Both the position numbers and the translations under genes were made by a program. From NCBI RefSeq assembly GCF_947503045.1, contig NZ_CANNCF010000002.1, positions 1,023,501 through 1,087,500 on the forward strand: DNA of 64,000 nt. Direction: 5' to 3'. The notes under the pieces were generated by a model, which saw nothing but the letters and a program-made list of their open reading frames with translations, was not told where the DNA came from and did not search any database. This DNA comes from an uncultured Tateyamaria sp. Lineage in GTDB: Bacteria; Pseudomonadota; Alphaproteobacteria; Rhodobacterales; Rhodobacteraceae. Positions 1-64,000 of this stretch are shown piece after piece (position 1 is the first letter of the stretch; every line of letters begins with the position of its first letter).

Positions 1-2411
1 TCGCGCGGGATGGGTTCAAGCGCGGGAATGTCGAGTGGGGCTGCCAGATCCTGCAGCTTGCGCCCGTTCGGGCTGGCGGTGCCAAAGCCCGCGATATCGC
101 CGTCGCGCGTATCAAACAGGATCAGACCGCCCGAGCGCAGGTAGTCGTTCAGCTTGGCATAGGCCTCGCGTGAGGGGCGGGGCTGATCTGGCGTCACCGG
201 CCAGTAAAGGACGGGGAAGAACGCCAGCTCGTCCGTTTCGAGGTTCACGCCGATGGGCGGCGCGGGTTCCACCGAGGTGCGGAAGAACAGCGTGTCGGAC
301 AGGCCGCGCAGGCCCGCCTCGGCCACTTCGTCCACCTGCGGGTTGCCGGTGATGACATGGGCCAGCACCACTTCGGAGGCGGCGGCGATTGCATCTTCGG
401 GGCTTTGCTGGGCGTCGGATGGGCTGCCTGATAGGCCGACAAGCATCACGGCCCCGACAAGGGCAGCACTGCTGGCGCGCACGCCGCCGGTCAGGCGACC
501 TGACAGGGCCAGCGAGGCGATGATATCGGCCAGTAGCAATCCGATGGCCGCGGCCAGAAGGATGCCGCCAAGTGGTTGTTCGGGGATGATGGCAAGGCCC
601 GACACTTCAATCCGCGCGGGCCATTCCGTGGGTTCCAGCGTCGCATCGGCGGTCAGCACATTGCGCGCAAGGCTGCGTTCACCCGAGATATAGACCCCCG
701 GCAACAGGTTCGGACCGGCCGGATCGGTGACCAGCTTGGGCCCCGGTACACCGGGCATCGCGCCCGCATCGCGCAAGGCGCCGAAACCGTCCATGACCAC
801 CTGCGGTGTCCAGATTGTACCCTCAAGATCGTCGGCACTTGGGGCGGTGCTGGTCGAGGACACGGCCAATCGTTCGAGCATCTCGACAAACAGGCCCGAC
901 AAAGGCAGCGACGACCATTCGGCATTTGCAGTGACGTGGAACAGCACGATCTGCCCCTGACCGGCCCGCTTGCGGGTGACCAGTGGCGTGCCATCCGACA
1001 GTTCTGCAATCACCCGTTCTGCCAGCGTGGGATCGGGTTGAGCCATGACCTGCGCGGTGATGGCCACGTCTTCGGGCACCGGCAGGCCAAAGAAGGGCGA
1101 GCCCTCTTTGAATGGCGCAAGTGTCTTGGGGGAACCCCAGCTCATCGCGCCACCGACGCTGCGTCCACCCGAGCGCAGGCGCACAGGCATCAGCGGGTCC
1201 TCATCGATGCGGGAAACGTCGCTGGCCGCAACGCGCGGCCCGGCAAAGCGCAGCAGCAGACCCCCGGCTTCGACCCAGTCCGAGATCGCCTCGGCCTCGC
1301 CCTCAGACAGGGTGGCCACGTCGGCCAGCACGATCACATCCGGATTGGCGGGCAACACATCGCTGAGCGCGCCGCGCAACAGGTCCGCTGTCGGTTCAAG
1401 CGCACGTTCGAGGTAATGCAGCGGCGAAAGCAGTTCGAGGCCCTCGCGCCCCTCACGCCCTGCAATCAGCGCGATTTCTCGGCGGCGCAGGCTGTCATCG
1501 ACCAGCGTGACCGCGCCGGAGGATTTCGCGCCCTGCACTTCGAAACGGGTTACGCGTGCGCGCAACTCGGCAGGCAGGGACAGCGCCGTTTCCGCAACTG
1601 TGTCACCGGGGGCGAAGACGGCGTTGGCCGAGGCGAGAGTCGCTGCATTGCCCGCCGGATCGCGCCCTTGGGCCAGCACGGTCACGCCCCGTTCAGAGCC
1701 CGGAGAGACGCGCAGGGCCTGCAATTCGATCAACCCATCCTTGTAGGTGGCAGGCGTCAGCGCGATCACAACGGTGACCGCTTGGGTCACGCGGACCGGG
1801 CCACGGGCCTCGAGCAGTTCCAGCAGATCGGCATGCCCGGAATAGGTCACGCCATCGCTGAACCAGACGGTTTCAAAGTCACCTTCGGGCAGGCGCGTGG
1901 CCAGTCCCGCCATATCACCCGGTTGCCAGGGTGCGGGCACGATGCCGGGCAGGCGCGTCGTGACGGTGTTGGCCGCTTGAAACACGGCCGGTTCGGGGTC
2001 GGACAGGTGCAGCAGCGCGACCTGACGGTCTGCGGCTCCGGCGCGGCGCAACTCGCTGGCGACCGCTTCGATCTGGCGGGGCCATTGAGCGGCCCCGGCC
2101 CAACTGCCGTCCATGACAATCAGCAACGGGCCATCGCCTGCCTGACCGTCATTTTCGGGGTTCAGCACCGGCCCGGCGAGGCCAATGATCATCGCCGCCA
2201 CAGCCAGCATGCGCAGCAAGAGCAGCCACCACGGGGTCCGGTCCGACACGGATTCGTCGTCCTGCAACCCAAGCAACAGCGCCACGCCGGGAAAGCGTTG
2301 GCGGATCGGCGCAGGCGGGACGGCACGCAGGATCAGCCACAGGATCGGCAGGGCGATCAGCGCAACCAGCAGCCATGGGGCCAGAAATCCGATGGGGCCA
2401 AAGACGGTCAT
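1..2411 (-). CDS. DUF4159 domain-containing membrane protein with N-terminal BatA-like region (partial, C-terminus off the left edge)
   Basis: About 803 residues are visible and no stop is reached before the window edge. The N-terminus (about residues 1-80) has two hydrophobic segments in the style of the aerotolerance BatA N-terminal domain. A vWA/GATase-like middle contains LLIVMDGSW. Two more membrane segments lie near residues 610-655. The visible end matches the start of the DUF4159 domain (ELAFFPVLYWPV, then LNDYLRSGGLILFDTRDGD). The start codon overlaps the stop of the upstream DUF58 gene by 4 bp (ATGA), so the two are co-transcribed with the MoxR gene. Such clusters are thought to act in envelope maintenance or metal/chaperone functions, but the exact role is unknown. 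The long plus-strand frame over it (576-2561) is a GC-driven shadow. Confidence 0.85.
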   Translation of the reverse strand, partial: MTVFGPIGFLAPWLLVALIALPILWLILRAVPPAPIRQRFPGVALLLGLQDDESVSDRTPWWLLLLRMLAVAAMIIGLAGPVLNPENDGQAGDGPLLIVMDGSWAGAAQWPRQIEAVASELRRAGAADRQVALLHLSDPEPAVFQAANTVTTRLPGIVPAPWQPGDMAGLATRLPEGDFETVWFSDGVTYSGHADLLELLEARGPVRVTQAVTVVIALTPATYKDGLIELQALRVSPGSERGVTVLAQGRDPAGNAATLASANAVFAPGDTVAETALSLPAELRARVTRFEVQGAKSSGAVTLVDDSLRRREIALIAGREGREGLELLSPLHYLERALEPTADLLRGALSDVLPANPDVIVLADVATLSEGEAEAISDWVEAGGLLLRFAGPRVAASDVSRIDEDPLMPVRLRSGGRSVGGAMSWGSPKTLAPFKEGSPFFGLPVPEDVAITAQVMAQPDPTLAERVIAELSDGTPLVTRKRAGQGQIVLFHVTANAEWSSLPLSGLFVEMLERLAVSSTSTAPSADDLEGTIWTPQVVMDGFGALRDAGAMPGVPGPKLVTDPAGPNLLPGVYISGERSLARNVLTADATLEPTEWPARIEVSGLAIIPEQPLGGILLAAAIGLLLADIIASLALSGRLTGGVRASSAALVGAVMLVGLSGSPSDAQQSPEDAIAAASEVVLAHVITGNPQVDEVAEAGLRGLSDTLFFRTSVEPAPPIGVNLETDELAFFPVLYWPVTPDQPRPSREAYAKLNDYLRSGGLILFDTRDGDIAGFGTASPNGRKLQDLAAPLDIPALEPIPR

Positions 2412-3289
2412 GTGCGGGCCCGCCCCCCATCCAGCGCTCGCCAAATCCACAACAGCCCGGATTGGGCAGACGTGTCTGTGTGGTGCAGGCCATATTGCCA
2501 GCCCGCAACGGAACAGAGGTGCTGCAGTTCGGCCTTGCGCGCGGCAAGGCGGTCCAGATAGCGGTCCTTGAGGTCCGAGGCCTTGAGGGTTTCGTGTTCA
2601 AGCGTGCCGCCCATGCTTTCGAACACGGTGCGTCCGCGAAAGGGAAACGCCTCTTCTGCCGGGTCGAGCACATGCAGCAACACGCCCCGCACGCCGCGGT
2701 CGGCGGCCTTGGTCAAAGCAGTGCGCACCGCCTCGATGTCGCCCATAAAGTCAGAGACGAACAGCGCGCGCGCATGGGGCACCATGGCCCGGTGTTCGGG
2801 CGGGGCATAGTCGTCCTCAGCGTCCTCGGAAAACATCTCGGCGAGCCGCAGGATCTGCATGTTGCCCCGGCGTGGGGGCAGTCGCGTGCCGGTCAGACCA
2901 ACCCGTTCGCCGCCGCGCACCAGCAGAATGGCGCAGGCCAGACCCAGCACGCGGGCGCGTTCGGCCTTGGTGGTCAGGTCTTTGGTCGAGGCAAAGCGCA
3001 TCGACGCCCCCTGATCGATCCAGAGCATCACGGATTGCGCGATTTGCCATTCGCGTTCACGCACGAACTGCACATCGCCCATCGCGCTGCGGCGGTGATC
3101 GATCAAGCGGCGGCTGTCCCCGATCTGAGCGGGGCGGTATTGCCAGAAATCATCCCCCATGCCTGCGCGGCGGCGCCCGTGATCACCCAGCAGGACGGCG
3201 CCTGCCAGATGTTCTGCCCGCGCCAGAAGGGCAGGCAGGCGGGCGGCTTGCGTTTCCGCCTTTTCGCGCAGGGCGAGGGGGATTGTCAC
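2408..3289 (-). CDS. DUF58 domain-containing protein
   Basis: 293 residues, the normal length for DUF58 proteins that accompany MoxR ATPases. The family core is visible at about residues 45-105: a Y-R-P-A-Q-I-G-D-S-R-R-L-I-D stretch (the usual Y-x-x-G-D-x-x-R-x-I-x-W region), then WIDQGASMRF, a degenerate vWA/MIDAS-like strand. It lies between moxR and the DUF4159 gene with 4-bp overlaps on both sides, so the three are one transcription unit. MoxR/DUF58 pairs are generally viewed as chaperone modules for metal-cofactor or envelope proteins. The client here is not identifiable. Confidence 0.88.
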   Translation of the reverse strand: MTIPLALREKAETQAARLPALLARAEHLAGAVLLGDHGRRRAGMGDDFWQYRPAQIGDSRRLIDHRRSAMGDVQFVREREWQIAQSVMLWIDQGASMRFASTKDLTTKAERARVLGLACAILLVRGGERVGLTGTRLPPRRGNMQILRLAEMFSEDAEDDYAPPEHRAMVPHARALFVSDFMGDIEAVRTALTKAADRGVRGVLLHVLDPAEEAFPFRGRTVFESMGGTLEHETLKASDLKDRYLDRLAARKAELQHLCSVAGWQYGLHHTDTSAQSGLLWIWRALDGGRART

Positions 3290-4293
3290 GCCGCAGCCTC
3301 ACGGGCCGACAGGGTCGCGGCAGTTTCCTCGATCAGGTCAGACAGGCTGTCGCCGCGCGCGCGGGCGGCAAAATTCAGCGCCATGCGGTGGGACAACACG
3401 GGCCGGGCCATGTCGATCACATCCTCAGCCGAGGGGGCAAGGCGCCCTTGCAGCAAGGCGCGCGCACGGACGGCCAGCATCAGCGCCTGCGCGGCGCGCG
3501 GGCCGGGACCCCAGGCAACCGTTTCGCGAACCTGGGCCGAGGCGTCTGCCTCGTCCGGGCGGAAGGCGCGGACCAGATCGAGGATCATCTCGACCACGCT
3601 GTCGCCTACGGGCATCCTGCGCAGCAATGTCTGGGCGGCCAGCAATTCACCATCGGAAAAGACCGGCTCGGATTGCGCATCCTCGGTGCCGGTGGTGGCA
3701 AGCAGAATGTCCCGCTCGGTCGCGCGGTCGGGATAGAGGACGTCGATCTGCACAAGGAAACGGTCCAGCTGCGCCTCGGGCAGCGGGTAGGTGCCCTCTT
3801 GTTCGATCGGGTTTTGTGTCGCCAGCACGTGGAAAGGCACGCCAAGCGGGCGGTCCTGCCCGGCGACGGTCACCGTCTTTTCCTGCATCGCCTGCAGCAG
3901 GGCGGATTGGGTACGGGGCGAGGCGCGGTTGATCTCATCCGCCATCAGCAACTGGCAAAACACCGGCCCCGGCACAAAGCGGAACGAGCGCGTGCCGTCA
4001 TCATCGGTGTCGAGCACTTCGGAGCCCAGAATGTCGGCGGGCATCAGGTCGGGTGTGAACTGGATGCGGCTGCCATCCAGACCCATGACCGTGCTGAGTG
4101 TCTCCACAAGCCGCGTCTTGCCCAGACCCGGCAGACCGATCAGCAGACCATGCCCACCACACAGCAGGGCCGTGAGGGTCAGATCGACAACCCGTTCCTG
4201 CCCGATGAACCGCTTGGTGATCGAGGCCTTGGCAGCGGCCAGCTTGCCCCCCAAAGCTTCGATTTCGGCAACAAGGTCTTCGGGTGCGGTCAT
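3286..4293 (-). CDS. MoxR family AAA+ ATPase
   Basis: 335 residues from the ATG at 4293. A longer frame opens at 4467, but this start has a GAGAAG Shine-Dalgarno and avoids running into the divergent DUF1285 gene. Walker A GLPGLGKTR is at about residues 53-61, Walker B LLMADEINRA at about 115-124, then the MoxR-typical TVAGQDRPL and ATQNPIEQEGTYPLPEAQLDRF, which carries the sensor region. It is first in the operon with the DUF58 and DUF4159 genes and divergent from DUF1285, an arrangement common in roseobacters. Predicted cytoplasmic ATPase chaperone. Confidence 0.93.
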   Translation of the reverse strand: MTAPEDLVAEIEALGGKLAAAKASITKRFIGQERVVDLTLTALLCGGHGLLIGLPGLGKTRLVETLSTVMGLDGSRIQFTPDLMPADILGSEVLDTDDDGTRSFRFVPGPVFCQLLMADEINRASPRTQSALLQAMQEKTVTVAGQDRPLGVPFHVLATQNPIEQEGTYPLPEAQLDRFLVQIDVLYPDRATERDILLATTGTEDAQSEPVFSDGELLAAQTLLRRMPVGDSVVEMILDLVRAFRPDEADASAQVRETVAWGPGPRAAQALMLAVRARALLQGRLAPSAEDVIDMARPVLSHRMALNFAARARGDSLSDLIEETAATLSAREAAA

Positions 4294-4349
4294 GACTTCT
4301 CTTTCATTCGGGATATACTCTATCAGATAACCTATTGCCTCGGGATGGA

Positions 4350-4937
4350 ATGGCAAAAGATATGAGTGGACAAAAAACTGTGACACCTGACGCCGAAGGG
4401 CTGGTTGCGTCGATCTCCGCCGTAAAAACACGCGGTTTGCCGCCCGTTCACCTGTGGAATCCGCCATTTTGCGGTGATCTGGACATGCGGATCGCGCGGG
4501 ACGGGACGTGGTTTTACCAGGGCACCCCCATCGGGCGGCCCGGTTTGGTCAAATTATTCTCATCGATTCTCAAGCGGGAAGACGGGAAATACTTCCTCGT
4601 GACCCCGGTCGAGAAGGTGGGGATCACCGTGGATGACGCCCCATTTGTGGCGATTGATTTCGAACCTGATGGGACGGGCAAGGATCAGGTGCTGACCTTT
4701 ACCACCCATGTGGGCGACACAGCTGTTGCCGGCGCAGACCACCCCATACGGGTCGAGCGGGACCCCGAAACCGGCGAGCCGTCTCCTTACATCCTGATCC
4801 GCGCCGATCTCGAGGCGTTGATCGACCGCAAGAGCTTTTTCCGGCTGGTGGATCTGTGCGTGCATGAGGGCGACTGGTTTGGGGTGTGGTCGGGTGGCCG
4901 GTTCTTTGGCGTGATCCCGTCAGCCGAACTGCCCTGA
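4350..4937 (+). CDS. DUF1285 domain-containing protein
   Basis: 195 residues. The family signature is clear: PPVHLWNPPFCGDLDMRIARDG near the N-terminus (read as two adjoining motifs), then FYQGTPIGRPGLVKLFSSIL and YFLVTPVEKVGI. DUF1285 proteins are small cytoplasmic beta-rich proteins with no defined biochemical role. The start is ambiguous: a TTG at 4335, an ATG at 4350 with GGGA about 5 nt upstream, and an ATG at 4362. I chose 4350. The gene is divergent from moxR, with about 56 bp between the start codons, and is a conserved neighbour of that cluster in roseobacters. Confidence 0.88.
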   Translation: MAKDMSGQKTVTPDAEGLVASISAVKTRGLPPVHLWNPPFCGDLDMRIARDGTWFYQGTPIGRPGLVKLFSSILKREDGKYFLVTPVEKVGITVDDAPFVAIDFEPDGTGKDQVLTFTTHVGDTAVAGADHPIRVERDPETGEPSPYILIRADLEALIDRKSFFRLVDLCVHEGDWFGVWSGGRFFGVIPSAELP

Positions 4938-5060
4938 ACCGGGCGCACGACACGTCCGCCTTACGGGCCATCGCACAGGGGGCTGTGCGGGAACACAGCT
5001 TGGCAAACCCGCATAGAGGCGCACAGTCTGACCGTGAGGCGGAGGTGTCCTCCGCCCTAC
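4935..5060. repeat. Hairpin-containing intergenic repeat, copy 1 (related to 52936-52994)
   Basis: Starting at the DUF1285 stop, the sequence CCGGGCGC-n-CGCCTTACGG matches the stretch just after the stop at 52938. It then carries a hairpin, CGCACAG/CTGTGCG (4972-4989), and a second one, GGCGGAGG-TGT-CCTCCGCC (5038-5056). The second has the same GG-TGT-CC apex as the hairpin at 52974-52992. The shared flank and shared apex with different stems and spacing suggest a mosaic REP-like family that may also end transcription of the upstream gene. Confidence 0.6.
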
Positions 5061-5085
5061 AACGCATTGAACCGGAGGGCATGAG

Positions 5086-5787
5086 GTGGACAAGGGAACA
5101 GCATTGATCATTGGCGCGGGGTCTGGCCTGTCCGCATCCCTCGCGCGGCAACTGCATGCGCGCGGCAACCGCGTCGTTTTAGGCGCGCGCAACACGGACA
5201 AGCTGGCAGCGCTTGCCGCCGAGACAGAGGCGCGCACCGTCGCACTGGACGGCAGCAATCCGGATGCGATGGATGCCTTGTTTGACACGTTGGACGGTCG
5301 GTTGGATGTGGCGATCTACAACCCCTCGGCCCGCAGCCGTGGGCCGGTGGCCGAGCTGGACCCCGAAGAGGTCCGCCGCGCCATCGAAATCACGGCCTTC
5401 GGGGCCTTCCTGATGGGCCGTGCGGCGACGCGGGTGATGCAGGCGCAGACCGAACAGGACGGCAAACGCGGCACGATCCTGTTCACCGGCGCTTCTGCGG
5501 GGGTCAAAGGATTTGCGCAATCGGCCTCCTTTGCCATGGGCAAATTTGCGCAGCGGGGCCTTGCCCAATCCATGGCGCGCGAATTGCATCCCAAGGGTAT
5601 CCATGTGGCCTGGGTCAATATCGACGGCGGGATTTCGAACGCGGCCCGCGCCGAGCGCACCGATGATGGCAGCGACAGAATGCTCGACCCGGACGCCATC
5701 GCGGCGGCCTATGTGCAACTAATCGACCAGCACCGGTCGGCCTGGTCGAACGAGTTGACGCTGCGCCCGTGGGTCGAGACCTTTTGA
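5086..5787 (+). CDS. SDR family oxidoreductase (catalytic Tyr position is Phe)
   Basis: 233 residues, starting at a GTG with GGAGGG 6 nt upstream. The Rossmann nucleotide-binding motif is GAGSGLSASLARQL at about residues 8-21, then a YNPSA strand in place of the usual NNAG. The usual YxxxK catalytic pair reads F-A-M-G-K (about residues 150-154), so the catalytic tyrosine is replaced by phenylalanine. Related SDR subfamilies with the same change are known to me (F-A-x-A-K proteins), so this is probably inherited rather than a decay mutation, but classical proton-relay chemistry would be altered. Substrate unknown. It lies 36 bp before the isomerase-like gene on the same strand. Confidence 0.85.
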   Translation: MDKGTALIIGAGSGLSASLARQLHARGNRVVLGARNTDKLAALAAETEARTVALDGSNPDAMDALFDTLDGRLDVAIYNPSARSRGPVAELDPEEVRRAIEITAFGAFLMGRAATRVMQAQTEQDGKRGTILFTGASAGVKGFAQSASFAMGKFAQRGLAQSMARELHPKGIHVAWVNIDGGISNAARAERTDDGSDRMLDPDAIAAAYVQLIDQHRSAWSNELTLRPWVETF

Positions 5788-5823
5788 TAGAACTCCGGTG
5801 CTGCGCACGCTAGCCTGACGCGG

Positions 5824-6579
5824 ATGCCCAAATTCGCCGCCAACCTGACCCATCTCTGGGCCGAACTGCCCTATCTCGACCGCTTTGACGCGGCCGCCGA
5901 AGCGGGCTTTGAGGCGGTCGAAGTGCTGTTTCCCTACGACGCACCCGCGCCCGAAACGCAAAAAGCGCTGCAGCGCAACGGACTGGAGATGGTGCTGCTG
6001 AACGCGCCGGGGCCGAATTATACGGGCGGGGCGCGTGGTTTTGCGGCAATCCCCGGTGGCGAGGCGCGGTTTGATTACGACATGCGCCGCGCTGTGCGCT
6101 ATGCACAGGCGCTGGGGGCCCGGTTCATCCACACGATGAGCGGCGTGGCCGACGGGCCAATGGCCAAGGAGACGATGATCGCCAACCTGAAACGGGCCGC
6201 AGACAACCTGCCTGACGGGTTATGCCTGACACTCGAACCTTTGAACGCACTGGCGCAACCCGGGTACTTTCTGTCCAGTTTTGACCTCGCCGCCGAGATC
6301 ATCGCGGCCGTGGATGCCCCCAATGTAGCGCTGCAATATGACAGCTATCATGCGCAGGTCATCACCGGCGATGCGCTGGGCACGTTTGAGGCCATGCGCC
6401 CTCTGATCCGCCATATCCAGATCGGGGACGCGCCGGACCGGTCACCACCCGGCACCGGGCAGATCGATTTCAAGGCATTGTTCGCGGCCATAGATGCCAG
6501 CGGTTATGACGGATGGGTCAGCGCGGAATACACGCCGCAGGGCCGGACTGAGACTGGTCTGGACTGGATGAGAATATAG
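5824..6579 (+). CDS. Hydroxypyruvate isomerase family protein (TIM-barrel sugar isomerase/epimerase-like)
   Basis: 251 residues, typical of the Hyi/OtnI-type xylose-isomerase-like TIM-barrel family. Family landmarks are FAANLTHLW (start), GFEAVEVLFPYD, LLNAPGPNY, LTLEPLNALAQPGYFL with the metal-ligand Glu, LQYDSYHAQ with the Asp/His ligands, HIQIGDAPDR, and a terminal WVSAEYTP with the last Glu ligand. Likely reaction: interconversion of hydroxypyruvate and tartronate semialdehyde, or a related 2-oxo-tetronate isomerisation. It follows the SDR gene and may be co-transcribed with it. The Shine-Dalgarno is weak. Confidence 0.85.
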   Translation: MPKFAANLTHLWAELPYLDRFDAAAEAGFEAVEVLFPYDAPAPETQKALQRNGLEMVLLNAPGPNYTGGARGFAAIPGGEARFDYDMRRAVRYAQALGARFIHTMSGVADGPMAKETMIANLKRAADNLPDGLCLTLEPLNALAQPGYFLSSFDLAAEIIAAVDAPNVALQYDSYHAQVITGDALGTFEAMRPLIRHIQIGDAPDRSPPGTGQIDFKALFAAIDASGYDGWVSAEYTPQGRTETGLDWMRI

Positions 6580-6651
6580 TGTGCGGTGACGCACTTTTCA
6601 GATTTTGGCACTATTGCTAGGTCTGCCGCAGTTCAGCACAAGGTCGCCCAG

Positions 6652-6879
6652 ATGATCCCGACACGTTACGCCCATATCGCTTACAGCCTTTTTCTGAGCG
6701 GGATGATGTCCTTTATGGTGTCGGGGCTGTCGACCTTTCTGGCCGTTGGCATGGTCGATGGGTTCTTCTTTCGCTGGATAGGGGCCTGGTTGCCCAGTTG
6801 GTGCGTGGCCTTTCCCGTGGCGACACTTGCCGCCCCGATTGCCCGGCGCATGGTGGCCGCGATCACGATCAAGGATTAG
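6652..6879 (+). CDS. DUF2798 domain-containing small membrane protein
   Basis: 75 residues from the ATG at 6652 (AAGGT upstream). A longer frame opens with GTG at 6586, but the family usually begins just before YAHIAYSLFLSGMMSFMVSG. Two transmembrane helices are visible (about residues 8-30 and 40-62, the latter ending VAFPVATLAAPIARR), which fits the DUF2798 family. It converges on the YdeI-like gene with a 4-bp overlap of the stops. Function unknown. Confidence 0.75.
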   Translation: MIPTRYAHIAYSLFLSGMMSFMVSGLSTFLAVGMVDGFFFRWIGAWLPSWCVAFPVATLAAPIARRMVAAITIKD

Positions 6880-7445
6880 CGGCGGAAGGGCGACGGGCGC
6901 TGGCCGTCTTGCGCAGATTTCACGACATCGGCGATCCGTTTGGCACGTGTGGGAGCGGTCTTGGCCGTCTTGATCCATTCGAGTGTGCCGCGCTTGACCG
7001 AACGCGGATAATCGACCCAGACCGTCTGCACCTGCGCGTCCGCCAGCGCGTCCGTCAGGTCAGGCGGTGCCTCAAGCCGTTCGACATCGTCGAGAAACTG
7101 CCACATGCCGTTGGCCTTGGCCGCGGCGATCAGCGCCTCGCCTGCCGGGGTCATCGCCCCGGAGGCGCGGGCTGCTTTGACTTTGGCCTTGTTGACGGCG
7201 GACCATGCAGAATTCGGGTTGCGCGGCGAAATACGATAGGACGAACGGACGTCATCGACGCGGCGGGTGACGCTGTCGATCCAGCCCCAGCACAGCAACT
7301 CTTCGATCGCGTCGCCCCAGGGCAGGTAATGCGGCGAGGACTTTTTGTAGACCACCAGCCAGACCGAGGTGGCGGTGGCGTGATTGTCCGCCAGCCACGC
7401 GCGCAATGCGGAGCGGGATTTCACTTCGACCTGTTCATCCGTCAT
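6876..7445 (-). CDS. YdeI/OmpD-associated family protein
   Basis: 189 residues. Family motifs present are VWLVVYKKSS, LPWGDAIEELLCWGWIDS (the conserved acid-E-L-C-G-W-I-D region) and ISPRNPNSAWSAVNKAK, followed by a basic C-terminal IKTAKTAPTRAKRI segment. This corresponds to the DUF1801/YdeI-like group, implicated only loosely in stress or envelope functions. Its start lies within the end of the MmcQ/YjbR gene (11-bp overlap), so these and the 140-aa gene upstream form one minus-strand unit. Confidence 0.88.
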   Translation of the reverse strand: MTDEQVEVKSRSALRAWLADNHATATSVWLVVYKKSSPHYLPWGDAIEELLCWGWIDSVTRRVDDVRSSYRISPRNPNSAWSAVNKAKVKAARASGAMTPAGEALIAAAKANGMWQFLDDVERLEAPPDLTDALADAQVQTVWVDYPRSVKRGTLEWIKTAKTAPTRAKRIADVVKSAQDGQRPSPFRR

Positions 7446-7794
7446 TTTGGGATGCGTCCCATTCCTTCAGGAACCGCTTGGGCGCCATGCTGCGCCATGA
7501 GTTGCACAGGCGGGCCTCGGCCCAACCGGGGTCGATCCGCCCGGCGGCAACAAGAATGTTGCCAAATTTGGCATAGTGCGGATGCAGGATGAACGTGTCC
7601 GGGTCCGCAGCCATCAGCATCTCGCGTTCGTCGATGGAGCCTTTGAAGATGGCCGCATCGACATAAGGCGACCACCATGTCCACATCTTGCCATGGGCCT
7701 TGAGGATTTCGTTGCCCCAGCTTTCGGCGATCTCGACACGGGGCAAGCCCAGCGACAGGGCAAAGGCGCGCAATTCGGGCCAGTTGGCAATCAT
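7435..7794 (-). CDS. MmcQ/YjbR family protein
   Basis: 119 residues, the usual size for MmcQ/YjbR single-domain proteins. Recognisable features are LPRVEIAESWGNEILKAHGK near the N-terminus, then an F-K-G-S-I-D-E-R-E-M segment, and a C-terminal WAEARLCNSWRSMAPKRFLKE helix region corresponding to the CyaY-like fold of the family. Often described as DNA-binding-like, without an established role. It overlaps the downstream YdeI-like gene by 11 bp and the upstream 140-aa gene by 4 bp, so translation is probably coupled. Confidence 0.87.
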   Translation of the reverse strand: MIANWPELRAFALSLGLPRVEIAESWGNEILKAHGKMWTWWSPYVDAAIFKGSIDEREMLMAADPDTFILHPHYAKFGNILVAAGRIDPGWAEARLCNSWRSMAPKRFLKEWDASQNDG

Positions 7795-8213
7795 GTTACT
7801 GGCGGAATCGCTTGCAAATCCGGCGCGACAAAGGCGGCGCGCGCCGCGTCGGAAAAGAGCGTGTCCTTGCGGTAGTGCGTCAGCATGATCCGGGTATCAA
7901 GCAACCGGTCGTCCCGGCGCAGAAAACTGTCAAAGGACTGTGCATGCACCGCCTTGTCCATGAAGTAGCGCACGGCCAACAGCCACGACCGGGTAAGCGT
8001 TTCGTGATACTTGCCCGGGGGCACGCCGTTGCGTTTCAGGAACCCCATCAACGCGGTTCGCATCCGGTCCATCGCGATATCCACGCTGGCCTCGCTCAGA
8101 TAGACATAGGCAAGGCGCAGGTGCGCACGGTGGTTGAACTCCTCCGGGGCAACCTCTCCGGCCTCAAAACGGGCTCGGAAATCCAGATCGTCAGGTGATG
8201 GCATCATTGTCAT
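7791..8213 (-). CDS. Conserved hypothetical protein (140 aa)
   Basis: Not recognised beyond looking like a real gene. The start at 8213 has a strong AAGGAGG 6 nt upstream. The frame is open further upstream to 8273 but would run toward polA. The product is a soluble, mostly helical protein with EEFNHRAHLRLAYVYLSE near residue 25, an LTRSWLLAVRYFMDK helix and a C-terminal DTRIMLTHYRKDTLFSD region. The histidines in NHRAHLRLAY could be functional. It heads the three-gene minus unit with MmcQ/YjbR and YdeI-like proteins and lies 22 bp downstream of the polA stop, so it may also be read from the polA transcript. Confidence 0.75.
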   Translation of the reverse strand: MTMMPSPDDLDFRARFEAGEVAPEEFNHRAHLRLAYVYLSEASVDIAMDRMRTALMGFLKRNGVPPGKYHETLTRSWLLAVRYFMDKAVHAQSFDSFLRRDDRLLDTRIMLTHYRKDTLFSDAARAAFVAPDLQAIPPVT

Positions 8214-8235
8214 CGTCGGCCTCCTTGGCTTGGTC

Positions 8236-11031
8236 CTAATGCGCCTCCGCCCAGTTCTGCCCTTGTCCTGCATCCACCGTCAGATTGACGTCCAGATGCA
8301 CCACCGGGTCGGCGGCACCTTCCATCACGGCGCGGGCAGCAGCGATCAGATCGTCCACAGCGCCGTCCTCCACTTCAAACAGTAATTCATCATGCACCTG
8401 CAACAACATGGCAGCAGGAATGTCCCTGATCGCATCCGGCATGCGGATCATGGCGCGGCGGATCACGTCGGCCGCAGTGCCCTGAATGGGCGCGTTGATC
8501 GCGGCCCGTGCGGCAAAGCCAGCATGCGGCCCCTTGGCCCCGATATTGGGCGTGTGGATGCGACGGCCAAACAGCGTCTGCACATAGCCATGTTCCTTCG
8601 CAAACGCCTTGGTGTCGTCCATATAGGTGCGGATGCCGGGGAAGCGTTCGAAATAGCGGTCGATAAATCCCTGCGCCTCCGCCCGCGGAATGCGCAGGTT
8701 GCGTGCAAGGCCAAAGCCGGAAATGCCGTAGATGACGCCAAAGTTGATCGCCTTGGCCTGACGGCGGATGTCGGGCGTCATGTCTTCCAGCGGGACGTCA
8801 AACATTTCCGACGCGGTCAGCGCGTGGATGTCGATGCCATCATCAAAGGCCTGCTTGAGCTCTGGAATCTTGGCGATATGGGCCAGAATGCGCAGTTCGA
8901 TCTGTGAATAGTCGAGCGCCACCAGCGTCTTGCCCTCCTCCGCGACAAAGGCCTCGCGGATGCGCCGCCCTTCCTCGGTGCGGATCGGGATGTTCTGCAG
9001 GTTCGGATCGGTCGAGGCGAGGCGGCCTGTCGAAGCGCCGGCAATGGAATAGGAGGTATGCACCCGCCCCGTATCGGCGTTGATGTGATCCTGCAGCGCG
9101 TCCGTATAGGTCGATTTCAGCTTGCTGAGCTGTCGCCAGTCCAGGATGCGACGAGGCAGTTCGTGCTCGGTCGCGAGGTCTTCGAGTACGTCAGCACCGG
9201 TGGCATAGGCCCCGGTCTTGCCCTTCTTGCCGCCTTCGATCCCCATCTCGTCAAACAGGATTTCGCCCAACTGCTTGGGGGAGCCGACGTTGAACTTGCG
9301 CCCCACCAGCTCATAGATTTCATCCTCCAGCCCCGCCATCTTTTGCGCAAAGGCATTGGACATGCGCGACAGCGTATCGCGGTCGACCTTGATGCCCGAC
9401 CGCTCCATCGTGGCCAACACGGGCACCATGGGCCGTTCGAGGGTTTCATAGACCTTTGTGACCTGCGCGCGGTGCAGTTGCGGCTTGAACTGCTGCCAGA
9501 GACGCAGGGTGATGTCCGCATCTTCTGATGCGTATTTCACCGCTTCCTCGATAGGCACCTGATCAAAGGTCTTGGCCGACTTGCCAGACCCAAGCAGCGG
9601 CTTGATCGGGATCGGTGTGTGGCCGAGATAACGTTCAGACAGGGTATCCATGCCGTGATTGTGCAGCCCGCCATGCATCGCATAGCTCATCAACATGGTG
9701 TCATCGATCGGGGCCACATTGATACCGATCTGGGCAAAGATCTTGGCATCGTATTTCATGTTTTGCCCGATCTTGAGGATGCTGTCGTCCTCAAGCACGG
9801 GTTTGAGCATCTCAAGCGCCTGTTCCAGCGGCATCTGCCCCTCGGACAGCGCGTCAGAGCCGAACAGATCATCCCCACCCTGCTTGTGGATCAGCGGAAT
9901 GTAACAAGCGTGCCCAGCGTTCACGGCCAGCGAGATCCCGACCAGATCGGCCGTCATTTCATTCAGGCCCGTGGTTTCTGTGTCCACGGCCACATAGCCA
10001 CGCTCGTAGATCAGGTCGATCCATGTTTGCAGCGCTGCGGCGTCCTGCACATGTTCATAGGTCGCATCGTCAAAACCAGGAGCTTCGGGCGCATCGCTGG
10101 CCTCCGGCGCGGTGGGTTCCTTGATCTCGGGCTCTTCCACGCCAAGCTGGTTGGCGATCCGCTTGGTCAGTGTGCGGAACTCCATCTCGGCAAGGAACGG
10201 CATCAGCTGGTCAGGATGCGGGTCGCGCACCTCAAGATCATCAATGGTAAAGTCGAGCGGCGTGTTCTCATCCAGCAAGACCAGCCTGCGCGACAGCCTG
10301 ATCTGATCGGCATTCTCGATCAGGGTCTCGCGGCGCTTGGGCTGCTTGATCTCGCCTGCACGCTCCAGCAGCGCATCCAAATCGCCATATTCGTTGATGA
10401 GAAGGGCCGCAGTCTTGACCCCGATCCCCGGCGCGCCGGGCACGTTGTCCACGCTGTCACCTGCCAGCGCCTGCACGTCGACCACACGTTCGGGGTAGAC
10501 CCCGAACTTTTCGAACACGCCCTCGCGGTCGATGGTCTTGTTCTTCATCGCATCCAGCATCTCGACCCCGTCGCCGACCAGTTGCATCAGGTCCTTGTCC
10601 GAAGAGATGATGGTGCAACGCCCACCGGCGGCACGGGCCTGCACGGCGAGGGTGGCGATGATGTCGTCGGCCTCGTAGCCCTCTTTTTCCTTGCAGGCGA
10701 TGTTGAAGGCCTCCGTCGCCTGACGGGTCAGTGGGATCTGCGGGCGCAGGTCCTCGGGCATGGCCTCGCGGTTGGCCTTGTACAGGTCATACATGTCGTT
10801 GCGAAACGTGTGGCTGCCCTTATCAAAGATCACGGCCACATGGGTGGGGGCATCGGGGCCGGTGTTTCCCTCGACATATTTGTACAGCATGTTGCAGAAC
10901 CCGCTGACCGCCCCGATGGGCAGCCCGTCGGACTTGCGGGTGAGCGGGGGCAATGCGTGATAGGCGCGAAAGATGAATGCCGATCCGTCGATCAGATGCA
11001 GGTGACATCCCTTGCCAAATTGAAGTGCCAT
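8236..11031 (-). CDS. polA: DNA polymerase I
   Basis: 931 residues, full length. N-terminal 5'-3' exonuclease (about 1-290): LIDGSAFIFRAYHALPPL, YEADDIIATLA, ISSDKDLMQLV, and GDSVDNVPGAPGIGVKTA in the helix-hairpin-helix region. 3'-5' proofreading domain (about 330-520) with intact DEDD residues: VAVDTETTGL, GQNMKYDAKI, YASEDADITL. Polymerase domain: motif A DYSQIELRILAHI, motif B RRQAKAINFGVIYGISGFGLAR, motif C QVHDELLFEV. It fills Okazaki gaps and repairs DNA. All three activities should be present. Single gene with its own promoter region (11032-11154). Confidence 0.98.
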   Translation of the reverse strand: MALQFGKGCHLHLIDGSAFIFRAYHALPPLTRKSDGLPIGAVSGFCNMLYKYVEGNTGPDAPTHVAVIFDKGSHTFRNDMYDLYKANREAMPEDLRPQIPLTRQATEAFNIACKEKEGYEADDIIATLAVQARAAGGRCTIISSDKDLMQLVGDGVEMLDAMKNKTIDREGVFEKFGVYPERVVDVQALAGDSVDNVPGAPGIGVKTAALLINEYGDLDALLERAGEIKQPKRRETLIENADQIRLSRRLVLLDENTPLDFTIDDLEVRDPHPDQLMPFLAEMEFRTLTKRIANQLGVEEPEIKEPTAPEASDAPEAPGFDDATYEHVQDAAALQTWIDLIYERGYVAVDTETTGLNEMTADLVGISLAVNAGHACYIPLIHKQGGDDLFGSDALSEGQMPLEQALEMLKPVLEDDSILKIGQNMKYDAKIFAQIGINVAPIDDTMLMSYAMHGGLHNHGMDTLSERYLGHTPIPIKPLLGSGKSAKTFDQVPIEEAVKYASEDADITLRLWQQFKPQLHRAQVTKVYETLERPMVPVLATMERSGIKVDRDTLSRMSNAFAQKMAGLEDEIYELVGRKFNVGSPKQLGEILFDEMGIEGGKKGKTGAYATGADVLEDLATEHELPRRILDWRQLSKLKSTYTDALQDHINADTGRVHTSYSIAGASTGRLASTDPNLQNIPIRTEEGRRIREAFVAEEGKTLVALDYSQIELRILAHIAKIPELKQAFDDGIDIHALTASEMFDVPLEDMTPDIRRQAKAINFGVIYGISGFGLARNLRIPRAEAQGFIDRYFERFPGIRTYMDDTKAFAKEHGYVQTLFGRRIHTPNIGAKGPHAGFAARAAINAPIQGTAADVIRRAMIRMPDAIRDIPAAMLLQVHDELLFEVEDGAVDDLIAAARAVMEGAADPVVHLDVNLTVDAGQGQNWAEAH

Positions 11032-11154
11032 ATGCGCCGCTCCGAACTTTCTGTGCCCGGCTCTTTTGCCACGGCTCGGTGCGGGGGGCCAGACGTGATC
11101 CGATTGAGCGCCTTGCGGCGCGCACCATTTTTCATTTGGCGCAGGTTTCAGCAG

Positions 11155-11877
11155 TCAGCCACCATGGAACCGCCAGTATGACAGGCTGACCGCATAAGGC
11201 GTCGGCGTCCAAAAACCAAACTGCAGGCCTGCATCCCGCATCATCTGCCCCACCCACACGTTGCAGGTGTTGAACAGATGAAACCGCCCCGTCGCGGGAA
11301 AGAAGCGGTCGAATTCGGAAAAACCAGGGTGATCAAGGGGCCGGGTCGCGGCCCCTTGTGCAAAGCTGCCCGAGATGGCGGCGGTCAGGCGGGCCATCTG
11401 CGCCGGATCAAGGCCGACATGCCGCCACTCACTGCCCACCGCGCCGGCAACACTGATGCGCATCACCGCGCTGTCGCCGGTCAGCCCGCGCCAGATCGCG
11501 CGTGCAGACACGTCCGCATAGGTGCCGGTGGTCGTATAAAAGTCCCGCGCACCCCAACCGACCAGCAGCCAGTGCACATCAGGGTTGTCAAGGGCGACGC
11601 CATGTGCGGCAAGCCATCCCATGTCGCGGCGCGCAATATCGATGGGGATCAGAATGTCATAGTGGATCGGTCCGTTGACCAACACGATATCGCGGGTGTC
11701 GCCGGATGCCGTCAACGGATCAGTCCGGGCGATCAGACCCCCCAGGACGGCAGCGATGAGATAGGCGGCAACAAGACCGGCAAAAGCCAGACCACCGCGT
11801 TTGATCCAAAGGATCAGGCGGCACCTTCGTCGTCGCGCAGCACGTATTTGCAGTCGCAATAGGGGCACTCGACCCAA
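11155..11877 (-). CDS. TIGR02117/DUF2459 family protein
   Basis: Up to 240 residues. One N-terminal transmembrane helix ([20 protein letters not shown]) precedes a periplasmic domain with the family features [27 protein letters not shown], and [16 protein letters not shown], whose Cys is the probable conserved active or structural residue. The start is uncertain. There is no ATG/GTG/TTG close to the helix, and the ATG at 11877 places about 20 arginine-rich residues over the end of the zinc-finger gene. Such a positively charged N-region would be compatible with a signal anchor. Function unknown; some members are annotated as urease-associated. Confidence 0.8.
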
Positions 11878-11993
11878 CCGGTGTCTTCCGGAATCTGCAA
11901 CCAGACGCGCGGGTGCCCCAGCGCCCCTTCACCGCCATCGCAGGCAATGCGGTGCGTGTCGACAGTCTTGGTCTCGGGGGCGTCGATGGTCAT
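11814..11993 (-). CDS. CHCC-type zinc-finger protein (NDUFS6-like)
   Basis: 59 residues from the ATG at 11993, with AAGGA about 7 nt upstream. The conserved zinc ligands of the zf-CHCC family are visible: Cys18 (RIACDGG), His27 (ALGHPRVWL), Cys43 and Cys46 (ECPYCDCKY). The family is homologous to the zinc-binding accessory subunit of respiratory complex I (NDUFS6) in alphaproteobacteria. It overlaps the beginning of the DUF2459-like frame. A longer frame upstream to 12047 lacks a ribosome site. Confidence 0.9.
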
Positions 11994-12063
11994 GGGCACG
12001 GTCCTTGGATGTGGCGCGTCTGCGCACTTGGTTATGGGCCAAGGCACTCAGGCAGGCAAGTCC

Positions 12064-12531
12064 CTAAGCGCTGCGATCCACCCGCGCCTGATAGCAGTTG
12101 TTGCGCGCGGACCGGACATGGATATAGGCGACGTCCGGGTTTGCGAAAATGGCATCCAGCCGGTCTTCCAGCTCTGGTGTCGGGCTGACGACGCCGGTGC
12201 CATAGACGATGCGATCTTCCGACGAATAGCCTTTGATCAGATAGTCGGGCGAGGTGGTCAGAATCTCGGGCAACACGTCACCGCCTCCGCGCGAACACGC
12301 ATCCGCACATAGGAATATGGGCCCAACCTCGGCATAAGGGTGTGTGCCGGCAAAAGGCTTGTGGGCCAGCACCAGCATCTCGGCCCCTTCGGGAATGTCG
12401 CGCAGGCAATGACGGCAGGGGTTTGCACCACCATCGCTGATCTTGCGTTCGGGCGGGTTGCCAAAAGCGTCGAGGCCACCAGTGCGATAGGCGGTGGCGA
12501 CCTCGGTGGACAGGGCAGAAAATACGGGCAT
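12064..12531 (-). CDS. DUF1203 domain-containing protein
   Basis: 155 residues from the ATG at 12531, chosen over 12600 because of the GAGGAGAG just upstream and the typical family start MPVFSALSTEVA. Family motifs are PCRHCLRDIPEGAEMLVLAH, a CxxC pair suggesting metal or redox chemistry, then GPIFLCADAC and YSSEDRIVYGTG, and a terminal YIHVRSARNNCYQARVDR. Biochemical role unknown. It is divergent from dnaE2, with a roughly 200-bp intergenic region that carries an SOS box near the dnaE2 side. Confidence 0.87.
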   Translation of the reverse strand: MPVFSALSTEVATAYRTGGLDAFGNPPERKISDGGANPCRHCLRDIPEGAEMLVLAHKPFAGTHPYAEVGPIFLCADACSRGGGDVLPEILTTSPDYLIKGYSSEDRIVYGTGVVSPTPELEDRLDAIFANPDVAYIHVRSARNNCYQARVDRSA

Positions 12532-12680
12532 GACAACTCTCCTCTTTCGCTCTTGGAATAGCTCTTTCAACCACACGCAGACGACCCGAAACCTGCGCAA
12601 CCCTCCCCCTTCTCTGATTTCAAAAAATCCCGGGGGCGCGCACCGCGCGCGGGGCAGAGTCCCTCTGACACTTCAAATGA

Positions 12681-12695
12681 GAACAAAACGGGAAT
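12681..12695 (+). promoter_or_regulatory. LexA (SOS) box candidate, alphaproteobacterial type
   Basis: The sequence GAAC-AAAACGG-GAAT is a near match to the alphaproteobacterial LexA operator GAAC-N7-GAAC, with one mismatch at the last base. It lies 35 bp upstream of the dnaE2 start codon, so damage-inducible control of dnaE2 from its own promoter is likely. This would fit a dnaE2 gene separated from imuA/imuB, which normally carry the box. Confidence 0.65.
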
Positions 12696-12730
12696 ATAGT
12701 GACCCTCTGCCACAGCCGAATCTGCCACAT

Positions 12731-15703
12731 ATGTTCATCGAACTGTCCGCCACGTCCAATTTCACCTTCCTCACCGGGGCGTCCCACCCCGAGGAATACA
12801 TGAGTCGCGCGGCGCTCCTGGGGATGGAGGCGTTGGCCATCGCCGATGACAATTCGGTGGCGGGTATCGTGCGGGCGCATACCCAAGCCAAGGCAATTGC
12901 GCGCAGCGTGCGCGAACGACAGGAGTTCGACGCGATCACCGGCCTGATCGGCCCGCCGCGACCCGATCACATCCCCGCACCGCCCTCCGTCCCCCTCACC
13001 ACGGTGCCGCGCCTGATCCCAGCAGCGCGGCTGGTGTTCAGCGATGCCACCCCCATCACCGTGCTGCCGCGCAATCGGGCAGGCTGGCGCTCGCTCTGCC
13101 GGATCATCTCGCGCGGCAGGCTCAGGGCGGAAAAAGGGCAATGCGACATCCAGCTTGCCGATCTCGAGGCCTTTGCCGACGGGCTGTGCCTTCTGCTCTG
13201 GCCACAGGCGCAAACGGTGACGGGCGGCGCGGGCACGTGGGTGCAAACGGCGCAACGGCTGACGCGCCGCTTTGACGGAAACATCCATGTGCTGATGGTG
13301 CCGCAATATGACGGACGCGACACTGCCCGCTTTGATCAGATCGCGGATCAGGCGCGCGACCTCGGCCTGCCCACGCTGGCCTCGGCCGCACCGCGGATGC
13401 ATCACGGCACCCGGCGCAAGCTGGCCGACGTGGTCACCGCCGTACGCCTGAAAACCCGCGTCGACCAGCTGGGGCGCAACGCGCTGGCCCATGGCGAGGG
13501 GCGGTTGCGCAGCGAAAGCGACATGTATCGCCTCTTTGCCGGGCACGAGGGCGCGGTGGAGCGCACAGGCGCTCTTGCCCAAAGCCTCGATTTCTCGCTC
13601 GATCAATTGCGCTACGAATACCCCTCCGAAATCAGCGAAAACGAAACGCCATCCCAACGGCTGGAACGGCTGGCCTATGAGGGGCTGAAATGGCGCTACC
13701 CCGCAGGGGCGCCGGAAAAGGCACAAACCCTGCTGCGCCACGAACTGACCCTGATCGGCAAGCTGAACTACGAACCCTACTTCCTGACCGTGCGCGACAT
13801 CGTCCACTTCGCCCGGTCGCGCAACATCCTGTGCCAGGGGCGTGGATCGGCGGCCAATTCAGTGGTGTGCTACTGCCTCGGGGTCACCTCCGTCTCTCCC
13901 GAAATGGGCACGATGGTGTTTGAGCGTTTCGTCAGCGAGGCGCGCGACGAACCCCCAGATATCGACGTCGATTTCGAACATGAGCGGCGCGAGGAAGTGA
14001 TCCAGCACATCTATGAAACCTATGGCCGCCACCGTGCGGGCCTGTGCGCCACGGTCGTCCACTACCGGGGCAAACGCGCGATCCGCGAGGTGGGCCGCGC
14101 CATGGGCCTCTCCGAAGACACGATTTCCGCCCTGTCCTCGCAGCTTTGGGGATTCTTCTCGACCAAGGGGCTGGAGGCGGCGCGCATGGCCGAAATCGGC
14201 CTCGATTTCCGCGACAAGCGCCTGCGCCAGACGATCGAACTGGTCTACGAGATCAACGGCTTTCCCCGGCACCTCTCCCAACACGTGGGCGGCTTTATCA
14301 TCACCGAAGGGCGGCTGGACGAGCTTGTCCCCATCGAAAACGCCACGATGGAGGACCGCACGGTCATCTGCTGGGACAAGGACGATATCGACAGCCTTGG
14401 CATCCTCAAGATCGACGTGCTTTCGCTGGGGATGCTGACCTGCATCCGCAAGGCGTTCGATTTGCTGAAAATGCACCATCAGCGCGACTACACCCTCGCC
14501 ACCCTGCCGCCCGAGGACCCCCGCGTTTACGATATGCTCTGCGCAGCCGACAGCATCGGCGTGTTTCAGGTGGAATCACGCGCACAGATGAACTTTCTGC
14601 CGCGCATGCGCCCGCGCTGTTTCTACGATCTGGTGATCGAGGTCGCGATCATCCGGCCCGGCCCCATTCAGGGCGACATGGTGCATCCCTACATCCGCCG
14701 CCGCAACGGAGAAGAGGAGGTGTCCTTTCCCTCAGACGAACTTGGCGCGGTGCTGGGCAAGACGCTGGGTGTGCCGCTGTTTCAGGAACAGGCGATGCAG
14801 ATCGCCATCGTGGGCGCGAACTTTACCCCCGATCAGGCGGACCGGCTGCGCCGCTCACTGGCAACCTTCAAGAAACACGGCAGCGTCAGCGAATTCCGCG
14901 CCCTGTTCCTGCGTGGCATGCGGCAAAACGGTTATGAGGACGATTTCGCGATGCGCTGCTTTTCCCAGATCGAGGGGTTTGGATCTTACGGCTTTCCCGA
15001 AAGCCACGCGGCCAGCTTTGCCTTGCTGGTCTATGCCTCAAGCTGGATCAAATGCCACCATCCGGGCATCTTTGCCTGCGCGCTGCTCAACTCCCAGCCG
15101 ATGGGGTTCTATGCCCCGGCCCAGATCGTGCGGGATGCGCGCGAACACGGGGTCACCGTGCGGCCCATCTGCATCAACGCCAGCTTCTGGGACAATGTGA
15201 TGGAACCGGACGGGCAGGGCGGGCTGGCCCTGCGTCTCGGCTTTCGCCAGATCAAGGGGCTGAGCGAAGAGGACGCCACATGGATCACCGCCGCGCGCGG
15301 CAACGGCTACCAGTCGGTGCGCGACGTGTGGCGGCGCGCCGGGCTTGGCCCGCAGGTGCTGGTGCGGTTGGCCGAGGCTGATGCCTTTGGCAGCGTGGGG
15401 ATCAGCCGCCGCGAGGCCCTATGGGAGGCCAAGGCACTGGCGCCGGGGCCTGCCCTGCCGCTCTTTGCACGCGACATTGATGGTGAGGTCGTGGATGAAC
15501 CCACGGCCCTGCTGCCCGAGATGACTTTGGGCGAGGAGGTGGTGGAGGACTATGTCTCGACCCGCCTGACCTTACGCGCGCACCCCGTGGCCCTGCTGCG
15601 CCATGTCCTGACACCGGGGTCCGCAGAGGTGAAGGTTCTGACCACCAAAGCCCGCGCACCGGACCTGTCCCGGATCAGCTTTACCCGCAGCAATCCGGAT
15701 TGA
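12731..15703 (+). CDS. dnaE2: Error-prone DNA polymerase DnaE2 (ImuC), C-terminally short
   Basis: 990 residues from the ATG at 12731. PHP-like N-terminus: FIELSATSNFTFLTGASHPEE and ALAIADDNSVAGIVRAH. Polymerase catalytic aspartates are in PPDIDVDFEHERREEV; ILCQGRGSAANSVVCYCLG and FPESHAASFALLVYASSW are typical. After the family stretch YVSTRLTLRAHPVALLRHVL the protein ends within about 30 unrelated residues. The usual DnaE2 OB-fold tail (V-L-V-R-Q-R-P-G, then L-E-D-E-T-G) is absent, and I do not find it in the other two plus frames up to 15720. So roughly 100 residues are missing next to a dispersed repeat. imuA and imuB are not adjacent. The polymerase core looks intact, so it may still act in translesion synthesis or may be decaying. 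Confidence 0.9.
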   Translation: MFIELSATSNFTFLTGASHPEEYMSRAALLGMEALAIADDNSVAGIVRAHTQAKAIARSVRERQEFDAITGLIGPPRPDHIPAPPSVPLTTVPRLIPAARLVFSDATPITVLPRNRAGWRSLCRIISRGRLRAEKGQCDIQLADLEAFADGLCLLLWPQAQTVTGGAGTWVQTAQRLTRRFDGNIHVLMVPQYDGRDTARFDQIADQARDLGLPTLASAAPRMHHGTRRKLADVVTAVRLKTRVDQLGRNALAHGEGRLRSESDMYRLFAGHEGAVERTGALAQSLDFSLDQLRYEYPSEISENETPSQRLERLAYEGLKWRYPAGAPEKAQTLLRHELTLIGKLNYEPYFLTVRDIVHFARSRNILCQGRGSAANSVVCYCLGVTSVSPEMGTMVFERFVSEARDEPPDIDVDFEHERREEVIQHIYETYGRHRAGLCATVVHYRGKRAIREVGRAMGLSEDTISALSSQLWGFFSTKGLEAARMAEIGLDFRDKRLRQTIELVYEINGFPRHLSQHVGGFIITEGRLDELVPIENATMEDRTVICWDKDDIDSLGILKIDVLSLGMLTCIRKAFDLLKMHHQRDYTLATLPPEDPRVYDMLCAADSIGVFQVESRAQMNFLPRMRPRCFYDLVIEVAIIRPGPIQGDMVHPYIRRRNGEEEVSFPSDELGAVLGKTLGVPLFQEQAMQIAIVGANFTPDQADRLRRSLATFKKHGSVSEFRALFLRGMRQNGYEDDFAMRCFSQIEGFGSYGFPESHAASFALLVYASSWIKCHHPGIFACALLNSQPMGFYAPAQIVRDAREHGVTVRPICINASFWDNVMEPDGQGGLALRLGFRQIKGLSEEDATWITAARGNGYQSVRDVWRRAGLGPQVLVRLAEADAFGSVGISRREALWEAKALAPGPALPLFARDIDGEVVDEPTALLPEMTLGEEVVEDYVSTRLTLRAHPVALLRHVLTPGSAEVKVLTTKARAPDLSRISFTRSNPD

Positions 15704-15778
15704 GGCGCAGGAACCGTTTATCGTCCGGTATTGCCGCGCTGGACGGGGGAGTTTTGCGAGTGTCGGGTGGCGCGGGAT

Positions 15779-16145
15779 GAAGCAGCCGTTAGAACACCAC
15801 ACCACCCAGCCCGGACTCAAGCCGAAGGCGCCGGGCGATCCAATGCCCGGCAGGCGGTTTGGCTTTAGCCAAATCTGCCGGGAGGGACCAGCCCGTCCCG
15901 TCGCACTGCAGGTGCGCCAATAACAGGTCGGCATGCCTTTGGCATGACGGGATGGCGATATGGTTCCCGTCGCACAACGCTGATCAGGAAGATGAACTTG
16001 GCAGCCATAAAGCGCAGTAGCGGCCAAGTCGGATCGCCATCCCACGGGCTGCCGCTGGCCCGGTTCACGTTGGTGCGCGGGTCAAGGCGGTTTTGGGTTC
16101 CCAAAATGCATACAAAGGTCGGCTGAGCGGGACGAAGCTGCCATT
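15779..16145 (+). repeat. Dispersed intergenic repeat, copy A (hairpin-rich)
   Basis: The gap 15704-16284 holds no convincing gene. From about 15779 it matches 28935-29217: the blocks around CACACCACCCAGCCCGGA, AGGCGCCGGGC and GGCAGCCATAAAGCGC, then a stretch ending in GGTGCGCGGGTC. Copy A carries extra small hairpins absent from copy B: GCCGGGC/GCCCGGC, a nested CCGGCA-TTTGGC/GCCAAA-TGCCGG, GGGAC/GTCCC, CGCAC/GTGCG, CATGCC/GGCATG, and TTTTGGG-TT-CCCAAAA at 16091-16106. In the plus frame the shared core reads as K-M-x-L-A-A-I-K-R in both copies. Whether it is translated or only a structured repeat cannot be told. Confidence 0.75.
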
Positions 16146-16284
16146 TCGGAACACGCCATTGCGTTAAGAATGCGGACCGCAATAGAAGCCAGCCTTGGCT
16201 TCAGACAGGTGTTTGCAGGGCCCCTTGTCGCAAAGTGTTTGCGAATTGTACCATGGATGCGGAAAATCGCTCTCTGGAGGTGCC

Positions 16285-16710
16285 ATGGCAGACGCAAGTG
16301 CATTGATCGGTTCATGGAAGATGGACGCCTGGACACGCACGTCGGTCGAGACAGGAGAAACTACCGACGCCTTGGGGCCAGCACCAATCGGCTACATTGC
16401 ATATCATGCTGATGGGAGAATGATGGCAACGGTCTTTCGCCGAGATCGGTCCGCTCCGGGCAACGAAGACTGGTCTAAAGAACAGAAGGCGCAGATGTTC
16501 GATGACATGCTCGCTTACGTCGCGTCCTACACGCTCGAGGAGGATCGTGTGGTTCACCATGTAGACGGTGCGTGGAACCCAAAATGGGCTGGCGATGTAT
16601 CACGTCCGTTCAAGTTAAGGGGGGATCGCCTTGTGATTAGCGGCGCTCCAGGCATCGACCCAGTGACAGGCGAGAAAGTGGTCTACCGAATGGAATTCAC
16701 CAAGGTGTAG
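16285..16710 (+). CDS. Lipocalin-like domain protein
   Basis: 141 residues from the ATG at 16285, with GGAGG 4 nt upstream (the frame is open from 16195). The pattern is that of the small lipocalin-like (PF13924-type) proteins: LIGSWKMDAWTRTS at the start, GYIAYHADGRMMATVFR, a Y-T-L-E-E-D-R-V-V-H-H-V segment, and a terminal G-D-R-L-V-I-S-G, then VVYRMEFTKV. No signal peptide. Base composition and codon choice are visibly more AT-rich than in neighbouring genes, suggesting acquisition. Predicted small-molecule-binding beta-barrel; ligand unknown. It is isolated between two gene-poor stretches. Confidence 0.8.
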   Translation: MADASALIGSWKMDAWTRTSVETGETTDALGPAPIGYIAYHADGRMMATVFRRDRSAPGNEDWSKEQKAQMFDDMLAYVASYTLEEDRVVHHVDGAWNPKWAGDVSRPFKLRGDRLVISGAPGIDPVTGEKVVYRMEFTKV

Positions 16711-16903
16711 GCCCGTCTTTGGACGCTCGATAAGCAAGGCACCTTCAGGGTGGTACCCAGTCTTTGGTGCACGACGCAGCATCGGTAACTTCGGGCTCTT
16801 TGCTGACTTTAGCTATATCACCACTCAGCAAATGGATCTCAACACCGTTGCTCGACTCAACCGACGACCCACTCGCCGGGCCAAAAACGTACCGATTTCA
16901 CAC

Positions 16904-17395
16904 CTACACCGGCGCCCCAACCGCCGTACGGGGCGTAAACACCGCATCAGACGGACCGTCACGCCGCAATCGCGCGAGTCGATCCCATGCTTCCTCCAGC
17001 GACACCCGCGCACCCCGGGGCGCCCACCACAGCGCCAGCGTCGGTCCTTCTGACCGATCCACCCAGCCCTTGAGCTTGCGAATGCCCTCGGCATGCAGCG
17101 GCTCGCGATAGGCAAAACGCTGCATCGCGGCCAGATCGCGCCACCCGGCCATCGTCATGATATGCAGGTTCTCCTCGGTCGCTTGCGTCCGCTGCGCCAG
17201 GATATCCGTCATCTCCAGATACCGCCCGTCCACGCCGCGCGCACCGTGATTGTGCCAGAACATGTCGCCATCCAGCTTGGCCTGCGCAAACACCTTTGGC
17301 AGCTGGCCAAAGAAATACTGCGCATTCGGGTGATCCGCGGTAAACGGGCCGACCGGGCGCACCACGTTCAGGTGCACCAGCATGTGTTCGCTCAT
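16904..17395 (-). CDS. DUF3291 domain-containing protein
   Basis: 163 residues from the ATG at 17395, which has AAGGAGG 7 nt upstream (the frame opens earlier at 17608 but would overlap gpmI). DUF3291 features are MLVHLNVVRP at the N-terminus, FFGQLPKVFAQAKLDGDMFWH, a LHIMTMAGWRDLAAMQRFAYR block and LALWWAPRGARVSLEEAWDRL near the end. The fold resembles heme- or small-molecule-binding ferredoxin-like dimers, but no function is established. It is divergent from gpmI, with about 120 bp between them. Confidence 0.85.
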   Translation of the reverse strand: MSEHMLVHLNVVRPVGPFTADHPNAQYFFGQLPKVFAQAKLDGDMFWHNHGARGVDGRYLEMTDILAQRTQATEENLHIMTMAGWRDLAAMQRFAYREPLHAEGIRKLKGWVDRSEGPTLALWWAPRGARVSLEEAWDRLARLRRDGPSDAVFTPRTAVGAPV

Positions 17396-17516
17396 CTTCG
17401 GCCTCCTTGATACAGGCAAACTGTAAACACCTGCCTCATGTGGGCAAGCGTTCTTCCCAAGCCTGATTGCGCAGGTTAGAAGTCTGGCGAAAGAGCAATC
17501 AGAGGTCGTTGAGCAT

Positions 17517-19028
17517 ATGGCACCCCCCAAACCCGTCGTTCTGTGCATTCTGGATGGCTGGGGCCTGCGAGAAGAGACGACCGGCAATGCGCCTGCGCTT
17601 GCCAACACGCCGACCTATGATGACATCATGGCGGCCTGCCCGAACGCGACCCTGATCACCCACGGCCCGGATGTCGGTCTGCCCCGTGGCCAGATGGGCA
17701 ATTCCGAAGTCGGCCACACCAATATCGGCGCAGGCCGGGTGGTGGCGATGGACCTCGGCCAGATTGATCTGGCGATCGAGGATGGCAGCTTTTTCCACAA
17801 CGAACGGCTGACGGACTGGATCGCTGCCATCAAGGCGGCAGGCGGGCGGGCGCATCTGATGGGCGTGATCTCGGACGGCGGGGTGCACGGGCACCTCACC
17901 CACATGGTCGCGGCGGCCAAGGCCTGCACGGATGCGGGTCTGAACGTGCTGATCCACGCGATCACCGACGGGCGCGACGTGGCCCCGAAATCCGCGCTCG
18001 ACTACCTCGCAACCCTCAATGACGCGCTGCCCAAGGGCGCGCGTATCGTCACCGTCACGGGCCGCTATTTCGCGATGGACCGGGACAACCGCTGGGACCG
18101 GGTCGAAACCGCCTTTGCCGCCATGGCCCGCGCCGACGGCACCATCAGGGAAAGCGCACAGGTCGCGATCGAGGCAGCCTATGCCAATGAAAAAACAGAT
18201 GAATTCATCCCGGCCACGGTGATGGATGGCTACAAGGGGGCCAAGGACGGGGATGGCCTGTTCTGCCTCAACTTCCGCGCGGACCGGGCCCGCGAGATCA
18301 TGGCGGCCCTTGGCGATCCGGGCTTTGACGCGTTTGACCCTGAGGGGCGCCCCGATTGGGCAGGCCTCCTGGGCATGGCCGATTATTCCGAAGCGCACAG
18401 CGTCTACATGACAACCGTCTATCCCAAGCCCGAGATCGTGAACACGCTGGGCGCATGGGTTGCCAAGGCCGGCCTGCGCCAGTTCCGGCTGGCCGAAACG
18501 GAAAAATACCCGCACGTCACCTTTTTCCTCAACGGCGGTGAAGAGAAACCCGAAACCGGCGAAGAGCGGGCCATGCCCAAATCCCCCAATGTGGCGACCT
18601 ATGATCTGCAGCCCGAGATGTCCTCAGTCGAAGTCACCGACCGGTTCATCGAGGCCATCGAGGCGGGTTATGATCTGATCGTGGTGAACTACGCCAACCC
18701 CGACATGGTCGGGCATACCGGTGATCTGGACGCAGCCATCGCCGCCTGCGAGGCGGTGGATCAGGGGCTGGCCCGCGTCCTGCCCGTGCTCAAGGCGGCG
18801 GGCGGGGCGATGATCCTGACAGCGGATCACGGCAATTGCGAAGTGATGATCGACCCCGATACCGGTGCACCGCACACGGCCCACACAACCAACCTTGTCC
18901 CGGTGGCACTGATCGGGGCCGAGGGTGAGTTGAATGCCGGACGTCTGGCGGATCTGGCGCCAACGCTCTTGCAGCTAATGGGGCTGGATCAACCCGAAGA
19001 GATGACAGGACAAAGCCTGATTGCATGA
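17517..19028 (+). CDS. gpmI: 2,3-bisphosphoglycerate-independent phosphoglycerate mutase
   Basis: 503 residues, normal for iPGM. The protein starts with PVVLCILDGWGLRE, carrying the first metal-binding Asp. The phosphoserine nucleophile is in GQMGNSEVGHTNIGAGR, and VISDGGVHGHLTH, AITDGRDVAPKSA, VTGRYFAMDRDNRW and the C-terminal metal sites NYANPDMVGHTGD and LTADHGNCEVM are all present. It interconverts 3- and 2-phosphoglycerate in glycolysis/gluconeogenesis. Its stop overlaps the envC start by 4 bp, and ctpA follows, a gene order that recurs in alphaproteobacteria. Confidence 0.98.
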   Translation: MAPPKPVVLCILDGWGLREETTGNAPALANTPTYDDIMAACPNATLITHGPDVGLPRGQMGNSEVGHTNIGAGRVVAMDLGQIDLAIEDGSFFHNERLTDWIAAIKAAGGRAHLMGVISDGGVHGHLTHMVAAAKACTDAGLNVLIHAITDGRDVAPKSALDYLATLNDALPKGARIVTVTGRYFAMDRDNRWDRVETAFAAMARADGTIRESAQVAIEAAYANEKTDEFIPATVMDGYKGAKDGDGLFCLNFRADRAREIMAALGDPGFDAFDPEGRPDWAGLLGMADYSEAHSVYMTTVYPKPEIVNTLGAWVAKAGLRQFRLAETEKYPHVTFFLNGGEEKPETGEERAMPKSPNVATYDLQPEMSSVEVTDRFIEAIEAGYDLIVVNYANPDMVGHTGDLDAAIAACEAVDQGLARVLPVLKAAGGAMILTADHGNCEVMIDPDTGAPHTAHTTNLVPVALIGAEGELNAGRLADLAPTLLQLMGLDQPEEMTGQSLIA

Positions 19029-20158
19029 GACGCCTCGCTGTTCTTGCCCTTTGCCTGCTGGCACATCCCGCATCCGCCCAGGACGATGCGGGCGATCTGG
19101 CACGCGCTGCCGGTCAACTGCTGGAAACCGCGTCCATCCAACTGGACGAGGCCAAAAGCGCCCGCGACCGGGTGCGCGCCCTGACCCAGACCGTTCAGGC
19201 CTACGAGGCCGGGTTGTCGGCGATGCGCGCAGGCCTGCGCAGGGCCTCGATCCGCGAGGCACAACTGCGCGGCCAACTCGAATCCCGCGACGCCGAAATC
19301 GCGCAATTGCTGGCCGTGCTGCAAACCCTGACCCCCGGAGAGGCGCCCACCGCTTTCCTGCATCCGGACGGGCCAAACGGAACTGCACGGGCCGGGATGC
19401 TGCTGGCCGAACTCACCCCGGCGCTGAACCAGCGGGCCGAACGGTTGCGCAGCGATCTCGGTGACGTCGAAGGCTTGCGCCTGCTGCAGGAACAGGCCGC
19501 GCAGCAACTGCAATTGGGCCTCAGCGAAGTGCAGTCCGCCCGGGCGGAACTCAATCAGGCGATGGCCAACCGCACCGACCTGCCGCAGCGCTTTACGCAG
19601 GACCCGGTGCGCACCGCGATCCTGATCGACTCGTCCGAGACGCTCGATGCGTTTTCCAGCGGGCTTGCCGAGATTGCAGCGGATGACGCGGGCTGGTCTC
19701 CGCCGGATATCGAGGATCAGATCGGATCCCTGCCGCTGCCGGTGCGCGGGCTTGTCCTGCGCCGCGCGGGTGAACCGGATGCCGCGGGCGTCACGCGCCC
19801 GGGCATTCTGCTGGCCACACGGCCCGGCGCCTTGGTCACCGCACCGACAGCGGCCACGTTGCGCTATGTGGGACCACTCCTTGATTTCGGATCGGTGACG
19901 ATTCTCGAACCGCGCCCCAGCACGCTGCTTGTGCTGGCGGGCATGGGCGTCAGCTACGGCGAGGCGGGTCAAATCATCGCAGCAGGCACCCCTTTGGGCC
20001 TGATGAGCGGCCTTCCTGAGCAAGACGATGCAGATGCGTTGTCAACTCGTGGTGAAGGGGGTGGCGCTGACCGCTCGGAAACGCTCTATATAGAAGTTAG
20101 ACAAGATGACGTGCCTTTGGACCCGCAAACATGGTTCAGCATTGACAAGGATGGGTAA
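19025..20158 (+). CDS. envC: Murein hydrolase activator EnvC family protein
   Basis: 377 residues. Signal peptide MRRLAVLALCLLAHPASAQ, then a long helical coiled-coil region (about 30-200, rich in A/E/Q/R/L heptads), then a degenerate LytM/M23 domain: RPSTLLVLAGMGVSYGEAGQ and a C-terminal LYIEVRQDDVPLDPQTWF. The usual L-H-F-E-L-R motif reads L-Y-I-E-V-R, so the last zinc-ligand His is missing. As for E. coli EnvC, it should activate an amidase at the division septum rather than cut peptidoglycan itself. It lies between gpmI (4-bp overlap) and ctpA (6-bp gap). Confidence 0.9.
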   Translation: MRRLAVLALCLLAHPASAQDDAGDLARAAGQLLETASIQLDEAKSARDRVRALTQTVQAYEAGLSAMRAGLRRASIREAQLRGQLESRDAEIAQLLAVLQTLTPGEAPTAFLHPDGPNGTARAGMLLAELTPALNQRAERLRSDLGDVEGLRLLQEQAAQQLQLGLSEVQSARAELNQAMANRTDLPQRFTQDPVRTAILIDSSETLDAFSSGLAEIAADDAGWSPPDIEDQIGSLPLPVRGLVLRRAGEPDAAGVTRPGILLATRPGALVTAPTAATLRYVGPLLDFGSVTILEPRPSTLLVLAGMGVSYGEAGQIIAAGTPLGLMSGLPEQDDADALSTRGEGGGADRSETLYIEVRQDDVPLDPQTWFSIDKDG

Positions 20159-20164
20159 ACGGGA

Positions 20165-21505
20165 ATGAAAAAATTCGTTATGGCCGCGCTGGGCGGTACA
20201 TTGGCGGGGGCTATCGCTACGACGCAGATCGCTGGCCCTTTGCTGGCGCAAGAAAGCAAGTCCAACGCAAGCGTCTATGAACAGCTTGACCTGTTCGGTG
20301 ACATCTTTGAGCGCATTCGCAGCCAATATGTCGAAGACGTCGAACCCGGCGAACTGATCGAGGCGGCCATTGACGGCATGCTCACCTCGCTCGATCCACA
20401 TTCCAGCTATCTGTCCCCCGACGATGCGGCAGCGATGCAGGTCCAGACGCGCGGTGAATTCGGCGGTCTTGGCATCGAAGTGACCCAGGAAGAAGGGTTC
20501 ATCAAGGTTGTGTCCCCCATCGACGGCACGCCAGCGGCCGAGGCCGGGATCGAGGCGGGCGACTTCATCACCCATGTGGATGGTGAATCGATGCTTGGCT
20601 TTTCCCTCGACGAGGCCGTCGACCGCATGCGCGGGCCGGTGGGTTCCGAAATCATCATCACCGTGGTGCGCGAGGGCGAGGTCGAACCGTTCGACGTGCC
20701 GATTGTGCGCGACACCATCGAGCTTCAAGCAGTGCGTGCCCGCACCCAGGGCGAGACCGTGGTGCTGCGCATCACGACTTTCAACGACAAGACGACGCCA
20801 AACCTGATCTCCAAACTCGAAGAAGAGGTCGAAAACCTCGGCGGAATGGACAATGTCGACGGCTTTGTCCTCGATCTGCGCAACAACCCCGGCGGTCTGT
20901 TGACACAAGCCATCCGCGTCTCCGACGCCTTCCTCGAAAAGGGCGAAATCGTATCCACCCGTGGCCGCAAGCCCGAAGATGGCGACCGCTTCAACGCCAC
21001 GCCGGGTGATCTGGCGATGGGCAAACCGATTGTGGTGCTGATCAACGGTGGCTCTGCCTCGGCTTCTGAAATCGTCGCCGGTGCCCTGCAGGATCATCGC
21101 CGCGCGATTGTCGTCGGCACCAAAAGTTTTGGCAAAGGGTCCGTGCAGACCGTCATGCCGCTGCGCGGTGAAGGCGCGATGCGCCTGACCACAGCGCGCT
21201 ATTACACGCCCTCGGGCCGCTCGATCCAGTCGCTGGGTGTCAGCCCGAACATCGTGGTGGAACAGCCGCGCCGCACGCCCAACACCGGCGAAGAGGACGA
21301 GCCCGCAAGTGCTGTCGGCCAACGCTCCGAAGCGGACCTGCGCGGCAGCCTGAACAACGACTCGCTCAGCGATGACGAGATCCGCCAGATCGAAGAGGAC
21401 CGCGCCAAGGCCGAAGCCGCCGCCGCCCTGCGCGAAGAGGACTATCAGCTGGCCTATGCCATCGACATCCTCAAGGGGCTGAACGCCCTCGGTCCGGAAA
21501 ACTAA
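20165..21505 (+). CDS. ctpA: Carboxy-terminal processing protease CtpA (S41 family)
   Basis: 446 residues. An N-terminal signal peptide (MKKFVMAALGGTLAGAIATT, cleavage expected before about residue 30) precedes a helical lead YEQLDLFGDIFERIRSQYVE, a PDZ domain (GGLGIEVTQEEGFIKVVSPI, about 100-175) and the S41 protease domain. The catalytic Ser is in GGSASASEIVAGAL and the Lys in GTKSFGKGSVQT. Periplasmic processing protease. A positively acting EnvC-like neighbour is the usual context. The C-terminal tail is acidic and glutamate-rich. A strong bidirectional hairpin follows the stop. Confidence 0.97.
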   Translation: MKKFVMAALGGTLAGAIATTQIAGPLLAQESKSNASVYEQLDLFGDIFERIRSQYVEDVEPGELIEAAIDGMLTSLDPHSSYLSPDDAAAMQVQTRGEFGGLGIEVTQEEGFIKVVSPIDGTPAAEAGIEAGDFITHVDGESMLGFSLDEAVDRMRGPVGSEIIITVVREGEVEPFDVPIVRDTIELQAVRARTQGETVVLRITTFNDKTTPNLISKLEEEVENLGGMDNVDGFVLDLRNNPGGLLTQAIRVSDAFLEKGEIVSTRGRKPEDGDRFNATPGDLAMGKPIVVLINGGSASASEIVAGALQDHRRAIVVGTKSFGKGSVQTVMPLRGEGAMRLTTARYYTPSGRSIQSLGVSPNIVVEQPRRTPNTGEEDEPASAVGQRSEADLRGSLNNDSLSDDEIRQIEEDRAKAEAAAALREEDYQLAYAIDILKGLNALGPEN

Positions 21506-21516
21506 GACAGATATCA

Positions 21517-21544
21517 GGGCGCGTTCCGTCGCCGGGACGCGCCC
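21517..21544. terminator. Bidirectional hairpin terminator between ctpA and the convergent dehydratase operon
   Basis: GGGCGCGTTCC-GTCGCC-GGGACGCGCCC forms an 11-bp stem (one T-G pair) with a 6-nt loop, 11 bp after the ctpA stop and 3 bp from the stop of the minus-strand racemase-family gene. It is followed by ATTT on the plus side. The position between convergent genes supports a shared terminator. Confidence 0.65.
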
Positions 21545-21547
21545 GAT

Positions 21548-22636
21548 TTACAGCGTGACTTCGTGCGGGGTCAGTTGTCCCCAGTCAAATTCCACCCCGA
21601 TCCCCGGCACATCCGGCGCAACCGCCATGTGGTCGCGGATGACCAGCGGTCGCTTGGTACAGCGATCAATGGGAAAGCTGTGCACTTCGAGCCATCCGCC
21701 GTGGGGTTGCGAAGACACCAGCGACACGTGCAGCTCCTGCATCCCATGGCTGCACACCGGCACGCCCGCCTCGGCGGCCATCTTGGCGACCTGCAACCAG
21801 CCCGTAATCCCGAGGCAGTTGGAGGCATCAGGCTGGATGAAATCCACATGCGGCATCGCACGAGCAAATTCGTGCATCGTGTGCAGGTTTTCGCCTTGGC
21901 TTACGGGCACACCCGTGGCCGCGCGGATCTTGGCATAGTCCTCAAACGCATCCGGCAGGATCGGTTCCTCGAACCACGTGATGTCATAGGGTTTGAAGGC
22001 GCGGGCCATGGCGATGGCCTGATCGACCGTCATGGAATAATTGGCATCCACCATAAACGTCACATCCGGGCCAATCAGCGCACGCACCGCCGCGATGCGC
22101 TCCACATCCTCGGCTTGGGTAGGTTGCCCGATTTTGATCTTGACCGCGTTATGGCCGCGCTCCAGATAGCCCCGCACGCTGTCCAGCAGCTTGGGCAGAT
22201 CAAAGCCCAGATCGATCCCGCCCGCATAGGCGCGACAGCAGTCTGATGCAGCGCCCGCAGCGTGCAACAGCGACTGCCCAGCCCCTTTCAGCCGCGCATC
22301 CCACAGTGCGATATCGACCGCCGACAGGGCAAAGCTGAGGATGCCGCCCCGGCCCACATAATGCATATGCCAGTCCATCGCCTCGGTCAGGGCTTCGACG
22401 TTCTCGGCATCCTGCCCGATCAGGAACGGGGCCAGATCATGGGTGATCATCGCCGCCGTCGCATGCCCGCCGCGCCCACCATTATAGGTATAACCGGTGC
22501 CCGTGCGCCCATCCAACAGGGTCACAGTCGCCGTCACCAGATGAAAGTGAAAGTGGTCGCCATGCCTGGCGTCCACCAACACTTCATCCAGAGGCACCTC
22601 GAACAGGCGCGCCGTGACGGCCGTGATGTCAGCCAT
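21548..22636 (-). CDS. Mandelate racemase/muconate lactonizing enzyme family protein (sugar acid dehydratase-like)
   Basis: 362 residues, enolase superfamily. The active-site layout is that of the mandelate-racemase subgroup: KIKIGQP (K-x-K, second Lys as base), metal ligands MVDANYS (Asp), WFEEPI (Glu) and SQGENL (Glu), then the Asp of FIQPDASNC and the His of CSHGMQELH as the His/Asp dyad. Such enzymes dehydrate or racemise acid sugars. It is last in a five-gene minus operon with an IlvD-type dehydratase, an SDR and an FAH hydrolase, so a sugar-acid substrate is likely. Its start overlaps the upstream dehydrogenase by 8 bp. Confidence 0.9.
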
Positions 22637-23564
22637 TCAGATGCGCCGTTTCCGGGACTGGCGTATGCACCTTGCCGGTCTGCAAATGAGCAATCAGGTT
22701 GTCCACCACCAGCGCGCCCATGGCGGCACGGGTTTCATGGGTGGCCGAGCCCACATGGGGCAACAGCACGACATTGGACATGGATTTGAGGGCCTCCGGT
22801 ATCTTCGGCTCCGCCTCGAACACATCCAGCGCGGCATAACCCAACCGCCCATCCTGCAGGGCCTGCACCATGGCCGCTTCATCCACGACAGACCCGCGCG
22901 AGACGTTGATCAACGTGCCTTCAGGCCCCAGCGCATTCATCACCTCTGCATTGACGATCCGGTGGGTCGACGGGCCACCCGGCGTGATGCAGATCAGCAC
23001 CTCCACCGCCGATGCCATCTCGGTCAGACTGGCATGGTAGGTGTAAGGCACATCCTTCTTGGTACGGGTGTGGTAGTGGATGTCGGCGTTGAACGCCTCC
23101 AGCTTGTCGGCAATCGCCTGCCCGATCCGCCCCAGCCCAAGGATGCCGACGCGGCGATTGTCCGCACTCCGCGACAGCGGCGCCCCACCCTGTTCCCAGC
23201 GACCCGAACGGGCATGGGCCTCGTCCGCGAGGAAATTGCGAAAGCTGGCGAGCATCAGCAGGATGGTGGTGCTGGCGACCTCGGCGTTCAGCACATCGGG
23301 GGTGTGGGTGACCAGAATACCGCGCTCGGCGGCCGCCTTGGTGTCGATGGCGTCATAGCCGACACCATAGCAACTGACCATTTTCAGGTTAGGACAGGCG
23401 GCCATCACATCAGCAGGCACACCATCATGGCCGTTGGTGGCGATATGGGTGATCGCTTCGGCGGGGTAAGCGCTTTCGCTCAGCTTGTGGATTGTGAAAT
23501 GCTCGGCCAGACGGTCGCGCATGGTGTTCCCGTTAAGAGGACCGATTTGCAAAAGATCAGGCAT
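22629..23564 (-). CDS. D-isomer-specific 2-hydroxyacid dehydrogenase
   Basis: 311 residues. The NAD-binding motif is [15 protein letters not shown] (about 148-162). The catalytic triad is visible as Arg in [15 protein letters not shown], Glu in the acidic stretch after [11 protein letters not shown], and His in [14 protein letters not shown]. It resembles hydroxypyruvate/glyoxylate reductases (GhrB-like), which reduce short 2-oxo acids formed in sugar-acid breakdown. It overlaps both neighbours by 8 bp in the same operon. Confidence 0.9.
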
Positions 23565-24399
23565 CCATCTTCACTTCCTGGCGCTGGCGGCCCAACCCCT
23601 CGATTTCCACCTCCATCACATCGCCCACAGACAAATAAGTCGGCGGCTTCATCCCCATACCCACGCCAGGAGGCGTCCCGGTGGTGATGACGTCACCGGG
23701 ATGCAGGGTCATCAGACCGCTCAGATGTTCGATGATTTCAGCGACGGTAAAGATCATGGTCGCGGTGGTGCCCGTCTGCATCCGATTGCCATTCACGTCC
23801 AGAGACATGGCGAGGTTTTGCGGGTCAGGCACCTCATCACGGGTCACAAGATACGGACCCGTAGGGCCAAAGGTGTCGCAGGATTTGCCCTTGGTCCACT
23901 GACCCGTCAGCTGGGTCTGGAAATGCCGCTCGGACACGTCATTGACCACGCAATAGCCCGCCACATAATCCAGCGCGTCTTCTTTGGGGACGTATTTGGC
24001 CGCTTTGCCGATAACGACGCCCAGCTCGACCTCCCAATCGGTGTGGGTCGATCCGCGCGGCATCACGACGTCATCAAACGCACCGACAACCGCCGAATTG
24101 GCCTTGAAAAACAGGATCGGGTGTTCGGGAATGGCCGCTCCGGTTTCGGCAGCATGATCCGAATAGTTCAGACCAATGCACAGAAATTTGCCGAAATGAC
24201 CGACGCAAGGGCCAAGGCGCGGGTTGCCCTCGACCGCCGGAAGGGTCGTTGGATCAATGCTGCGCAGCCGGTCCAGCATGTCGTCATCCAATGTGTCGCC
24301 GGTCACGTCGTCGATCACGCCGGACAGGTCGCGCAGGGTCTCACCATCCATCAGGCCTGGCCGTTCACTGCCTGCCTCCCCAAATCTCACGAGCTTCAT
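23557..24399 (-). CDS. Fumarylacetoacetate hydrolase family protein (2,4-diketo-sugar-acid hydrolase-like)
   Basis: 280 residues, the usual FAHD length. Metal- and substrate-site motifs are CIGLNYSDHAAE, ILFFKANSAVVG, DWEVELGVVIGK (Glu ligands), YCVVNDVSER and GDVITTGTPPGVGMGMKPP. In non-phosphorylative L-fucose/L-arabinose-type routes, FAH proteins hydrolyse the 2,4-diketo-3-deoxy acid made by an SDR. An SDR of that type lies two genes upstream in the same operon, so this is the most probable role. The exact sugar is not determined. Confidence 0.9.
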   Translation of the reverse strand: MKLVRFGEAGSERPGLMDGETLRDLSGVIDDVTGDTLDDDMLDRLRSIDPTTLPAVEGNPRLGPCVGHFGKFLCIGLNYSDHAAETGAAIPEHPILFFKANSAVVGAFDDVVMPRGSTHTDWEVELGVVIGKAAKYVPKEDALDYVAGYCVVNDVSERHFQTQLTGQWTKGKSCDTFGPTGPYLVTRDEVPDPQNLAMSLDVNGNRMQTGTTATMIFTVAEIIEHLSGLMTLHPGDVITTGTPPGVGMGMKPPTYLSVGDVMEVEIEGLGRQRQEVKMDA

Positions 24400-24412
24400 G
24401 TCTCTTGCCTTT

Positions 24413-26212
24413 CTAGTGATTGTCGCGCGGCATGTGGCGCCGCGAAATGTCCTGATATTCGGTCGACCCGCGCAGGGTCATGCCCTCGTCAAAGCGGCCG
24501 ACACGGTCGCGGAAAATCTCCTGCCAGGGGCTTTGGTTCTCGGGCACAGGATATCCGCCTGCGGCCAAGATCGCCTCGGCGCGGGCCTTGAGAACCGTGT
24601 CCTCGACCAGCATGTCCGCCGTGCATTTGCGCAGATCAATGCGCACCATATCGCCGTTTTCCAGCAGCGCGAGGCCCCCGCCATCTGCCGCCTCGGGCGA
24701 GGCGTTCAGGATCGACGGGCTGCCGGAGGTGCCCGATTGCCGCCCGTCACCCACGCAAGGCAGCGCGTTGATCCCCTGTTTCAGCAGGTAAGACGGCGGG
24801 CGCATGTTCACCACTTCGGCGCCGCCGGGATAGCCCTTGGGCCCCGCACCGCGCATGAACAGGATGCAGCTGTCGTCGATATTTTCTGCCGGATCGTCGA
24901 TGCGATGGTGGAAATCCTCGGGCCCGTCAAACACCACGGCGCGCCCTTCAAAGGCGTCCGGGTCATCCGGGTTGGACAGATAACGCGCGCGGAAGGCGTC
25001 GGAAATCACCGAGGTTTTCATGATCGCGCTGTCAAACAGGTTGCCGGTAAGGTTGATAAAGCCCGCGTGCTCTTTCAGCGGCTCCGAGACGGGACGGATG
25101 ACCTTGGTGTCCGCACTGCGCACATCACCACAGTTCTCGCGCATCGTCTTGCCATTGGCGGTGATCGCGTCCGGATGGGGCAGCAGGTCAGCGGCGATCA
25201 GCTCGCCGATGACGGCAGGCACGCCGCCCGCATGCTGGTAATCCTCGCCCAGATATTCGCCCGCGGGCTGCAGATTGACCAGCAGCGGCACATGGTGGCC
25301 AACCTGTTGCCAGTCATCATTGCTCAGCGGCACGCCAAGGTGCTTGGCCACGCCATTCAGGTGGATCGGCGCATTGGTCGACCCGCCAATGGCAGAGTTG
25401 ATGACAATCGTGTTTTCAAAGGCTTCGCGGGTCATGATGTCGGATGGACGCAGGTCTTCCCACACCATATCGACAATGCGGCGCCCGGTTTCATAGGCCA
25501 TCTGGCCCCGCTCGCGATAGGGCGCCGGGATCGCGGCGGCCCCCGGCATCTGCATGCCCAAGGCCTCGGCCAGCGAGTTCATCGTGGTTGCCGTGCCCAT
25601 CGTGTTGCAATACCCAACGGAGGGGGCGGAGGACGCGACAAGCTCCATGAACCCGTCATCGTCAATCTCGCCCGCGGCCAGCATCTCGCGCGCTTTCCAC
25701 ACGATGGTGCCCGACCCGGTGCGCTCGCCGCGGAACCAGCCGTTCAGCATCGGACCAACCGACAGGGCGACAGCGGGGATGTTCACAGTGGCGGCGGCCA
25801 TCAAAAGGGCAGGCGTGGTCTTGTCACAGCCGATGTTCAGCACCACGCCGTCCAGCGGATAGCCAAACAGCGTCTCGACCAGCGACAGATAGGCCAGATT
25901 GCGGTCCAGCATGGCGGTCGGGCGCTTGCCCGTCTCCTGAATCGGATGCACCGGCACTTCGATGCACGTCCCGCCAGCGGCGATGATCCCATCGCGCACC
26001 CGCTTGGACAGCTCAAGGTGGTGGCGGTTGCAGGGCGACAGGTCGCTGCCCGTCTGCGCAATCCCGATGATCGGCTTGCCCGACTGCAATTCCGCCCGCG
26101 TCAGCCCGTAATTCAGATACCGCTCAAGGTAGAGGGCCGTCATTTCCGGATTGTCCGGGTTCATGAACCATTTGCGCGACCGTAAGTCTTCGATACCGAT
26201 TTTCTTTGTCAT
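24413..26212 (-). CDS. IlvD/Edd family dehydratase (aldonate dehydratase-like)
   Basis: 599 residues. The iron-sulfur cluster and substrate motifs of the IlvD/Edd family are present: [73 protein letters not shown] and [18 protein letters not shown]. The start [11 protein letters not shown] resembles L-arabonate/D-xylonate dehydratases rather than biosynthetic IlvD. It would convert an aldonate to a 2-keto-3-deoxy acid for the neighbouring SDR. Its start overlaps the SDR stop by 4 bp. Confidence 0.92.
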
Positions 26213-26952
26213 TGGCCTGACCAGCCTCCGTCGATGATATGGGGATGTCCTGTGGTGAACCCGCTGTCGTCGCTGGCAAGATAGACCACCAGCGCGGCGA
26301 TCTCCTCTGCCGTGGCGACCCGGCCCATGGGCTGGCGGGATACAAATTGGGTGAGGGCCGCGTCATAGCTGCCCAGCTCTTCACCCAGGGCCTTGACGCG
26401 ATCATGCCAGCTGGGGCTTTCGACCGTGCCGGGGCAGATGCAATTGCAGCGGATGCCCTGCTTGATGAAATCGAGCGCGACGGATTTGGTCATGCCGATC
26501 ACCGCCGCCTTGGTGGTGCCATAGATGAACCGGTTGGGCGCGCCGATCACGGACGAACAGGCCGATGACATGTTGATGATCGACCCATTGCCGCGCTCGA
26601 CCATACCCGGCAGGGCGGCCCGGATCGTGCGCAGCATCGAGCGGACATTGAGATCAAAGGCAAAGTCCCATTCGGCATCCGTCGCATCCAGCACCGTGCC
26701 GTGATGGACAAAGCCCGCGCAGTTGAACAAAACATCGGGCTGCGCACGGGCCACGCCCTCGGCCACACTGGCGTCATCCAGTGCATTGAGCACAAAGGTT
26801 TCGACACCATCCGGCATGCCCGCCAACAGGTCTGCATTCACGTCCGTGGCAAAGACCTGCGCGCCCTCTGCGGCCATCGCAAGGGCGCTTGCGCGACCAA
26901 TGCCCTGGCCTGCTGCTGTCACAAGTGCACGCTTTCCGTCCAAACGGCCCAT
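26209..26952 (-). CDS. SDR family oxidoreductase, similar to 2-keto-3-deoxy-L-fuconate dehydrogenase
   Basis: 247 residues, classical SDR. The NAD(P)-binding motif is [14 protein letters not shown], the NNAG equivalent is [11 protein letters not shown], the catalytic Ser is in [10 protein letters not shown], and the Y-G-T-T-K pair (YxxxK) is intact. The C-terminus [20 protein letters not shown] is typical. It resembles the SDRs that oxidise 2-keto-3-deoxy-L-fuconate-type acids to 2,4-diketo acids for an FAH hydrolase, and such a hydrolase is in this operon. It is first in the minus operon. The roughly 116-bp gap to the divergent gene at 27069 should hold both promoters. Confidence 0.9.
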
Positions 26953-27068
26953 AGTCTCCCCCCATTCTCATCAGGTGTTGCGCATCGCCAAAGGCTGCGT
27001 TTTGGTGGGACCGTAGGATAAGCCGTTCGCGTTGACCAGACGTCACGGCAAAATGGGGAGTATGAGGG

Positions 27069-27947
27069 ATGGCAACGCAAAAGGTGGCCCTGCTGGGCAC
27101 CGGGCTGATGGGCTTTCCGATGGCGCGAAATCTGGCACAGGCGGGCATGGATGTGACGGTCTGGAACCGGACACGGGCCAAGGCCGAACCGCTGGCCGCG
27201 TACGGCGCGCGGGTGGTCGACACAACAACCGAGGCGGTCACCGGGGCGGATGTCATCATCACGATGATGAGCGACGGACCAACGGTTCTGGCCGTCATCG
27301 ACGACGTCAAACCGGCGCTGAGCGAAGGCGCGCTCTGGATCGACATGTCCTCGGCCAAGCCGGGCGAGGCACGGGCGCAACGCGATGACCTCGCATCCTT
27401 CGGCGTGGCCCATATCGACGCCCCTGTATCGGGCGGAACCAAAGGGGCCGAGGCTGCGGCCCTTGCCATTATGGTGGGCGGAGCGGCGGATGACGTGGCC
27501 CGCGCAGAACCCGTGCTCAAGGCGATGGGCCGCCCTGTGCATGTGGGTCCCTCCGGCACCGGCCAGCTCTCTAAGCTGTGCAACCAGACCATCGTGGCCG
27601 TCACCATCGGCGCCGTGGCCGAGGCGATGCTGCTCGCTCAGGAAGGGGGGGCCGACCCCGCCGCCCTGCGCGCCGCCCTCAAGGGGGGCTTTGCCGACAG
27701 CACCATCCTGCAACAACACGGCGAACGCATGACGACCGGAAATTTCGAACCTGGCGGACTCTCGAAATTCCAGCTCAAGGATCTCGACAATGTGCTGGTC
27801 GAGGCCGAATCAGTGAACCTGCAATTGCCGATGACCCAAGGGGTGCGCGACCGTTTTGCCCATTTCGTTGAAAACATGGACGGGGCGGACCGCGATCATT
27901 CCGGCCTCTACCTCGAACTGCGCGCGCGCAACGGGATGGACACATGA
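27069..27947 (+). CDS. NAD(P)-dependent beta-hydroxyacid dehydrogenase (GarR/3-hydroxyisobutyrate dehydrogenase family)
   Basis: 292 residues. The Rossmann motif is LLGTGLMGFPMARNLAQAG near the N-terminus, the substrate motif is IDAPVSGGTKGAEAAAL, and the catalytic Lys lies in the SKLCNQTIVAVT helix. Predicted to reduce tartronate semialdehyde or oxidise a related 3-hydroxyacid. It is divergent from the sugar-acid operon and overlaps the next gene by 4 bp, so the two enzymes likely act in one pathway, possibly on C4 tetronates given the DenD-like partner. Confidence 0.9.
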   Translation: MATQKVALLGTGLMGFPMARNLAQAGMDVTVWNRTRAKAEPLAAYGARVVDTTTEAVTGADVIITMMSDGPTVLAVIDDVKPALSEGALWIDMSSAKPGEARAQRDDLASFGVAHIDAPVSGGTKGAEAAALAIMVGGAADDVARAEPVLKAMGRPVHVGPSGTGQLSKLCNQTIVAVTIGAVAEAMLLAQEGGADPAALRAALKGGFADSTILQQHGERMTTGNFEPGGLSKFQLKDLDNVLVEAESVNLQLPMTQGVRDRFAHFVENMDGADRDHSGLYLELRARNGMDT

Positions 27948-28915
27948 TGCGGGTTCTGATCCTTGGCGGCGGCGGCATGGTGGGCCAGAAACTGGCACAC
28001 AAGCTTGAGGCCGAAGGGCTCGATGGCACCCCCGTCCAACTCACCCTGCATGACATGGCCTTTCCCGAAGGCGGGGCCGGAACGGACCGGCGCGTCGGCA
28101 ACCTGTCAAACGCGTCCGAAGGGGCCGCACTGGCCGCTGAACGCTTCGATGTGATCTATTTCCTCGCCTCCATCGTGTCGGGCGAGGCTGAAACCAACTT
28201 CGACCTCGGCTGGCAGGTCAACCTCTGGCCCATGTGGCATTTCCTTGAGGCCCTGCGCGCCCAGCACCGCGCCACCGTCGGCGCCTATGTGCCCCGCGTG
28301 GTCTTTACCTCTTCCATCGCCGTCTTTGGCGGGCCTTACCCGGACAAGATCGGCGACGAATTCCTGACCTCGCCGCAAACCAGCTATGGCGCGCAAAAGG
28401 CGGCGTGCGAATTGCTGGTGCAGGATTTCTCGCGCAAGGGATTCATCGACGGCATGTCCCTGCGCCTGCCCACAATTTGCGTGCGGCCGGGCAAGGCGAA
28501 CCTCGCCGCGTCCTCCTTCTTTTCCGGCATCATCCGCGAACCGCTGAACGGGCAAGAGGCCATCCTGCCCGTCCCCGACACCGTGCGCCACTGGCACGCC
28601 TCGCCGCGCTCGGCGGCGGGCTTTCTGGCGCATGCCGGCACGCTCGATACTGCCCGCCTCGAAAACCGCCGCGCCTTGAACCTGCCGGGCCTGTCCTGCA
28701 CGGTCGCCGAACAGATCGAGGCCCTGCGGGACGTGGCAGGCAACAACGTGGTGGCCCTGATCAAACCCCAACCAGACGCGGCGATTGCCAAAATCGTCGA
28801 CGGCTGGCCCCGCAACTTCGCCCCCGTCCGGGCCAAAGCGCTGGGCTTCGTGGCCGAAAGCACCTTCCGCGAGATAATCGACGTCTATGTGGCCGAGGAT
28901 TTGCCGGAGCGGTGA
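27944..28915 (+). CDS. denD: D-erythronate dehydrogenase-like NAD-dependent epimerase/dehydratase family protein
   Basis: 323 residues. The extended-SDR start is VLILGGGGMVGQKLAHKL. D-erythronate dehydrogenase (DenD) features include IYFLASIVSGEAETNFDLG, VVFTSSIAVFGG, SYGAQKAACELLVQDFSR (catalytic YxxxK as Y-G-A-Q-K) and LRLPTICVRPGKAN. DenD oxidises D-erythronate to 2-oxo-D-erythronate in tetronate catabolism. Partner isomerases/kinases of the OtnI/OtnC/DenK type are not adjacent, though the Hyi-like gene at 5824 and the TIM-barrel gene at 45975 are in the same window. Two ATGs (27944, 27947) are possible. The symbol is a family-level assignment. Confidence 0.85.
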   Translation: MMRVLILGGGGMVGQKLAHKLEAEGLDGTPVQLTLHDMAFPEGGAGTDRRVGNLSNASEGAALAAERFDVIYFLASIVSGEAETNFDLGWQVNLWPMWHFLEALRAQHRATVGAYVPRVVFTSSIAVFGGPYPDKIGDEFLTSPQTSYGAQKAACELLVQDFSRKGFIDGMSLRLPTICVRPGKANLAASSFFSGIIREPLNGQEAILPVPDTVRHWHASPRSAAGFLAHAGTLDTARLENRRALNLPGLSCTVAEQIEALRDVAGNNVVALIKPQPDAAIAKIVDGWPRNFAPVRAKALGFVAESTFREIIDVYVAEDLPER

Positions 28916-28934
28916 GGGAGGGAATGATGGTTTT

Positions 28935-29217
28935 GCGGGACGAAGCACCCGTTCGAACGACACACCGCCCAGCCCGGAATCAAGCCGCAGGCGCCGGGCA
29001 ATCGCCAGCCCGTCCGGCGGGATGGCGATATGACGCCCTTGGCGAACAGCTGATCGGGAAGATGTACTTGGCAGCCATAAAGCGCACCAGCGGCCCAGTC
29101 GGATCGCCCTCCCACGGGCTGCCGATGGCACGGCTTGCGTTGGTGCGAGGGTCTAGGCGGGGTGGCCGCAGTTCCAAGGCACAGGTTAAGGGCTGCGTTG
29201 CGGGACAAAGCGGACCT
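28935..29217 (+). repeat. Dispersed intergenic repeat, copy B
   Basis: The 28916-29323 gap contains no convincing gene. It is clearly related to copy A at 15779-16145 but shorter. The shared order is: GACACACCGCCCAGCCCGGA, then AGGCGCCGGGCAAT, a short hairpin (CGCCA, CCCG / CGGG, TGGCG), GATGTACTTGGCAGCCATAA and the block through GGGCTGCCGATGGC. Differences between the copies concentrate in the hairpin segment, which is about five times longer in copy A. Several of the substitutions that separate the cores change the plus-frame peptide, so coding conservation is not obvious. Confidence 0.75.
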
Positions 29218-29323
29218 TCACAATGACCCAGCGAACAGCTGCTTGCGGGAATTCACAACAGCAGGACAAGCACGCTCTGTGACGCTCGAGAAAGCGTCGC
29301 AGAAACGCAGGTTCCAAGGGGTT

Positions 29324-29614
29324 CTACCGCACCGGCACTGAATACAACACATACCCGTCGCGGCGCCCGACTTCGACTGCGCCTGTATCAATTTCAAAGA
29401 CACCTAAATTCTCCGCATCTTCGGGGCAGGCAACCAAATCGGCCGCGTCGTCCAGGAACTGATTTGTGAAGGCGTCTTCGCCCACACGGCGGCAGATATC
29501 TCCCTTGAAACGGTATCCATCTCCGAAAATCGGCAGCGTTGTTCCGCTGACCGGTTCGGGGGTGGGGGTGCATGCAGCAGACAAGAACAAGAGAGCAAGT
29601 AAGAAACGAGACAT
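29324..29614 (-). CDS. Small predicted lipoprotein
   Basis: 96 residues. The N-terminus MSRFLLALLFLSAAC is a lipoprotein signal peptide with lipobox L-S-A-A-C, so Cys15 would be acylated. The mature part is a short, acidic domain with further cysteines (GDICRRVGED, DLVACPEDAENLGVF) that could form a disulfide in the periplasm. No family recognised. It is a single gene between repeat copy B and a small membrane protein, in a lower-GC stretch. Confidence 0.65.
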   Translation of the reverse strand: MSRFLLALLFLSAACTPTPEPVSGTTLPIFGDGYRFKGDICRRVGEDAFTNQFLDDAADLVACPEDAENLGVFEIDTGAVEVGRRDGYVLYSVPVR

Positions 29615-29840
29615 GGCAACAATCCATCAGTTGGAAATCCGTACGGCGAGCATATCACAGTCCAACAGCGTATAGGCGGCAGACCGCCACATTGGACGGC
29701 GGGGCATACTTGATGAGGACTGTCAGATTGGGCTCAAAACCGCTCTTCGCAGTGCAGGTCTTAACTTCCGCGTCCCGTTTTTCCCTCTCGGTGAGCCAAG
29801 TAAAATGACAGCAGGTGGCGCGATCTGATACGTGCAAAGT

Positions 29841-30260
29841 ATGTTGATCGCCTGGCTCGAAAAAATTGAAAGTTCAAAATACACGCGGGTGCTAGTTCTC
29901 GTCGCCTTCGTTCTGCTGATTGTTATGGTCCTTCTCAAAGGAAGCTTAGGCAATACGCTTGCTGCTCTTGTGCTTGTCGTGGTGTGGTTCGGGAGCGCAT
30001 GCGCAGGCATTGTAATGGGCGGTATGCTTGCGCGGCTACTCAACACTCAGGTCCTGAAAAAACCAGCGAAATTTGCCAAGCGGCTGGCCGCAAGTTTTTC
30101 CTGCTTCGGGTTTTTGTTTTTGCCAGCACTCGTCGGTTTCGCGGCAAACCTAACTCTGAACGCCGACATCGCTATGTACGCGCTTGGAACGCACTTTCTT
30201 TGGGCTATCGTGGGTGGCGGTCTGTTTTTCGCAATTGGTGGGTCTGTGTCGACGAACTGA
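29841..30260 (+). CDS. Predicted integral membrane protein (4 TM)
   Basis: 139 residues from the ATG at 29841 (a GTG at 29832 is also possible; neither has a good Shine-Dalgarno). Four hydrophobic segments are visible: VLVLVAFVLLIVMVLL, LAALVLVVVWFGSACAGIVM, CFGFLFLPALVGFAA and FLWAIVGGGLFFAIGG, with a basic loop LKKPAKFAKR between the second and third. No family recognised. GC content is lower than in the flanking catabolic genes. The intergenic region before it (29615-29840) shows a small GGCGG-CAGA-CCGCC hairpin and nothing else. Confidence 0.6.
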   Translation: MLIAWLEKIESSKYTRVLVLVAFVLLIVMVLLKGSLGNTLAALVLVVVWFGSACAGIVMGGMLARLLNTQVLKKPAKFAKRLAASFSCFGFLFLPALVGFAANLTLNADIAMYALGTHFLWAIVGGGLFFAIGGSVSTN

Positions 30261-30330
30261 CCGACCAAGAAACGTTAACACTTGGTAAATCGACCTCTGT
30301 AACCCATTGAAATTGTTAGCGCGTCAAGCT

Positions 30331-30345
30331 GTCCCGGCGTGGGAC
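30331..30345. terminator. Small hairpin downstream of the GntR gene
   Basis: GTCCC-GGCGT-GGGAC, with weak outer pairing AGC/GCT, lies just after the stop of the minus-strand GntR gene and after the plus-strand membrane gene. It could serve both. No clear U-tract, so the assignment is tentative. Confidence 0.35.
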
Positions 30346-30350
30346 ACGCT

Positions 30351-30986
30351 CTAGGCTGTCAGATGCCGCGCCAGATGGTCGTGGATTTTCTGGCGGGTCA
30401 GCGCCTCGTCCCCGGACAGGGCGGCATCCAGAATCTGCTGGTGGTGCTGGATATTGCCCGAGATGAAATCGAAGGCCCGGTCCTCGACCATCAATTGCTG
30501 GCGAAACCGGCAATAAACCTGATGGTGCGTGTCGCGCAGGGACTCCGATCCGCAGGCCGAAATCAGGGTCTGGTGAAACTGCCGCTCGGCATCGAACCAC
30601 AGATCAACAAAGGGGTCCCGATCGGTCGCCGTTTGCAGGCGCATCTCAAGATGGCTGAGTTGGTGATGGGCGGCCGTCAGGCGAGCCTCCCACGCAACGC
30701 CACCCAGACGGATCGACATGACGGTGCCCTCGGCCTCAAGCAGGACACGCAGATGGGTCAGCTCGTTCAGAACCTGCGGCGACTTTTCCGGCACCCGAAA
30801 CCCGCGCTGCTCACGAAATTCGACCAGACCCACGGTCGCGAGGCGAAACAGGACCTCGCGGATGGTGCTGGCTGAACAGCCGAACTCCTGGCGCAAATGC
30901 TCGGCGCGCACCTTTTGACCGTGCTGGAACCCGTTCATCATCAGCCGGTGCATGAGGGTTTGGTAGATGTCGGCGTTGTGGATCAA
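30351..30986 (-). CDS. GntR family transcriptional regulator (FCD type)
   Basis: 211 residues. An N-terminal winged helix (about 5-70) has EHLRQEFGCSASTIREVLFRL and GLVEFREQRGFRV. The C-terminal helical FCD ligand domain shows the conserved metal/ligand positions in DLWFDAERQFHQTLISACGS (D-x3-H type) and IQHHQQILDAALSGDEALTRQKIHDHL. It is divergent from the TRAP-transporter operon, so it is the likely sugar-acid-responsive repressor of that operon and perhaps of the 21.5-28.9 kb genes. A palindrome lies in the shared intergenic region. Confidence 0.9.
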   Translation of the reverse strand: MIHNADIYQTLMHRLMMNGFQHGQKVRAEHLRQEFGCSASTIREVLFRLATVGLVEFREQRGFRVPEKSPQVLNELTHLRVLLEAEGTVMSIRLGGVAWEARLTAAHHQLSHLEMRLQTATDRDPFVDLWFDAERQFHQTLISACGSESLRDTHHQVYCRFRQQLMVEDRAFDFISGNIQHHQQILDAALSGDEALTRQKIHDHLARHLTA

Positions 30987-31056
30987 GCGGCACCAAAGTC
31001 GTGGACGTCTGCACGTATTCCTAAATCACAAAATCACGAAATTCCAATAAAATCTC

Positions 31057-31075
31057 AAAAATATCCCATATTTTT
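31057..31075. promoter_or_regulatory. Inverted repeat in the GntR-dctP intergenic region (candidate operator)
   Basis: AAAAATAT-CCC-ATATTTTT is a perfect inverted repeat with 8-bp arms and a 3-bp centre, in the AT-rich promoter region between the divergent GntR and dctP genes, about 110 bp upstream of the dctP start. It is a candidate GntR binding site. It does not fit the common GT-N-A-C FadR-type consensus, so the assignment is tentative. Confidence 0.4.
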
Positions 31076-31185
31076 CGTTTTTTGTTGTCGTGTGCCAAAT
31101 CTCCCCTTAGCCTCTTTCGTACAGAGCGTAAAAACGGGCTCAAGACCCATCCGTGCGCAATGGAAAATTTGTCTGGGAGGAAATT

Positions 31186-32211
31186 ATGACATTCATGAAG
31201 AAGGCGGCATCTGTCGCCGTCGCTGCCACGCTTGCAGCAACAGGAGCGATGGCAGACGGCCACGCTGTCACCAAGCTTCGCATTCAGACGCACTATGCGC
31301 CTGAAACCGTGTCGGGCAAACTGGCCGCACAATATATGGACGACATTCAGACAATGTCTGGCGGCGGCATCGAAGTCGAAATGTTTTACAGCTCGTCCGT
31401 TGTGAAATCGGTCGAAACATTTGACGCGGCTGCCACAGGCATTCTGGACTGCGACATGACGGGTGGCGGCTATCAGACCGGCAAGAACTCGGCGTTCCAG
31501 TTCGTGGGCGACATCATGGGTGGCTATGAAACGCCCTATCAACAGCTCAGCTGGCTCTATTTCGGCGGTGGTCGCGAAGCGGCGGCGCCTCTGTACAACA
31601 AGTACGGCATGGAGCTGATCGGCTGGTGGGTCTATGGTCAGGAGAGCTTTGCCTCGTCCAAGCCGATCGAAAAGGTTGCCGACTTCAAAGACTGGAAATT
31701 CCGGTCGCCCCCCGGCATGGAAACCAAGATCTTTGAGAAACTCGGCGCCTCGCCCATCGTGATGGATTTCACCGAGATTTTTACCGCTCTGGAAACAGGC
31801 ATCATCGACGGTGCGGACGCATCTGGCCTCGCCAACAATGTTGGCCTCGGTCTCTATGACATCGTGAAATATGCCAACTTCCCCGGCTTCCACTCGATGC
31901 CTTCGGATCACCTGGCGTGCAACAAGGCCGTGTTCGACGCGATGCCCGAAGCGCACCAGACCATCATGAAGGTCGCCATGGAAGCACTGGCACTGCGCAC
32001 CGCCCTGACGTTCGAGAAGAAGAACGCCGAAGCGGCTGCTCAACTGCGTGCGCAAGGCGTGACACTGAGCCAGTGGGCACCTGAAGAGCTGCAGAAGTTC
32101 CGCGACGCAGCACAGGCCACATGGCCCGAGTTCGCCGACACACCAGAAGCCAAGGCACTGGTTGAAGCGCACCTGAGCTATCTGACTCAGCTGGGCCTCG
32201 TGTCCAAGTAA
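31186..32211 (+). CDS. dctP: TRAP transporter substrate-binding protein (DctP family, TakP/FcbT-like)
   Basis: 341 residues from the ATG at 31186, with GGGAGG 5 nt upstream. Signal peptide to about residue 24 (ASVAVAATLAATGAMADG). The family substrate-contact region DFKDWKFRSPPGMETKIFEK carries the carboxylate-binding Arg, followed by MDFTEIFTALETGIIDGADA and YANFPGFHSMPSDHL. The type corresponds to COG4663-like binders of 2-oxo acids and mannitol/chloroaromatic annotations. It captures an organic acid in the periplasm for the DctQ/DctM pair downstream. A strong hairpin follows the stop and probably lets dctP be expressed above the permease. Confidence 0.93.
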   Translation: MTFMKKAASVAVAATLAATGAMADGHAVTKLRIQTHYAPETVSGKLAAQYMDDIQTMSGGGIEVEMFYSSSVVKSVETFDAAATGILDCDMTGGGYQTGKNSAFQFVGDIMGGYETPYQQLSWLYFGGGREAAAPLYNKYGMELIGWWVYGQESFASSKPIEKVADFKDWKFRSPPGMETKIFEKLGASPIVMDFTEIFTALETGIIDGADASGLANNVGLGLYDIVKYANFPGFHSMPSDHLACNKAVFDAMPEAHQTIMKVAMEALALRTALTFEKKNAEAAAQLRAQGVTLSQWAPEELQKFRDAAQATWPEFADTPEAKALVEAHLSYLTQLGLVSK

Positions 32212-32227
32212 GCGATGACGCTGACCC

Positions 32228-32251
32228 GGGGTTCCGCTACGGCGGGACCCC
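32228..32251 (+). terminator. Hairpin between dctP and dctQ (attenuator/mRNA stabiliser)
   Basis: GGGGTTCCGC-TACG-GCGGGACCCC forms a 10-bp stem (one G-U) with a tetraloop, 16 bp after the dctP stop. There is no U-tract, so it more likely causes partial termination or protects the dctP mRNA, a usual way to produce excess binding protein in transporter operons. Confidence 0.55.
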
Positions 32252-32311
32252 ATCCACCCAAAGGCGCACGGCAAGACGCGCCAGGGATTTTCTGAACAGG
32301 GGGATAGTGAG

Positions 32312-33154
32312 ATGCAGGTGCGCTCAGGCACTCTGGTTGAATGGCTTGTGCCAATGGCGTTCATTTTTGTCACTGGCTGGGTGGTCTGGCATATGCCCGC
32401 CTTCACCCTCGACTTTTACCCACCCACTGATCCTTCCGAATTCGACAAACTGTCTGCCTTGTTTGGCCGCGTCGATGTAACCCCCGATACGGGCGGACTG
32501 TTTGGCGGCACTGCGGACATATTTGACTGGCTGGCCCTGCTATGCATCCCCGTCCTGATCTATTTCGGCGTGCGCACCGTACGCCGCGCCGGAATGGAAT
32601 TCGAAAGCTGGAAGCCGGCAGACCGTTTGGCCGTCTTCATCGGTCGCGTCACCATGATGCTGATCGTGTGCCTCACCTCGGTGATGCTGTATGAGGTGCT
32701 GCTGCGCTATGTGTTCGAGGCGCCAACGCTCTGGGCCAATGAGCTGTCGCTGTGGCTGGCCGGGTTCGTGTTCCTGTGCGCCGGGCTTTATGCCATGCAG
32801 CAGCGCAGCCATATCCGGATTGTCCTGCTTTACGATGCCGTGCCACGCTGGCTGCAACGCGTCTTTGACAGCATTTCCACCATCCTGATCGTCACCTTTG
32901 CCTTCTTCCTGATCTATGGCGGCTATGGTGAGGCGTTCGACAAGTTCTACCGTTGGGAGACCTTCGGCACTGCCTTTGACCCACCCATTCCTGCCACGCT
33001 GAAACCCATGGTTCTGCTGATTGTCGGGTTGGTCGCCATTCAGGCGGTCGTGAACCTGATCTCTGACTGGAACAAGGAAGAGGTCCACTACGGTGGCGAG
33101 GACCTTGACGAAGAAGAGATCGCGCGCATCAAAGCCCAAGTGGCAGGGGACTGA
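32312..33154 (+). CDS. dctQ: TRAP transporter small permease (DctQ), extended form
   Basis: 280 residues, longer than the usual 160-200. The N-terminal extension has two extra membrane segments (MAFIFVTGWVVWHMPAF and IFDWLALLCIPVLIYFG) separated by a periplasmic loop. The conventional DctQ part follows: MLIVCLTSVMLYEVLLRYVF, the family motif LWANELSLWLAGFVFLCAGL, HIRIVLLYDAVPRWLQRVFD and a last membrane helix. It ends in a charged tail GGEDLDEEEIARIKAQ. It pairs with the DctM 3 bp downstream. Confidence 0.9.
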   Translation: MQVRSGTLVEWLVPMAFIFVTGWVVWHMPAFTLDFYPPTDPSEFDKLSALFGRVDVTPDTGGLFGGTADIFDWLALLCIPVLIYFGVRTVRRAGMEFESWKPADRLAVFIGRVTMMLIVCLTSVMLYEVLLRYVFEAPTLWANELSLWLAGFVFLCAGLYAMQQRSHIRIVLLYDAVPRWLQRVFDSISTILIVTFAFFLIYGGYGEAFDKFYRWETFGTAFDPPIPATLKPMVLLIVGLVAIQAVVNLISDWNKEEVHYGGEDLDEEEIARIKAQVAGD

Positions 33155-33157
33155 TCC

Positions 33158-34780
33158 ATGGATATCGGTACAATCTCTCTGGTCCTGATGCTGGGCCTGA
33201 TCCTGCTGCTGGCCATCGGCATGCCGCTGGGCCTTGCGTCCGCCGTGCTGGCTGTGCTCGTGCTGGTGATGAAATTCGAACCCGACCTGCTGCTGGCCCC
33301 CTGGACCTTTGGCGAAGGTATTCTGACCGGCAGGCCCGGATCGGGGCCGCTCAATATCCTTGCGCAAAAGATATATGGGCTCTTAACGGACTATGTCCTC
33401 ATATCCATTCCGCTGTTCATTTTTATGGCGGCTCTGCTGGAACGCTCCGGCATCGCCAAGGAAATGTATTCGTCCCTGAACGTCTGGCTGAACCGCACCC
33501 GCGGCGGCATTGCCATCGTGACCTCAATCATGGCTGTGATCATGGCCGCGATGTCGGGCATCATCGGGGGTGAGGTCGTTCTGCTGGGTCTGATCGCGCT
33601 GCCGCAGATGCTGCGACTGGGCTACAATCAGAACCTCGCCATCGGTGTGATTTGTGCCTCTGGCTCCCTCGGGACCATGATCCCGCCCTCCATCGTGCTG
33701 ATCATCTACGGGCTGATCACCGAAACCTCGATCAAGGCGCTGTTCACCGCGTCGTTCATCCCGGGCTTCATGCTGGCCTCGTTCATCATCATCTACATCA
33801 TCATCCGCACCCAGCTGAAACCCGAAGACGCCCCGCTGCCCGAACCGGTTGAGGGTGACCCTGCGGGGAGTGAAAAGGCCGGGCTGTTCTTTGCCTTCCT
33901 CAATGTGCTGGTCGCGGGGTTTGGCACCGCCCTGTTCCTGCGCGCCTGCTTCTTTGAGTTTTCCGGCTCCAACGCGGCCAATACAGGCGATGCGGCATTC
34001 TGGGGCACGTCTGAATTCATCTACATCTTCGGCGCAATGGTCGCGGTCAGCCTTGGTCTGGCCTTCTTTGTCTTTGGCAAGGACCGTACTGCCACAGGCT
34101 GGTCCATGGGCAAGGGGCTTGTGCCGCCCATCGTCGTGATCGGCGTCGTCATGGGGTCGATCTATGGCGGCATCACCGGGATTACCGAGGCGGCTGGCAT
34201 GGGCGCGGCGGCTGTCTTTGTCATCGCGCTGTTGCGGGGCGAGGCGTCGACCGAACTGGTCTGGGACGCGCTGATGCGCACGCTCAAATCCACGGGCACC
34301 ATCATCTGGGTGACGATCGGGGCGGCAACGCTTGCGGGGGCCTATACCATCGCTGGCGGGCCGACCTATGTGGCCGACTTCATCGTCGGTTCGGAACTGC
34401 CCACAATGCTGGTTATCCTGCTGATGATGCTGATCCTGCTGTTCATGGGGGCGTTCATGGACTGGGTCGGGATCGTGCTGCTGATCATCCCGGTGTTCCT
34501 GCCCATCGTACTGCGCCTGCCGCTGGACGAGATCGGCCTGTTCGGCGAGCTTAACCCCCGCCATGTCGCGATCTGGTTCGGGGTGGTGTTCTGTATGAAC
34601 ATGCAGGTGTCGTTCCTGTCGCCCCCGTTTGGCCCGGCGGCCTTCTACCTCAAATCCGTGGCCCCGCCGCACATCACGCTGACTGACATCTTCAAAGGCT
34701 TCCTGCCATTTATCGGAATCCAGCTGATCGCCCTGTCCGTGCTGCTGATCTATCCGCCCATCATATCCATCCTGTTATAG
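33158..34780 (+). CDS. dctM: TRAP transporter large permease (DctM)
   Basis: 540 residues, against about 430 for standard DctM. Typical motifs are LLLAIGMPLGLASAVLAVLV, SGIIGGEVVLLGLIALPQM (scoop motif region), GVICASGSLGTMIPPSIVLIIYG and MDWVGIVLLIIPVFLPIV. An insertion at about residues 225-330 adds two membrane spans with an acidic linker (EPVEGDPAGSE). The extended N-terminal DctQ and inserted DctM match the subgroup paired with TakP/FcbT-type binding proteins. Sodium-driven import of an organic acid across the inner membrane. Confidence 0.92.
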   Translation: MDIGTISLVLMLGLILLLAIGMPLGLASAVLAVLVLVMKFEPDLLLAPWTFGEGILTGRPGSGPLNILAQKIYGLLTDYVLISIPLFIFMAALLERSGIAKEMYSSLNVWLNRTRGGIAIVTSIMAVIMAAMSGIIGGEVVLLGLIALPQMLRLGYNQNLAIGVICASGSLGTMIPPSIVLIIYGLITETSIKALFTASFIPGFMLASFIIIYIIIRTQLKPEDAPLPEPVEGDPAGSEKAGLFFAFLNVLVAGFGTALFLRACFFEFSGSNAANTGDAAFWGTSEFIYIFGAMVAVSLGLAFFVFGKDRTATGWSMGKGLVPPIVVIGVVMGSIYGGITGITEAAGMGAAAVFVIALLRGEASTELVWDALMRTLKSTGTIIWVTIGAATLAGAYTIAGGPTYVADFIVGSELPTMLVILLMMLILLFMGAFMDWVGIVLLIIPVFLPIVLRLPLDEIGLFGELNPRHVAIWFGVVFCMNMQVSFLSPPFGPAAFYLKSVAPPHITLTDIFKGFLPFIGIQLIALSVLLIYPPIISILL

Positions 34781-34790
34781 GAGAGGTGCG

Positions 34791-35735
34791 ATGCTGACCG
34801 ACGCCCAAGTCAGGCAATTCAACACAGACGGGTATCTGGTCATCGAAGACGTGCTGCCCGCCTCTGTGTTGGCAGCGGTACGGGCCGAGTATAGCGACCT
34901 TCTGGATGGGCTTTATGCCGGTTGGCAGGCCGAGGGGCGCGTGCCCGATGGCGCGGGTCTCGATTTCTGGGGCAAGTTGAGTGCGGCCTACGGTTCGGGA
35001 TGCGACTGGTTCCAGCCGATGGACATCAGCCTGCCGGGCGACGACATCGCGCCGGATTGCCCGATGCACTTTGGCTCGGCAATCTTTGATCTGGTCATGC
35101 ATGAACGCATCCTCGATCTGGCCGAGGCGCTGATTGGCCCCGAACTGACGCTGAACCCGATCCAGCACGTGCGGATCAAACCGCCAAGTCCCCAGCTGGC
35201 GGCGGATGAAACCCGCGCACATATCACGAAAACTGACTGGCATCAGGACCGCGCCGTCGGGCTGGAAGAGGCAGACCAGACCGACATGGTCACCGTCTGG
35301 GTCGCAATCACGGATGCGACGCAGGAAAACGGCTGCCTGCAGGTGGTGCCCGGGATCGGGGCGGGCATGCTGCCGCACTGCCCGCAGGTGCAGACGGCCA
35401 TTGCGCCCAAATATCTCGACACCGACCGCGCGGTGCCTTTGCCCGTGCGCGCCGGGGGCGTGGTGCTGTTCCACCCGCTTGTACCACACGCCTCGTTGCC
35501 GAACCTGTCGGACGAGTTCCGCTGGTCCTTCGATCTACGCTTCAGCAAGACCGGACAGAACACGGGGCGCGAACACTTCCCCAGCTTTGTCGCCCGCAGC
35601 GCAACCGCGCCGGACAAGGAACTGCGGGACTGGACGGTCTGGCGCGATGCGTGGTTTGATGCACGTGATCGTCTTGCCACGACGCCTCATATCCCGATCC
35701 ACCGCTGGGCCTCTGACGCGCCCTATTGCGCCTGA
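34791..35735 (+). CDS. Phytanoyl-CoA dioxygenase (PhyH) family protein 1
   Basis: 314 residues, Fe(II)/2-oxoglutarate dioxygenase fold. The iron facial triad is visible as the H-x-D of TDWHQDRAVG (about residues 152-156) and the distal His in FHPLVPHASLPNLSDEF, with the 2-oxoglutarate Arg shortly after (RWSFDLRF). It lies 10 bp after dctM in the TRAP operon, so it should act on the imported compound or a derivative, by hydroxylation or oxidative demethylation. A second PhyH gene follows the dehydratase, and the two are only distantly similar. Confidence 0.88.
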   Translation: MLTDAQVRQFNTDGYLVIEDVLPASVLAAVRAEYSDLLDGLYAGWQAEGRVPDGAGLDFWGKLSAAYGSGCDWFQPMDISLPGDDIAPDCPMHFGSAIFDLVMHERILDLAEALIGPELTLNPIQHVRIKPPSPQLAADETRAHITKTDWHQDRAVGLEEADQTDMVTVWVAITDATQENGCLQVVPGIGAGMLPHCPQVQTAIAPKYLDTDRAVPLPVRAGGVVLFHPLVPHASLPNLSDEFRWSFDLRFSKTGQNTGREHFPSFVARSATAPDKELRDWTVWRDAWFDARDRLATTPHIPIHRWASDAPYCA

Positions 35736-35744
35736 GAGGGCCCC

Positions 35745-37244
35745 ATGGACTTCATCCGCCTCGACCCCGCAGACACCGTGGTCACCGCCGCCCGCGCCCT
35801 CGAAGTGGGCGTGCCGATTGAGGACGCAACCACCCGTGCCCTGATCCCGTCGGGGCACAAGATCGCCACCCGCGATCTGGCCCGGGGCGACGCCATCCGC
35901 AAATACGCGCAGGTGATCGGCTACGCGGCCGGGGACATTGCCGCAGGGGATCACTTGCACACCCATAATGTCGAATTCCGCGCGACGGACGTGGAATACG
36001 AATTCGGCACCAACCTGCGCCCCGCCACACCGGCCACGGGCGATACATTTATGGGCTATCGGCGCGAGAACGGGCAGGTCGGCACGCGCAACTACATCGC
36101 CATTGTGACGTCGGTGAACTGTTCGGCCACAGCCGCGCGCATGATCGCTGCCCATTTCACACCCGAAGTGCTTGCCGACTATCCCAACGTCGATGGCGTT
36201 GTTGCCTTTGTCCACGGCACCGGCTGCGGCATGGCCGATTCCGGGGACGGGTTCGAGGCGCTGCAACGGGTCATGTGGGGTTATGCCCGCCACCCCAACC
36301 ACGCCGCCGTGCTGATGGTAGGGCTGGGGTGCGAGATCAATCAGATCGACTGGCTGCTCGAGGCGTGGGGGCTGAAACAGGGGCCGACCTTCAAGACCAT
36401 GAACATCCAGTCCGTCGCCGGGTTGCGGCGCACGGTCGAGACGGGGATCGAAAAAGTCAGCGCGATGCTGCCCATCGCCAATCAATCCACGCGCACGGAA
36501 TGCCCGGCCTCGGCGCTCAAGGTGGCGCTGCAATGCGGCGGCTCGGATGCGTGGTCCGGCATCACGGCCAACCCCGCCCTTGGCTATGCCACCGACTTGC
36601 TGGTGGCCCAGGGCGGCACCGGGGTGCTGGCCGAAACGCCCGAAATCTACGGCGCCGAGCACCTTCTGACCGCGCGCGCTGCTGATCAGGCCACGGGCGA
36701 ACGGCTGCTCGGCCTCATCAAGTGGTGGGAAGACTATACTCTGCGCAACAAGGGCAACATGGACAACAACCCCTCGCCGGGCAACAAGGCGGGCGGGCTG
36801 ACCACGATCCTCGAAAAGTCGCTCGGGGCTGCGGCCAAGGGTGGAACAACCCCGCTGACCGGCGTCTACAAATACGCCGAGATCGTAAAGGCAACCGGCT
36901 TCACCTTCATGGACAGCCCCGGCTATGATCCGGCGAGTGTCACCGGGCAGATCGCCGGGGGGTGCAACCTTGTGTGCTTTACCACCGGGCGCGGCTCTGC
37001 CTTTGGGTCCAAACCGGCCCCGACGATCAAAGTCGCGACGAACACGGACATGTACAATCGCATGACCGAAGACATGGATGTGAACGCAGGCGCAATGCTG
37101 AGCGACGGTGTGTCGCTCGAGCAAAAAGGGCGCGAGATCTACGAGCTGTTCCTGCGCATCGCGTCCGGAGAGAAAAGCAAATCCGAGGCCCAGGGTCTTG
37201 GAGATTATGAATTTGTCCCCTGGCAGATTGGCGCGGTGATGTGA
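35745..37244 (+). CDS. UxaA family altronate/galactarate dehydratase-like hydrolyase
   Basis: 499 residues with the full UxaA architecture. An N-terminal SAF-type domain (about 1-95: LIPSGHKIATRDLARGDAI, GDHLHTHNVEF) precedes the catalytic domain: GYRRENGQVGTRNYIAIV, VNCSATAARMI, HGTGCGM, VGLGCEINQI (Cys metal/substrate motif), ALQCGGSDAWSGITANPALG and NMDNNPSPGNKAGGLTTILE. It dehydrates an aldarate/aldonate such as altronate to a 2-keto-3-deoxy acid, which fits the KDG-type kinase downstream. It is flanked on both sides by PhyH dioxygenases, an unusual arrangement. Confidence 0.92.
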   Translation: MDFIRLDPADTVVTAARALEVGVPIEDATTRALIPSGHKIATRDLARGDAIRKYAQVIGYAAGDIAAGDHLHTHNVEFRATDVEYEFGTNLRPATPATGDTFMGYRRENGQVGTRNYIAIVTSVNCSATAARMIAAHFTPEVLADYPNVDGVVAFVHGTGCGMADSGDGFEALQRVMWGYARHPNHAAVLMVGLGCEINQIDWLLEAWGLKQGPTFKTMNIQSVAGLRRTVETGIEKVSAMLPIANQSTRTECPASALKVALQCGGSDAWSGITANPALGYATDLLVAQGGTGVLAETPEIYGAEHLLTARAADQATGERLLGLIKWWEDYTLRNKGNMDNNPSPGNKAGGLTTILEKSLGAAAKGGTTPLTGVYKYAEIVKATGFTFMDSPGYDPASVTGQIAGGCNLVCFTTGRGSAFGSKPAPTIKVATNTDMYNRMTEDMDVNAGAMLSDGVSLEQKGREIYELFLRIASGEKSKSEAQGLGDYEFVPWQIGAVM

Positions 37245-38146
37245 TGGAATGTCTGACCCCTGAGCAAAAGTCCCACTTTGAAACGCATGGCTATCTTCTG
37301 GTCGAAAACCAGATCCCGCCGGATTGGCTGCAAAAGATACGGGACGAGATCACCCGGTTCGAGGCCGAAGCGGCCACGATGACGGCCAGCAACGACCGGC
37401 TCGACCTCGAAGACAGCCACACGGCAGAGGATCCCCGGCTGCGCCGGATCAAGCTGCCGCACACGATATCCGACGTGATGCGCGAGCTGATGTATTCCGA
37501 TTATGTGCTGGCCCCTGCACGCGACCTGATCGGTCCGAACCTGCGGCTGCACACCACCAAACTGAACATGAAATCGGCAGGCTATGGCGCGGCGGTGGAA
37601 TGGCATCAGGACTATGCGTTTTACCCCCACACCAATGACGACATTCTGGCGATTGGCATCTGCATCGACGACATGGCGGCGGAAAACGGACCGCTGATGG
37701 TCTATCCCGGCTCGCACAAGGGGCCGGTCTATGATCATCACGTTGACGGAGTCTTTGCCGGGGCGATGCTGCCGCAGGAAAATGGGCTGAACCCCGACGA
37801 TGCAGTGCAATTGACCGGCCCGGCAGGGTCGATCAGCATCCATCACGGGCGGATCGTGCATGGCTCGGCGCTCAACACATCGGACCGTGCCCGGCGCATT
37901 CTTTTTTACGAGATGATGGCGGCAGATGCTTTTCCGATCATGGGCAGCATGACCAAGTGGGACGGGATCGCCGATTACAACACCCGCATGCTCTGTGGCG
38001 AGCCGACGCTGACACCGCGCCTCAAGGACATCCCGATCCGCATCCCGCAACCGCAGCCCGATGTGCCGATCTCGATCTACGAAATCCAGAAGGGGCTGAA
38101 AACACGGGCCTTTGACACCATTCCTCAACCGGAGAAACAGACATGA
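37244..38146 (+). CDS. Phytanoyl-CoA dioxygenase (PhyH) family protein 2
   Basis: 300 residues from the ATG at 37244, which overlaps the uxaA stop (TGATG); a GTG one codon earlier is possible. The Fe(II) site is VEWHQDYAFYPHTNDD (H-x-D) and the distal His is in GRIVHGSALNTSDRARR, which also supplies the 2-oxoglutarate Arg. MVYPGSHKGPVYDHH is typical of PhyH enzymes. It differs strongly from the first PhyH in the operon, so two successive or alternative oxidations are likely. The substrate is not predictable from the sequence. Confidence 0.88.
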   Translation: MECLTPEQKSHFETHGYLLVENQIPPDWLQKIRDEITRFEAEAATMTASNDRLDLEDSHTAEDPRLRRIKLPHTISDVMRELMYSDYVLAPARDLIGPNLRLHTTKLNMKSAGYGAAVEWHQDYAFYPHTNDDILAIGICIDDMAAENGPLMVYPGSHKGPVYDHHVDGVFAGAMLPQENGLNPDDAVQLTGPAGSISIHHGRIVHGSALNTSDRARRILFYEMMAADAFPIMGSMTKWDGIADYNTRMLCGEPTLTPRLKDIPIRIPQPQPDVPISIYEIQKGLKTRAFDTIPQPEKQT

Positions 38147-39030
38147 GCAAACCAACAATCGGATTTATCGGACTGGGCCTGATGGGTGGCGCCATGGTGG
38201 GCCGGTTGCAGGATCAGGGATACGCGCTGACGGTGCTCGCCAACCGCACTCGGACCTATGTCGATCGGGCCGTGGCACGCGGCGCAAGCGAGGTCACAAC
38301 CGCCAAGGCCCTCGCCGAAGCCTCGGACATCGTCATGCTGTGCATGGACACATCCGCCAATGTCGAAGGCCGGATGCGCGGCGACGAGGGTGTGATCGCG
38401 GGGCTGAAACCGGGGGCCGTGGTGATCGACTTTGGCACCTCGCTGCCTGCTTCGACAAAGGCGCTGGGGACCGAGGTCGCCACCGCCGGCGGGCAATACC
38501 TTGATGCCCCGCTGGGTCGCACGCCGTCTCATGCCAAGGACGGGCTGCTGAACATCATGGGCGCGGGCGACAAGGCCGCCTATGACAAGGTCAAACCCGT
38601 ACTCGACGATCTTGGGGAAAACGTCTTTCACCTCGGCGCGCTGGGCTCGGGGCATACGATCAAGCTGATCAACAACTTTTTTGGGATGACCGTGGCCAAC
38701 GCGATGTGCGAAGCCTTCGCCATGGCGGACAAGGCAGGTGTGCCGCGTCAGGACCTCTACGATGTGGTCTCGGCCGGGCCGCTCAAATCCGGCATGATGG
38801 ATTTCGTCAAAGGCTATGCAGTTGATGGCGATCCCAATCACCTCGCCTTCGCGATCAAGAACGCGGCCAAGGATGTCGGATATTACGCGCAGATGGCGTC
38901 GGATGCAGGGGTGGAATCGATCATGTCCAAATGTGCGCTCAGCGCGCTGAGCGACGCGCGCGACAGCGGACGGGGCGAAGACATGGTCAGCCAGATGGTC
39001 GACTTCTACGCCGACCGGTTCAAGGGGTAA
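38143..39030 (+). CDS. NAD(P)-dependent beta-hydroxyacid dehydrogenase (3-hydroxyisobutyrate dehydrogenase/GarR family)
   Basis: 295 residues. IGFIGLGLMGGAMVGRLQDQ is the nucleotide-binding motif. DAPLGRTPSHAKDGLL replaces the usual D-x-P-V-S-G-G, a departure seen in some sulfolactaldehyde or succinic semialdehyde reductase-like members. The catalytic Lys is in TIKLINNFFGMTVANAM. It overlaps the second phyH gene by 4 bp. Predicted to oxidise or reduce a 3-carbon intermediate of the operon's pathway. Confidence 0.9.
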   Translation: MSKPTIGFIGLGLMGGAMVGRLQDQGYALTVLANRTRTYVDRAVARGASEVTTAKALAEASDIVMLCMDTSANVEGRMRGDEGVIAGLKPGAVVIDFGTSLPASTKALGTEVATAGGQYLDAPLGRTPSHAKDGLLNIMGAGDKAAYDKVKPVLDDLGENVFHLGALGSGHTIKLINNFFGMTVANAMCEAFAMADKAGVPRQDLYDVVSAGPLKSGMMDFVKGYAVDGDPNHLAFAIKNAAKDVGYYAQMASDAGVESIMSKCALSALSDARDSGRGEDMVSQMVDFYADRFKG

Positions 39031-39034
39031 CACC

Positions 39035-39928
39035 TTGGCCATAACAGCCCGCGCACAGCAGGACCGCGCGGCCCTTGGCATCGCAATGACGCTGGGGGCC
39101 TACGCGTTCTTTGCCTTGATCGACACGTCGGTCAAATGGCTGGTGCTGGCCGGGCTGCCGGCATTCCAACTGGCGTTCATGCGCTACCTGCCGCATTTCA
39201 TCATCTCGACCCTGCTGGTGCTGCGGCAGGGGGCAAGCTGGTCGAATTTCCAGACCGACCATCTGGGACTGGTGATGCTCAGGGCGTTTCTGCTGGCCTC
39301 GGCCACGCTCTTCAACTTCATCACGCTGAAATACCTGTCGCTGACAGTCACCGGGTCGATCATGTTTTCGGCCCCCATCATCGTCTGCGCGTTGTCATGG
39401 CCGCTGCTGGGGGAACGGGTTGGTCCGTGGCGGTGGGGCGCGATCATGCTAGGCTTTGTCGGGGTGCTGGTGGTGATCCGCCCCTTTGATGCGGCGTTCC
39501 ACTGGATTGCACTGCTCAACGTCTACAATGCGATCTCGCTTGCACTCTATTCCATCATCACCCGCAAGATATCAGGTGTTGTGGCGGCCGAAACCATGCA
39601 GTTCTACATGGGTGCGTTCGGCGCGATCCTGCTCGCCCCCTTCGCCCTCAACGTCTGGGTCATGCCGGACACCCCGTTCCAATGGGCGGTGATGATCGGG
39701 CTGGGCATCTGGGGCTGGGCGGGTCACGAGATTTTCTCGCGGGCGCACTCCTATGCTCCGGCCAATACGCTGATGCCCTACACCTACAGTTTCCTGCTGT
39801 ATCTGGCCATTGCCAGCTATGTCGTGTTCAGTGAAGTTCCGGATGGCTGGACCATTCTGGGGGCCACAATCATCGTCTGTTCTGGATTTATCGTGTGGTG
39901 GCGCACGAGCCGAAAGGAAATCACATGA
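39035..39928 (+). CDS. EamA/DMT superfamily transporter
   Basis: 297 residues starting at a TTG with AAGGGGT 6 nt upstream. Ten predicted membrane helices form two EamA repeats: LGAYAFFALIDTSVKWLVLA opens the first; the second begins around ALLNVYNAISLALYSII. The inner-membrane permease probably exports a metabolite or imports an alternative substrate. It sits inside the TRAP operon, between the dehydrogenase (4-bp gap) and the kinase (overlapping ATGA), which suggests relief of an accumulating intermediate. Confidence 0.88.
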   Translation: MAITARAQQDRAALGIAMTLGAYAFFALIDTSVKWLVLAGLPAFQLAFMRYLPHFIISTLLVLRQGASWSNFQTDHLGLVMLRAFLLASATLFNFITLKYLSLTVTGSIMFSAPIIVCALSWPLLGERVGPWRWGAIMLGFVGVLVVIRPFDAAFHWIALLNVYNAISLALYSIITRKISGVVAAETMQFYMGAFGAILLAPFALNVWVMPDTPFQWAVMIGLGIWGWAGHEIFSRAHSYAPANTLMPYTYSFLLYLAIASYVVFSEVPDGWTILGATIIVCSGFIVWWRTSRKEIT

Positions 39929-40803
39929 AGATCGCAGCAATTGGCGAAGCGATGATTGAACTGTCGATGGCGGGGAACACCGCCGGGGTTGGGGTTGCGG
40001 GCGATACGCTCAACACCGCGATCTACCTCAAGCGCAGTGCGCCGACCTTCGAGGTTGACTATATCACCCGGGTCGGCACCGATCCGTTTTCCGACCGCAT
40101 CGTCGATTTCATCGCGTCCGAAGGGATCGGCACCCAGTACATTCACCGCGACCCGCACGGCACACCGGGGCTTTATGCGATCACCACCGACGACGCGGGC
40201 GAGCGGTCCTTTACCTATTGGCGCGACAGTGCTGCGGCGCGGCTGACCTTTGTGACCGACAAGGGGCCGGATTTCGTCGCTCTGGCGCAATATGACGTGA
40301 TTTACCTCTCTGGCATCACCATGGCGATCCTGTCTCCGTCGACGCGCACGGCGCTGATGCGTTTCCTTCAGGCCTTCAGAAAATCAGGCGGGCGGGTCTG
40401 TTATGACAGCAACTATCGCCCCCGCCTGTGGCTTGATCCCGACACGGCGCAGATGGCCAATGACGCGATGTGGGCGCTCACGGATATCGCCTTGCCGTCA
40501 ATTGATGATGAAGGTGAAATCACCGGAGAAAGCCCCAAGGATATCGCCCGCCGCTTTCTCGACATGGGACGCACAGGTGCGCTGAAACGCGGCGCGCTTG
40601 GCCCGCAATGCCTGAAAACAGGGGCGACCTACGACTTTCCAACGGCCGAAACGGTGGTCGATACCACCGCGGCGGGGGACAGTTTCAACGGGGGCTACCT
40701 TGCGGCGTCGTTGCTCGGGGCCTCGCAGGCCAACGCCCTGCGCGCAGGCCATGACCTTGCCATGCAGGTTGTGGGCCACAAGGGGGCTATCCTGCCGAAA
40801 TAA
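39925..40803 (+). CDS. kdgK: PfkB family sugar kinase, 2-keto-3-deoxygluconate kinase-like
   Basis: 292 residues from the ATG at 39925 (AAAGGA upstream; overlaps the previous stop by 4 bp). The PfkB start is IAAIGEAMIELS, then GVGVAGDTLNTAIYLKR, the KDG-kinase-like FTYWRDSAAARL and the C-terminal signature DTTAAGDSFNGGYLAA with the catalytic Asp. KDG kinases phosphorylate 2-keto-3-deoxy acids from UxaA-type dehydratases, which matches the operon. A matching KDPG aldolase is not in this window. Confidence 0.9.
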   Translation: MKIAAIGEAMIELSMAGNTAGVGVAGDTLNTAIYLKRSAPTFEVDYITRVGTDPFSDRIVDFIASEGIGTQYIHRDPHGTPGLYAITTDDAGERSFTYWRDSAAARLTFVTDKGPDFVALAQYDVIYLSGITMAILSPSTRTALMRFLQAFRKSGGRVCYDSNYRPRLWLDPDTAQMANDAMWALTDIALPSIDDEGEITGESPKDIARRFLDMGRTGALKRGALGPQCLKTGATYDFPTAETVVDTTAAGDSFNGGYLAASLLGASQANALRAGHDLAMQVVGHKGAILPK

Positions 40804-40827
40804 CGGCAGCGCGGCGAGGGGATCAGG

Positions 40828-41865
40828 ATGGATGTTGTTTTGATCGGTGCGGGCATGGTGGCCCAGACTCACGTGCTGGCATTGCGCGACAACGACGCAG
40901 GGCTGCGGCTGGCAGGCGTTCTGGGGCGTGATGCGGTGCGAACGCAGGCCTTTTGCACGCAAGCCAGCGCCACGGTTGGCCACGACGTCACTGCCTTTAC
41001 CGACATCGAACACGCGCTGGCCGCACGCCCGGACATGGCGATCCTGATCACCCCGCCCAATGCACGTGCAGACTACGCAACGGCACTGGCCGGGGCAGGC
41101 ATCCCGACGCTTATGGAAAAACCACTGGAACGGACGCTGCATGCGGCAAAGGATATCGTGGGCACCTATGCTGACGCCAAGGTCCCCGCCGCCGTCTGCT
41201 TCCAACACCGCACCCGCGCCGCCTCCCGCGCCCTCAAGGCACAGCTTGAGGCAGGTGCATTGGGCGAGGTCATCCACGCAGAGATCCGCGTGCCGTGGTG
41301 GCGCGATCAGACCTATTACGATGCCGAAGGGCGGGGCAGCTACGACCGCGACGGCGGCGGCGTGATGATCAATCAGGCGATCCACACCCTCGACCTCGCG
41401 CTTTGGCTCGCAGGCCCCATCGCGCAGGTGCAGGCGCAGATGCGCACCAGCCCGCTGCACCGGATGGAGGCCGAAGACATTGCCGCCGCCCTGCTCACCT
41501 TTCGCAGCGGGGCCAGCGGCATCCTCAGCGCCAGCACCGCCGCCTATCCCGGTGGTGCCGAAAGCATCGCGCTGACCACAAGCCGCGCGCAGGTGCTGCT
41601 GCAAGGCGATATGCTGCAGATCGGCTGGCATGACGGGCGCATTGACGTGATGACACCAGATGCGGACACGGGCACTGGTGGCGGCGCCGACCCGATGGCC
41701 TTTTCCCACGGCTGGCACCAGTCCTTGATCGAAGATTTCGCGCGCTGCGCCCAAGACGGCTCCGCCCCGCTGGCCCCGCTGAACGAGGCGCTGCATGTCC
41801 ACGCGGTCATCCACGCTATGGAACAGGCTGCGCGCACCCAAACCCTGACGGATGTCCCCACATGA
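40828..41865 (+). CDS. Gfo/Idh/MocA family oxidoreductase 1
   Basis: 345 residues. The N-terminal Rossmann motif is VVLIGAGMVAQTHVLALRD, ILITPPNARADYATALAGAG and LMEKPLERTL (the E-K-P motif with catalytic Lys) follow. The C-terminal alpha/beta domain has the substrate-site motif GGGVMINQAIHTLDLALWLAG with the conserved D/H pair. It is the first of four consecutive, mutually divergent Gfo/Idh/MocA genes joined by 4-bp overlaps. The family oxidises or epimerises sugars, inositols and amino-sugars. Substrate unknown. Confidence 0.9.
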   Translation: MDVVLIGAGMVAQTHVLALRDNDAGLRLAGVLGRDAVRTQAFCTQASATVGHDVTAFTDIEHALAARPDMAILITPPNARADYATALAGAGIPTLMEKPLERTLHAAKDIVGTYADAKVPAAVCFQHRTRAASRALKAQLEAGALGEVIHAEIRVPWWRDQTYYDAEGRGSYDRDGGGVMINQAIHTLDLALWLAGPIAQVQAQMRTSPLHRMEAEDIAAALLTFRSGASGILSASTAAYPGGAESIALTTSRAQVLLQGDMLQIGWHDGRIDVMTPDADTGTGGGADPMAFSHGWHQSLIEDFARCAQDGSAPLAPLNEALHVHAVIHAMEQAARTQTLTDVPT

Positions 41866-42869
41866 CACTCAGCTTTGTCGCCCTCGGCCTGGATCACCGC
41901 CACATCTACGGCATGACCGAAAACATGCAGCGGATCGGCGCACGCTGCCTCGGCTTCTGGACCGACGGCACCCCGCAACCGCTTGAGGGTTACGTCAAAC
42001 GCTTTCCCGATCTGCACCGCTTTGCCACGCTGGACGAGGCCCTTGGCGCGGGCGCCGATCTTGCGCTGGTGTCGGCCATTCCCGCCGACCGCGCCGCCCT
42101 GTCGATCCGCGCCATGCAGACCGGTCACGACGTGATGACGGACAAACCCGGCTGCACCACACTTGCTCAACTTGCTCAGATCAAGGCAGCCGTCGCCGAA
42201 ACCGGGCGCATCTGGTCGATCAACTTTTCCGAACGATTCGAGGTGCCCTGCGTCACCCTCGCCGATCAACTGGTGCAAGAGGGGGCCATCGGGCGGGTCG
42301 TGCACACCACCGGCCTCGGCCCGCACCGCCTGAACCGCGACACGCGGCCCGACTGGTTTTTTCAACGTGAAAGATACGGTGGCGTATTGAGCGATATCGC
42401 CTCGCACCAGATCGACCAATTCCTGCACTTCACCGGTTCGGACAGCGCGACTGTCACGATGGCCCATGTCGCCAATCATGCCAACCCAAACGATCCCGGC
42501 CTGCAGGATTTCGGAGAGGTGTCGCTGCGCTCAGATCACGCCTCGGGCTATATCCGCGTGGACTGGTACACGCCCGACGCCCTGCCCAATTGGGGTGACG
42601 GACGGCTGACCCTGCTGGGCACCGAGGGCTATATCGAGCTGCGCAAATACGTCGATGTCGGCGGACGCGCTGGCACGGACAGCCTGATCCTCGCCAATGG
42701 TAGCCGTTGCGAAACCATCGACGCGTGCGAGGCGGGGTTGCCCTATTTCGAACGCCTCGCCCACGATATCGCCCACCGCACGGAAACGGCGATGACGCAG
42801 GCCCATTGCTTTACTGTGATGGACCTCGCATTGCAGGCCCAACAGATGGCCGAAGAGGGCAGCGCATGA
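41862..42869 (+). CDS. Gfo/Idh/MocA family oxidoreductase 2 (atypical N-terminus)
   Basis: 335 residues. The N-terminus FVALGLDHRHIYGMTENM lacks the usual GxGxxG and instead has the H-R-H-I-Y pattern of a divergent Gfo/Idh subgroup. The E-K-P motif reads T-D-K-P-G, so Lys is kept and Glu changed. The C-terminal motif GGVLSDIASHQIDQFLHFTG supplies the catalytic region. The protein is fully co-translated with its neighbours (4-bp overlaps). The atypical cofactor-binding loop may mean altered NAD(P) affinity or a tightly bound cofactor. Confidence 0.87.
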   Translation: MTLSFVALGLDHRHIYGMTENMQRIGARCLGFWTDGTPQPLEGYVKRFPDLHRFATLDEALGAGADLALVSAIPADRAALSIRAMQTGHDVMTDKPGCTTLAQLAQIKAAVAETGRIWSINFSERFEVPCVTLADQLVQEGAIGRVVHTTGLGPHRLNRDTRPDWFFQRERYGGVLSDIASHQIDQFLHFTGSDSATVTMAHVANHANPNDPGLQDFGEVSLRSDHASGYIRVDWYTPDALPNWGDGRLTLLGTEGYIELRKYVDVGGRAGTDSLILANGSRCETIDACEAGLPYFERLAHDIAHRTETAMTQAHCFTVMDLALQAQQMAEEGSA

Positions 42870-43909
42870 TCCGCGTCGCGATCCTTGGGGGTGGTATCGG
42901 CGCGCAACATCTGTACGCCTATCAGACGCTCGAGGCATTCACCGTCACCCACCTCGCCGATCAGGATGACGACAGGCGCGCGACCCTGTGCGGGGACACC
43001 ATCATCGGCCTCACCGATATCGACGCAGCACTTGAGGCCGACGTCGACCTGATCGACATCTGCCTGCCGCCGCACCTGCATGCCCCGGTGGCGATCAAGG
43101 CGCTGGAAGCGGGCAAACACGTGATCTGTGAAAAGCCGCTGGCCACCTCGCTTGCACAGGTCGATGCCATCGCAGCGGCGGCACAGGCCGCAGGCAAACA
43201 GGTATTCCCCGTGTTTCAATACCGCTTTGGCCCGGCCTTTGCCCAATTGTCCGCCCTGCGCACTGCCGGTCTGACAGGCGCGCCTCGCGCCGCCGCGCTG
43301 GAAACGCACTGGAACCGGGGCGCGGACTATTACGCCATCCCGTGGCGTGGCACATGGGCCGGGGAACAGGGCGGCGCGGTGCTCGGCCACGCCATCCACG
43401 CCCACGATCTGCTGTCCCATTTCATGGCACCGATCACCAGCGTGACCGCACGTCTCGCCACCCTCGTCAACCCGATTGAGACTGAAGACACCGCCGCCTT
43501 GCTGTTCGATCTCGAAGGCGGCGCATTGGCCGCCAGTTCAATCACATTGGGCAACGCGCGTGACGAAACACGCCTGCGCTTCGTTTACGAGCACCTAACC
43601 GCAACGTCACATACGAATCCGTACGCTCCGGGCGAGGGCGCGTGGACCTTTACAGCAAGAGACCCAGACCAGCAGGGGCAAGTGGATCAGGTCGTGCGGG
43701 ACACGCCCCTCGGCGCATCGGGTTTCGCAGGTTTCCTGACCGAAGTCGCCAAGGCCCTGCAGGACCAGCCAAACGCGGCAGTGACGCTTGCGGATGGTGT
43801 CGCCTCCATCGCGCTGGTCACGGCGATTTACGCATCGCACCGCAACGGCGCGCCCGTCACCCTGCCGCTGCCGCCTGACCATCCGCTCTATCACGGATGG
43901 CAACCATGA
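42866..43909 (+). CDS. Gfo/Idh/MocA family oxidoreductase 3
   Basis: 347 residues from the ATG at 42866, which overlaps the previous stop (the frame is open from 42707). The N-terminal motif is VAILGGGIGAQHLYAYQTL, followed by DICLPPHLHAPVAIKALEAG and VICEKPLATSLAQV. The substrate-domain motif is GGAVLGHAIHAHDLLSHFM. Its sequence is clearly different from the adjacent paralogues, so a recent tandem duplication is unlikely. Predicted NAD(P)-dependent sugar/polyol dehydrogenase. Confidence 0.9.
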   Translation: MIRVAILGGGIGAQHLYAYQTLEAFTVTHLADQDDDRRATLCGDTIIGLTDIDAALEADVDLIDICLPPHLHAPVAIKALEAGKHVICEKPLATSLAQVDAIAAAAQAAGKQVFPVFQYRFGPAFAQLSALRTAGLTGAPRAAALETHWNRGADYYAIPWRGTWAGEQGGAVLGHAIHAHDLLSHFMAPITSVTARLATLVNPIETEDTAALLFDLEGGALAASSITLGNARDETRLRFVYEHLTATSHTNPYAPGEGAWTFTARDPDQQGQVDQVVRDTPLGASGFAGFLTEVAKALQDQPNAAVTLADGVASIALVTAIYASHRNGAPVTLPLPPDHPLYHGWQP

Positions 43910-44910
43910 CGCGGATCGGCGTGGCAGGCGCCGGGCTGATCGGCCGCCAGCATATCGCCGCGATCACGCGCACGCCCGGGGTAACGCTCTCGGCGGTTCT
44001 GGACCCCGAAGTCCCCGAAATGGACTGGCCGCGCGCCCACGACCTTTCGGACCTCGCCGCACAGTCCGACGGCATCATCCTCGCCGTGCCCAACGCCCTG
44101 CACGCCCCTATGGCCGAGGCGTTGATCAGTGCCAACTGCCCGATCCTGATCGAAAAACCCCTGACCGGCAGCGCTGCCGAAGGCGTGGCGCTGGTGGCCA
44201 AGGCAAGCGCAGCAAGTGTTCCCATCCTCGTCGGTCACCACCGCCGCTACAACCCGCTGATCACCAAGGCGAAAGAGATCATCGATGCAGGCACTTTGGG
44301 CACGCTCACCACGGTCCACGGCCAATGCTGGCTGCCCAAGCCGGATCACTATTACGACGCCGACTGGCGGCAGGGGGCAGGGGCCGGGCCGCTTTTCATC
44401 AACCTGATCCACGATGTGGATGTGCTGATGTATCTCTGCGGACCGATCGCGCAAGTGCAGGCGCTGGAAAGCAACCGCATCCGCGGCACCGCCGCCGAAG
44501 AGGTCAGCGTCGCCATCCTGCGCTTTGCCAGTGGCACGCTGGGCACGCTGAACCTGTCCGATACCGCCCTTGGACCGTGGAGCTGGGAGCTGACCGCCGG
44601 GGAAAACCCGGCCTATCCCAAGACCGATCAGTCAAGCTATCTGATTGGTGGGACACACGGTTCTCTCGCTCTGCCAAACCTGTCCGTATGGAGCCAGAAG
44701 GACGGCCCGGACTGGTGGGCGCCCATCGACCAGACCCGCATTCCAGTGCCCACAAGCGACCCGCTTTCGGCGCAACTGCTGCACTTTGCCGAAGTGATTG
44801 CAGGGCGCGCCGCACCTCTGGTCAGTGCCGAGGACGGGTTGCGCGCCGTGCAGGTGATCGAGGCGATCAAGCAGGCCGCCCAAACCGGCACAGCGGTCGA
44901 TATCCCTTAG
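43906..44910 (+). CDS. Gfo/Idh/MocA family oxidoreductase 4
   Basis: 334 residues from the ATG at 43906 (ATGA overlap with the previous gene; an ATG at 43897 is in frame). The Rossmann motif is IGVAGAGLIGRQHIAAI, the E-K-P motif is PILIEKPLTGSAAE, VGHHRRYNPLITKAK follows, and the catalytic segment is GPLFINLIHDVDVLMYLCG with the D/H pair. It is last of the four-gene Gfo/Idh run and is followed by a 156-bp gap with a GC-rich hairpin before the next two genes of the cluster. Confidence 0.9.
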   Translation: MTRIGVAGAGLIGRQHIAAITRTPGVTLSAVLDPEVPEMDWPRAHDLSDLAAQSDGIILAVPNALHAPMAEALISANCPILIEKPLTGSAAEGVALVAKASAASVPILVGHHRRYNPLITKAKEIIDAGTLGTLTTVHGQCWLPKPDHYYDADWRQGAGAGPLFINLIHDVDVLMYLCGPIAQVQALESNRIRGTAAEEVSVAILRFASGTLGTLNLSDTALGPWSWELTAGENPAYPKTDQSSYLIGGTHGSLALPNLSVWSQKDGPDWWAPIDQTRIPVPTSDPLSAQLLHFAEVIAGRAAPLVSAEDGLRAVQVIEAIKQAAQTGTAVDIP

Positions 44911-44956
44911 AAAATTCGCGGCTGTTTTTGGCGCAAGCTGTGCTACTCTTTCCCTC

Positions 44957-44972
44957 GCGCGCATCTGCGCGC
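44957..44972. terminator. GC-rich hairpin in the gap between the Gfo/Idh run and the last two genes
   Basis: GCGCGC-ATCT-GCGCGC has a 6-bp stem. No U-tract follows. It may attenuate the long operon, and the next gene has its own GGGGAGG ribosome site, so a separate promoter in 44973-45066 is possible. Confidence 0.35.
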
Positions 44973-45066
44973 CGCGATAGGGCAGGGGGTGTCTTCTGGA
45001 CCTGCCCGGCGTCCGCGCCTGACGTGAAACCCCACCTGACATTGTGACCAAGAGGGGAGGCATCTG

Positions 45067-45978
45067 ATGCCATCAGTAGGTGTGATCGGATTGGGGGACA
45101 TGGGCAGCGGGCTGGCCAAAAACCTGATCGCAAACGGGTTCGAAACATGGGGGCGCGATCTGATCGAAGCCCGCCACTGCGCCTTTGGCGACATGGGCGG
45201 GCAAATGGCCGCCACGACCGCCGAGGTGGGGGCAAACGCGCAATATGTATTCGTCATGGTGATGAAAGGGGCCGAAGCGCATGAGGTAATCCTGGGCGAG
45301 GGTGGGCTCGCCAGTGCGATGGCGCCAGGCGGGACAATCCTGCTGACCTCGACCATCAAACCGGCCGAGGCGCGCGCCATTGGCGAGGGCTTGAAAGACA
45401 CCGGGCTCATGTTGATCGACAGCCCCGTGTCGGGTGGTTACCCGGGGGCACAGGGCGGCACGCTGACCCTGATGGCGGCAGCACCAGACAATGTGCTGGG
45501 CGACGCAAGGCCGGTGCTCGAGGCGGTGTCGGCCTCCATCCACCACGTAGGCACGGCGCCGGGTGAAGGGCAGGTGGTCAAGGCCTGCCTGCAATCGCTG
45601 ATCGGGTCGATCTTTTCGGCAACCTTCGAGGCCGCCGCACTGGCTGCCAAGGCGGGCGTGCCGGGCCAGGTGATCCTCGACGTGTTCTCGACCTCATCGG
45701 CAGGCTCCGGCATCACCAACAACGCGCTGGAAAAGATCATCGACCGCCAGTTTGTCGGCACAGGCAGCCACATCAACACCATGCACAAGGACCTGACGAT
45801 CTCGATGGCGCTGGGTGAGGAACTGGGCGTCCCCCTCCACACCGCCGCCGCCGCGATGCAGGTTTTCCACGCCGGGCGCACGCGCCACCCCACCGGCGAC
45901 AACTGGGTCGCCACCCGCGTGATCGAAGAGATCGTGGGCGCCGAATTGCATCGCGACGCGGCCAAGGTCACACGATGA
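45067..45978 (+). CDS. NAD(P)-dependent beta-hydroxyacid dehydrogenase (L-threonate/3-hydroxyisobutyrate dehydrogenase-like)
   Basis: 303 residues, starting after GGGGAGG. The nucleotide motif is VGVIGLGDMGSGLAKNLIANG and the substrate motif DSPVSGGYPGAQGGTLTLMAA is complete. The catalytic Lys is in GQVVKACLQSLIGSIF, where the usual following N-N is replaced by Q-S. LtnD-type enzymes of this family oxidise L-threonate or D-erythronate, and the downstream TIM-barrel isomerase is consistent with 2-oxo-tetronate metabolism, but this is inference. Confidence 0.88.
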   Translation: MPSVGVIGLGDMGSGLAKNLIANGFETWGRDLIEARHCAFGDMGGQMAATTAEVGANAQYVFVMVMKGAEAHEVILGEGGLASAMAPGGTILLTSTIKPAEARAIGEGLKDTGLMLIDSPVSGGYPGAQGGTLTLMAAAPDNVLGDARPVLEAVSASIHHVGTAPGEGQVVKACLQSLIGSIFSATFEAAALAAKAGVPGQVILDVFSTSSAGSGITNNALEKIIDRQFVGTGSHINTMHKDLTISMALGEELGVPLHTAAAAMQVFHAGRTRHPTGDNWVATRVIEEIVGAELHRDAAKVTR

Positions 45979-46841
45979 AGCTGGGGGTGATCACTGACGG
46001 GATCAGCCGAGATTTGTCCCATGCCGTTGATGTGATGGACGAATTTGACCTCACCTATGCAGAGCTGCAATTCGTCGGTGACGCAGAGGTGGGCGACCAC
46101 AGTCCAGAGCAGATCAAGGACATCGACACCCTGCTGCGCGACCGGGGCAAGCCGGTCAGCTGCCTCAGCCGCCACATCTTTGCGGGCATGACCTCTCAAA
46201 ACCGCCCCGGGGATGCGCTGCACACACAGCACATGGACGCCCTCAAACGGGTGATCGACATGGCGCATATCGTCGGCAGCCCGCTGGTGCGGATCATGAC
46301 CCAGAAAAAGGAACAGATCCTCTGGGGCTCGGGCGGGGCCGAGAAATGGAACGTGGCACATGACGCATGGGACGCAACCGCGCCGCTGATCGCCCCTGCC
46401 GTTGACCTCGCACGCGCGGCGGGTCTCACGCTGGTGATCGAAACCGGCAACGGGACCATGGTCAATTCCAACTACACCGCCCGCCGCCTGATTGACGAGC
46501 TGAACGCCAAGGACACGCTCAAAGTGCTATGGGACCCGGCCAACAACTGCTGGTGCCACGAACTTGCCTATCCGGACGGGTATAAAGAGGTCAGGGACGG
46601 CTATCTTGGCCACATCCACATCAAGGATGTGCAGGTCGACACCCCGCGCGCCACGCTTGAAGTGCGAGAATTCGGGCAAGGGCAACTCGGCCCACTGTTC
46701 CAGCCCATGGCCGACGCATTACGGGCTGATGGCTATGACGGCGTCATTTCCTTCGAAAGCGTCTATCACCCCGGTAACGGTGAATTCGAGGCCGGGTTCC
46801 GAGCCTCGATCGACAGATTCAAAGCGGTCTTCGGCCCCTGA
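45975..46841 (+). CDS. Sugar phosphate isomerase/epimerase family TIM-barrel protein
   Basis: 288 residues, xylose-isomerase-like TIM barrel. The protein begins KLGVITDGISRDLSHAVDVM, with metal/substrate-site segments LVIETGNGTMVNSNYTARRL (Glu), VLWDPANNCWCHELAYPDGY (Asp/His), GHIHIKDVQ and the final Glu in GVISFESVYHP. It overlaps the preceding dehydrogenase by 4 bp and ends 4 bp before the convergent amine oxidase gene. It is a probable isomerase or epimerase of an oxo-sugar-acid produced by the oxidoreductases upstream. Confidence 0.88.
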   Translation: MKLGVITDGISRDLSHAVDVMDEFDLTYAELQFVGDAEVGDHSPEQIKDIDTLLRDRGKPVSCLSRHIFAGMTSQNRPGDALHTQHMDALKRVIDMAHIVGSPLVRIMTQKKEQILWGSGGAEKWNVAHDAWDATAPLIAPAVDLARAAGLTLVIETGNGTMVNSNYTARRLIDELNAKDTLKVLWDPANNCWCHELAYPDGYKEVRDGYLGHIHIKDVQVDTPRATLEVREFGQGQLGPLFQPMADALRADGYDGVISFESVYHPGNGEFEAGFRASIDRFKAVFGP

Positions 46842-46845
46842 GCGT

Positions 46846-47901
46846 TCAGGCCACGAGGGCCGCAGCCGCCTCATGCGCTGCCCGCGTTCCGGTTTCGACC
46901 GCGCCTTCGATCAACCCGCCATTGCGCGCGGATACTTCAGCCCCGGCAAAGAACAACCGCCCCTCAACAGGGCGGGACAAGGCGGGCACGCCATAAGGTG
47001 GATGCCCGTGCGGTGGCACGCGATCCGCCGGAGTCGCAGTGAACGGCTCATCCGCCCAATCCATCAGGTGCAGCGCCGCAGGCGCACCTGCCTGCGTCCC
47101 AAACAGACGCACCAATTGCTCCAGCGCCGCCGCCTTCAACGCCCCCGCATCAGCGCGATGCTCAAACGGCACCCCGACAAAACCAAACAGACCAAAGGCA
47201 CCCGCCTCCGGATCGCTCTGATCCGCGATTTCGACCAGCGGACCAAGCTGGCTGACCGCGCCACCCGACAACCCGGCCTCGCGCCAAAAGGGGCGATCAT
47301 AGATCGCTACCAATTTGGCATGGGCGGCCATCCACGTGGGCCACTGGTGAAAGGCCGCACGCAGATCGCGCGACCAGACCGGAGTCACCGTCCACGTGTC
47401 CGCAATCGGACCGGGCACCGCGCAAATCACCACATCCGCATCCCATACGGTGCCGCCTGTCGCAGTCACCCGCGGCGTGCCCGACAGATCAACCTCCTCC
47501 ACAACCTGCCCCAGCTTGATCGCACCCTCTGGCAGCGCAGCCGCCAAGGCGTCCGCCAGCGCCTGAACCCCGCCGCGCACACGGGCGGCGTCACTGTAAC
47601 GGTGCGCGAACACACCCCGCCGGGTCTGGCCATGCAGCTCATGGAGAAAATCACCGTCCTCGAACTGAGGCAGCATTTGCAGCCCCAATTCGGCCAGCAG
47701 GGACACCACCATCGGCTGATAATCCGGCCAGATCCACGAGGGCCCCAGATCAATCCCGCCTGAGCCCACAGGCACACTCAACGCTCGGCCACCCACGCGG
47801 TGCCGCGCCTCAAGCACGGTGACCGCATGGCCCGCCTGATGCAGACGCAGCGCGGCCGTCAACCCGGCGAGACCGGCGCCCAGAACAAGGGCCCGTTTCA
47901 C
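46846..47901 (-). CDS. FAD-dependent amine oxidase-like flavoprotein
   Basis: 351 residues from a GTG at 47901 that overlaps the upstream cupin stop (GTGA). The dinucleotide-binding motif is ALVLGAGLAGLTAALRLHQAG, followed by VLEARHRVGGRALSV, the R-x-G-G-R flavin motif, then IDLGPSWIWPDYQPM. The C-terminal flavin motif is GRLFFAGAEVSARNGGLIEGAVETG. It corresponds to monoamine oxidase/protoporphyrinogen oxidase-fold proteins, somewhat short (about 350 against 430). It is translationally coupled to a two-domain cupin protein and probably controlled by the TetR regulator at 48703. Confidence 0.85.
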   Translation of the reverse strand: MKRALVLGAGLAGLTAALRLHQAGHAVTVLEARHRVGGRALSVPVGSGGIDLGPSWIWPDYQPMVVSLLAELGLQMLPQFEDGDFLHELHGQTRRGVFAHRYSDAARVRGGVQALADALAAALPEGAIKLGQVVEEVDLSGTPRVTATGGTVWDADVVICAVPGPIADTWTVTPVWSRDLRAAFHQWPTWMAAHAKLVAIYDRPFWREAGLSGGAVSQLGPLVEIADQSDPEAGAFGLFGFVGVPFEHRADAGALKAAALEQLVRLFGTQAGAPAALHLMDWADEPFTATPADRVPPHGHPPYGVPALSRPVEGRLFFAGAEVSARNGGLIEGAVETGTRAAHEAAAALVA

Positions 47902-48569
47902 TTCTCGGCAATCTGACGCAAATGGCCCGTCTTGACCCACAGGCGCGCCCCTTCGGCACCCGCGGTCAGGTCCGATTGTGACCCGGGCGCTAGACGCAGC
48001 CAATCGCGCGGTCCCATCTGATCGTCCCCGCTGCGCAACGCGCCCTCCAGCACCAGGATTTCCGCGCCGTCCTCTGCGGCAAACACATGCTGTGTGCCAC
48101 CCGCCCAGACTTCGAGGCGGACATGCTCGCGCGCGTCCTCGAACAGGGTCGCAGTCTCAACACCGGTGCGCGACACATCAGCCGAAGTGTCCACGGCGTT
48201 GGTATCGATGCGCACATGGGTGCGGTCCTCGGGATCGAACTGCCACAGTTTGACGAAAATCGTGGCACCCGGCTCTGACCCGGGTGTGTGGCGCGAGGTT
48301 GGCGGGTTGCGCACATAGGTGCCAACCGGAAAATCGCCGTCCTCGTCCTGAAACACACCCTCAAGCACGATATATTCCTCGCCCCCGTCATGGGTGTGCG
48401 GGGCAAAGGCGCTGCCGGGGGCAAAGCGCACGATGGTCGTGGCACGCGCCACCTCGTCGCCGATCCGATCCAGCATCTTGCGTTCCACTCCGGCACCGGG
48501 CGACGCCCGCCACGGATTGTCGTCATAGGCGATGCGCACATCTTTGGTAAAATCGGCGTTCAGTTCCAT
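47898..48569 (-). CDS. Bicupin protein, ChrR-like cupin domains
   Basis: 223 residues from the second of two adjacent ATGs (48569 or 48572; GGAGG lies 3-6 nt upstream). The first cupin has the metal motif FAPHTHDGGEEYIVLEG, then FPVGTYVRNPPTSRHTPGS. The second, weaker cupin has VWAGGTQHVFAAEDGAEILV and GPRDWLRLAPGSQ. ChrR-type cupins sense or detoxify reactive species. The gene is divergent from the TetR regulator, and both ends of the intergenic region carry the same operator-like motif. Confidence 0.82.
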   Translation of the reverse strand: MELNADFTKDVRIAYDDNPWRASPGAGVERKMLDRIGDEVARATTIVRFAPGSAFAPHTHDGGEEYIVLEGVFQDEDGDFPVGTYVRNPPTSRHTPGSEPGATIFVKLWQFDPEDRTHVRIDTNAVDTSADVSRTGVETATLFEDAREHVRLEVWAGGTQHVFAAEDGAEILVLEGALRSGDDQMGPRDWLRLAPGSQSDLTAGAEGARLWVKTGHLRQIAEK

Positions 48570-48587
48570 CATGGGCCTCCGGTGGGG

Positions 48588-48606
48588 TTGCCTACCAAAA
48601 GGTAGA
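48588..48606 (-). promoter_or_regulatory. TetR operator candidate, site 1
   Basis: TTGCCTACCAAAAGGTAGA contains the inverted repeat CTACC-AAAA-GGTAG and lies about 19 bp upstream of the cupin gene start. It shares TTGCCTAC-N6-GGTA with the site at 48680-48699 in the opposite orientation. The matched pair at both ends of a divergent TetR/cupin intergenic region strongly suggests that TetR represses both genes. Confidence 0.65.
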
Positions 48607-48679
48607 GGAATATACAAATCTTGCAAGATACAGGGTAGATTTCTTTTTCAACGCTCAAGAAAAATGAGAACAACTCAGT

Positions 48680-48699
48680 ATACCAAGTAGTAGGCAAAT
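48680..48699 (+). promoter_or_regulatory. TetR operator candidate, site 2
   Basis: ATACCAAGTAGTAGGCAAAT, read on the minus strand, is TTGCCTAC-TACTTG-GGTAT-like, matching site 1 in the outer halves. It lies immediately before the GTG start of the TetR gene, so bound repressor would also block its own ribosome-binding region. The A+T-rich spacer between the two sites should hold both promoters. Confidence 0.6.
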
Positions 48700-48702
48700 A
48701 CC

Positions 48703-49263
48703 GTGAACACCAAGACAACCTTGCTCAACAGCGCCGAAGATCTCGTGCGCAGCCGTGGTTTTGACGGGTTCAGCTACAGCGATCTTGCCACGCAGGTCGG
48801 TATCCGCAAGGCCTCCATCCACCATCACTACAAGACCAAGGCCGATCTGTCGCTGGCCCTCATCACCCGCTATCGCGGCGTGTTCATGGAGCGCCTGGCC
48901 GAGATTTCGGCGCAGGAACCACGCGCCTCTGGGCGCCTGCTTAGCTTTCTGGACCTCTACCGCGACGCCATGCGCGGCGGGCGGTCTTTATGCCTGTGCG
49001 TGGCGTTCAGCGTGACGCAAACCGCCTTGCCCAAGGACAGCACCGCCCAGCTCGAAGGCTTTCACGCGGATGTCGCGCAATGGCTCGAAACCGTGTTTCG
49101 GCTGGCCCTGCACGATGGCACGCTGCGCGGTGTCACCACGCCAAGGGCCGAGGCGCATGCCGCCCTCGCCACGGTCGAGGGCGCGCAAATCATGGCGCGC
49201 GCCGCCGAGGATGCCACCCGATTTGAGGCCGCCATAGACACGTTGCGCGCGCGGGCCATCTGA
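48703..49263 (+). CDS. TetR/AcrR family transcriptional regulator
   Basis: 186 residues from a GTG. The N-terminal helix-turn-helix (about residues 15-60) is GFDGFSYSDLATQVGIRKAS then IHHHYKTKADLSLALITRY. The C-terminal ligand domain includes AMRGGRSLCLCVAFSVTQTA, with two cysteines that might sense electrophiles or oxidants, and ends in a TetR_C-like helix AALATVEGAQIMARAAED. It is divergent from the cupin/amine-oxidase operon with two candidate operators, so it is likely an autoregulated local repressor. Confidence 0.92.
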   Translation: MNTKTTLLNSAEDLVRSRGFDGFSYSDLATQVGIRKASIHHHYKTKADLSLALITRYRGVFMERLAEISAQEPRASGRLLSFLDLYRDAMRGGRSLCLCVAFSVTQTALPKDSTAQLEGFHADVAQWLETVFRLALHDGTLRGVTTPRAEAHAALATVEGAQIMARAAEDATRFEAAIDTLRARAI

Positions 49264-49357
49264 TCGGTCTGTCAGAATAGAAGGGTTAAGAAAAGTGATA
49301 TGCTTTGCCCCCTGACCTGTGCAACCTTGTTCCAATGACCAAATGTGGGACGACAGA

Positions 49358-50968
49358 ATGAAAAAAGAAATTGTGGCGCAGCTGTCCACGCTCGAGGATC
49401 GCAGCCCGGCCTATGCCATCGTGGGTGAAGTCGATCTGGTTGTGGTGCGCTTTGATGATGAGATTTCGGTGTTTTATGGCCGCTGCCTGCATCGCGGCGC
49501 GTTGATGTCGGATGGTTTCGTGCGCGGCAATAACCTGATCTGCGGATTGCACGACTGGGACTACCGGCTGGACAGCGGCGTATCCGAATACGCCAATGAC
49601 GAGGCGCTGCCCAAGTTCAAAAGCTGGCTCGAAGGGGACAGCATCTGCGTCGATGCGGATGAAATCACGGCCTGGGCCCACGACAACCCGCAACCCTTCA
49701 ACCGCGACTCTTATCTGGGCCTCTATGCCGACACGTCCCACGGAACCGAGGAAGAACCCCATACCGGCCTGATCCAGCAATATGCGCGCGACGGCCTGTC
49801 CAAGACCGGCCACCACGGCAAGGTCGATGCCATGGGCGTGCCGCGCCATACTCTGCCGGACTGGGACGACATCCAGATCCTCACAGCGCAGCTTCACAAA
49901 CCGCCGTTGCTCGACGATCAAGCGGTCAGCACAGAGGTCGTGATCGGCCCCAACGCACAAAAACCCCTGCGCCTCGACATCCCGCTCTTTGTTTCTGACA
50001 TGTCCTATGGCGCGCTGTCCGAACCGGCCAAGGTCGCTCTGGCGCGCGGCGCGGAACTCGCAGGCACCGGCATCTGCTCGGGCGAGGGCGGCATGCTGCC
50101 CGAAGAACAAGAGGCCAATTCCAAATACTTCTACGAACTCGCCTCGGCGCGCTTCGGCTTTTCCTGGGACAAGCTCGACAAGGTGCAGGCGTTCCATTTC
50201 AAGGGCGGGCAAGGGGCCAAGACCGGTACTGGCGGGCACCTGCCCGGCAACAAGGTTCACGGCAAGATCGCCGAAGTGCGCGGGCTGGACGAAGGTCAGG
50301 ACGCGATCTCCCCCGCTCGCTTTCCTGACTGGACGGACCCGTCCCAGATCAAGGATTTCGCCGACGAGGTCCGCGACCGCACCGGCGGCATTCCCATCGG
50401 CTACAAACTCAGCGCCCAGCACATCGAAAAGGACATCGACGCGGCCCTCAGGGTCGGCGTGGACTATATCATCCTCGACGGGCGCGGTGGCGGAACGGGG
50501 GCGGCCCCCATCATCTTCCGCGACAATATCTCGGTGCCGACCATCCCTGCACTGGCCCGTGCCCGCGCGCATCTGGACCGGCTCGAACGGGGGGACGTCA
50601 CGCTGGTCATCACCGGCGGCCTGCGCAAACCGGCCGATTTCGTCAAGGCGCTCGCCCTCGGGGCCGACGCCATCGCGCTGTCGAACTCGGCCATGCAGGC
50701 CATCGGCTGCATCGCCATGCGCGCCTGTCACACCAACAACTGCCCCGTCGGGATCGCCTCGCAAAAACCGCATCTGGTCAGCCGCCTGATCGTCGAAAAA
50801 TCCGCCCGGCAACTGGCCAACTTCTTCGAGGCCAGTACCGAGCTGATGCAGGTCATGGCCCGCGCCTGCGGCCACGACCATCTGAACAAGTTCAACGCAG
50901 GCGACCTGACCACATGGAAAAAGGACATGTCCGACATCTCGGGCGTGCCATTCGGAGGACTGACATGA
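49358..50968 (+). CDS. Rieske ferredoxin domain fused to a glutamate synthase-like FMN/[3Fe-4S] domain
   Basis: 536 residues from the ATG at 49358 (alternatives: ATG 49343, GTG 49319; none has a strong ribosome site). An N-terminal Rieske domain (about 1-95) has [2Fe-2S] ligands in RCLHRGALMSDG (C-x-H) and LICGLHDWDYRL (C-x2-H). A GltS alpha-2-like TIM barrel follows: FVSDMSYGALSEPAKVALA, GICSGEGGMLPEEQ, FHFKGGQGAKTGTGGHLPG, YIILDGRGGGTGAAP, and the [3Fe-4S] motif CIAMRACHTNNCPVGIASQ. The glutaminase and central domains of normal GltB are absent, so ammonia or another amine donor, or a non-amination redox reaction, is likely. It overlaps the next gene (ATGA), another Rieske fusion. Function unknown. 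Confidence 0.9.
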   Translation: MKKEIVAQLSTLEDRSPAYAIVGEVDLVVVRFDDEISVFYGRCLHRGALMSDGFVRGNNLICGLHDWDYRLDSGVSEYANDEALPKFKSWLEGDSICVDADEITAWAHDNPQPFNRDSYLGLYADTSHGTEEEPHTGLIQQYARDGLSKTGHHGKVDAMGVPRHTLPDWDDIQILTAQLHKPPLLDDQAVSTEVVIGPNAQKPLRLDIPLFVSDMSYGALSEPAKVALARGAELAGTGICSGEGGMLPEEQEANSKYFYELASARFGFSWDKLDKVQAFHFKGGQGAKTGTGGHLPGNKVHGKIAEVRGLDEGQDAISPARFPDWTDPSQIKDFADEVRDRTGGIPIGYKLSAQHIEKDIDAALRVGVDYIILDGRGGGTGAAPIIFRDNISVPTIPALARARAHLDRLERGDVTLVITGGLRKPADFVKALALGADAIALSNSAMQAIGCIAMRACHTNNCPVGIASQKPHLVSRLIVEKSARQLANFFEASTELMQVMARACGHDHLNKFNAGDLTTWKKDMSDISGVPFGGLT

Positions 50969-52938
50969 CCGACACTCTGGACTGGATCAGCGTCGGGCAC
51001 ACCGGCGACCTGCCCGAAGGACGGGTCAAGACCGTCACCGCCCGCACCACATCGATTTGCCTCTCGCATTTCGACGGCCAATGGGCGGCGATGAACAACC
51101 ACTGCCCACACCAGCGCGGACCCTTGGGTGAGGGTTCGATCGAGCGCGGCGAGGGTGGCAAATGCTGGATCCGCTGCCCGTGGCACGGCTGGGATTTCGA
51201 CCCGCTGACCGGCAAACCGCCGGGCGGGCACGAGGACACCGGCCAGACGATCTACCCGGTCAAAATTGAAGATGACGAGATTTTTGTGGGGCTCGAGGCC
51301 GAGCCGCCGCACCAGCGCACCGTGTCCGACCAGATGGCCGAAAGCATGGTCAACTGGGGTGTCAAACATGTGTTCGGCATGGTTGGGCACTCGAACCTCG
51401 GTCTGGCTGACGCCATACGGATGCGTGTCGAGGCGGGCGAGATGAAATTCGTCGGTATCCGCCACGAAGGGGCGGCGGCCTTTGCTGCATCGGCCTATGG
51501 CAAGCTGACGGGCCATCCGGCGGCCTGCCTGACCATCGCAGGACCCGGCGCCACGAACCTGCTGACCGGGCTTTGGGATGCCAAGGTCGACCGCGCGCCG
51601 GTTCTGGCGCTCACCGGGCAGGTGCAAACGCAGGTCTTTGGTCCCGGCGCGTTTCAGGACATCGATCTGGCCTCGGCCTTTGCCGCCGTCAGCCGGTTCA
51701 GCCAGACGGTTCTGTCGACCTCGAACCACTCCGAACTGGTCTCGCTTGCGATGAAAAACGCGCTGGTGGAACAGGACGTCGCGCACCTGATCTTTCCTGA
51801 CGACATGCAGACCAACCCGTCAGACAAGCCCGCCAGCACGCCCGACGGGCGCATGGGGCGGGCCGTGATCAAACCGGCAGATACAGACGTCAAGGACGCG
51901 CTCGACCTGCTCAACAGCTCCAAGCGCCCGATCCTCGTGGCCGGTCACGGCGCCTGGGATCATATGGAGGCGATCACAAAACTGGCGAGCGATCTCGGCG
52001 CGCCGGTGCTCACCACGTTCAAGGGCAAGGGCCTGATCGCGGACGATCACCCCAACGCTGCGGGTGTGCTGGGTCGCTCCGGCACGCCCATCGCCAGCTG
52101 GTTCATGAACGAGGCTGACCTGATCCTGACCCTCGGCACCTCCTTTTCCAACCACACCGGGATCGAGAAATCCAAATCGATCATCCAGGTCGATTTCGAG
52201 CGGATGCAACTGGGCAAGTTCCACCCCGTGACCCTGCCCATCTGGGCCGAAATCGGCGCCTTTTGCGAAGCGGTTGGGCCAAACATTAAGCGGCCTGCGG
52301 GCGCCCCGGACCAGATCAGCGAACTGGCCGAACGCTGGGCCATCTGGCGAGACGAGAAACAGACCCGGCTGGGCGAGGAAACCGCCAAGGGCATCCACTC
52401 CGCCGCCATCTTTGCCGCCCTGTCGCGTATCGCACCGGCGGACGCCGTCATTGCCGTAGACGTGGGCAACAACACCTACTCCTTCGGGCGGTACTTTGAG
52501 ACCAAGGGCCAGCGCGTGCTGATGTCAGGTTATCTCGGCTCCATCGGCTTTGGCTTTCCCGCCGCAATGGGGGCCTGGGCTGCGACACAGGATTTCGACT
52601 GGCTCAAAGGGCGCAAGGTGATCTCGATTTCCGGCGACGGCGGCTTTGGCCAATACCCGATGGAACTGACCACGGCCGTCAAATACGGCATGGACATCAC
52701 CCATGTGCTTTTGCACAACGGCGAGCTTGGCAAGATTTCCAAGGAACAGCGCTCAGGCGAATGGCCAGTCTGGGAGACCAACCTGCACAACCCGTCCTTT
52801 GCGGCCTTTGCCAAGATCTGCGGCGCGCATGGGGAAAAGGTGGTGTCTTCGGACGCCATTGAGGCGGCCTTGCAAAAGGCGCTGGATGTGGACGGCCCGG
52901 CGCTGGTCGAGATCATGACAGACGCCGATCTGGTCTGA
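50965..52938 (+). CDS. Rieske domain fused to a thiamine-diphosphate-dependent enzyme (pyruvate oxidase/acetolactate synthase-like)
   Basis: 657 residues from the ATG at 50965. Rieske domain (about 1-105): CPHQRGPLGEGS and CWIRCPWHGWDF give C-x-H and C-x2-H ligands. The ThDP enzyme follows at about 115-655: catalytic Glu in RHEGAAAFAASAYGKLTG, PGATNLLTGLWDAKVDRAPV, the middle domain with RPILVAGHGAW, and the ThDP-Mg motif GDGGFGQYPMELTTAVKYG ending in HN. It resembles pyruvate oxidases in layout. A Rieske cluster as built-in electron carrier is unusual for the family. The tight coupling to the Rieske-FMN-[3Fe-4S] protein suggests an electron-transfer complex: oxidative decarboxylation of a 2-oxo acid feeding a flavin reaction (inference). 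Confidence 0.9.
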   Translation: MTDTLDWISVGHTGDLPEGRVKTVTARTTSICLSHFDGQWAAMNNHCPHQRGPLGEGSIERGEGGKCWIRCPWHGWDFDPLTGKPPGGHEDTGQTIYPVKIEDDEIFVGLEAEPPHQRTVSDQMAESMVNWGVKHVFGMVGHSNLGLADAIRMRVEAGEMKFVGIRHEGAAAFAASAYGKLTGHPAACLTIAGPGATNLLTGLWDAKVDRAPVLALTGQVQTQVFGPGAFQDIDLASAFAAVSRFSQTVLSTSNHSELVSLAMKNALVEQDVAHLIFPDDMQTNPSDKPASTPDGRMGRAVIKPADTDVKDALDLLNSSKRPILVAGHGAWDHMEAITKLASDLGAPVLTTFKGKGLIADDHPNAAGVLGRSGTPIASWFMNEADLILTLGTSFSNHTGIEKSKSIIQVDFERMQLGKFHPVTLPIWAEIGAFCEAVGPNIKRPAGAPDQISELAERWAIWRDEKQTRLGEETAKGIHSAAIFAALSRIAPADAVIAVDVGNNTYSFGRYFETKGQRVLMSGYLGSIGFGFPAAMGAWAATQDFDWLKGRKVISISGDGGFGQYPMELTTAVKYGMDITHVLLHNGELGKISKEQRSGEWPVWETNLHNPSFAAFAKICGAHGEKVVSSDAIEAALQKALDVDGPALVEIMTDADLV

Positions 52939-52994
52939 CCCGGGCGCGCCACAGGTACGCCTTACGGACGTAAGGCGCAGGTGTCCTGCGCCTT
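52936..52994 (+). repeat. Hairpin intergenic repeat, copy 2, with terminator-like stem
   Basis: From the stop of the Rieske-ThDP gene, CCCGGGCGC-n-CGCCTTACGG matches 4935-4970. CGCCTTACG/CGTAAGGCG (52958-52977) and AAGGCGCAGG-TGT-CCTGCGCCTT (52972-52994) share the middle AAGGCG, so the two stems cannot form together. The second is followed by T residues and would act as an intrinsic terminator. The same GG-TGT-CC apex occurs in copy 1. Confidence 0.65.
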
Positions 52995-53014
52995 TTACCT
53001 TTGATTAAGAAACG

Positions 53015-53097
53015 GCAGCGCGCGCTGCGTTAACCACGCGTGGCGTGCATTTACGGTGCACAGGGTGTGTACGCCCTGTGCACGCGCCGTGCATGCC
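53015..53097. other. Structured region: palindrome and long two-part hairpin between convergent genes
   Basis: No gene is visible between 52939 and 53177. The stretch holds the palindrome GCAGCGCGCGCTGC (53015-53028). It also holds a long imperfect hairpin: outer stem GGCGTGCA/TGCATGCC (53042-53049 with 53090-53097, one G-U pair), inner stem GTGCACAGGG/CCCTGTGCAC (53056-53065 with 53074-53083). It lies between convergent operons, so it may end both transcripts or be a small structured RNA. Confidence 0.5.
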
Positions 53098-53177
53098 GGA
53101 TTCGCCTGTTTTTTATGGCGTTAACGCCTCGATTCGCGTCGTACCTGTTGCGGCACCGGAAACCTGTTGCGCGTGCG

Positions 53178-53945
53178 CTATCCCGTGCGGCCCTCAAACG
53201 TCTTCACCGCGATCCCCGCATCCTCAAGCATGCGCCGCACACTGGCCGCAATCTCCACAGCCTCGGGCGTGTCGCCATGACAGCAAATGCTGTCGATGGG
53301 CGTCTCGATCCGGGTGCCGTCCTCGGTGATGATGGCCTGCGCCTTGACCATCTCGACCATGCGTTTGCCTGCAAGATCAGCATCATGGATGATCGCACCG
53401 GGTTTGCGTCGGTCAACGAGCGTGGCATCGGCGTTATACGCCCGGTCGGCGAAAATCTCGCAGGCAAATCGCGCCCCCAGCGACCGCGCTGCGCGTTCCT
53501 GCGCCGTGGCGGCCAGCACCATGACAATGGCATCGGGATGGGCCGACAGGGCGGCCTCGTAACAGCCCCGCGCCATCTCCTCGTTCTCGGAGGTCATGTT
53601 CCCCAACGCACCATGCAGCTTGATATGGCGCACCTCGGCCCCAAGGCTGCGGGCCATTCCAAGGCTTGCGCCCACCTGACAGCGGATCGAATTCTGCAGC
53701 GATTTCAGCGGCATATCAATGCGGCGACGGCCAAAGCCCTGAATGTCGGCAAAGCCCGGATGCGACCCGATCCCGACGCCGCGCTCCAGTGCGATGCCCA
53801 TGGTGGTCGCCATTACATCCGGATCGCCCGCATGGGCGCCACAGGCGATATTGGCCGAGGTCACCGTGTGCAAAAGGGCCGCATCATCGCCCATGGTCCA
53901 GGGGCCAAAGCTTTCGCCCATATCCGCGTTCAGATCGACTTGCAT
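53178..53945 (-). CDS. pxpA: 5-oxoprolinase subunit A (LamB/YcsF family)
   Basis: 255 residues from the ATG at 53945 (AAGGAG upstream; the frame opens earlier at 53999). LamB/YcsF signature: VDLNADMGESFGPW at the start, ANIACGAHAGDPDVM (metal ligands), GSHPGFADIQGFGRR, IKLHGALGN and a C-terminal DSICCHGDTPEAVEIA. With PxpB and PxpC it forms the ATP-dependent 5-oxoprolinase that opens 5-oxoproline to glutamate. It is third in the operon pxpB-pxpC-pxpA, which differs from the more common A-B-C order. Confidence 0.93.
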   Translation of the reverse strand: MQVDLNADMGESFGPWTMGDDAALLHTVTSANIACGAHAGDPDVMATTMGIALERGVGIGSHPGFADIQGFGRRRIDMPLKSLQNSIRCQVGASLGMARSLGAEVRHIKLHGALGNMTSENEEMARGCYEAALSAHPDAIVMVLAATAQERAARSLGARFACEIFADRAYNADATLVDRRKPGAIIHDADLAGKRMVEMVKAQAIITEDGTRIETPIDSICCHGDTPEAVEIAASVRRMLEDAGIAVKTFEGRTG

Positions 53946-53949
53946 GTCG

Positions 53950-54975
53950 CTATTCTCCTTCGTCGAGGTCCGAGTGCATGGCCGAGACCACACCACCAAC
54001 CAATTGATAACTCAACAGATCCTGCATCGTGGCAGGATCGCGCACCAAAGGGGTCACCGTGCCGGGCAACTTGGCCTGCTCCGCATTGGCGCGGGCCTGA
54101 ATGGCGGCCCCATCCTCCAGTGTGACAAAGGCAAAGCGCACATCCGCCCCCGCAGGCGCCTGCGCCACACGCGGCAGATCGCAGGGCAACACGGTGCCGA
54201 TCCGGGGATAGCCGCCCGTGGTCTGGGATTCAGCCATCAACACAAAGGGCGTGCCGTCCCCGGTGATCTGAATGTCGCCGGGCACAATGACTTCGCTCAC
54301 GATGCTGAGCGCCTTGGGGTTCGAAAACCCCTCACCGTCGCTGTCCATCCGGATGCCTTGCCGATTGGCGCGGGGGTCGCGGCGAAATTCCGTGTTTTCA
54401 AAGCGTTGGCGGATCGCGGCATCAAAATCCTCGGTCTGGACACTGGGCACTACGCGCACCGTCCCGCCACTCAGCCGCGCCTCGGGGGTCAGGGTCATGC
54501 CAACGTCGCCTGGTTTGTCAGGGCCGACGGGCAGTACATCCCCCTGCATCACCAGAACGCCAAGGCCGCAGGACAGATGCGTGGCGCGGGATCCCAGCAC
54601 GGGTTCACCGGCAAATCCGCCGCCCACATGCAGGTAGCCATAGGTGCCGGACCGGGTCGGGCCGATGGTCAGCTTCGCGCCCTTGGGCAGGGCATGGCTG
54701 GCGTTCCACGCCACCGCGCTGCCGTCGATCTGTGCCGTCATGACGGCCCCAGTCAGGGCGATGCGCATGTCTTGCGTGGCCTCGAATGTGCCGCCGGTAC
54801 CCACCATTTCGACAACGGCCAATGTCGGGCTTTGCCGCAGCAGGGCCGCCCCTTCGTGCACCGCGCGCACATCCGCAGCCCCACCGCAGGTCAGTCCCAC
54901 GGCCAAAAACCCAGGCCTGCCAAGGTCTTGCAGCGCCATCGCGGGCCCGGCCTGTTGAACAACCAGCCCCCTCAT
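53950..54975 (-). CDS. pxpC: 5-oxoprolinase subunit C (biotin-dependent carboxyltransferase/allophanate hydrolase 2-like)
   Basis: 341 residues. Family landmarks are QQAGPAMALQDLGRPGFLAVGL near the N-terminus (read as two parts), the conserved G-x-A-D opening, TIGPTRSGTYGYLHVGGGF, LGSRATHLSCGLGVL, FEGEGF-type FSNPKALS, and the C-terminal MAESQTTGGYPRIGTVLPCD typical of KipA/PxpC. It overlaps pxpB by 4 bp, and pxpA starts 4 bp after its stop. It couples ATP-derived phosphate transfer to ring opening together with PxpB. Confidence 0.93.
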   Translation of the reverse strand: MRGLVVQQAGPAMALQDLGRPGFLAVGLTCGGAADVRAVHEGAALLRQSPTLAVVEMVGTGGTFEATQDMRIALTGAVMTAQIDGSAVAWNASHALPKGAKLTIGPTRSGTYGYLHVGGGFAGEPVLGSRATHLSCGLGVLVMQGDVLPVGPDKPGDVGMTLTPEARLSGGTVRVVPSVQTEDFDAAIRQRFENTEFRRDPRANRQGIRMDSDGEGFSNPKALSIVSEVIVPGDIQITGDGTPFVLMAESQTTGGYPRIGTVLPCDLPRVAQAPAGADVRFAFVTLEDGAAIQARANAEQAKLPGTVTPLVRDPATMQDLLSYQLVGGVVSAMHSDLDEGE

Positions 54976-55718
54976 TCCAGCACCTCACTCAGCGCACCAC
55001 CACCGCCGTCCGCGTTGTGGGCTTCAATGCGCGCAAGCTCCTGCGCCGTGATGGCAGTGAACTGCACCTCGTCACCGGGGGCGAGCGGAAAGGGCGTGTC
55101 GCTCAAGGGGCGAAAACAGGCAAAGGCAGATTGCCCCACATGGCGCCAGCCAGTGGGCGTGTCCTTGGTAAACAGGCAGACCTGCCGCACCGCGGCCACC
55201 AGAGCGCCCGCCGGAACATTCGGGGTCAGCCCGACCTGACGCGGAATGCTCCACGCCTCGCCCAGCGTGCCAAGATAGGGTTGGCCGGGCGCAAATCCCA
55301 ACGTCAGAACGCGCAGCCGGGCCGAGGTCAGGTCCGCTTCGGCCTGTGCTGCGCTCAGGCCTGCGGCCTCCGCCGCCTCGGCCAGTTGCGGGGCGCGGGG
55401 GCCCCCAAAGACGGCTGGAATGGTCCACAAAGTGCGCCCGGCGGGCAGGGACACCGATGTCCAGTCTTGCCCGTCCAAAATGCCACTTAACCGGTCCCGC
55501 AAGCCGTCAAACCCGTGTTCTGAAAGGTCCACGCGGAAAAAGGCCGACACCAGCGTGCTGCTGCTTTCGGTGATTTCCGGCCAGGCCTGCGCATCCACAG
55601 CACTGCGAAACGCAATGGCCGCCCGGTTTGCCGCATCCGTTGCCGTGTCGCCAAACGTGACCAGCAGGCCGTTCAGGCCAACGGATCGTATGGTCGGAAT
55701 GATCTGAGCGGTTTGCAT
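54972..55718 (-). CDS. pxpB: 5-oxoprolinase subunit B (KipI/allophanate hydrolase subunit 1-like)
   Basis: 248 residues from the ATG at 55718. The motifs of the family are VGLNGLLVTFGDTATDAANR at the start, IPAVFGGPRAPQLAEAAEAAG, the conserved LTLGFAPGQPYLGTLGE (usual G-F-x-P-G-F-x-Y-L) and IPRQVGLTPNVPAGALVAAV. It is first gene of the pxpBCA unit. Upstream (55719-55756) there is room only for a small promoter before the YcaQ-type gene, which lies on the same strand, so read-through from that operon is possible. Confidence 0.92.
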   Translation of the reverse strand: MQTAQIIPTIRSVGLNGLLVTFGDTATDAANRAAIAFRSAVDAQAWPEITESSSTLVSAFFRVDLSEHGFDGLRDRLSGILDGQDWTSVSLPAGRTLWTIPAVFGGPRAPQLAEAAEAAGLSAAQAEADLTSARLRVLTLGFAPGQPYLGTLGEAWSIPRQVGLTPNVPAGALVAAVRQVCLFTKDTPTGWRHVGQSAFACFRPLSDTPFPLAPGDEVQFTAITAQELARIEAHNADGGGGALSEVLE

Positions 55719-55756
55719 AAGGCGAACGTAACGTCTCTGTCCCGACGCGCAATTGC

Positions 55757-56965
55757 TTAAAGCGGGTCGCGCAGCCAATTGTCGTCATAGACCAGCTGTT
55801 CGACACCAGCCAGTCGCAGCACGCGGTCCAGTTCTGCCTCCAGCGCGCGCTGACGCCCCTTGCCCCAGCGCACGCCCCTCTCGGGCCACACGGCGCGCAC
55901 CCGCAACGTGTCTTCGGCCCGAAACGCCTTCATATCAATGCGCCCGACGACCCGGTCGCCTTCCAGAAGGGGAAAGACGTAATAGCCGTATTTGCGCTTT
56001 GGTTCGGGCACGAAAATCTCGATCCGGTAGTCAAAACCAAACAGCCGCTCGGCACGTTTGCGATCGCGCAAGGCCGGATCAAACGGGCTTAGAACCCGCA
56101 GGCGCGACGTCGGATCAATGGTTTGGGTTGGGCAGTCCGGCAGGTCGGGCCAGGCATAGGCCGGGCGCTCGGACCCATCCACACCAGTGACGAGGACCTG
56201 AATGATGCGGCCCGCCGCCAGCGCTTCAGCGCACCACGCTTTTGCCTCTGCGGGCGTGATATGAGCCCAGAACGCGGCCAGTTCCCCATGGGTGGCAAAG
56301 CCCAGACGGCTCAGCGCCTCGCGGCAGCACCAATCGATGGTTTCGGCCTCGTCCGGGGCATTTCCGGCGGTGGTCTGGTCGATCACCCGTTCGGTCAGGT
56401 CATAGTATTTCTGAAAGCCCTGCCGCTTGACCACGCTCAACGCGCCACTGCGCCACAGATATTCCAGAGCTGTCTTGGACGGGTGCCAATCCCACCAGCC
56501 GCCTGACCCGCGCTTTTCCCCTTCACCCACATCCGCCGAACAGACCGGACCACGCTCGGCAATCATGTCGAGGACGGCTTGAAACTGCGACTCGAACCCG
56601 TCCCGCCGCCAGTTCTTCCAGCGGTTGCGCAGCAGGGCAGCGTCGCGCTGGCGGCGCATGTGCCAGTAGGGGTAAAACGCAATCGGAACGATGGCGGCGT
56701 CATGGGTCCAGTGTTCAAACAGGGCCCGGTCGCGCTCGTATAAAAGCTTTAACGCTTTTGGCCGATACCGTGGCCTGCGCGAAAACAGGATCAGATCATG
56801 GGCGCGTGCAACGGTGTTGATGCTGTCAAGCTGCACAAAGCCAAGCCGCTCGATCAGGCCAAGCAGATCGTCACCCTTGGCCACGCCTACCGGCGTTTCC
56901 GACAACGCATGGCGATCCAGAAAAACGCGCCGCGCCGCGCTGTTGCTTAGGGTAAACGGGGTCAA
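55757..56965 (-). CDS. YcaQ family (interstrand crosslink repair) DNA glycosylase
   Basis: 402 residues, the normal length of the YcaQ/AlkX winged-helix glycosylase family. The catalytic Q-x-D motif is visible in RLGFVQLDSINTVARAHD near residue 43. Other motifs are HWTHDAAIVPIAFYPYWHMRR, WDWHPSKTALEYLWRSGAL and a C-terminal LLEGDRVVGRIDMKAFR. It unhooks bulky alkylation lesions and nitrogen-mustard-type crosslinks in the bacterial enzymes studied. Its start overlaps the stop of the LacI gene by 4 bp, an odd pairing of a repair enzyme with a sugar-type regulator. Confidence 0.9.
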   Translation of the reverse strand: MTPFTLSNSAARRVFLDRHALSETPVGVAKGDDLLGLIERLGFVQLDSINTVARAHDLILFSRRPRYRPKALKLLYERDRALFEHWTHDAAIVPIAFYPYWHMRRQRDAALLRNRWKNWRRDGFESQFQAVLDMIAERGPVCSADVGEGEKRGSGGWWDWHPSKTALEYLWRSGALSVVKRQGFQKYYDLTERVIDQTTAGNAPDEAETIDWCCREALSRLGFATHGELAAFWAHITPAEAKAWCAEALAAGRIIQVLVTGVDGSERPAYAWPDLPDCPTQTIDPTSRLRVLSPFDPALRDRKRAERLFGFDYRIEIFVPEPKRKYGYYVFPLLEGDRVVGRIDMKAFRAEDTLRVRAVWPERGVRWGKGRQRALEAELDRVLRLAGVEQLVYDDNWLRDPL

Positions 56966-57990
56966 GTCCGCCGTTGGCGACGCAAGGTGTCACCATAGGC
57001 AATCTTGGGCGTTAGCGTGATATGCTGCGGCTCGGTTGATCCGGCCAGACGCTCGACAATGATGTTGGCGGCTGCCCGCCCGATGTCCAGGCGGCAGGCG
57101 TCCATGGTGGCAAGGCGACGGGGCAGCCCGTCCAGCAATTCGACCCCGTTGAACCCGGCAAGCCCGATTTGCCCGGGCACATCCACACCCTGCTCCAGCA
57201 GGTACAGCAATCCGCCCGCACCGATCATGTCATTGGAATAATAGAGAAAATCGAGGTCCGGATTCTCGTCCAGCATCGCCTTGGTCATCTCGCGGCCCTT
57301 GGCCAGCGCCGACCCGCCCGAATAGAAATCCCGTGCCTCGATCTCGATCCCGGCCTTGGCCAGCACCTCTGTCAGCCCCTCAAAGCGTTTGCGCGCACGG
57401 TGATCGCGCGGCATCGACGTGCCCATGAACCCGATCCGCGAATAGCCTTGTTTCAGGATCGCGCGGGCCATGTCCTGCCCGGCGGCGCGGTGCGAAATCC
57501 CGACCATGTTGTCGACAGGATTTCCGTCTGTATCCATGATCTCGACCACTGGAATGGCAGCGTTTTGCAACATCGCGCGGGTGGCATCCGAATGCTCGAG
57601 CCCGGCAATGATGATGCCCGAAGGACGCCATGACAGCATCTCGTAAAGCACCCGCTCCTCCTTGTCGCGCATGTAGTCAGTCACGCCGAACACAGGTTGC
57701 AGCGGCGTGTCTTCCAGCACCTGATTGATGCCCGTCAGCACTTCGGGAAAGACCATGTTGCCAAGCGAGGGGATGATGACGGCCACGAGATTCACCTGCT
57801 GAGAGGCCAGCGAACCCGCGATCTGGTTGGGCACGTAGCCCAGCGATTTGGCGGCAGCCAGCACCTTGGCACGTGTCGCCTCGCTGACATCGCCCCGGTT
57901 GCGCAGCACCCGGCTGACGGTCATTTCGGACACACCGGATGCAGCAGAAACATCGCGCAGGGTCAGCGGGCGTGGGGCGCGATCGGTCAA
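56962..57990 (-). CDS. LacI family transcriptional regulator (gluconate/GntR type)
   Basis: 342 residues from a TTG at 57990, chosen because GAAGGA lies 6 nt upstream; another TTG at 58038 lacks a ribosome site. The helix-turn-helix is TLRDVSAASGVSEMTVSRVL (about residues 9-28), followed by the hinge helix region PNQIAGSLASQQ. The periplasmic-binding-like effector domain has AVIIPSLGNMVFPEVLTGIN and the ligand-site pattern FYSGGSALAKGREMTKA. The effector is probably a sugar acid such as gluconate. Target genes are not adjacent. It may govern one of the sugar-acid operons in this window. Confidence 0.9.
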   Translation of the reverse strand: MTDRAPRPLTLRDVSAASGVSEMTVSRVLRNRGDVSEATRAKVLAAAKSLGYVPNQIAGSLASQQVNLVAVIIPSLGNMVFPEVLTGINQVLEDTPLQPVFGVTDYMRDKEERVLYEMLSWRPSGIIIAGLEHSDATRAMLQNAAIPVVEIMDTDGNPVDNMVGISHRAAGQDMARAILKQGYSRIGFMGTSMPRDHRARKRFEGLTEVLAKAGIEIEARDFYSGGSALAKGREMTKAMLDENPDLDFLYYSNDMIGAGGLLYLLEQGVDVPGQIGLAGFNGVELLDGLPRRLATMDACRLDIGRAAANIIVERLAGSTEPQHITLTPKIAYGDTLRRQRRT

Positions 57991-58119
57991 CGTCAATCCT
58001 TCGAATTTGTGACCCTTTGAGTTATCGCCAAATGCCAAGGGATTTCAAGAGTCTCAACGCGTATTGGCCGCTGGTCACGGGTGACAAGCGGTCTGAGACG
58101 CAGTAATGGAATGGCGCGC

Positions 58120-58196
58120 GGCCCCGTGGCTCAACTGGATAGAGCAGCCCCCTCCTAAGGGGCAGGTTGCAGGTTCGAATCCTGCCGGGGTCACCA
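58120..58196 (+). tRNA. tRNA-Arg (anticodon CCT)
   Basis: A full cloverleaf can be drawn. Acceptor stem GGCCCCG/CGGGGTC (one G-U), D arm GCTC/GAGC, anticodon stem GCCCC/GGGGC with loop CTCCTAA (anticodon CCT at positions 34-36, T33 present), T arm GCAGG-TTCGAAT-CCTGC, discriminator A and an encoded CCA. It decodes AGG. The mobilization module starts directly downstream, so the 3' half of this gene is a plausible integration target, but no second att copy lies within the window. Confidence 0.95.
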
Positions 58197-58235
58197 AAAA
58201 CACCTGAAAAATATGGCTTATTTACAGGGCTTTGT

Positions 58236-58320
58236 GCAGAAGCGTGCAGAAAGTCCCGCGAGCTTTCGGGCCGAATTCTGCTGAAACGGCGGAAATCTCG
58301 TACAAAACCTGTACAAAATT
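58236..58320 (+). repeat. Short tandem-like repeats upstream of the mobile-element first gene
   Basis: GTGCAGAAGC-GTGCAGAAAG (near 58234-58253) and CGTACAAAACCT-GTACAAAATT (near 58299-58320) are two pairs of direct repeats with helical-turn spacing (10-11 bp), in the region before the helix-turn-helix gene. They might be iteron-like binding sites for its product or part of an oriT. Only two units each, so the evidence is thin. Confidence 0.3.
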
Positions 58321-58351
58321 CGCACGTCTTTGCGCACTTTGGGGCGATCCA

Positions 58352-59206
58352 ATGAGCTGGCGGGTTGCGAACACATGCGCGGAACGGAAGTTCGGCAGCG
58401 CAACACGCAAGCAGATCATCATGTTTCTGGCAGATAAGGCGAGCGACGATGGCTCAGGCATCTGGTGTTCGAAGGGAACGATCCAGCGGCACACCGAGCT
58501 TGGAGAGACCACCGTCAAACGAACCGTGCGCGAATTCCTCAAAGAAGGCATTCTGGTCGAGACCGGCGCACGCACCTGCAAAAACGGTTTTACCGTCGTT
58601 TACCGGATCGACCTGGCCAAGGTCGAGGCGCTGGAACCTACGTTGGAGCCAGAGATTCAGACGGGGTCCACAGTGGCCCCCGTCCAGTCTGGCCCCGGTA
58701 CGGGGGCCACTGTGGCCGGGGTACCGGGGCCACCACGGCCCCCAAACCATCCTGAAACCATCCATAAACCACCTACGCGCAAGCGCGAGACGGTGAGGGA
58801 TGAAGAGGCCGAGAAGATTCTGGCGCCTTATCCACCCGACCGATTACGCGGCAAAGCGGCCTGTCTTGCCCAGATCGAAGAGGCCATCAAGGAAGGGATT
58901 GCACGGGAAGACTTGCTGCAAGCGGTCCAAGCCTACGCCACCGACAGTGCAGGGTTCACCCGATCCAAGGTCTGCTTTTCCGACAACTGGTTTCAGTCGC
59001 GGCGCTGGCAGGCCTATGTCGAGAGGCAAGCGAAAGACCGAGAGAAGGCGAAGGTGATACAAGCCGATCACCATGCGCGGTTGGCTTGCTGGATCAGGGA
59101 CCGCAGCCCGATGTGCAAGCACATCACGGCAAAGCAGATCGACGGATTGCAGGCGTCGAAGCTTGTTACGCTGGCCCAAATCCAAGCCGCTGGCCTCAGA
59201 TCATGA
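58352..59206 (+). CDS. Helix-turn-helix, replication-initiator-like protein of the mobile element
   Basis: 284 residues from the ATG at 58352 (weak ribosome site; the frame is open from 58232). The N-terminal winged helix is SGIWCSKGTIQRHTELGETT then VKRTVREFLKEGILVETGAR, as in helix-turn-helix domains of plasmid Rep-like proteins. A proline-rich linker follows (about 125-175) and a helical C-terminal domain with NWFQSRRWQAYVERQAKDRE. It overlaps mobC by 4 bp, so it belongs to the mobilization operon. Possible roles are replication initiation of the excised element or regulation of mob genes. Confidence 0.75.
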   Translation: MSWRVANTCAERKFGSATRKQIIMFLADKASDDGSGIWCSKGTIQRHTELGETTVKRTVREFLKEGILVETGARTCKNGFTVVYRIDLAKVEALEPTLEPEIQTGSTVAPVQSGPGTGATVAGVPGPPRPPNHPETIHKPPTRKRETVRDEEAEKILAPYPPDRLRGKAACLAQIEEAIKEGIAREDLLQAVQAYATDSAGFTRSKVCFSDNWFQSRRWQAYVERQAKDREKAKVIQADHHARLACWIRDRSPMCKHITAKQIDGLQASKLVTLAQIQAAGLRS

Positions 59207-59676
59207 CCGCTTCCGATCCGACCGAAGAGCAAACAGCAAGGCGACCCATGTCATACGCTGGCGCTGCTGACACGGGACCTTGCGAGGGGCGGCAAGCCTC
59301 CCCTTCGAACCCCACCGGCGCAGGCAAAGCCCGCTCCAAAGAGCCGCTGACCGAGACATTCGTCTTCCGGTGCACCGCCGCAGAGAAGGCCCAGTTGCGC
59401 GCCAAGGCCGAGGCTGCTGGACTGCCCGCTGCGACCCTGCTGCGCGAGGCGCTTGGCCTGACCGAGGCTCGCCGTCGCAAGCCGATCCCCCGCGTTGATC
59501 CGGCGCTGGTGCTGGCCGTCGGGCGTATCGGCGGGAACCTCAACCAGATCGCCCGCTGGCTGAACCGCGCGATGCTGGCGGGTCGCGTTGACCTCGACGC
59601 GCTGACCGTTGCTCGCCGCCTGCTGACCATCGAGCGTCAGCTGGCCCAGATCGTCGAGGCTGCGCGCCGATGCTGA
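59203..59676 (+). CDS. mobC: MobC-like relaxosome accessory protein
   Basis: 157 residues from the ATG at 59203 (overlaps the previous stop). A disordered N-terminal part leads into the MobC/ribbon-helix-helix region: KEPLTETFVFRCTAAEKAQL, a LPAATLLREALGL helix, then the family motif VGRIGGNLNQIARWLNRAML, typical of MobC/MbeC proteins, and a C-terminal helix. It binds oriT DNA and assists the relaxase encoded by the next gene (7-bp overlap). ColE1 has the equivalent mbeC directly before mbeA. Confidence 0.88.
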   Translation: MTASDPTEEQTARRPMSYAGAADTGPCEGRQASPSNPTGAGKARSKEPLTETFVFRCTAAEKAQLRAKAEAAGLPAATLLREALGLTEARRRKPIPRVDPALVLAVGRIGGNLNQIARWLNRAMLAGRVDLDALTVARRLLTIERQLAQIVEAARRC

Positions 59677-61193
59677 TCAAGTTCTTCCGCAACGGCAAAG
59701 GCGCGGGCGCTGGTCCGGTTGGCTACCTCGTCGCGGACAAGGTGCTGGCTTACGACGGCAACCGTGACCTGATCCGCGATGCAGACGGCCAGCCGATCAC
59801 GGTCACCCGCGAGCCTTTGCCCGAGGTCCTGCGCGGCAACCCCGAGCGCACCGAAGCGCTGATCGACGCCAGTCGCCACCAATGGACCTACCGAGCGGGG
59901 GTGATCAGCTTTGCCGCCACCGACGCCCCGACCGAGGAACAGCAGGCCGAGGTCATGGATCAGTTCGAGCGTCTGGCCTTCGCGGGGCTGGACCCGACGC
60001 AATATGAGGTCCTCTGGGTCCGACATACCCACGAAGACCGTGTCGAGCTTCACTTCTGCACGCCGCGCTTGGAGCTGACCTCTGGCCGGAGCCTGAACAT
60101 CGCGCCGCCGGGCTATGAGAAAGCCTTCGACAGTTTGCGCGATGTGATGAACCAGCGCCACGGCTGGGCCGATCCGATGGAGTTGGAGCGCACCCAAGCA
60201 GTCCGTGACGCCATCGAGACCCCAACCCGAGCGCACGGGCGCGACGAGCTGCACGCGTGGCTGCAAGACCAGATCAGCGTCGGCCTCATCACCGACCGCG
60301 CCACGATGATCGATGCTCTCACAGACGCGGGCTACGACCTACCGCGCGTCGGCAAAGCATACCTAACCGCCCGCGATCCGGACACGGACGAACGCTGGCG
60401 TCTAAAAGGAGAGATTTTCCATGAAAACTGGCAAGCCGACACGGCTGAGCGAGAAGTTGAACGCGGAGCTGGACACGATACGCCAGGACTACGCCGCCTC
60501 GATGGCATCCCAGCTGGAGAACTTCAGGACCGATTTGAACAGCATTGCGATCAACGCGCAGCGTACAATCGAGATCGATACCCGCACCTTTCTGCGACAG
60601 AACAAGAGCTGGCTGACCATCTCGCCCTGGCTGATCACGGGGATGTTCTTGGCGGGGATCGCCTCGATGATGGCCGCGAGCTTGCTTTGGACGCTGATGC
60701 TGGCCAGCTCAGAGATGACGGACTTGGGCTTGACGCGGATCGACAGGGAGGATGGGACCTGGCTGGTGCTGGATCCGACCAAGACGCGGCTGAGGACCTG
60801 CACACTGGGCGGCAGATCAGTGACCTGCATCAAGATCGAGGAGGATTAGATGACGACACCCCTGACAGCCTTGGAACGCGACTTGCTCGCCTGCGTCGAG
60901 CGGTTGGTAACGGCCTGCGAGGTCTCAGCAAAGGAATTGAGCGGGTTAGAGGCACGCTCGACGACCAGGATGCAGAACCAGATGGATGGATTGGCCGCCT
61001 GCGTGTCAGTGCTCATTCAATCGCAAACGGCGTCCGTGGCTGCGTTGCACGGCTTGTTGAGCGAGGGCTCGAACTACGCGAGGCTGCGCACGCAACTCGA
61101 GACCAGCTTGAAATTAGTGAAGGCCGCCGAAGAGAGGTTGAGACAGAGCTAGAGGAGCGTGAGGTCAAGATGGATCGGGGGCTGACGCACTAG
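59670..61193 (+). CDS. mobA: MbeA-like relaxase/mobilization nuclease
   Basis: 507 residues. The N-terminal 200 residues are strikingly like ColE1 MbeA: LIKFFRNGKGAGAGPVGYLV with Tyr19 at the position of the MbeA catalytic Tyr, LRGNPERTEALIDA, AGVISFA, and LWVRHTHEDRVELHF, where the MbeA His-Glu-Asn triad reads His119-Glu126-His128. Then GYEKAFDSLRDVMNQRHGWADP. It nicks oriT and starts conjugal transfer by a helper system. The C-terminal half (about 250-507) is charged and low in recognisable domains, because two other genes are nested there in another frame (60421-61152). Confidence 0.92.
   Translation: MLIKFFRNGKGAGAGPVGYLVADKVLAYDGNRDLIRDADGQPITVTREPLPEVLRGNPERTEALIDASRHQWTYRAGVISFAATDAPTEEQQAEVMDQFERLAFAGLDPTQYEVLWVRHTHEDRVELHFCTPRLELTSGRSLNIAPPGYEKAFDSLRDVMNQRHGWADPMELERTQAVRDAIETPTRAHGRDELHAWLQDQISVGLITDRATMIDALTDAGYDLPRVGKAYLTARDPDTDERWRLKGEIFHENWQADTAEREVERGAGHDTPGLRRLDGIPAGELQDRFEQHCDQRAAYNRDRYPHLSATEQELADHLALADHGDVLGGDRLDDGRELALDADAGQLRDDGLGLDADRQGGWDLAGAGSDQDAAEDLHTGRQISDLHQDRGGLDDDTPDSLGTRLARLRRAVGNGLRGLSKGIERVRGTLDDQDAEPDGWIGRLRVSAHSIANGVRGCVARLVERGLELREAAHATRDQLEISEGRRREVETELEEREVKMDRGLTH
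60421..60849 (+). CDS. MbeB/MobS-like mobilization protein nested in the relaxase gene
   Basis: 142 residues, encoded in a different frame inside the relaxase gene, with its own AAGGAGAG ribosome site 8 nt upstream of the ATG. A coiled-coil N-terminus (LSEKLNAELDTIRQDYAASMA) leads to one membrane helix (TISPWLITGMFLAGIASMMA, about 70-95) and a periplasmic or cytoplasmic tail ending TCTLGGRSVTCIKIEED. ColE1 MbeB lies at the same relative position, overlapping mbeA, and helps the relaxosome contact the membrane transfer apparatus. Position, size and topology support the equivalence; direct sequence similarity was not tested. Confidence 0.85.
   Translation: MKTGKPTRLSEKLNAELDTIRQDYAASMASQLENFRTDLNSIAINAQRTIEIDTRTFLRQNKSWLTISPWLITGMFLAGIASMMAASLLWTLMLASSEMTDLGLTRIDREDGTWLVLDPTKTRLRTCTLGGRSVTCIKIEED
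60850..61152 (+). CDS. MbeD-like entry-exclusion/mobilization protein nested in the relaxase gene
   Basis: 100 residues. The ATG follows directly the TAG of the previous nested gene, with GAGGAGG just upstream. The whole gene lies within the relaxase frame, which ends 41 bp later. The product is a helical, coiled-coil-prone protein (TALERDLLACVERLVTACEV, a heptad-rich middle, and TQLETSLKLVKAAEERLRQS), similar in size and character to ColE1 MbeD, which has entry-exclusion and mobilization roles. Identity beyond that is inference. Confidence 0.8.
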   Translation: MTTPLTALERDLLACVERLVTACEVSAKELSGLEARSTTRMQNQMDGLAACVSVLIQSQTASVAALHGLLSEGSNYARLRTQLETSLKLVKAAEERLRQS

Positions 61194-61226
61194 GGGGCAT
61201 TTCACCTGGCGCATAGACGCAAGATT

Positions 61227-61406
61227 TCACCCCTTGCTCTTGTCCGCTCCATCAGCCTCTTCTTTGTCGAACTTTGTCGTGCAGTCATCTGGCTGGTCGG
61301 CACGATCTTTGTTTTTGCCCTGCAAGTAAATGATCAGGCCGAGAACAAAGCTACCTATGGCAGCCGCCGAATTTGCAATTTCAGGGATCAGTTGCATCCA
61401 TTCCAT
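61227..61406 (-). CDS. Small single-pass membrane protein in the mobile element
   Basis: 59 residues on the minus strand. The ATG at 61406 has AAGGAG 7 nt upstream (an ATG two codons earlier lies in another frame). The sequence starts MEWMQLIPEIANSAAAIGSF and continues VLGLIIYLQGKNKDRADQ, so one membrane helix covers about residues 8-27, followed by a charged hydrophilic tail with many Asp/Lys. It is convergent with the relaxase gene. No family recognised. The strong ribosome site makes it a real gene candidate. Confidence 0.6.
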   Translation of the reverse strand: MEWMQLIPEIANSAAAIGSFVLGLIIYLQGKNKDRADQPDDCTTKFDKEEADGADKSKG

Positions 61407-61526
61407 GTCATATCTCCTTCTGTTGCTAAGGATTTAGGGATGCAGCCGACTGCTCTCTACGACCAAAATTTGAGACAATAAATCGTCTGAAGCAGCGGTA
61501 GCGACCAACTGATACGACAGTGTGAT

Positions 61527-61541
61527 CCCACAGATTGTGGG
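61527..61541. other. Hairpin just before the unknown cargo genes
   Basis: CCCACA-GAT-TGTGGG, a 6-bp stem with a 3-nt loop, lies directly upstream of the start region of the gene at 61560. It could be an operator or a leader hairpin. The flanking 61407-61526 shows no coding sequence. Confidence 0.35.
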
Positions 61542-61559
61542 GTGGACGGGGCTGCGTTT

Positions 61560-62237
61560 ATGCGCAAATTGATGTTGTATTATCTGGGGAACAGAGTGCG
61601 CGAGACAAAGATTCCAGAAGGACAATTCGTAGTGTCGGAGTTGGAGCCCAGTGATTGGGTGGCTTCTCCAAAAGCTGTGGAAGATGCTTCCCTCGTTGGA
61701 ACCCACGATCTTTTCCATAGTTCCCAGCGCATTTACAGAACTACCTTTGATGATGCGTTGTCGAGATTTGAGCTGACGGAGCGCGGGCTTATTGCGCTCG
61801 ACGCGGGTATCAATAGGGGTCACTTTAGCAGCCGAGGAGCGGCACAGGAAAAGCTAGCCCAGCCATTGGCGCAAGACACCATGATGATCCTTTTGAAGGA
61901 GTCGTCATTCTTGTCGGACGAAGGCTTAGAACTTGCGGGCCATGGACGCGGTTTTGAAGAACAGTGCATGAGCATGAACAAGAATTCTCTTTGCAATCGT
62001 ATCTGCGATGACCTTGGTATGACATCGGCCTCAGAGGTAAAGCGCGTCGCCACACAGCTGACGCGCTATTTGTCTGCGATGGAGGTCTTTGACTTGGTTG
62101 AAGTGACAACCGTCAGAGCAAATCTGTGCAAAATCGTGGTGAAAGAAAACCTAGACCATGTCATACGAACTTCGTTGAACGCTGTTGCGGACCTCTACGA
62201 TAAGCAGATCGGCGAGGATGAGGTCAGTGATGACTAA
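61560..62237 (+). CDS. Unknown cargo protein 1 (225 aa)
   Basis: Not recognised. 225 residues from the ATG at 61560; a GTG at 61542 would add 6 residues, and no ribosome site decides it. Soluble, acidic. The N-terminal part (KLMLYYLGNRVRETKIPEGQ) suggests an alpha/beta fold. The middle includes FELTERGLIALDAGINR. The C-terminal third (ICDDLGMTSASEVKRVATQL then TRYLSAMEVFDLVEVTTV) has the rhythm of a winged helix-turn-helix. Codon use and GC are lower than in the chromosomal genes to the left. It overlaps the next gene by 8 bp, so the two are co-translated. It sits in the variable part of the mobile element, where defence or phenotype cargo is usual. Confidence 0.65.
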   Translation: MRKLMLYYLGNRVRETKIPEGQFVVSELEPSDWVASPKAVEDASLVGTHDLFHSSQRIYRTTFDDALSRFELTERGLIALDAGINRGHFSSRGAAQEKLAQPLAQDTMMILLKESSFLSDEGLELAGHGRGFEEQCMSMNKNSLCNRICDDLGMTSASEVKRVATQLTRYLSAMEVFDLVEVTTVRANLCKIVVKENLDHVIRTSLNAVADLYDKQIGEDEVSDD

Positions 62238-63147
62238 ACTCAAACACATCCTTAAGCAGCGTCGAAAACTGGCGCACAATGTTTTTAGTGGCCGTGATGG
62301 TGATACGCTCGGTGAAAGAGTTCTTTCGGGTGCGATTATGCGTGGGACGACTGAACCAACAGCTATCGATCGTGGTGAATGGAATTCTCTGAGAAGAGCT
62401 AGGATGACGAGTATTGAGACATCGGCGCGTGAGATGGCGCAGGATGTTGTTGATGCGGCACGTCAGACGGAAAACAAGCGATTGGTGCGGTTCTACGGTG
62501 GAGAAAGCTTGGCGTCTGCGGAACCTCATTGGTGGACTAAACCTCTCAATTCACGGAATCGATCTCTTTGCTTGCCGTTGGATGTGGTTTGCAATGCGGC
62601 CTCTGGCCAACAACGAATTGACAGCCTTAGATTGTTTAGGGGTTTTCTTCCTGAACAGATCGCCAGCGGCTGCCAGTATGGCTTAGAACTTTCAGGTAAC
62701 AGCTCTTACAATGCTTGGGTTGGCGCAGATCATGTCGAAAGATATGCTACTCTGGTTGACCGTCCAAGTTTGGTTTTCATTGGGAATAGAGTGATTTCAG
62801 GGCCAGTGAAAATGGGAGTGCCGGGAATGTTGTCATGGGCGACGCTTGCGACCAATTCGGTTGAGAAAGCCTTGTGTGACATGCCCGAATTAGAAGAATG
62901 GGCACACCTTCAGGACTTCATGGGATGGTTACATCAAATAGTTCGGGTGACGCCAGAATTTGCTAACATTGTCTTTATTGAAGGTGGCATCCGTCATCGT
63001 CATCAGGATGAGCACGTCGATTTGGGAACTGCCAATATTTGGCAGTGCATGCAGTGGTTTGATAGGCAACATACCACGGAGTCTGGGATGAGCGATCCTT
63101 TGACGGTGCCACCAGTGCGGCACTCAAAGCGGGAATCTCAGAGCTAG
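62230..63147 (+). CDS. Unknown cargo protein 2 (305 aa)
   Basis: Not recognised. 305 residues from the ATG at 62230, 8-bp overlap with the previous gene. A basic start (MTKLKHILKQRRKLAHNVF) precedes a helical region to about residue 95, then a larger alpha/beta part: SRNRSLCLPLDVVCNAASGQ, LEQYASG-like QIASGCQYGLELSGN, LVFIGNRVISGPVKMGVPG and EFANIVFIEGGIRHRHQDEH. The motif RHRHQDEHVD near residue 265 is His/Asp-rich and could bind metal. AT-richer than the chromosome. No membrane segment or signal. Together with protein 1 it forms a two-gene module, probably accessory. Confidence 0.65.
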   Translation: MTKLKHILKQRRKLAHNVFSGRDGDTLGERVLSGAIMRGTTEPTAIDRGEWNSLRRARMTSIETSAREMAQDVVDAARQTENKRLVRFYGGESLASAEPHWWTKPLNSRNRSLCLPLDVVCNAASGQQRIDSLRLFRGFLPEQIASGCQYGLELSGNSSYNAWVGADHVERYATLVDRPSLVFIGNRVISGPVKMGVPGMLSWATLATNSVEKALCDMPELEEWAHLQDFMGWLHQIVRVTPEFANIVFIEGGIRHRHQDEHVDLGTANIWQCMQWFDRQHTTESGMSDPLTVPPVRHSKRESQS

Positions 63148-63149
63148 AG

Positions 63150-63269
63150 ATGCATTTCCCAAGACAGTGGCCAGCAGCTTCGGAGGCTTGGCAATATCCG
63201 TCTGCGGGGCTTGAACCATTTTCCAGACTGGCCACTCTTGCAGCAATGTCTTTGGCTATGCGGCAATGA
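63150..63269 (+). CDS. Possible short third gene of the cargo module (39 aa)
   Basis: A small frame starts with ATG 2 bp after the stop of cargo protein 2. It reads MHFPRQWPAASEAWQYPSAG, then LEPFSRLATLAAMSLAMRQ, and its stop overlaps the end of the convergent higA gene by 14 bp. It has balanced, protein-like composition with a short amphipathic C-terminus. No strong ribosome site (translational coupling is possible) and too short for certainty. Confidence 0.35.
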   Translation: MHFPRQWPAASEAWQYPSAGLEPFSRLATLAAMSLAMRQ

Positions 63270-63552
63270 GTGGTTCAATGTCGGACACATCAATTTCCTT
63301 CGTGGCCAGCGCCATGTCGTAATTCGTCTGCAGGTTCACCCAGTAGGCCGGGGTCGTATTGAACACGCGGGCGAGGCGCAGAGCCGTGTCAGGAGTGATC
63401 CCAGTTGTGCCCTTGATCAACCGCTCGATCCGCGTCCGAGGCACACCCAGACGCCGCGCAAACGCGATGGCCCCCATGTCGAGCGGATCGAGGTAAAGCT
63501 CTTTCAGGACTTCACCAGGGTGCATTGGTTCTTCAAGCAGGCTCATCAGCAT
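63256..63552 (-). CDS. higA: HigA family antitoxin
   Basis: 98 residues (an ATG two codons later is also possible). Xre-type DNA-binding antitoxin: EPMHPGEVLKELYLDPLDMG at the start (the HigA family signature H-P-G-E-x-L), helix-turn-helix AIAFARRLGVPRTRIERLIK then GTTGITPDTALRLARVFN, and YWVNLQTNYDMALA, which is strongly family-typical. It neutralises the HigB toxin and represses the operon. It lies 6 bp downstream of higB, so toxin comes first, the usual order for this type. Confidence 0.95.
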   Translation of the reverse strand: MLMSLLEEPMHPGEVLKELYLDPLDMGAIAFARRLGVPRTRIERLIKGTTGITPDTALRLARVFNTTPAYWVNLQTNYDMALATKEIDVSDIEPLIAA

Positions 63553-63558
63553 ATCCTC

Positions 63559-63840
63559 TCAATGGTAATCGACAATCTCGACATCGGCAGGGCCGTTTGG
63601 CGTCCAGACAAAGCAGATGCGCCATTGCCCATTGATCCGCACGGAGTGTTGTCCAGCCCGATCACCTTTCAGTTCTTCCAAGTGGTTGCCGGGCGGAAAC
63701 CGTAAATCTTCCACAACAACCGCAGCATTCAGCGCCGTGAGCATCGCCCGCGTGCGCCTCACCAAGTCACCGGGGAAGCCTTTGCCGTACTTGCCTTTAA
63801 CGGCATTGCTGGCGAGTTTGCCCTTGGTGCTTTGGATCAT
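63559..63840 (-). CDS. higB: HigB family (RelE-like) mRNA interferase toxin
   Basis: 93 residues, the standard HigB length. The sequence includes KGKYGKGFPGDLVRRTRAML, LNAAVVVEDLRFPPGNHLEEL, the conserved LKGDRAGQHSVRINGQWRICF with the R-x-N-x-x-x-R-x-x-F pattern of RelE/HigB toxins, and a terminal ADVEIVDYH. It cleaves ribosome-bound mRNA when free of HigA. Placed at the right part of the mobile element, where it probably stabilises it. An operator palindrome lies 9 bp upstream of the start. Confidence 0.95.
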   Translation of the reverse strand: MIQSTKGKLASNAVKGKYGKGFPGDLVRRTRAMLTALNAAVVVEDLRFPPGNHLEELKGDRAGQHSVRINGQWRICFVWTPNGPADVEIVDYH

Positions 63841-63848
63841 ATTTGATA

Positions 63849-63867
63849 TGTATCAATATTTGATACA
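63849..63867. promoter_or_regulatory. higBA operator palindrome
   Basis: TGTATCA-ATATT-TGATACA is a perfect inverted repeat with 7-bp arms, directly upstream of higB. Overlapping it to the right is TGATACATGTGTCA, a second imperfect palindrome, and TGATAC again near 63889. Repeated TGATAC-like half-sites in an AT-rich promoter fit HigA autoregulation. Confidence 0.7.
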
Positions 63868-64000
63868 TGTGTCAAGACATGATACTTTTTACGGTTGATG
63901 TATGCAGAACAGCAGGGGTCGCTGGAAACAAACGATGACATGAAATCTCTTGATCAATTCTGTAGCTCAGCATGACTTGGCCTCAGAAACAACTCGGCTA

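Follow-up and report, generated by a model that had tools for sequence, protein, structure and literature searches.

With what do two enzymes exchange electrons when each of them begins with a Rieske [2Fe-2S] domain of its own? The question is raised by two overlapping genes in the window, the whole stretch of 64,000 nucleotides from an uncultured Tateyamaria sp. that was analysed. The first gene encodes a fusion of a Rieske domain with a glutamate-synthase-type FMN/[3Fe-4S] protein (P0001, Rieske-GltS), the second one a fusion of a Rieske domain with a pyruvate-oxidase-like, ThDP-dependent enzyme (P0002, Rieske-ThDP). The first-pass annotation knew of no characterised system with this pair and suggested a complex that moves electrons from 2-oxo acid decarboxylation through the Rieske clusters to the flavin site, possibly for reductive amination. 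The open literature searched, which mostly excludes subscription papers, yielded no description of these Rieske fusions.

Architecture of the two Rieske fusions

The domain reading of both genes, made initially from the letters of the DNA, is borne out by a Pfam HMM search and by the ligand and catalytic motifs (Table 1). In P0001, the Rieske match (PF00355, residues 6-77, E 7.6e-11) passes the cut-off and is followed by Glu_synthase (PF01645, E 4.8e-90); the Rieske domains of P0001 and P0002 are detected independently by a whole-genome PF00355 scan. All three cysteines of the [3Fe-4S] motif are invariant among the 11 sequences of alignment A2, and among solved structures the large chains of glutamate synthases are closest to P0001, over query residues 212-510. 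Like the large subunit of glutamate synthase (GOGAT), P0001 combines PF01645, the [3Fe-4S] motif and the residues of the 2-oxoglutarate site: Q285, K288, R308 and E243 are retained and align to what we take to be Q969, K972 and R992 of the A. brasilense enzyme and E903 of the Synechocystis enzyme. In contrast to GOGAT, which starts with a class II glutaminase, P0001 has the Rieske domain in this place; a glutaminase domain was not found among its Pfam matches, and its sole glutamate-synthase NCBIfam match covers the synthase region only (model positions 865-1156 of 1490). The identity to long (about 1500-aa) GltB-type frames is about 31-36%, and the same genome also has a GltB-type frame of 1510 aa. 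An assignment of P0001 to the N-methylglutamate synthase type was ruled out: the genome has another GltS, of 447 aa, next to genes of 225 and 326 aa, presumably the N-methylglutamate synthase subunits, and in the tree P0001 groups with Rieske-bearing proteins, far from stand-alone GltS of that kind.

Table 1. Features of the locus (positions in the window; residue numbers of the encoded proteins)
Feature	Position	Strand	Basis
TetR-type regulator, 95 bases upstream of P0001	48703..49263	+	PF00440
P0001, Rieske-GltS-type FMN/[3Fe-4S] protein, 536 aa	49358..50968	+	Pfam PF00355 + PF01645
P0001 Rieske ligand motif C43-x-H45 ... C62-x2-H65	49484..49552	+	motif reading, inside PF00355 match
P0001 Glu_synthase domain, residues 191-505	49928..50872	+	PF01645
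P0001 [3Fe-4S] motif C451-x5-C457-H-x3-C462	50708..50743	+	motif reading
P0002, Rieske-ThDP (pyruvate-oxidase-like) enzyme, 674 aa	50914..52938 (likelier start 50965)	+	Pfam PF00355 + PF02776/PF00205/PF02775
P0002 Rieske ligand motif C64-x-H66 ... C88-x2-H91	51103..51186	+	motif reading, PF00355 match
P0002 ThDP enzyme N-terminal domain	51319..51669	+	PF02776
P0002 catalytic Glu E185 (RHEG motif)	51466-51468	+	motif reading
P0002 ThDP enzyme central domain	51889..52272	+	PF00205
P0002 ThDP enzyme C-terminal domain	52459..52914	+	PF02775
P0002 GDG 574-576 ... N602	52633-52719	+	motif reading

P0002 shares with PoxB/POX and the acetolactate synthases the three ThDP domains (TPP_enzyme N/M/C, E 6.6e-33, 3e-34 and 3.4e-31), the catalytic Glu, FQ and GDG..N; it differs from PoxB/POX by its N-terminal Rieske domain (residues 24-102, E 2.4e-16) and by its other end. 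Its best solved relative is PoxB (3eya/3ey9). The alignment runs from residue 3 to residue 527 of the 572 in PoxB and leaves just 5 residues of P0002 at the end, so that the C-terminal tail of PoxB, presumably its membrane-binding part, is absent. P0002 also stays below the cut-offs of the best 25 of 56 matched NCBIfam models, the equivalog scores being 378.6 of 742 bits for the best one (PRK08611) and 308 of 792 for PRK09124. The two genes do overlap, as annotated before, but probably by less: with the likelier start, ATG at 50965 rather than 50914, the overlap shrinks from 55 bases to 4 (ATGA), and a -3 gap is seen in the relatives L068, L071 and L080 too.

The motifs are not peculiar to this genome. 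RHE, GDG..N, FQ and the Rieske motif are kept in 78/78 complete ThDP ORFs (4 with long N-termini, the other 74 read together) at 80 loci, which are among the matches listed, were partly picked by a Rieske peptide pattern and give no measure of Rieske absence. Rieske presence was checked on the ThDP matches from samples of 101 and 397 genomes, picked without any Rieske pattern: 28 of 28 start at query residue 1-23, and all therefore include the Rieske domain.

Conservation of the gene pair

The pair is kept together in related bacteria and salt-loving archaea, but it is not obligate. A GltS relative lies near Rieske-ThDP at 49 of the 80 loci (among the matches listed), and the GltS and ThDP distances correlate (r 0.84, n=49 loci; Mantel test, without species-tree control), which is not the rare co-occurrence with uncorrelated phylogeny that the first-pass annotation named as its refutation. 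Where both ORFs are present (45 loci), the genes share a strand at 36 and are divergent at 9 (L094, whose GltS is a different one, is excluded from this count; the GltS ORF of L093 starts within its Rieske domain). In same-genus relatives with both genes, these are full length with 88-93% identity, which rules out chance or a frame artefact. Genes in unannotated loci were called from their length, with or without codon-position GC as a second criterion, seven loci were omitted from one locus listing, and the p-values calculated are uncorrected for relatedness. The ThDP enzyme is widespread and occurs in records titled proteobacteria, acidobacteria, planctomycetes, myxococci and others, as well as on haloarchaeal plasmids and one mycobacterial plasmid; on the haloarchaeal plasmids, the genes lie near merA, DsrE, peroxiredoxin, pirin or DUF302 genes.

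Each gene is also found alone. In the 397-genome sample, GltS of the P0001 family is present in 9/9 ThDP genomes (own genome included), while GltS genomes number 37 and 28 of these have no ThDP partner, which is missing from G036 as well. Within the genus, G002, G004 and G012 have ThDP without GltS; among 29 further ThDP genomes, 12 have GltS elsewhere in the genome, and in 17, many of them MAGs whose completeness may be partial, it was not found at E<=1e-120. In G010, G013, G014, G015 and G016, a relative of the TetR-type gene (62-70%) directly precedes the pair, and in G004 and G012 one directly precedes ThDP; judging by gene order, a link of this gene with the pair within the genus is likely, and its regulation of the pair is putative.

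These distributions bear on the strictest form of the initial proposal, in which the two proteins form an obligate complex and decarboxylation of a 2-oxo acid by the ThDP enzyme directly powers the GltS-type site through the two Rieske domains, for NAD(P)H-independent reductive amination. Adjacent genes with some ATGA-type overlaps, a mostly common strand, correlated distances and the retained 2-oxoglutarate-site residues speak for such a complex, against which stand the occurrence of either gene without the other, the TetR gene directly before ThDP in G004 and G012, where GltS is gone, and the divergent loci; we regard an obligate complex as unlikely. The retained 2-oxoglutarate-site residues fit the suggested reductive amination.

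Replacement of Rieske by CDGSH domains

In one GltS clade, tandem CDGSH [2Fe-2S] domains are found in place of the Rieske domain. In a tree built without rows whose core is interrupted by a stop or whose match spans <330 columns, CDGSH-GltS (14 rows and L158, at whose N-terminus neither CDGSH nor Rieske is seen) forms one side of a branch with support 100/96, and Rieske-GltS does so in 0/200 bootstrap trees: CDGSH-GltS is a single clade placed among the Rieske type. Tandem CDGSH fused to the FMN-binding domain of glutamate synthase has been described as type 5 CISD (Lin et al. 2011, PMC3174974), in a paper whose main text does not contain the word Rieske. Like P0001, these proteins have a GltS-type core (59-61% overall identity to P0001 in L047-L050, 69-70% over residues 126-536 in L029 and L030) and an N-terminal [2Fe-2S] module, without glutaminase in L047; unlike in P0001, the module is tandem CDGSH, recognized by Pfam in L047 and by alignment in L048-L050. 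On two Vibrio plasmids, CDGSH-GltS has GNAT, Dps and LysR genes nearby, without clear function.

The ThDP side can carry CDGSH as well: four ThDP proteins have the order CDGSH+CDGSH+Rieske, and one of them adjoins a CDGSH-GltS. At L124, the two adjacent partners each carry CDGSH, and G487 has CDGSH on both partners too. A strict matching of wire types is disfavoured because of L133/G518, where CDGSH-GltS occurs together with a Rieske-only ThDP, and of L138 and L140, where ThDP has CDGSH and GltS was not found in the genome search.

A membrane protein as the third Rieske fusion

A further fusion escaped the first-pass annotation because its gene lies elsewhere in this genome, outside the window (G000:C1:1097295-1098329): a ferric-reductase-like membrane protein with a C-terminal Rieske domain, present at 30 of the 80 loci (among the matches listed). 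All 31 members of its cluster carry the Rieske ligands and, ahead of the Rieske domain, five invariant His. Like MsrQ, the heme-binding subunit of MsrPQ, it has a ferric-reductase-like part that matches PF01794, and it matches MsrQ itself weakly (33.1 bits, cut-off 130); unlike MsrQ, it ends in a Rieske domain and is accompanied by c8, a one-TM partner. For c8 there was no confident Pfam match, and its predicted structure, a TM helix with beta-rich domains, gave weak OB-fold-type matches and none at E<=0.001; a DUF5996-like partner protein (predicted structure with mean pLDDT 90.4) had no match at E<=0.001 either. A K+/H+-antiporter-like gene also recurs; no other accessory family matched >5 of the 123 neighbour ORFs scanned (139 were listed, and 16 very long, near-repeat or doubtfully called ones were dropped by hand). 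The membrane module of a Rhizobium plasmid has genes of the sigma-70 and chlorite dismutase families in its vicinity.

In the 101-genome set, which shares some genus members with the 80 loci, the membrane protein is present in 15/15 Rieske-GltS and 17/19 ThDP genomes. At E<=1e-60, it was not found in 6/13 Rieske-GltS and 2/9 ThDP genomes of the 397-genome set, nor was it found in the haloarchaeal stretches examined. The protein offers another electron partner for both enzymes, and the pair could then consist of two dehydrogenases, the ThDP enzyme acting on a 2-oxo acid and the GltS-type one on glutamate or some other amino acid, each of which would deliver electrons to the membrane protein. 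The potential of mitoNEET-type CDGSH domains is above that of Rieske ferredoxins, so that CDGSH in place of Rieske fits a higher-potential acceptor and would disfavour electron flow into 2-oxoglutarate. Two dehydrogenases with a common membrane partner are nevertheless improbable, since the GltS-type protein keeps the 2-oxoglutarate-site residues of an aminating enzyme and the membrane partner was not found in part of the 397-genome set.

Instead of acting as electron wires, the [2Fe-2S] domains might also sense redox state or oxidants and turn the enzymes on or off in a stress-response system, as the gene neighbours on the haloarchaeal and Rhizobium plasmids could suggest. A swap between two electron-carrier folds is, however, easier to understand if the domain conducts electrons than if it is an allosteric sensor, and no family, stress-related or other, recurred beyond the above limit among the sampled neighbours, which leaves a sensor role very unlikely.

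A proposed modular set of [2Fe-2S]-wired oxidoreductases

The reading that we favour, tentatively and at somewhat less than even chances, is a modular group of cytosolic oxidoreductases, wired by [2Fe-2S] domains, that share electrons mutually and with a membrane module. P0001 and P0002 would each use their own [2Fe-2S] domain for electron exchange. The ThDP enzyme most likely oxidises a pyruvate-like 2-oxo acid, and its electrons would leave via its Rieske domain, not directly to quinone or O2 as in PoxB/POX. The GltS-type enzyme most likely takes up electrons at its [2Fe-2S] domain, passes them to [3Fe-4S] and FMN and, with free ammonia as the nitrogen source, aminates 2-oxoglutarate or one of its close analogues. 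The ferric-reductase-like Rieske protein and c8 may form a shared membrane inlet or outlet, and the enzymes would usually act together but could act singly. We infer here the bound clusters and hemes, the electron route and its direction, the substrates, the physiology and any complex formation. Counting against this reading are the frequency of GltS without ThDP (37 versus 9 genomes in the 397-genome sample), the 17/29 ThDP genomes without detected GltS and the genomes from which the membrane protein is missing. A bolder extension, which we regard as distinctly improbable, is a network of three Rieske fusions with a CDGSH alternative that makes glutamate without NAD(P)H: electrons from ThDP-dependent decarboxylation would feed the glutaminase-free GltS, the Rieske-bearing b-type membrane protein would balance the pool, and the K+/H+ antiporter would pair glutamate with K+ in marine and halophilic cells.

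Implications

New here are the third Rieske fusion, the CDGSH-for-Rieske clade, the CDGSH+CDGSH+Rieske ThDP proteins and the recurring K+/H+-antiporter-like gene. The exchange of Rieske for CDGSH on one catalytic core is a natural comparison of two [2Fe-2S] folds. If the favoured reading is true, CDGSH-GltS proteins (type 5 CISD), for which no function was found in PMC3174974, would gain a testable context, and fused Rieske or CDGSH domains could link ThDP and GltS chemistry, replacing NAD(P)H, ferredoxin or quinone. A Rieske-wired enzyme pair together with a similarly wired membrane protein points to an undescribed electron-sharing system.

Domain architecture of two overlapping genes

The first-pass annotation had read two neighbouring genes as Rieske fusions, P0001 (Rieske-GltS) and P0002 (Rieske-ThDP enzyme). 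Domain searches bore this reading out: all motifs are present, with the catalytic and ligand motifs of both proteins intact, and no glutaminase domain was found in searches of P0001. From the likelier start of P0002, the two genes overlap by four bases (ATGA). Their Rieske domains are 19% identical over 64 residues and, judged by their sequences, are no recent duplication of one another. In an alignment to solved glutamate synthases, residues at the 2-oxoglutarate site, which we take to be those binding this ligand, are kept in P0001. Elsewhere the same genome has a GltB-type frame of full length (1510 aa) and a GltS of about 447 aa that stands alone; P0001 is thus one of several glutamate-synthase-type enzymes there. 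The remnants of a second pair at locus L053 comprise the start and end pieces of both genes, the middles missing, between an antiporter-like gene on one side and DUF5996-like and c37-like genes on the other. Among the 5-oxoprolinase-type genes, which are probably unrelated to the pair, the PxpA-like member scores above a subfamily cut-off and the PxpC-like member below cut-off.

Positions of the pair and of related or neighbouring features
Feature	Position	Strand	Description
P0001	49358-50968	+	Rieske, then glutamate-synthase FMN domain with [3Fe-4S] motif
P0002	50914-52938, likelier start 50965	+	Rieske, then three domains of a pyruvate-oxidase-like ThDP enzyme
5-oxoprolinase-type subunit genes	53178-54975 (window)	-	convergent to the pair
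L053 remnants	G000:C5 (own genome), about 8000-8600	-	short pieces remaining from a second pair of GltS and ThDP genes
Membrane module	G000:C1:1097295-1098329 and around (own genome)		distant from P0001/P0002
ORF of L204	11231-11848 (genome G474)		205 aa, weak likeness to ferric-reductase-Rieske protein; near Rieske-GltS, no ThDP in genome

Conservation of the pair

Among 101 related genomes, 15 encode full-length Rieske-GltS (identity >= 76%), 19 Rieske-ThDP (E<=1e-80) and 14 both; the figures for the 20 genomes of the same genus are 11, 14 and 11. An even sample of 397 genomes across the phylum, own genome included, holds GltS of the P0001 family in 37 (E<=1e-150), which makes it the commoner gene, and the ThDP enzyme in nine, own included, all with GltS (Rieske type in eight, CDGSH type in one, G487). 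The hypergeometric probability of this co-occurrence is 2e-10 when genomes are counted and 1.9e-7 when genera are, both ignoring relatedness. The pair, which the first-pass annotation had proposed as an electron-transferring complex, proved conserved in a neighbourhood survey. When named genomes were searched with nine aligned ThDP proteins, at least 569 relatives turned up among 591 stretches; in 49 of the best 80 a GltS piece (identity >= 60%, length >= 120 aa) lies in the flank. For 29 of the other 31 loci (all except L094 and L122), a genome-wide search found Rieske-type GltS elsewhere in 11 and CDGSH-type in one (G518), and no GltS at E<=1e-120 in 17. Distances among P0001-like and P0002-like proteins correlate over 49 loci (r 0.84; 0 of 2000 permutations as high), a set that adds three haloarchaeal plasmids and the window to 45 of the 80. 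On four haloarchaeal plasmids (L060-L063) the ThDP gene sits amid redox and metal genes that differ between plasmids (merA, DsrE, TauE, pirin or DUF302), and on three of them so does Rieske-GltS, at 1.4 to 17 kb from it; on the Halorarius plasmid an antiporter gene directly follows ThDP.

The pairing is not obligate, since three genomes of the same genus (G002, G004, G012) keep ThDP at 88-89% with no Rieske-GltS found, and one in the 101-genome search (G036) has GltS without ThDP. The two genes are divergent in 9 of the 45 loci having both ORFs. A TetR-type gene precedes P0001, and its relatives (62-70%) sit directly 5' of the pair in five genomes (G010, G013, G014, G015, G016), which suggests, from gene order, that it may control the pair in this genus; in G004 and G012, where Rieske-GltS is absent, it lies directly upstream of ThDP.

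Exchange of Rieske for CDGSH domains

In four relatives of P0001 (L047-L050), Rieske is replaced by two CDGSH domains in tandem. PMC3174974 describes this architecture as type 5 CISD, which resembles P0001 in that a [2Fe-2S] module stands N-terminal to a GltS core, CDGSH in the one and Rieske in the other; PMC5859297 mentions CDGSH alongside Glu_synthase and also alongside Rieske_2 domains. The combination is thus already known in its CDGSH form. In the 397-genome set, the match to P0001 begins at residue 1-6 (Rieske type) in 13 of the 37 GltS genomes and at residue 109-130 in 24; all seven of the latter that were inspected (L174-L179, L205; L173 left out for an in-frame stop) are of the CDGSH type. 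In a tree of 59 GltS rows (thinned from 107 dereplicated, 141 original), CDGSH-GltS forms one clade (support 100/96) that includes L158, at whose N-terminus neither CDGSH nor Rieske was seen. In none of 200 bootstrap trees does a single branch set Rieske-type GltS apart from the rest; support is moderate (93/87 and 88/91) at the forks that set CDGSH within the Rieske lineages, and the rooting depends on a long outgroup branch.

Tandem CDGSH domains also stand ahead of Rieske in four ThDP proteins, three among the 80 loci (L124, L138, L140) and one in G487 (L203, G487:C23); these ORFs are 744-777 aa long. At L124 the adjoining GltS is likewise of the CDGSH type, the CDGSH modules of the two proteins being 57% identical, and G487 has CDGSH-GltS alongside. 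Matching between partners is suggestive but not strict, because no GltS was found for L138 and L140 (genome search, E<=1e-120), and G518 pairs CDGSH-GltS with a Rieske-only ThDP.

A third Rieske fusion and other companion genes

Neighbourhood clustering revealed a recurring third fusion with a ferric-reductase-like first part and a Rieske end (PF01794, E 6.8e-11; PF00355, E 2.4e-15; one member scanned), present in 30 of the best 80 of at least 569 loci, in 29 with its one-TM partner c8 and often with two small TM proteins. The Rieske ligands are kept in 31 of 31 members, and five His ahead of the Rieske domain are fully conserved, as would suit ligands of a presumed heme b. Many c8 members carry a GEICDGKC...CANLC motif; across the 16 members aligned, the KC, H and later C residues never vary. 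The complete gene order antiporter - GltS - c12 - ferric-reductase-Rieske - c8 - c27 - ThDP (c12 and c27, further clusters) occurs at L072, L084 and L086, and shortened forms are common. The membrane protein is found in 15 of 15 Rieske-GltS and 17 of 19 ThDP genomes of the 101-genome set, and in 7 of 13 and 7 of 9 of the 397-genome set. On two Rhizobium plasmids (L159, L160), a Rieske-domain gene lies together with c8, with no GltS among the genes listed within about 7 kb; at L159, genes for TetR, a sigma-70 family factor and a chlorite dismutase family protein lie nearby. The 205-aa ORF of L204 may, as a guess, be MsrQ.

Among the same best 80 loci, a potassium/proton-antiporter-like gene (named from PF00999 and NCBIfam matches below cut-off) occurs in 21, and GltS is present at 20 of these. 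Twelve loci have a DUF5996-like gene and five the TM protein c37. The DUF5996 name comes from a single member, L093, which at 31.3 bits passes the cut-off of 25; L126 reached 13.3 bits, while no match was obtained for L109 or L137. In a family scan of 123 sampled neighbours, every further family matched 5 at most.

A possible electron-transfer scheme

The [2Fe-2S] domains may serve as electron wires: the ThDP enzyme would donate electrons, the GltS-type site would accept them and aminate 2-oxoglutarate, and the Rieske membrane protein would be a partner common to both enzymes. Potentials of mitoNEET-type CDGSH domains lie near 0 mV and would favour the opposite direction, glutamate oxidation at the GltS-type site. 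The domain, association and swap data fit the scheme of ThDP donor, GltS acceptor and membrane partner. The redox module is real and conserved, built of known domains and apparently undescribed; since an antiporter gene is among its companions and many of its hosts are marine or halophilic, it may be linked to K+ and salt.
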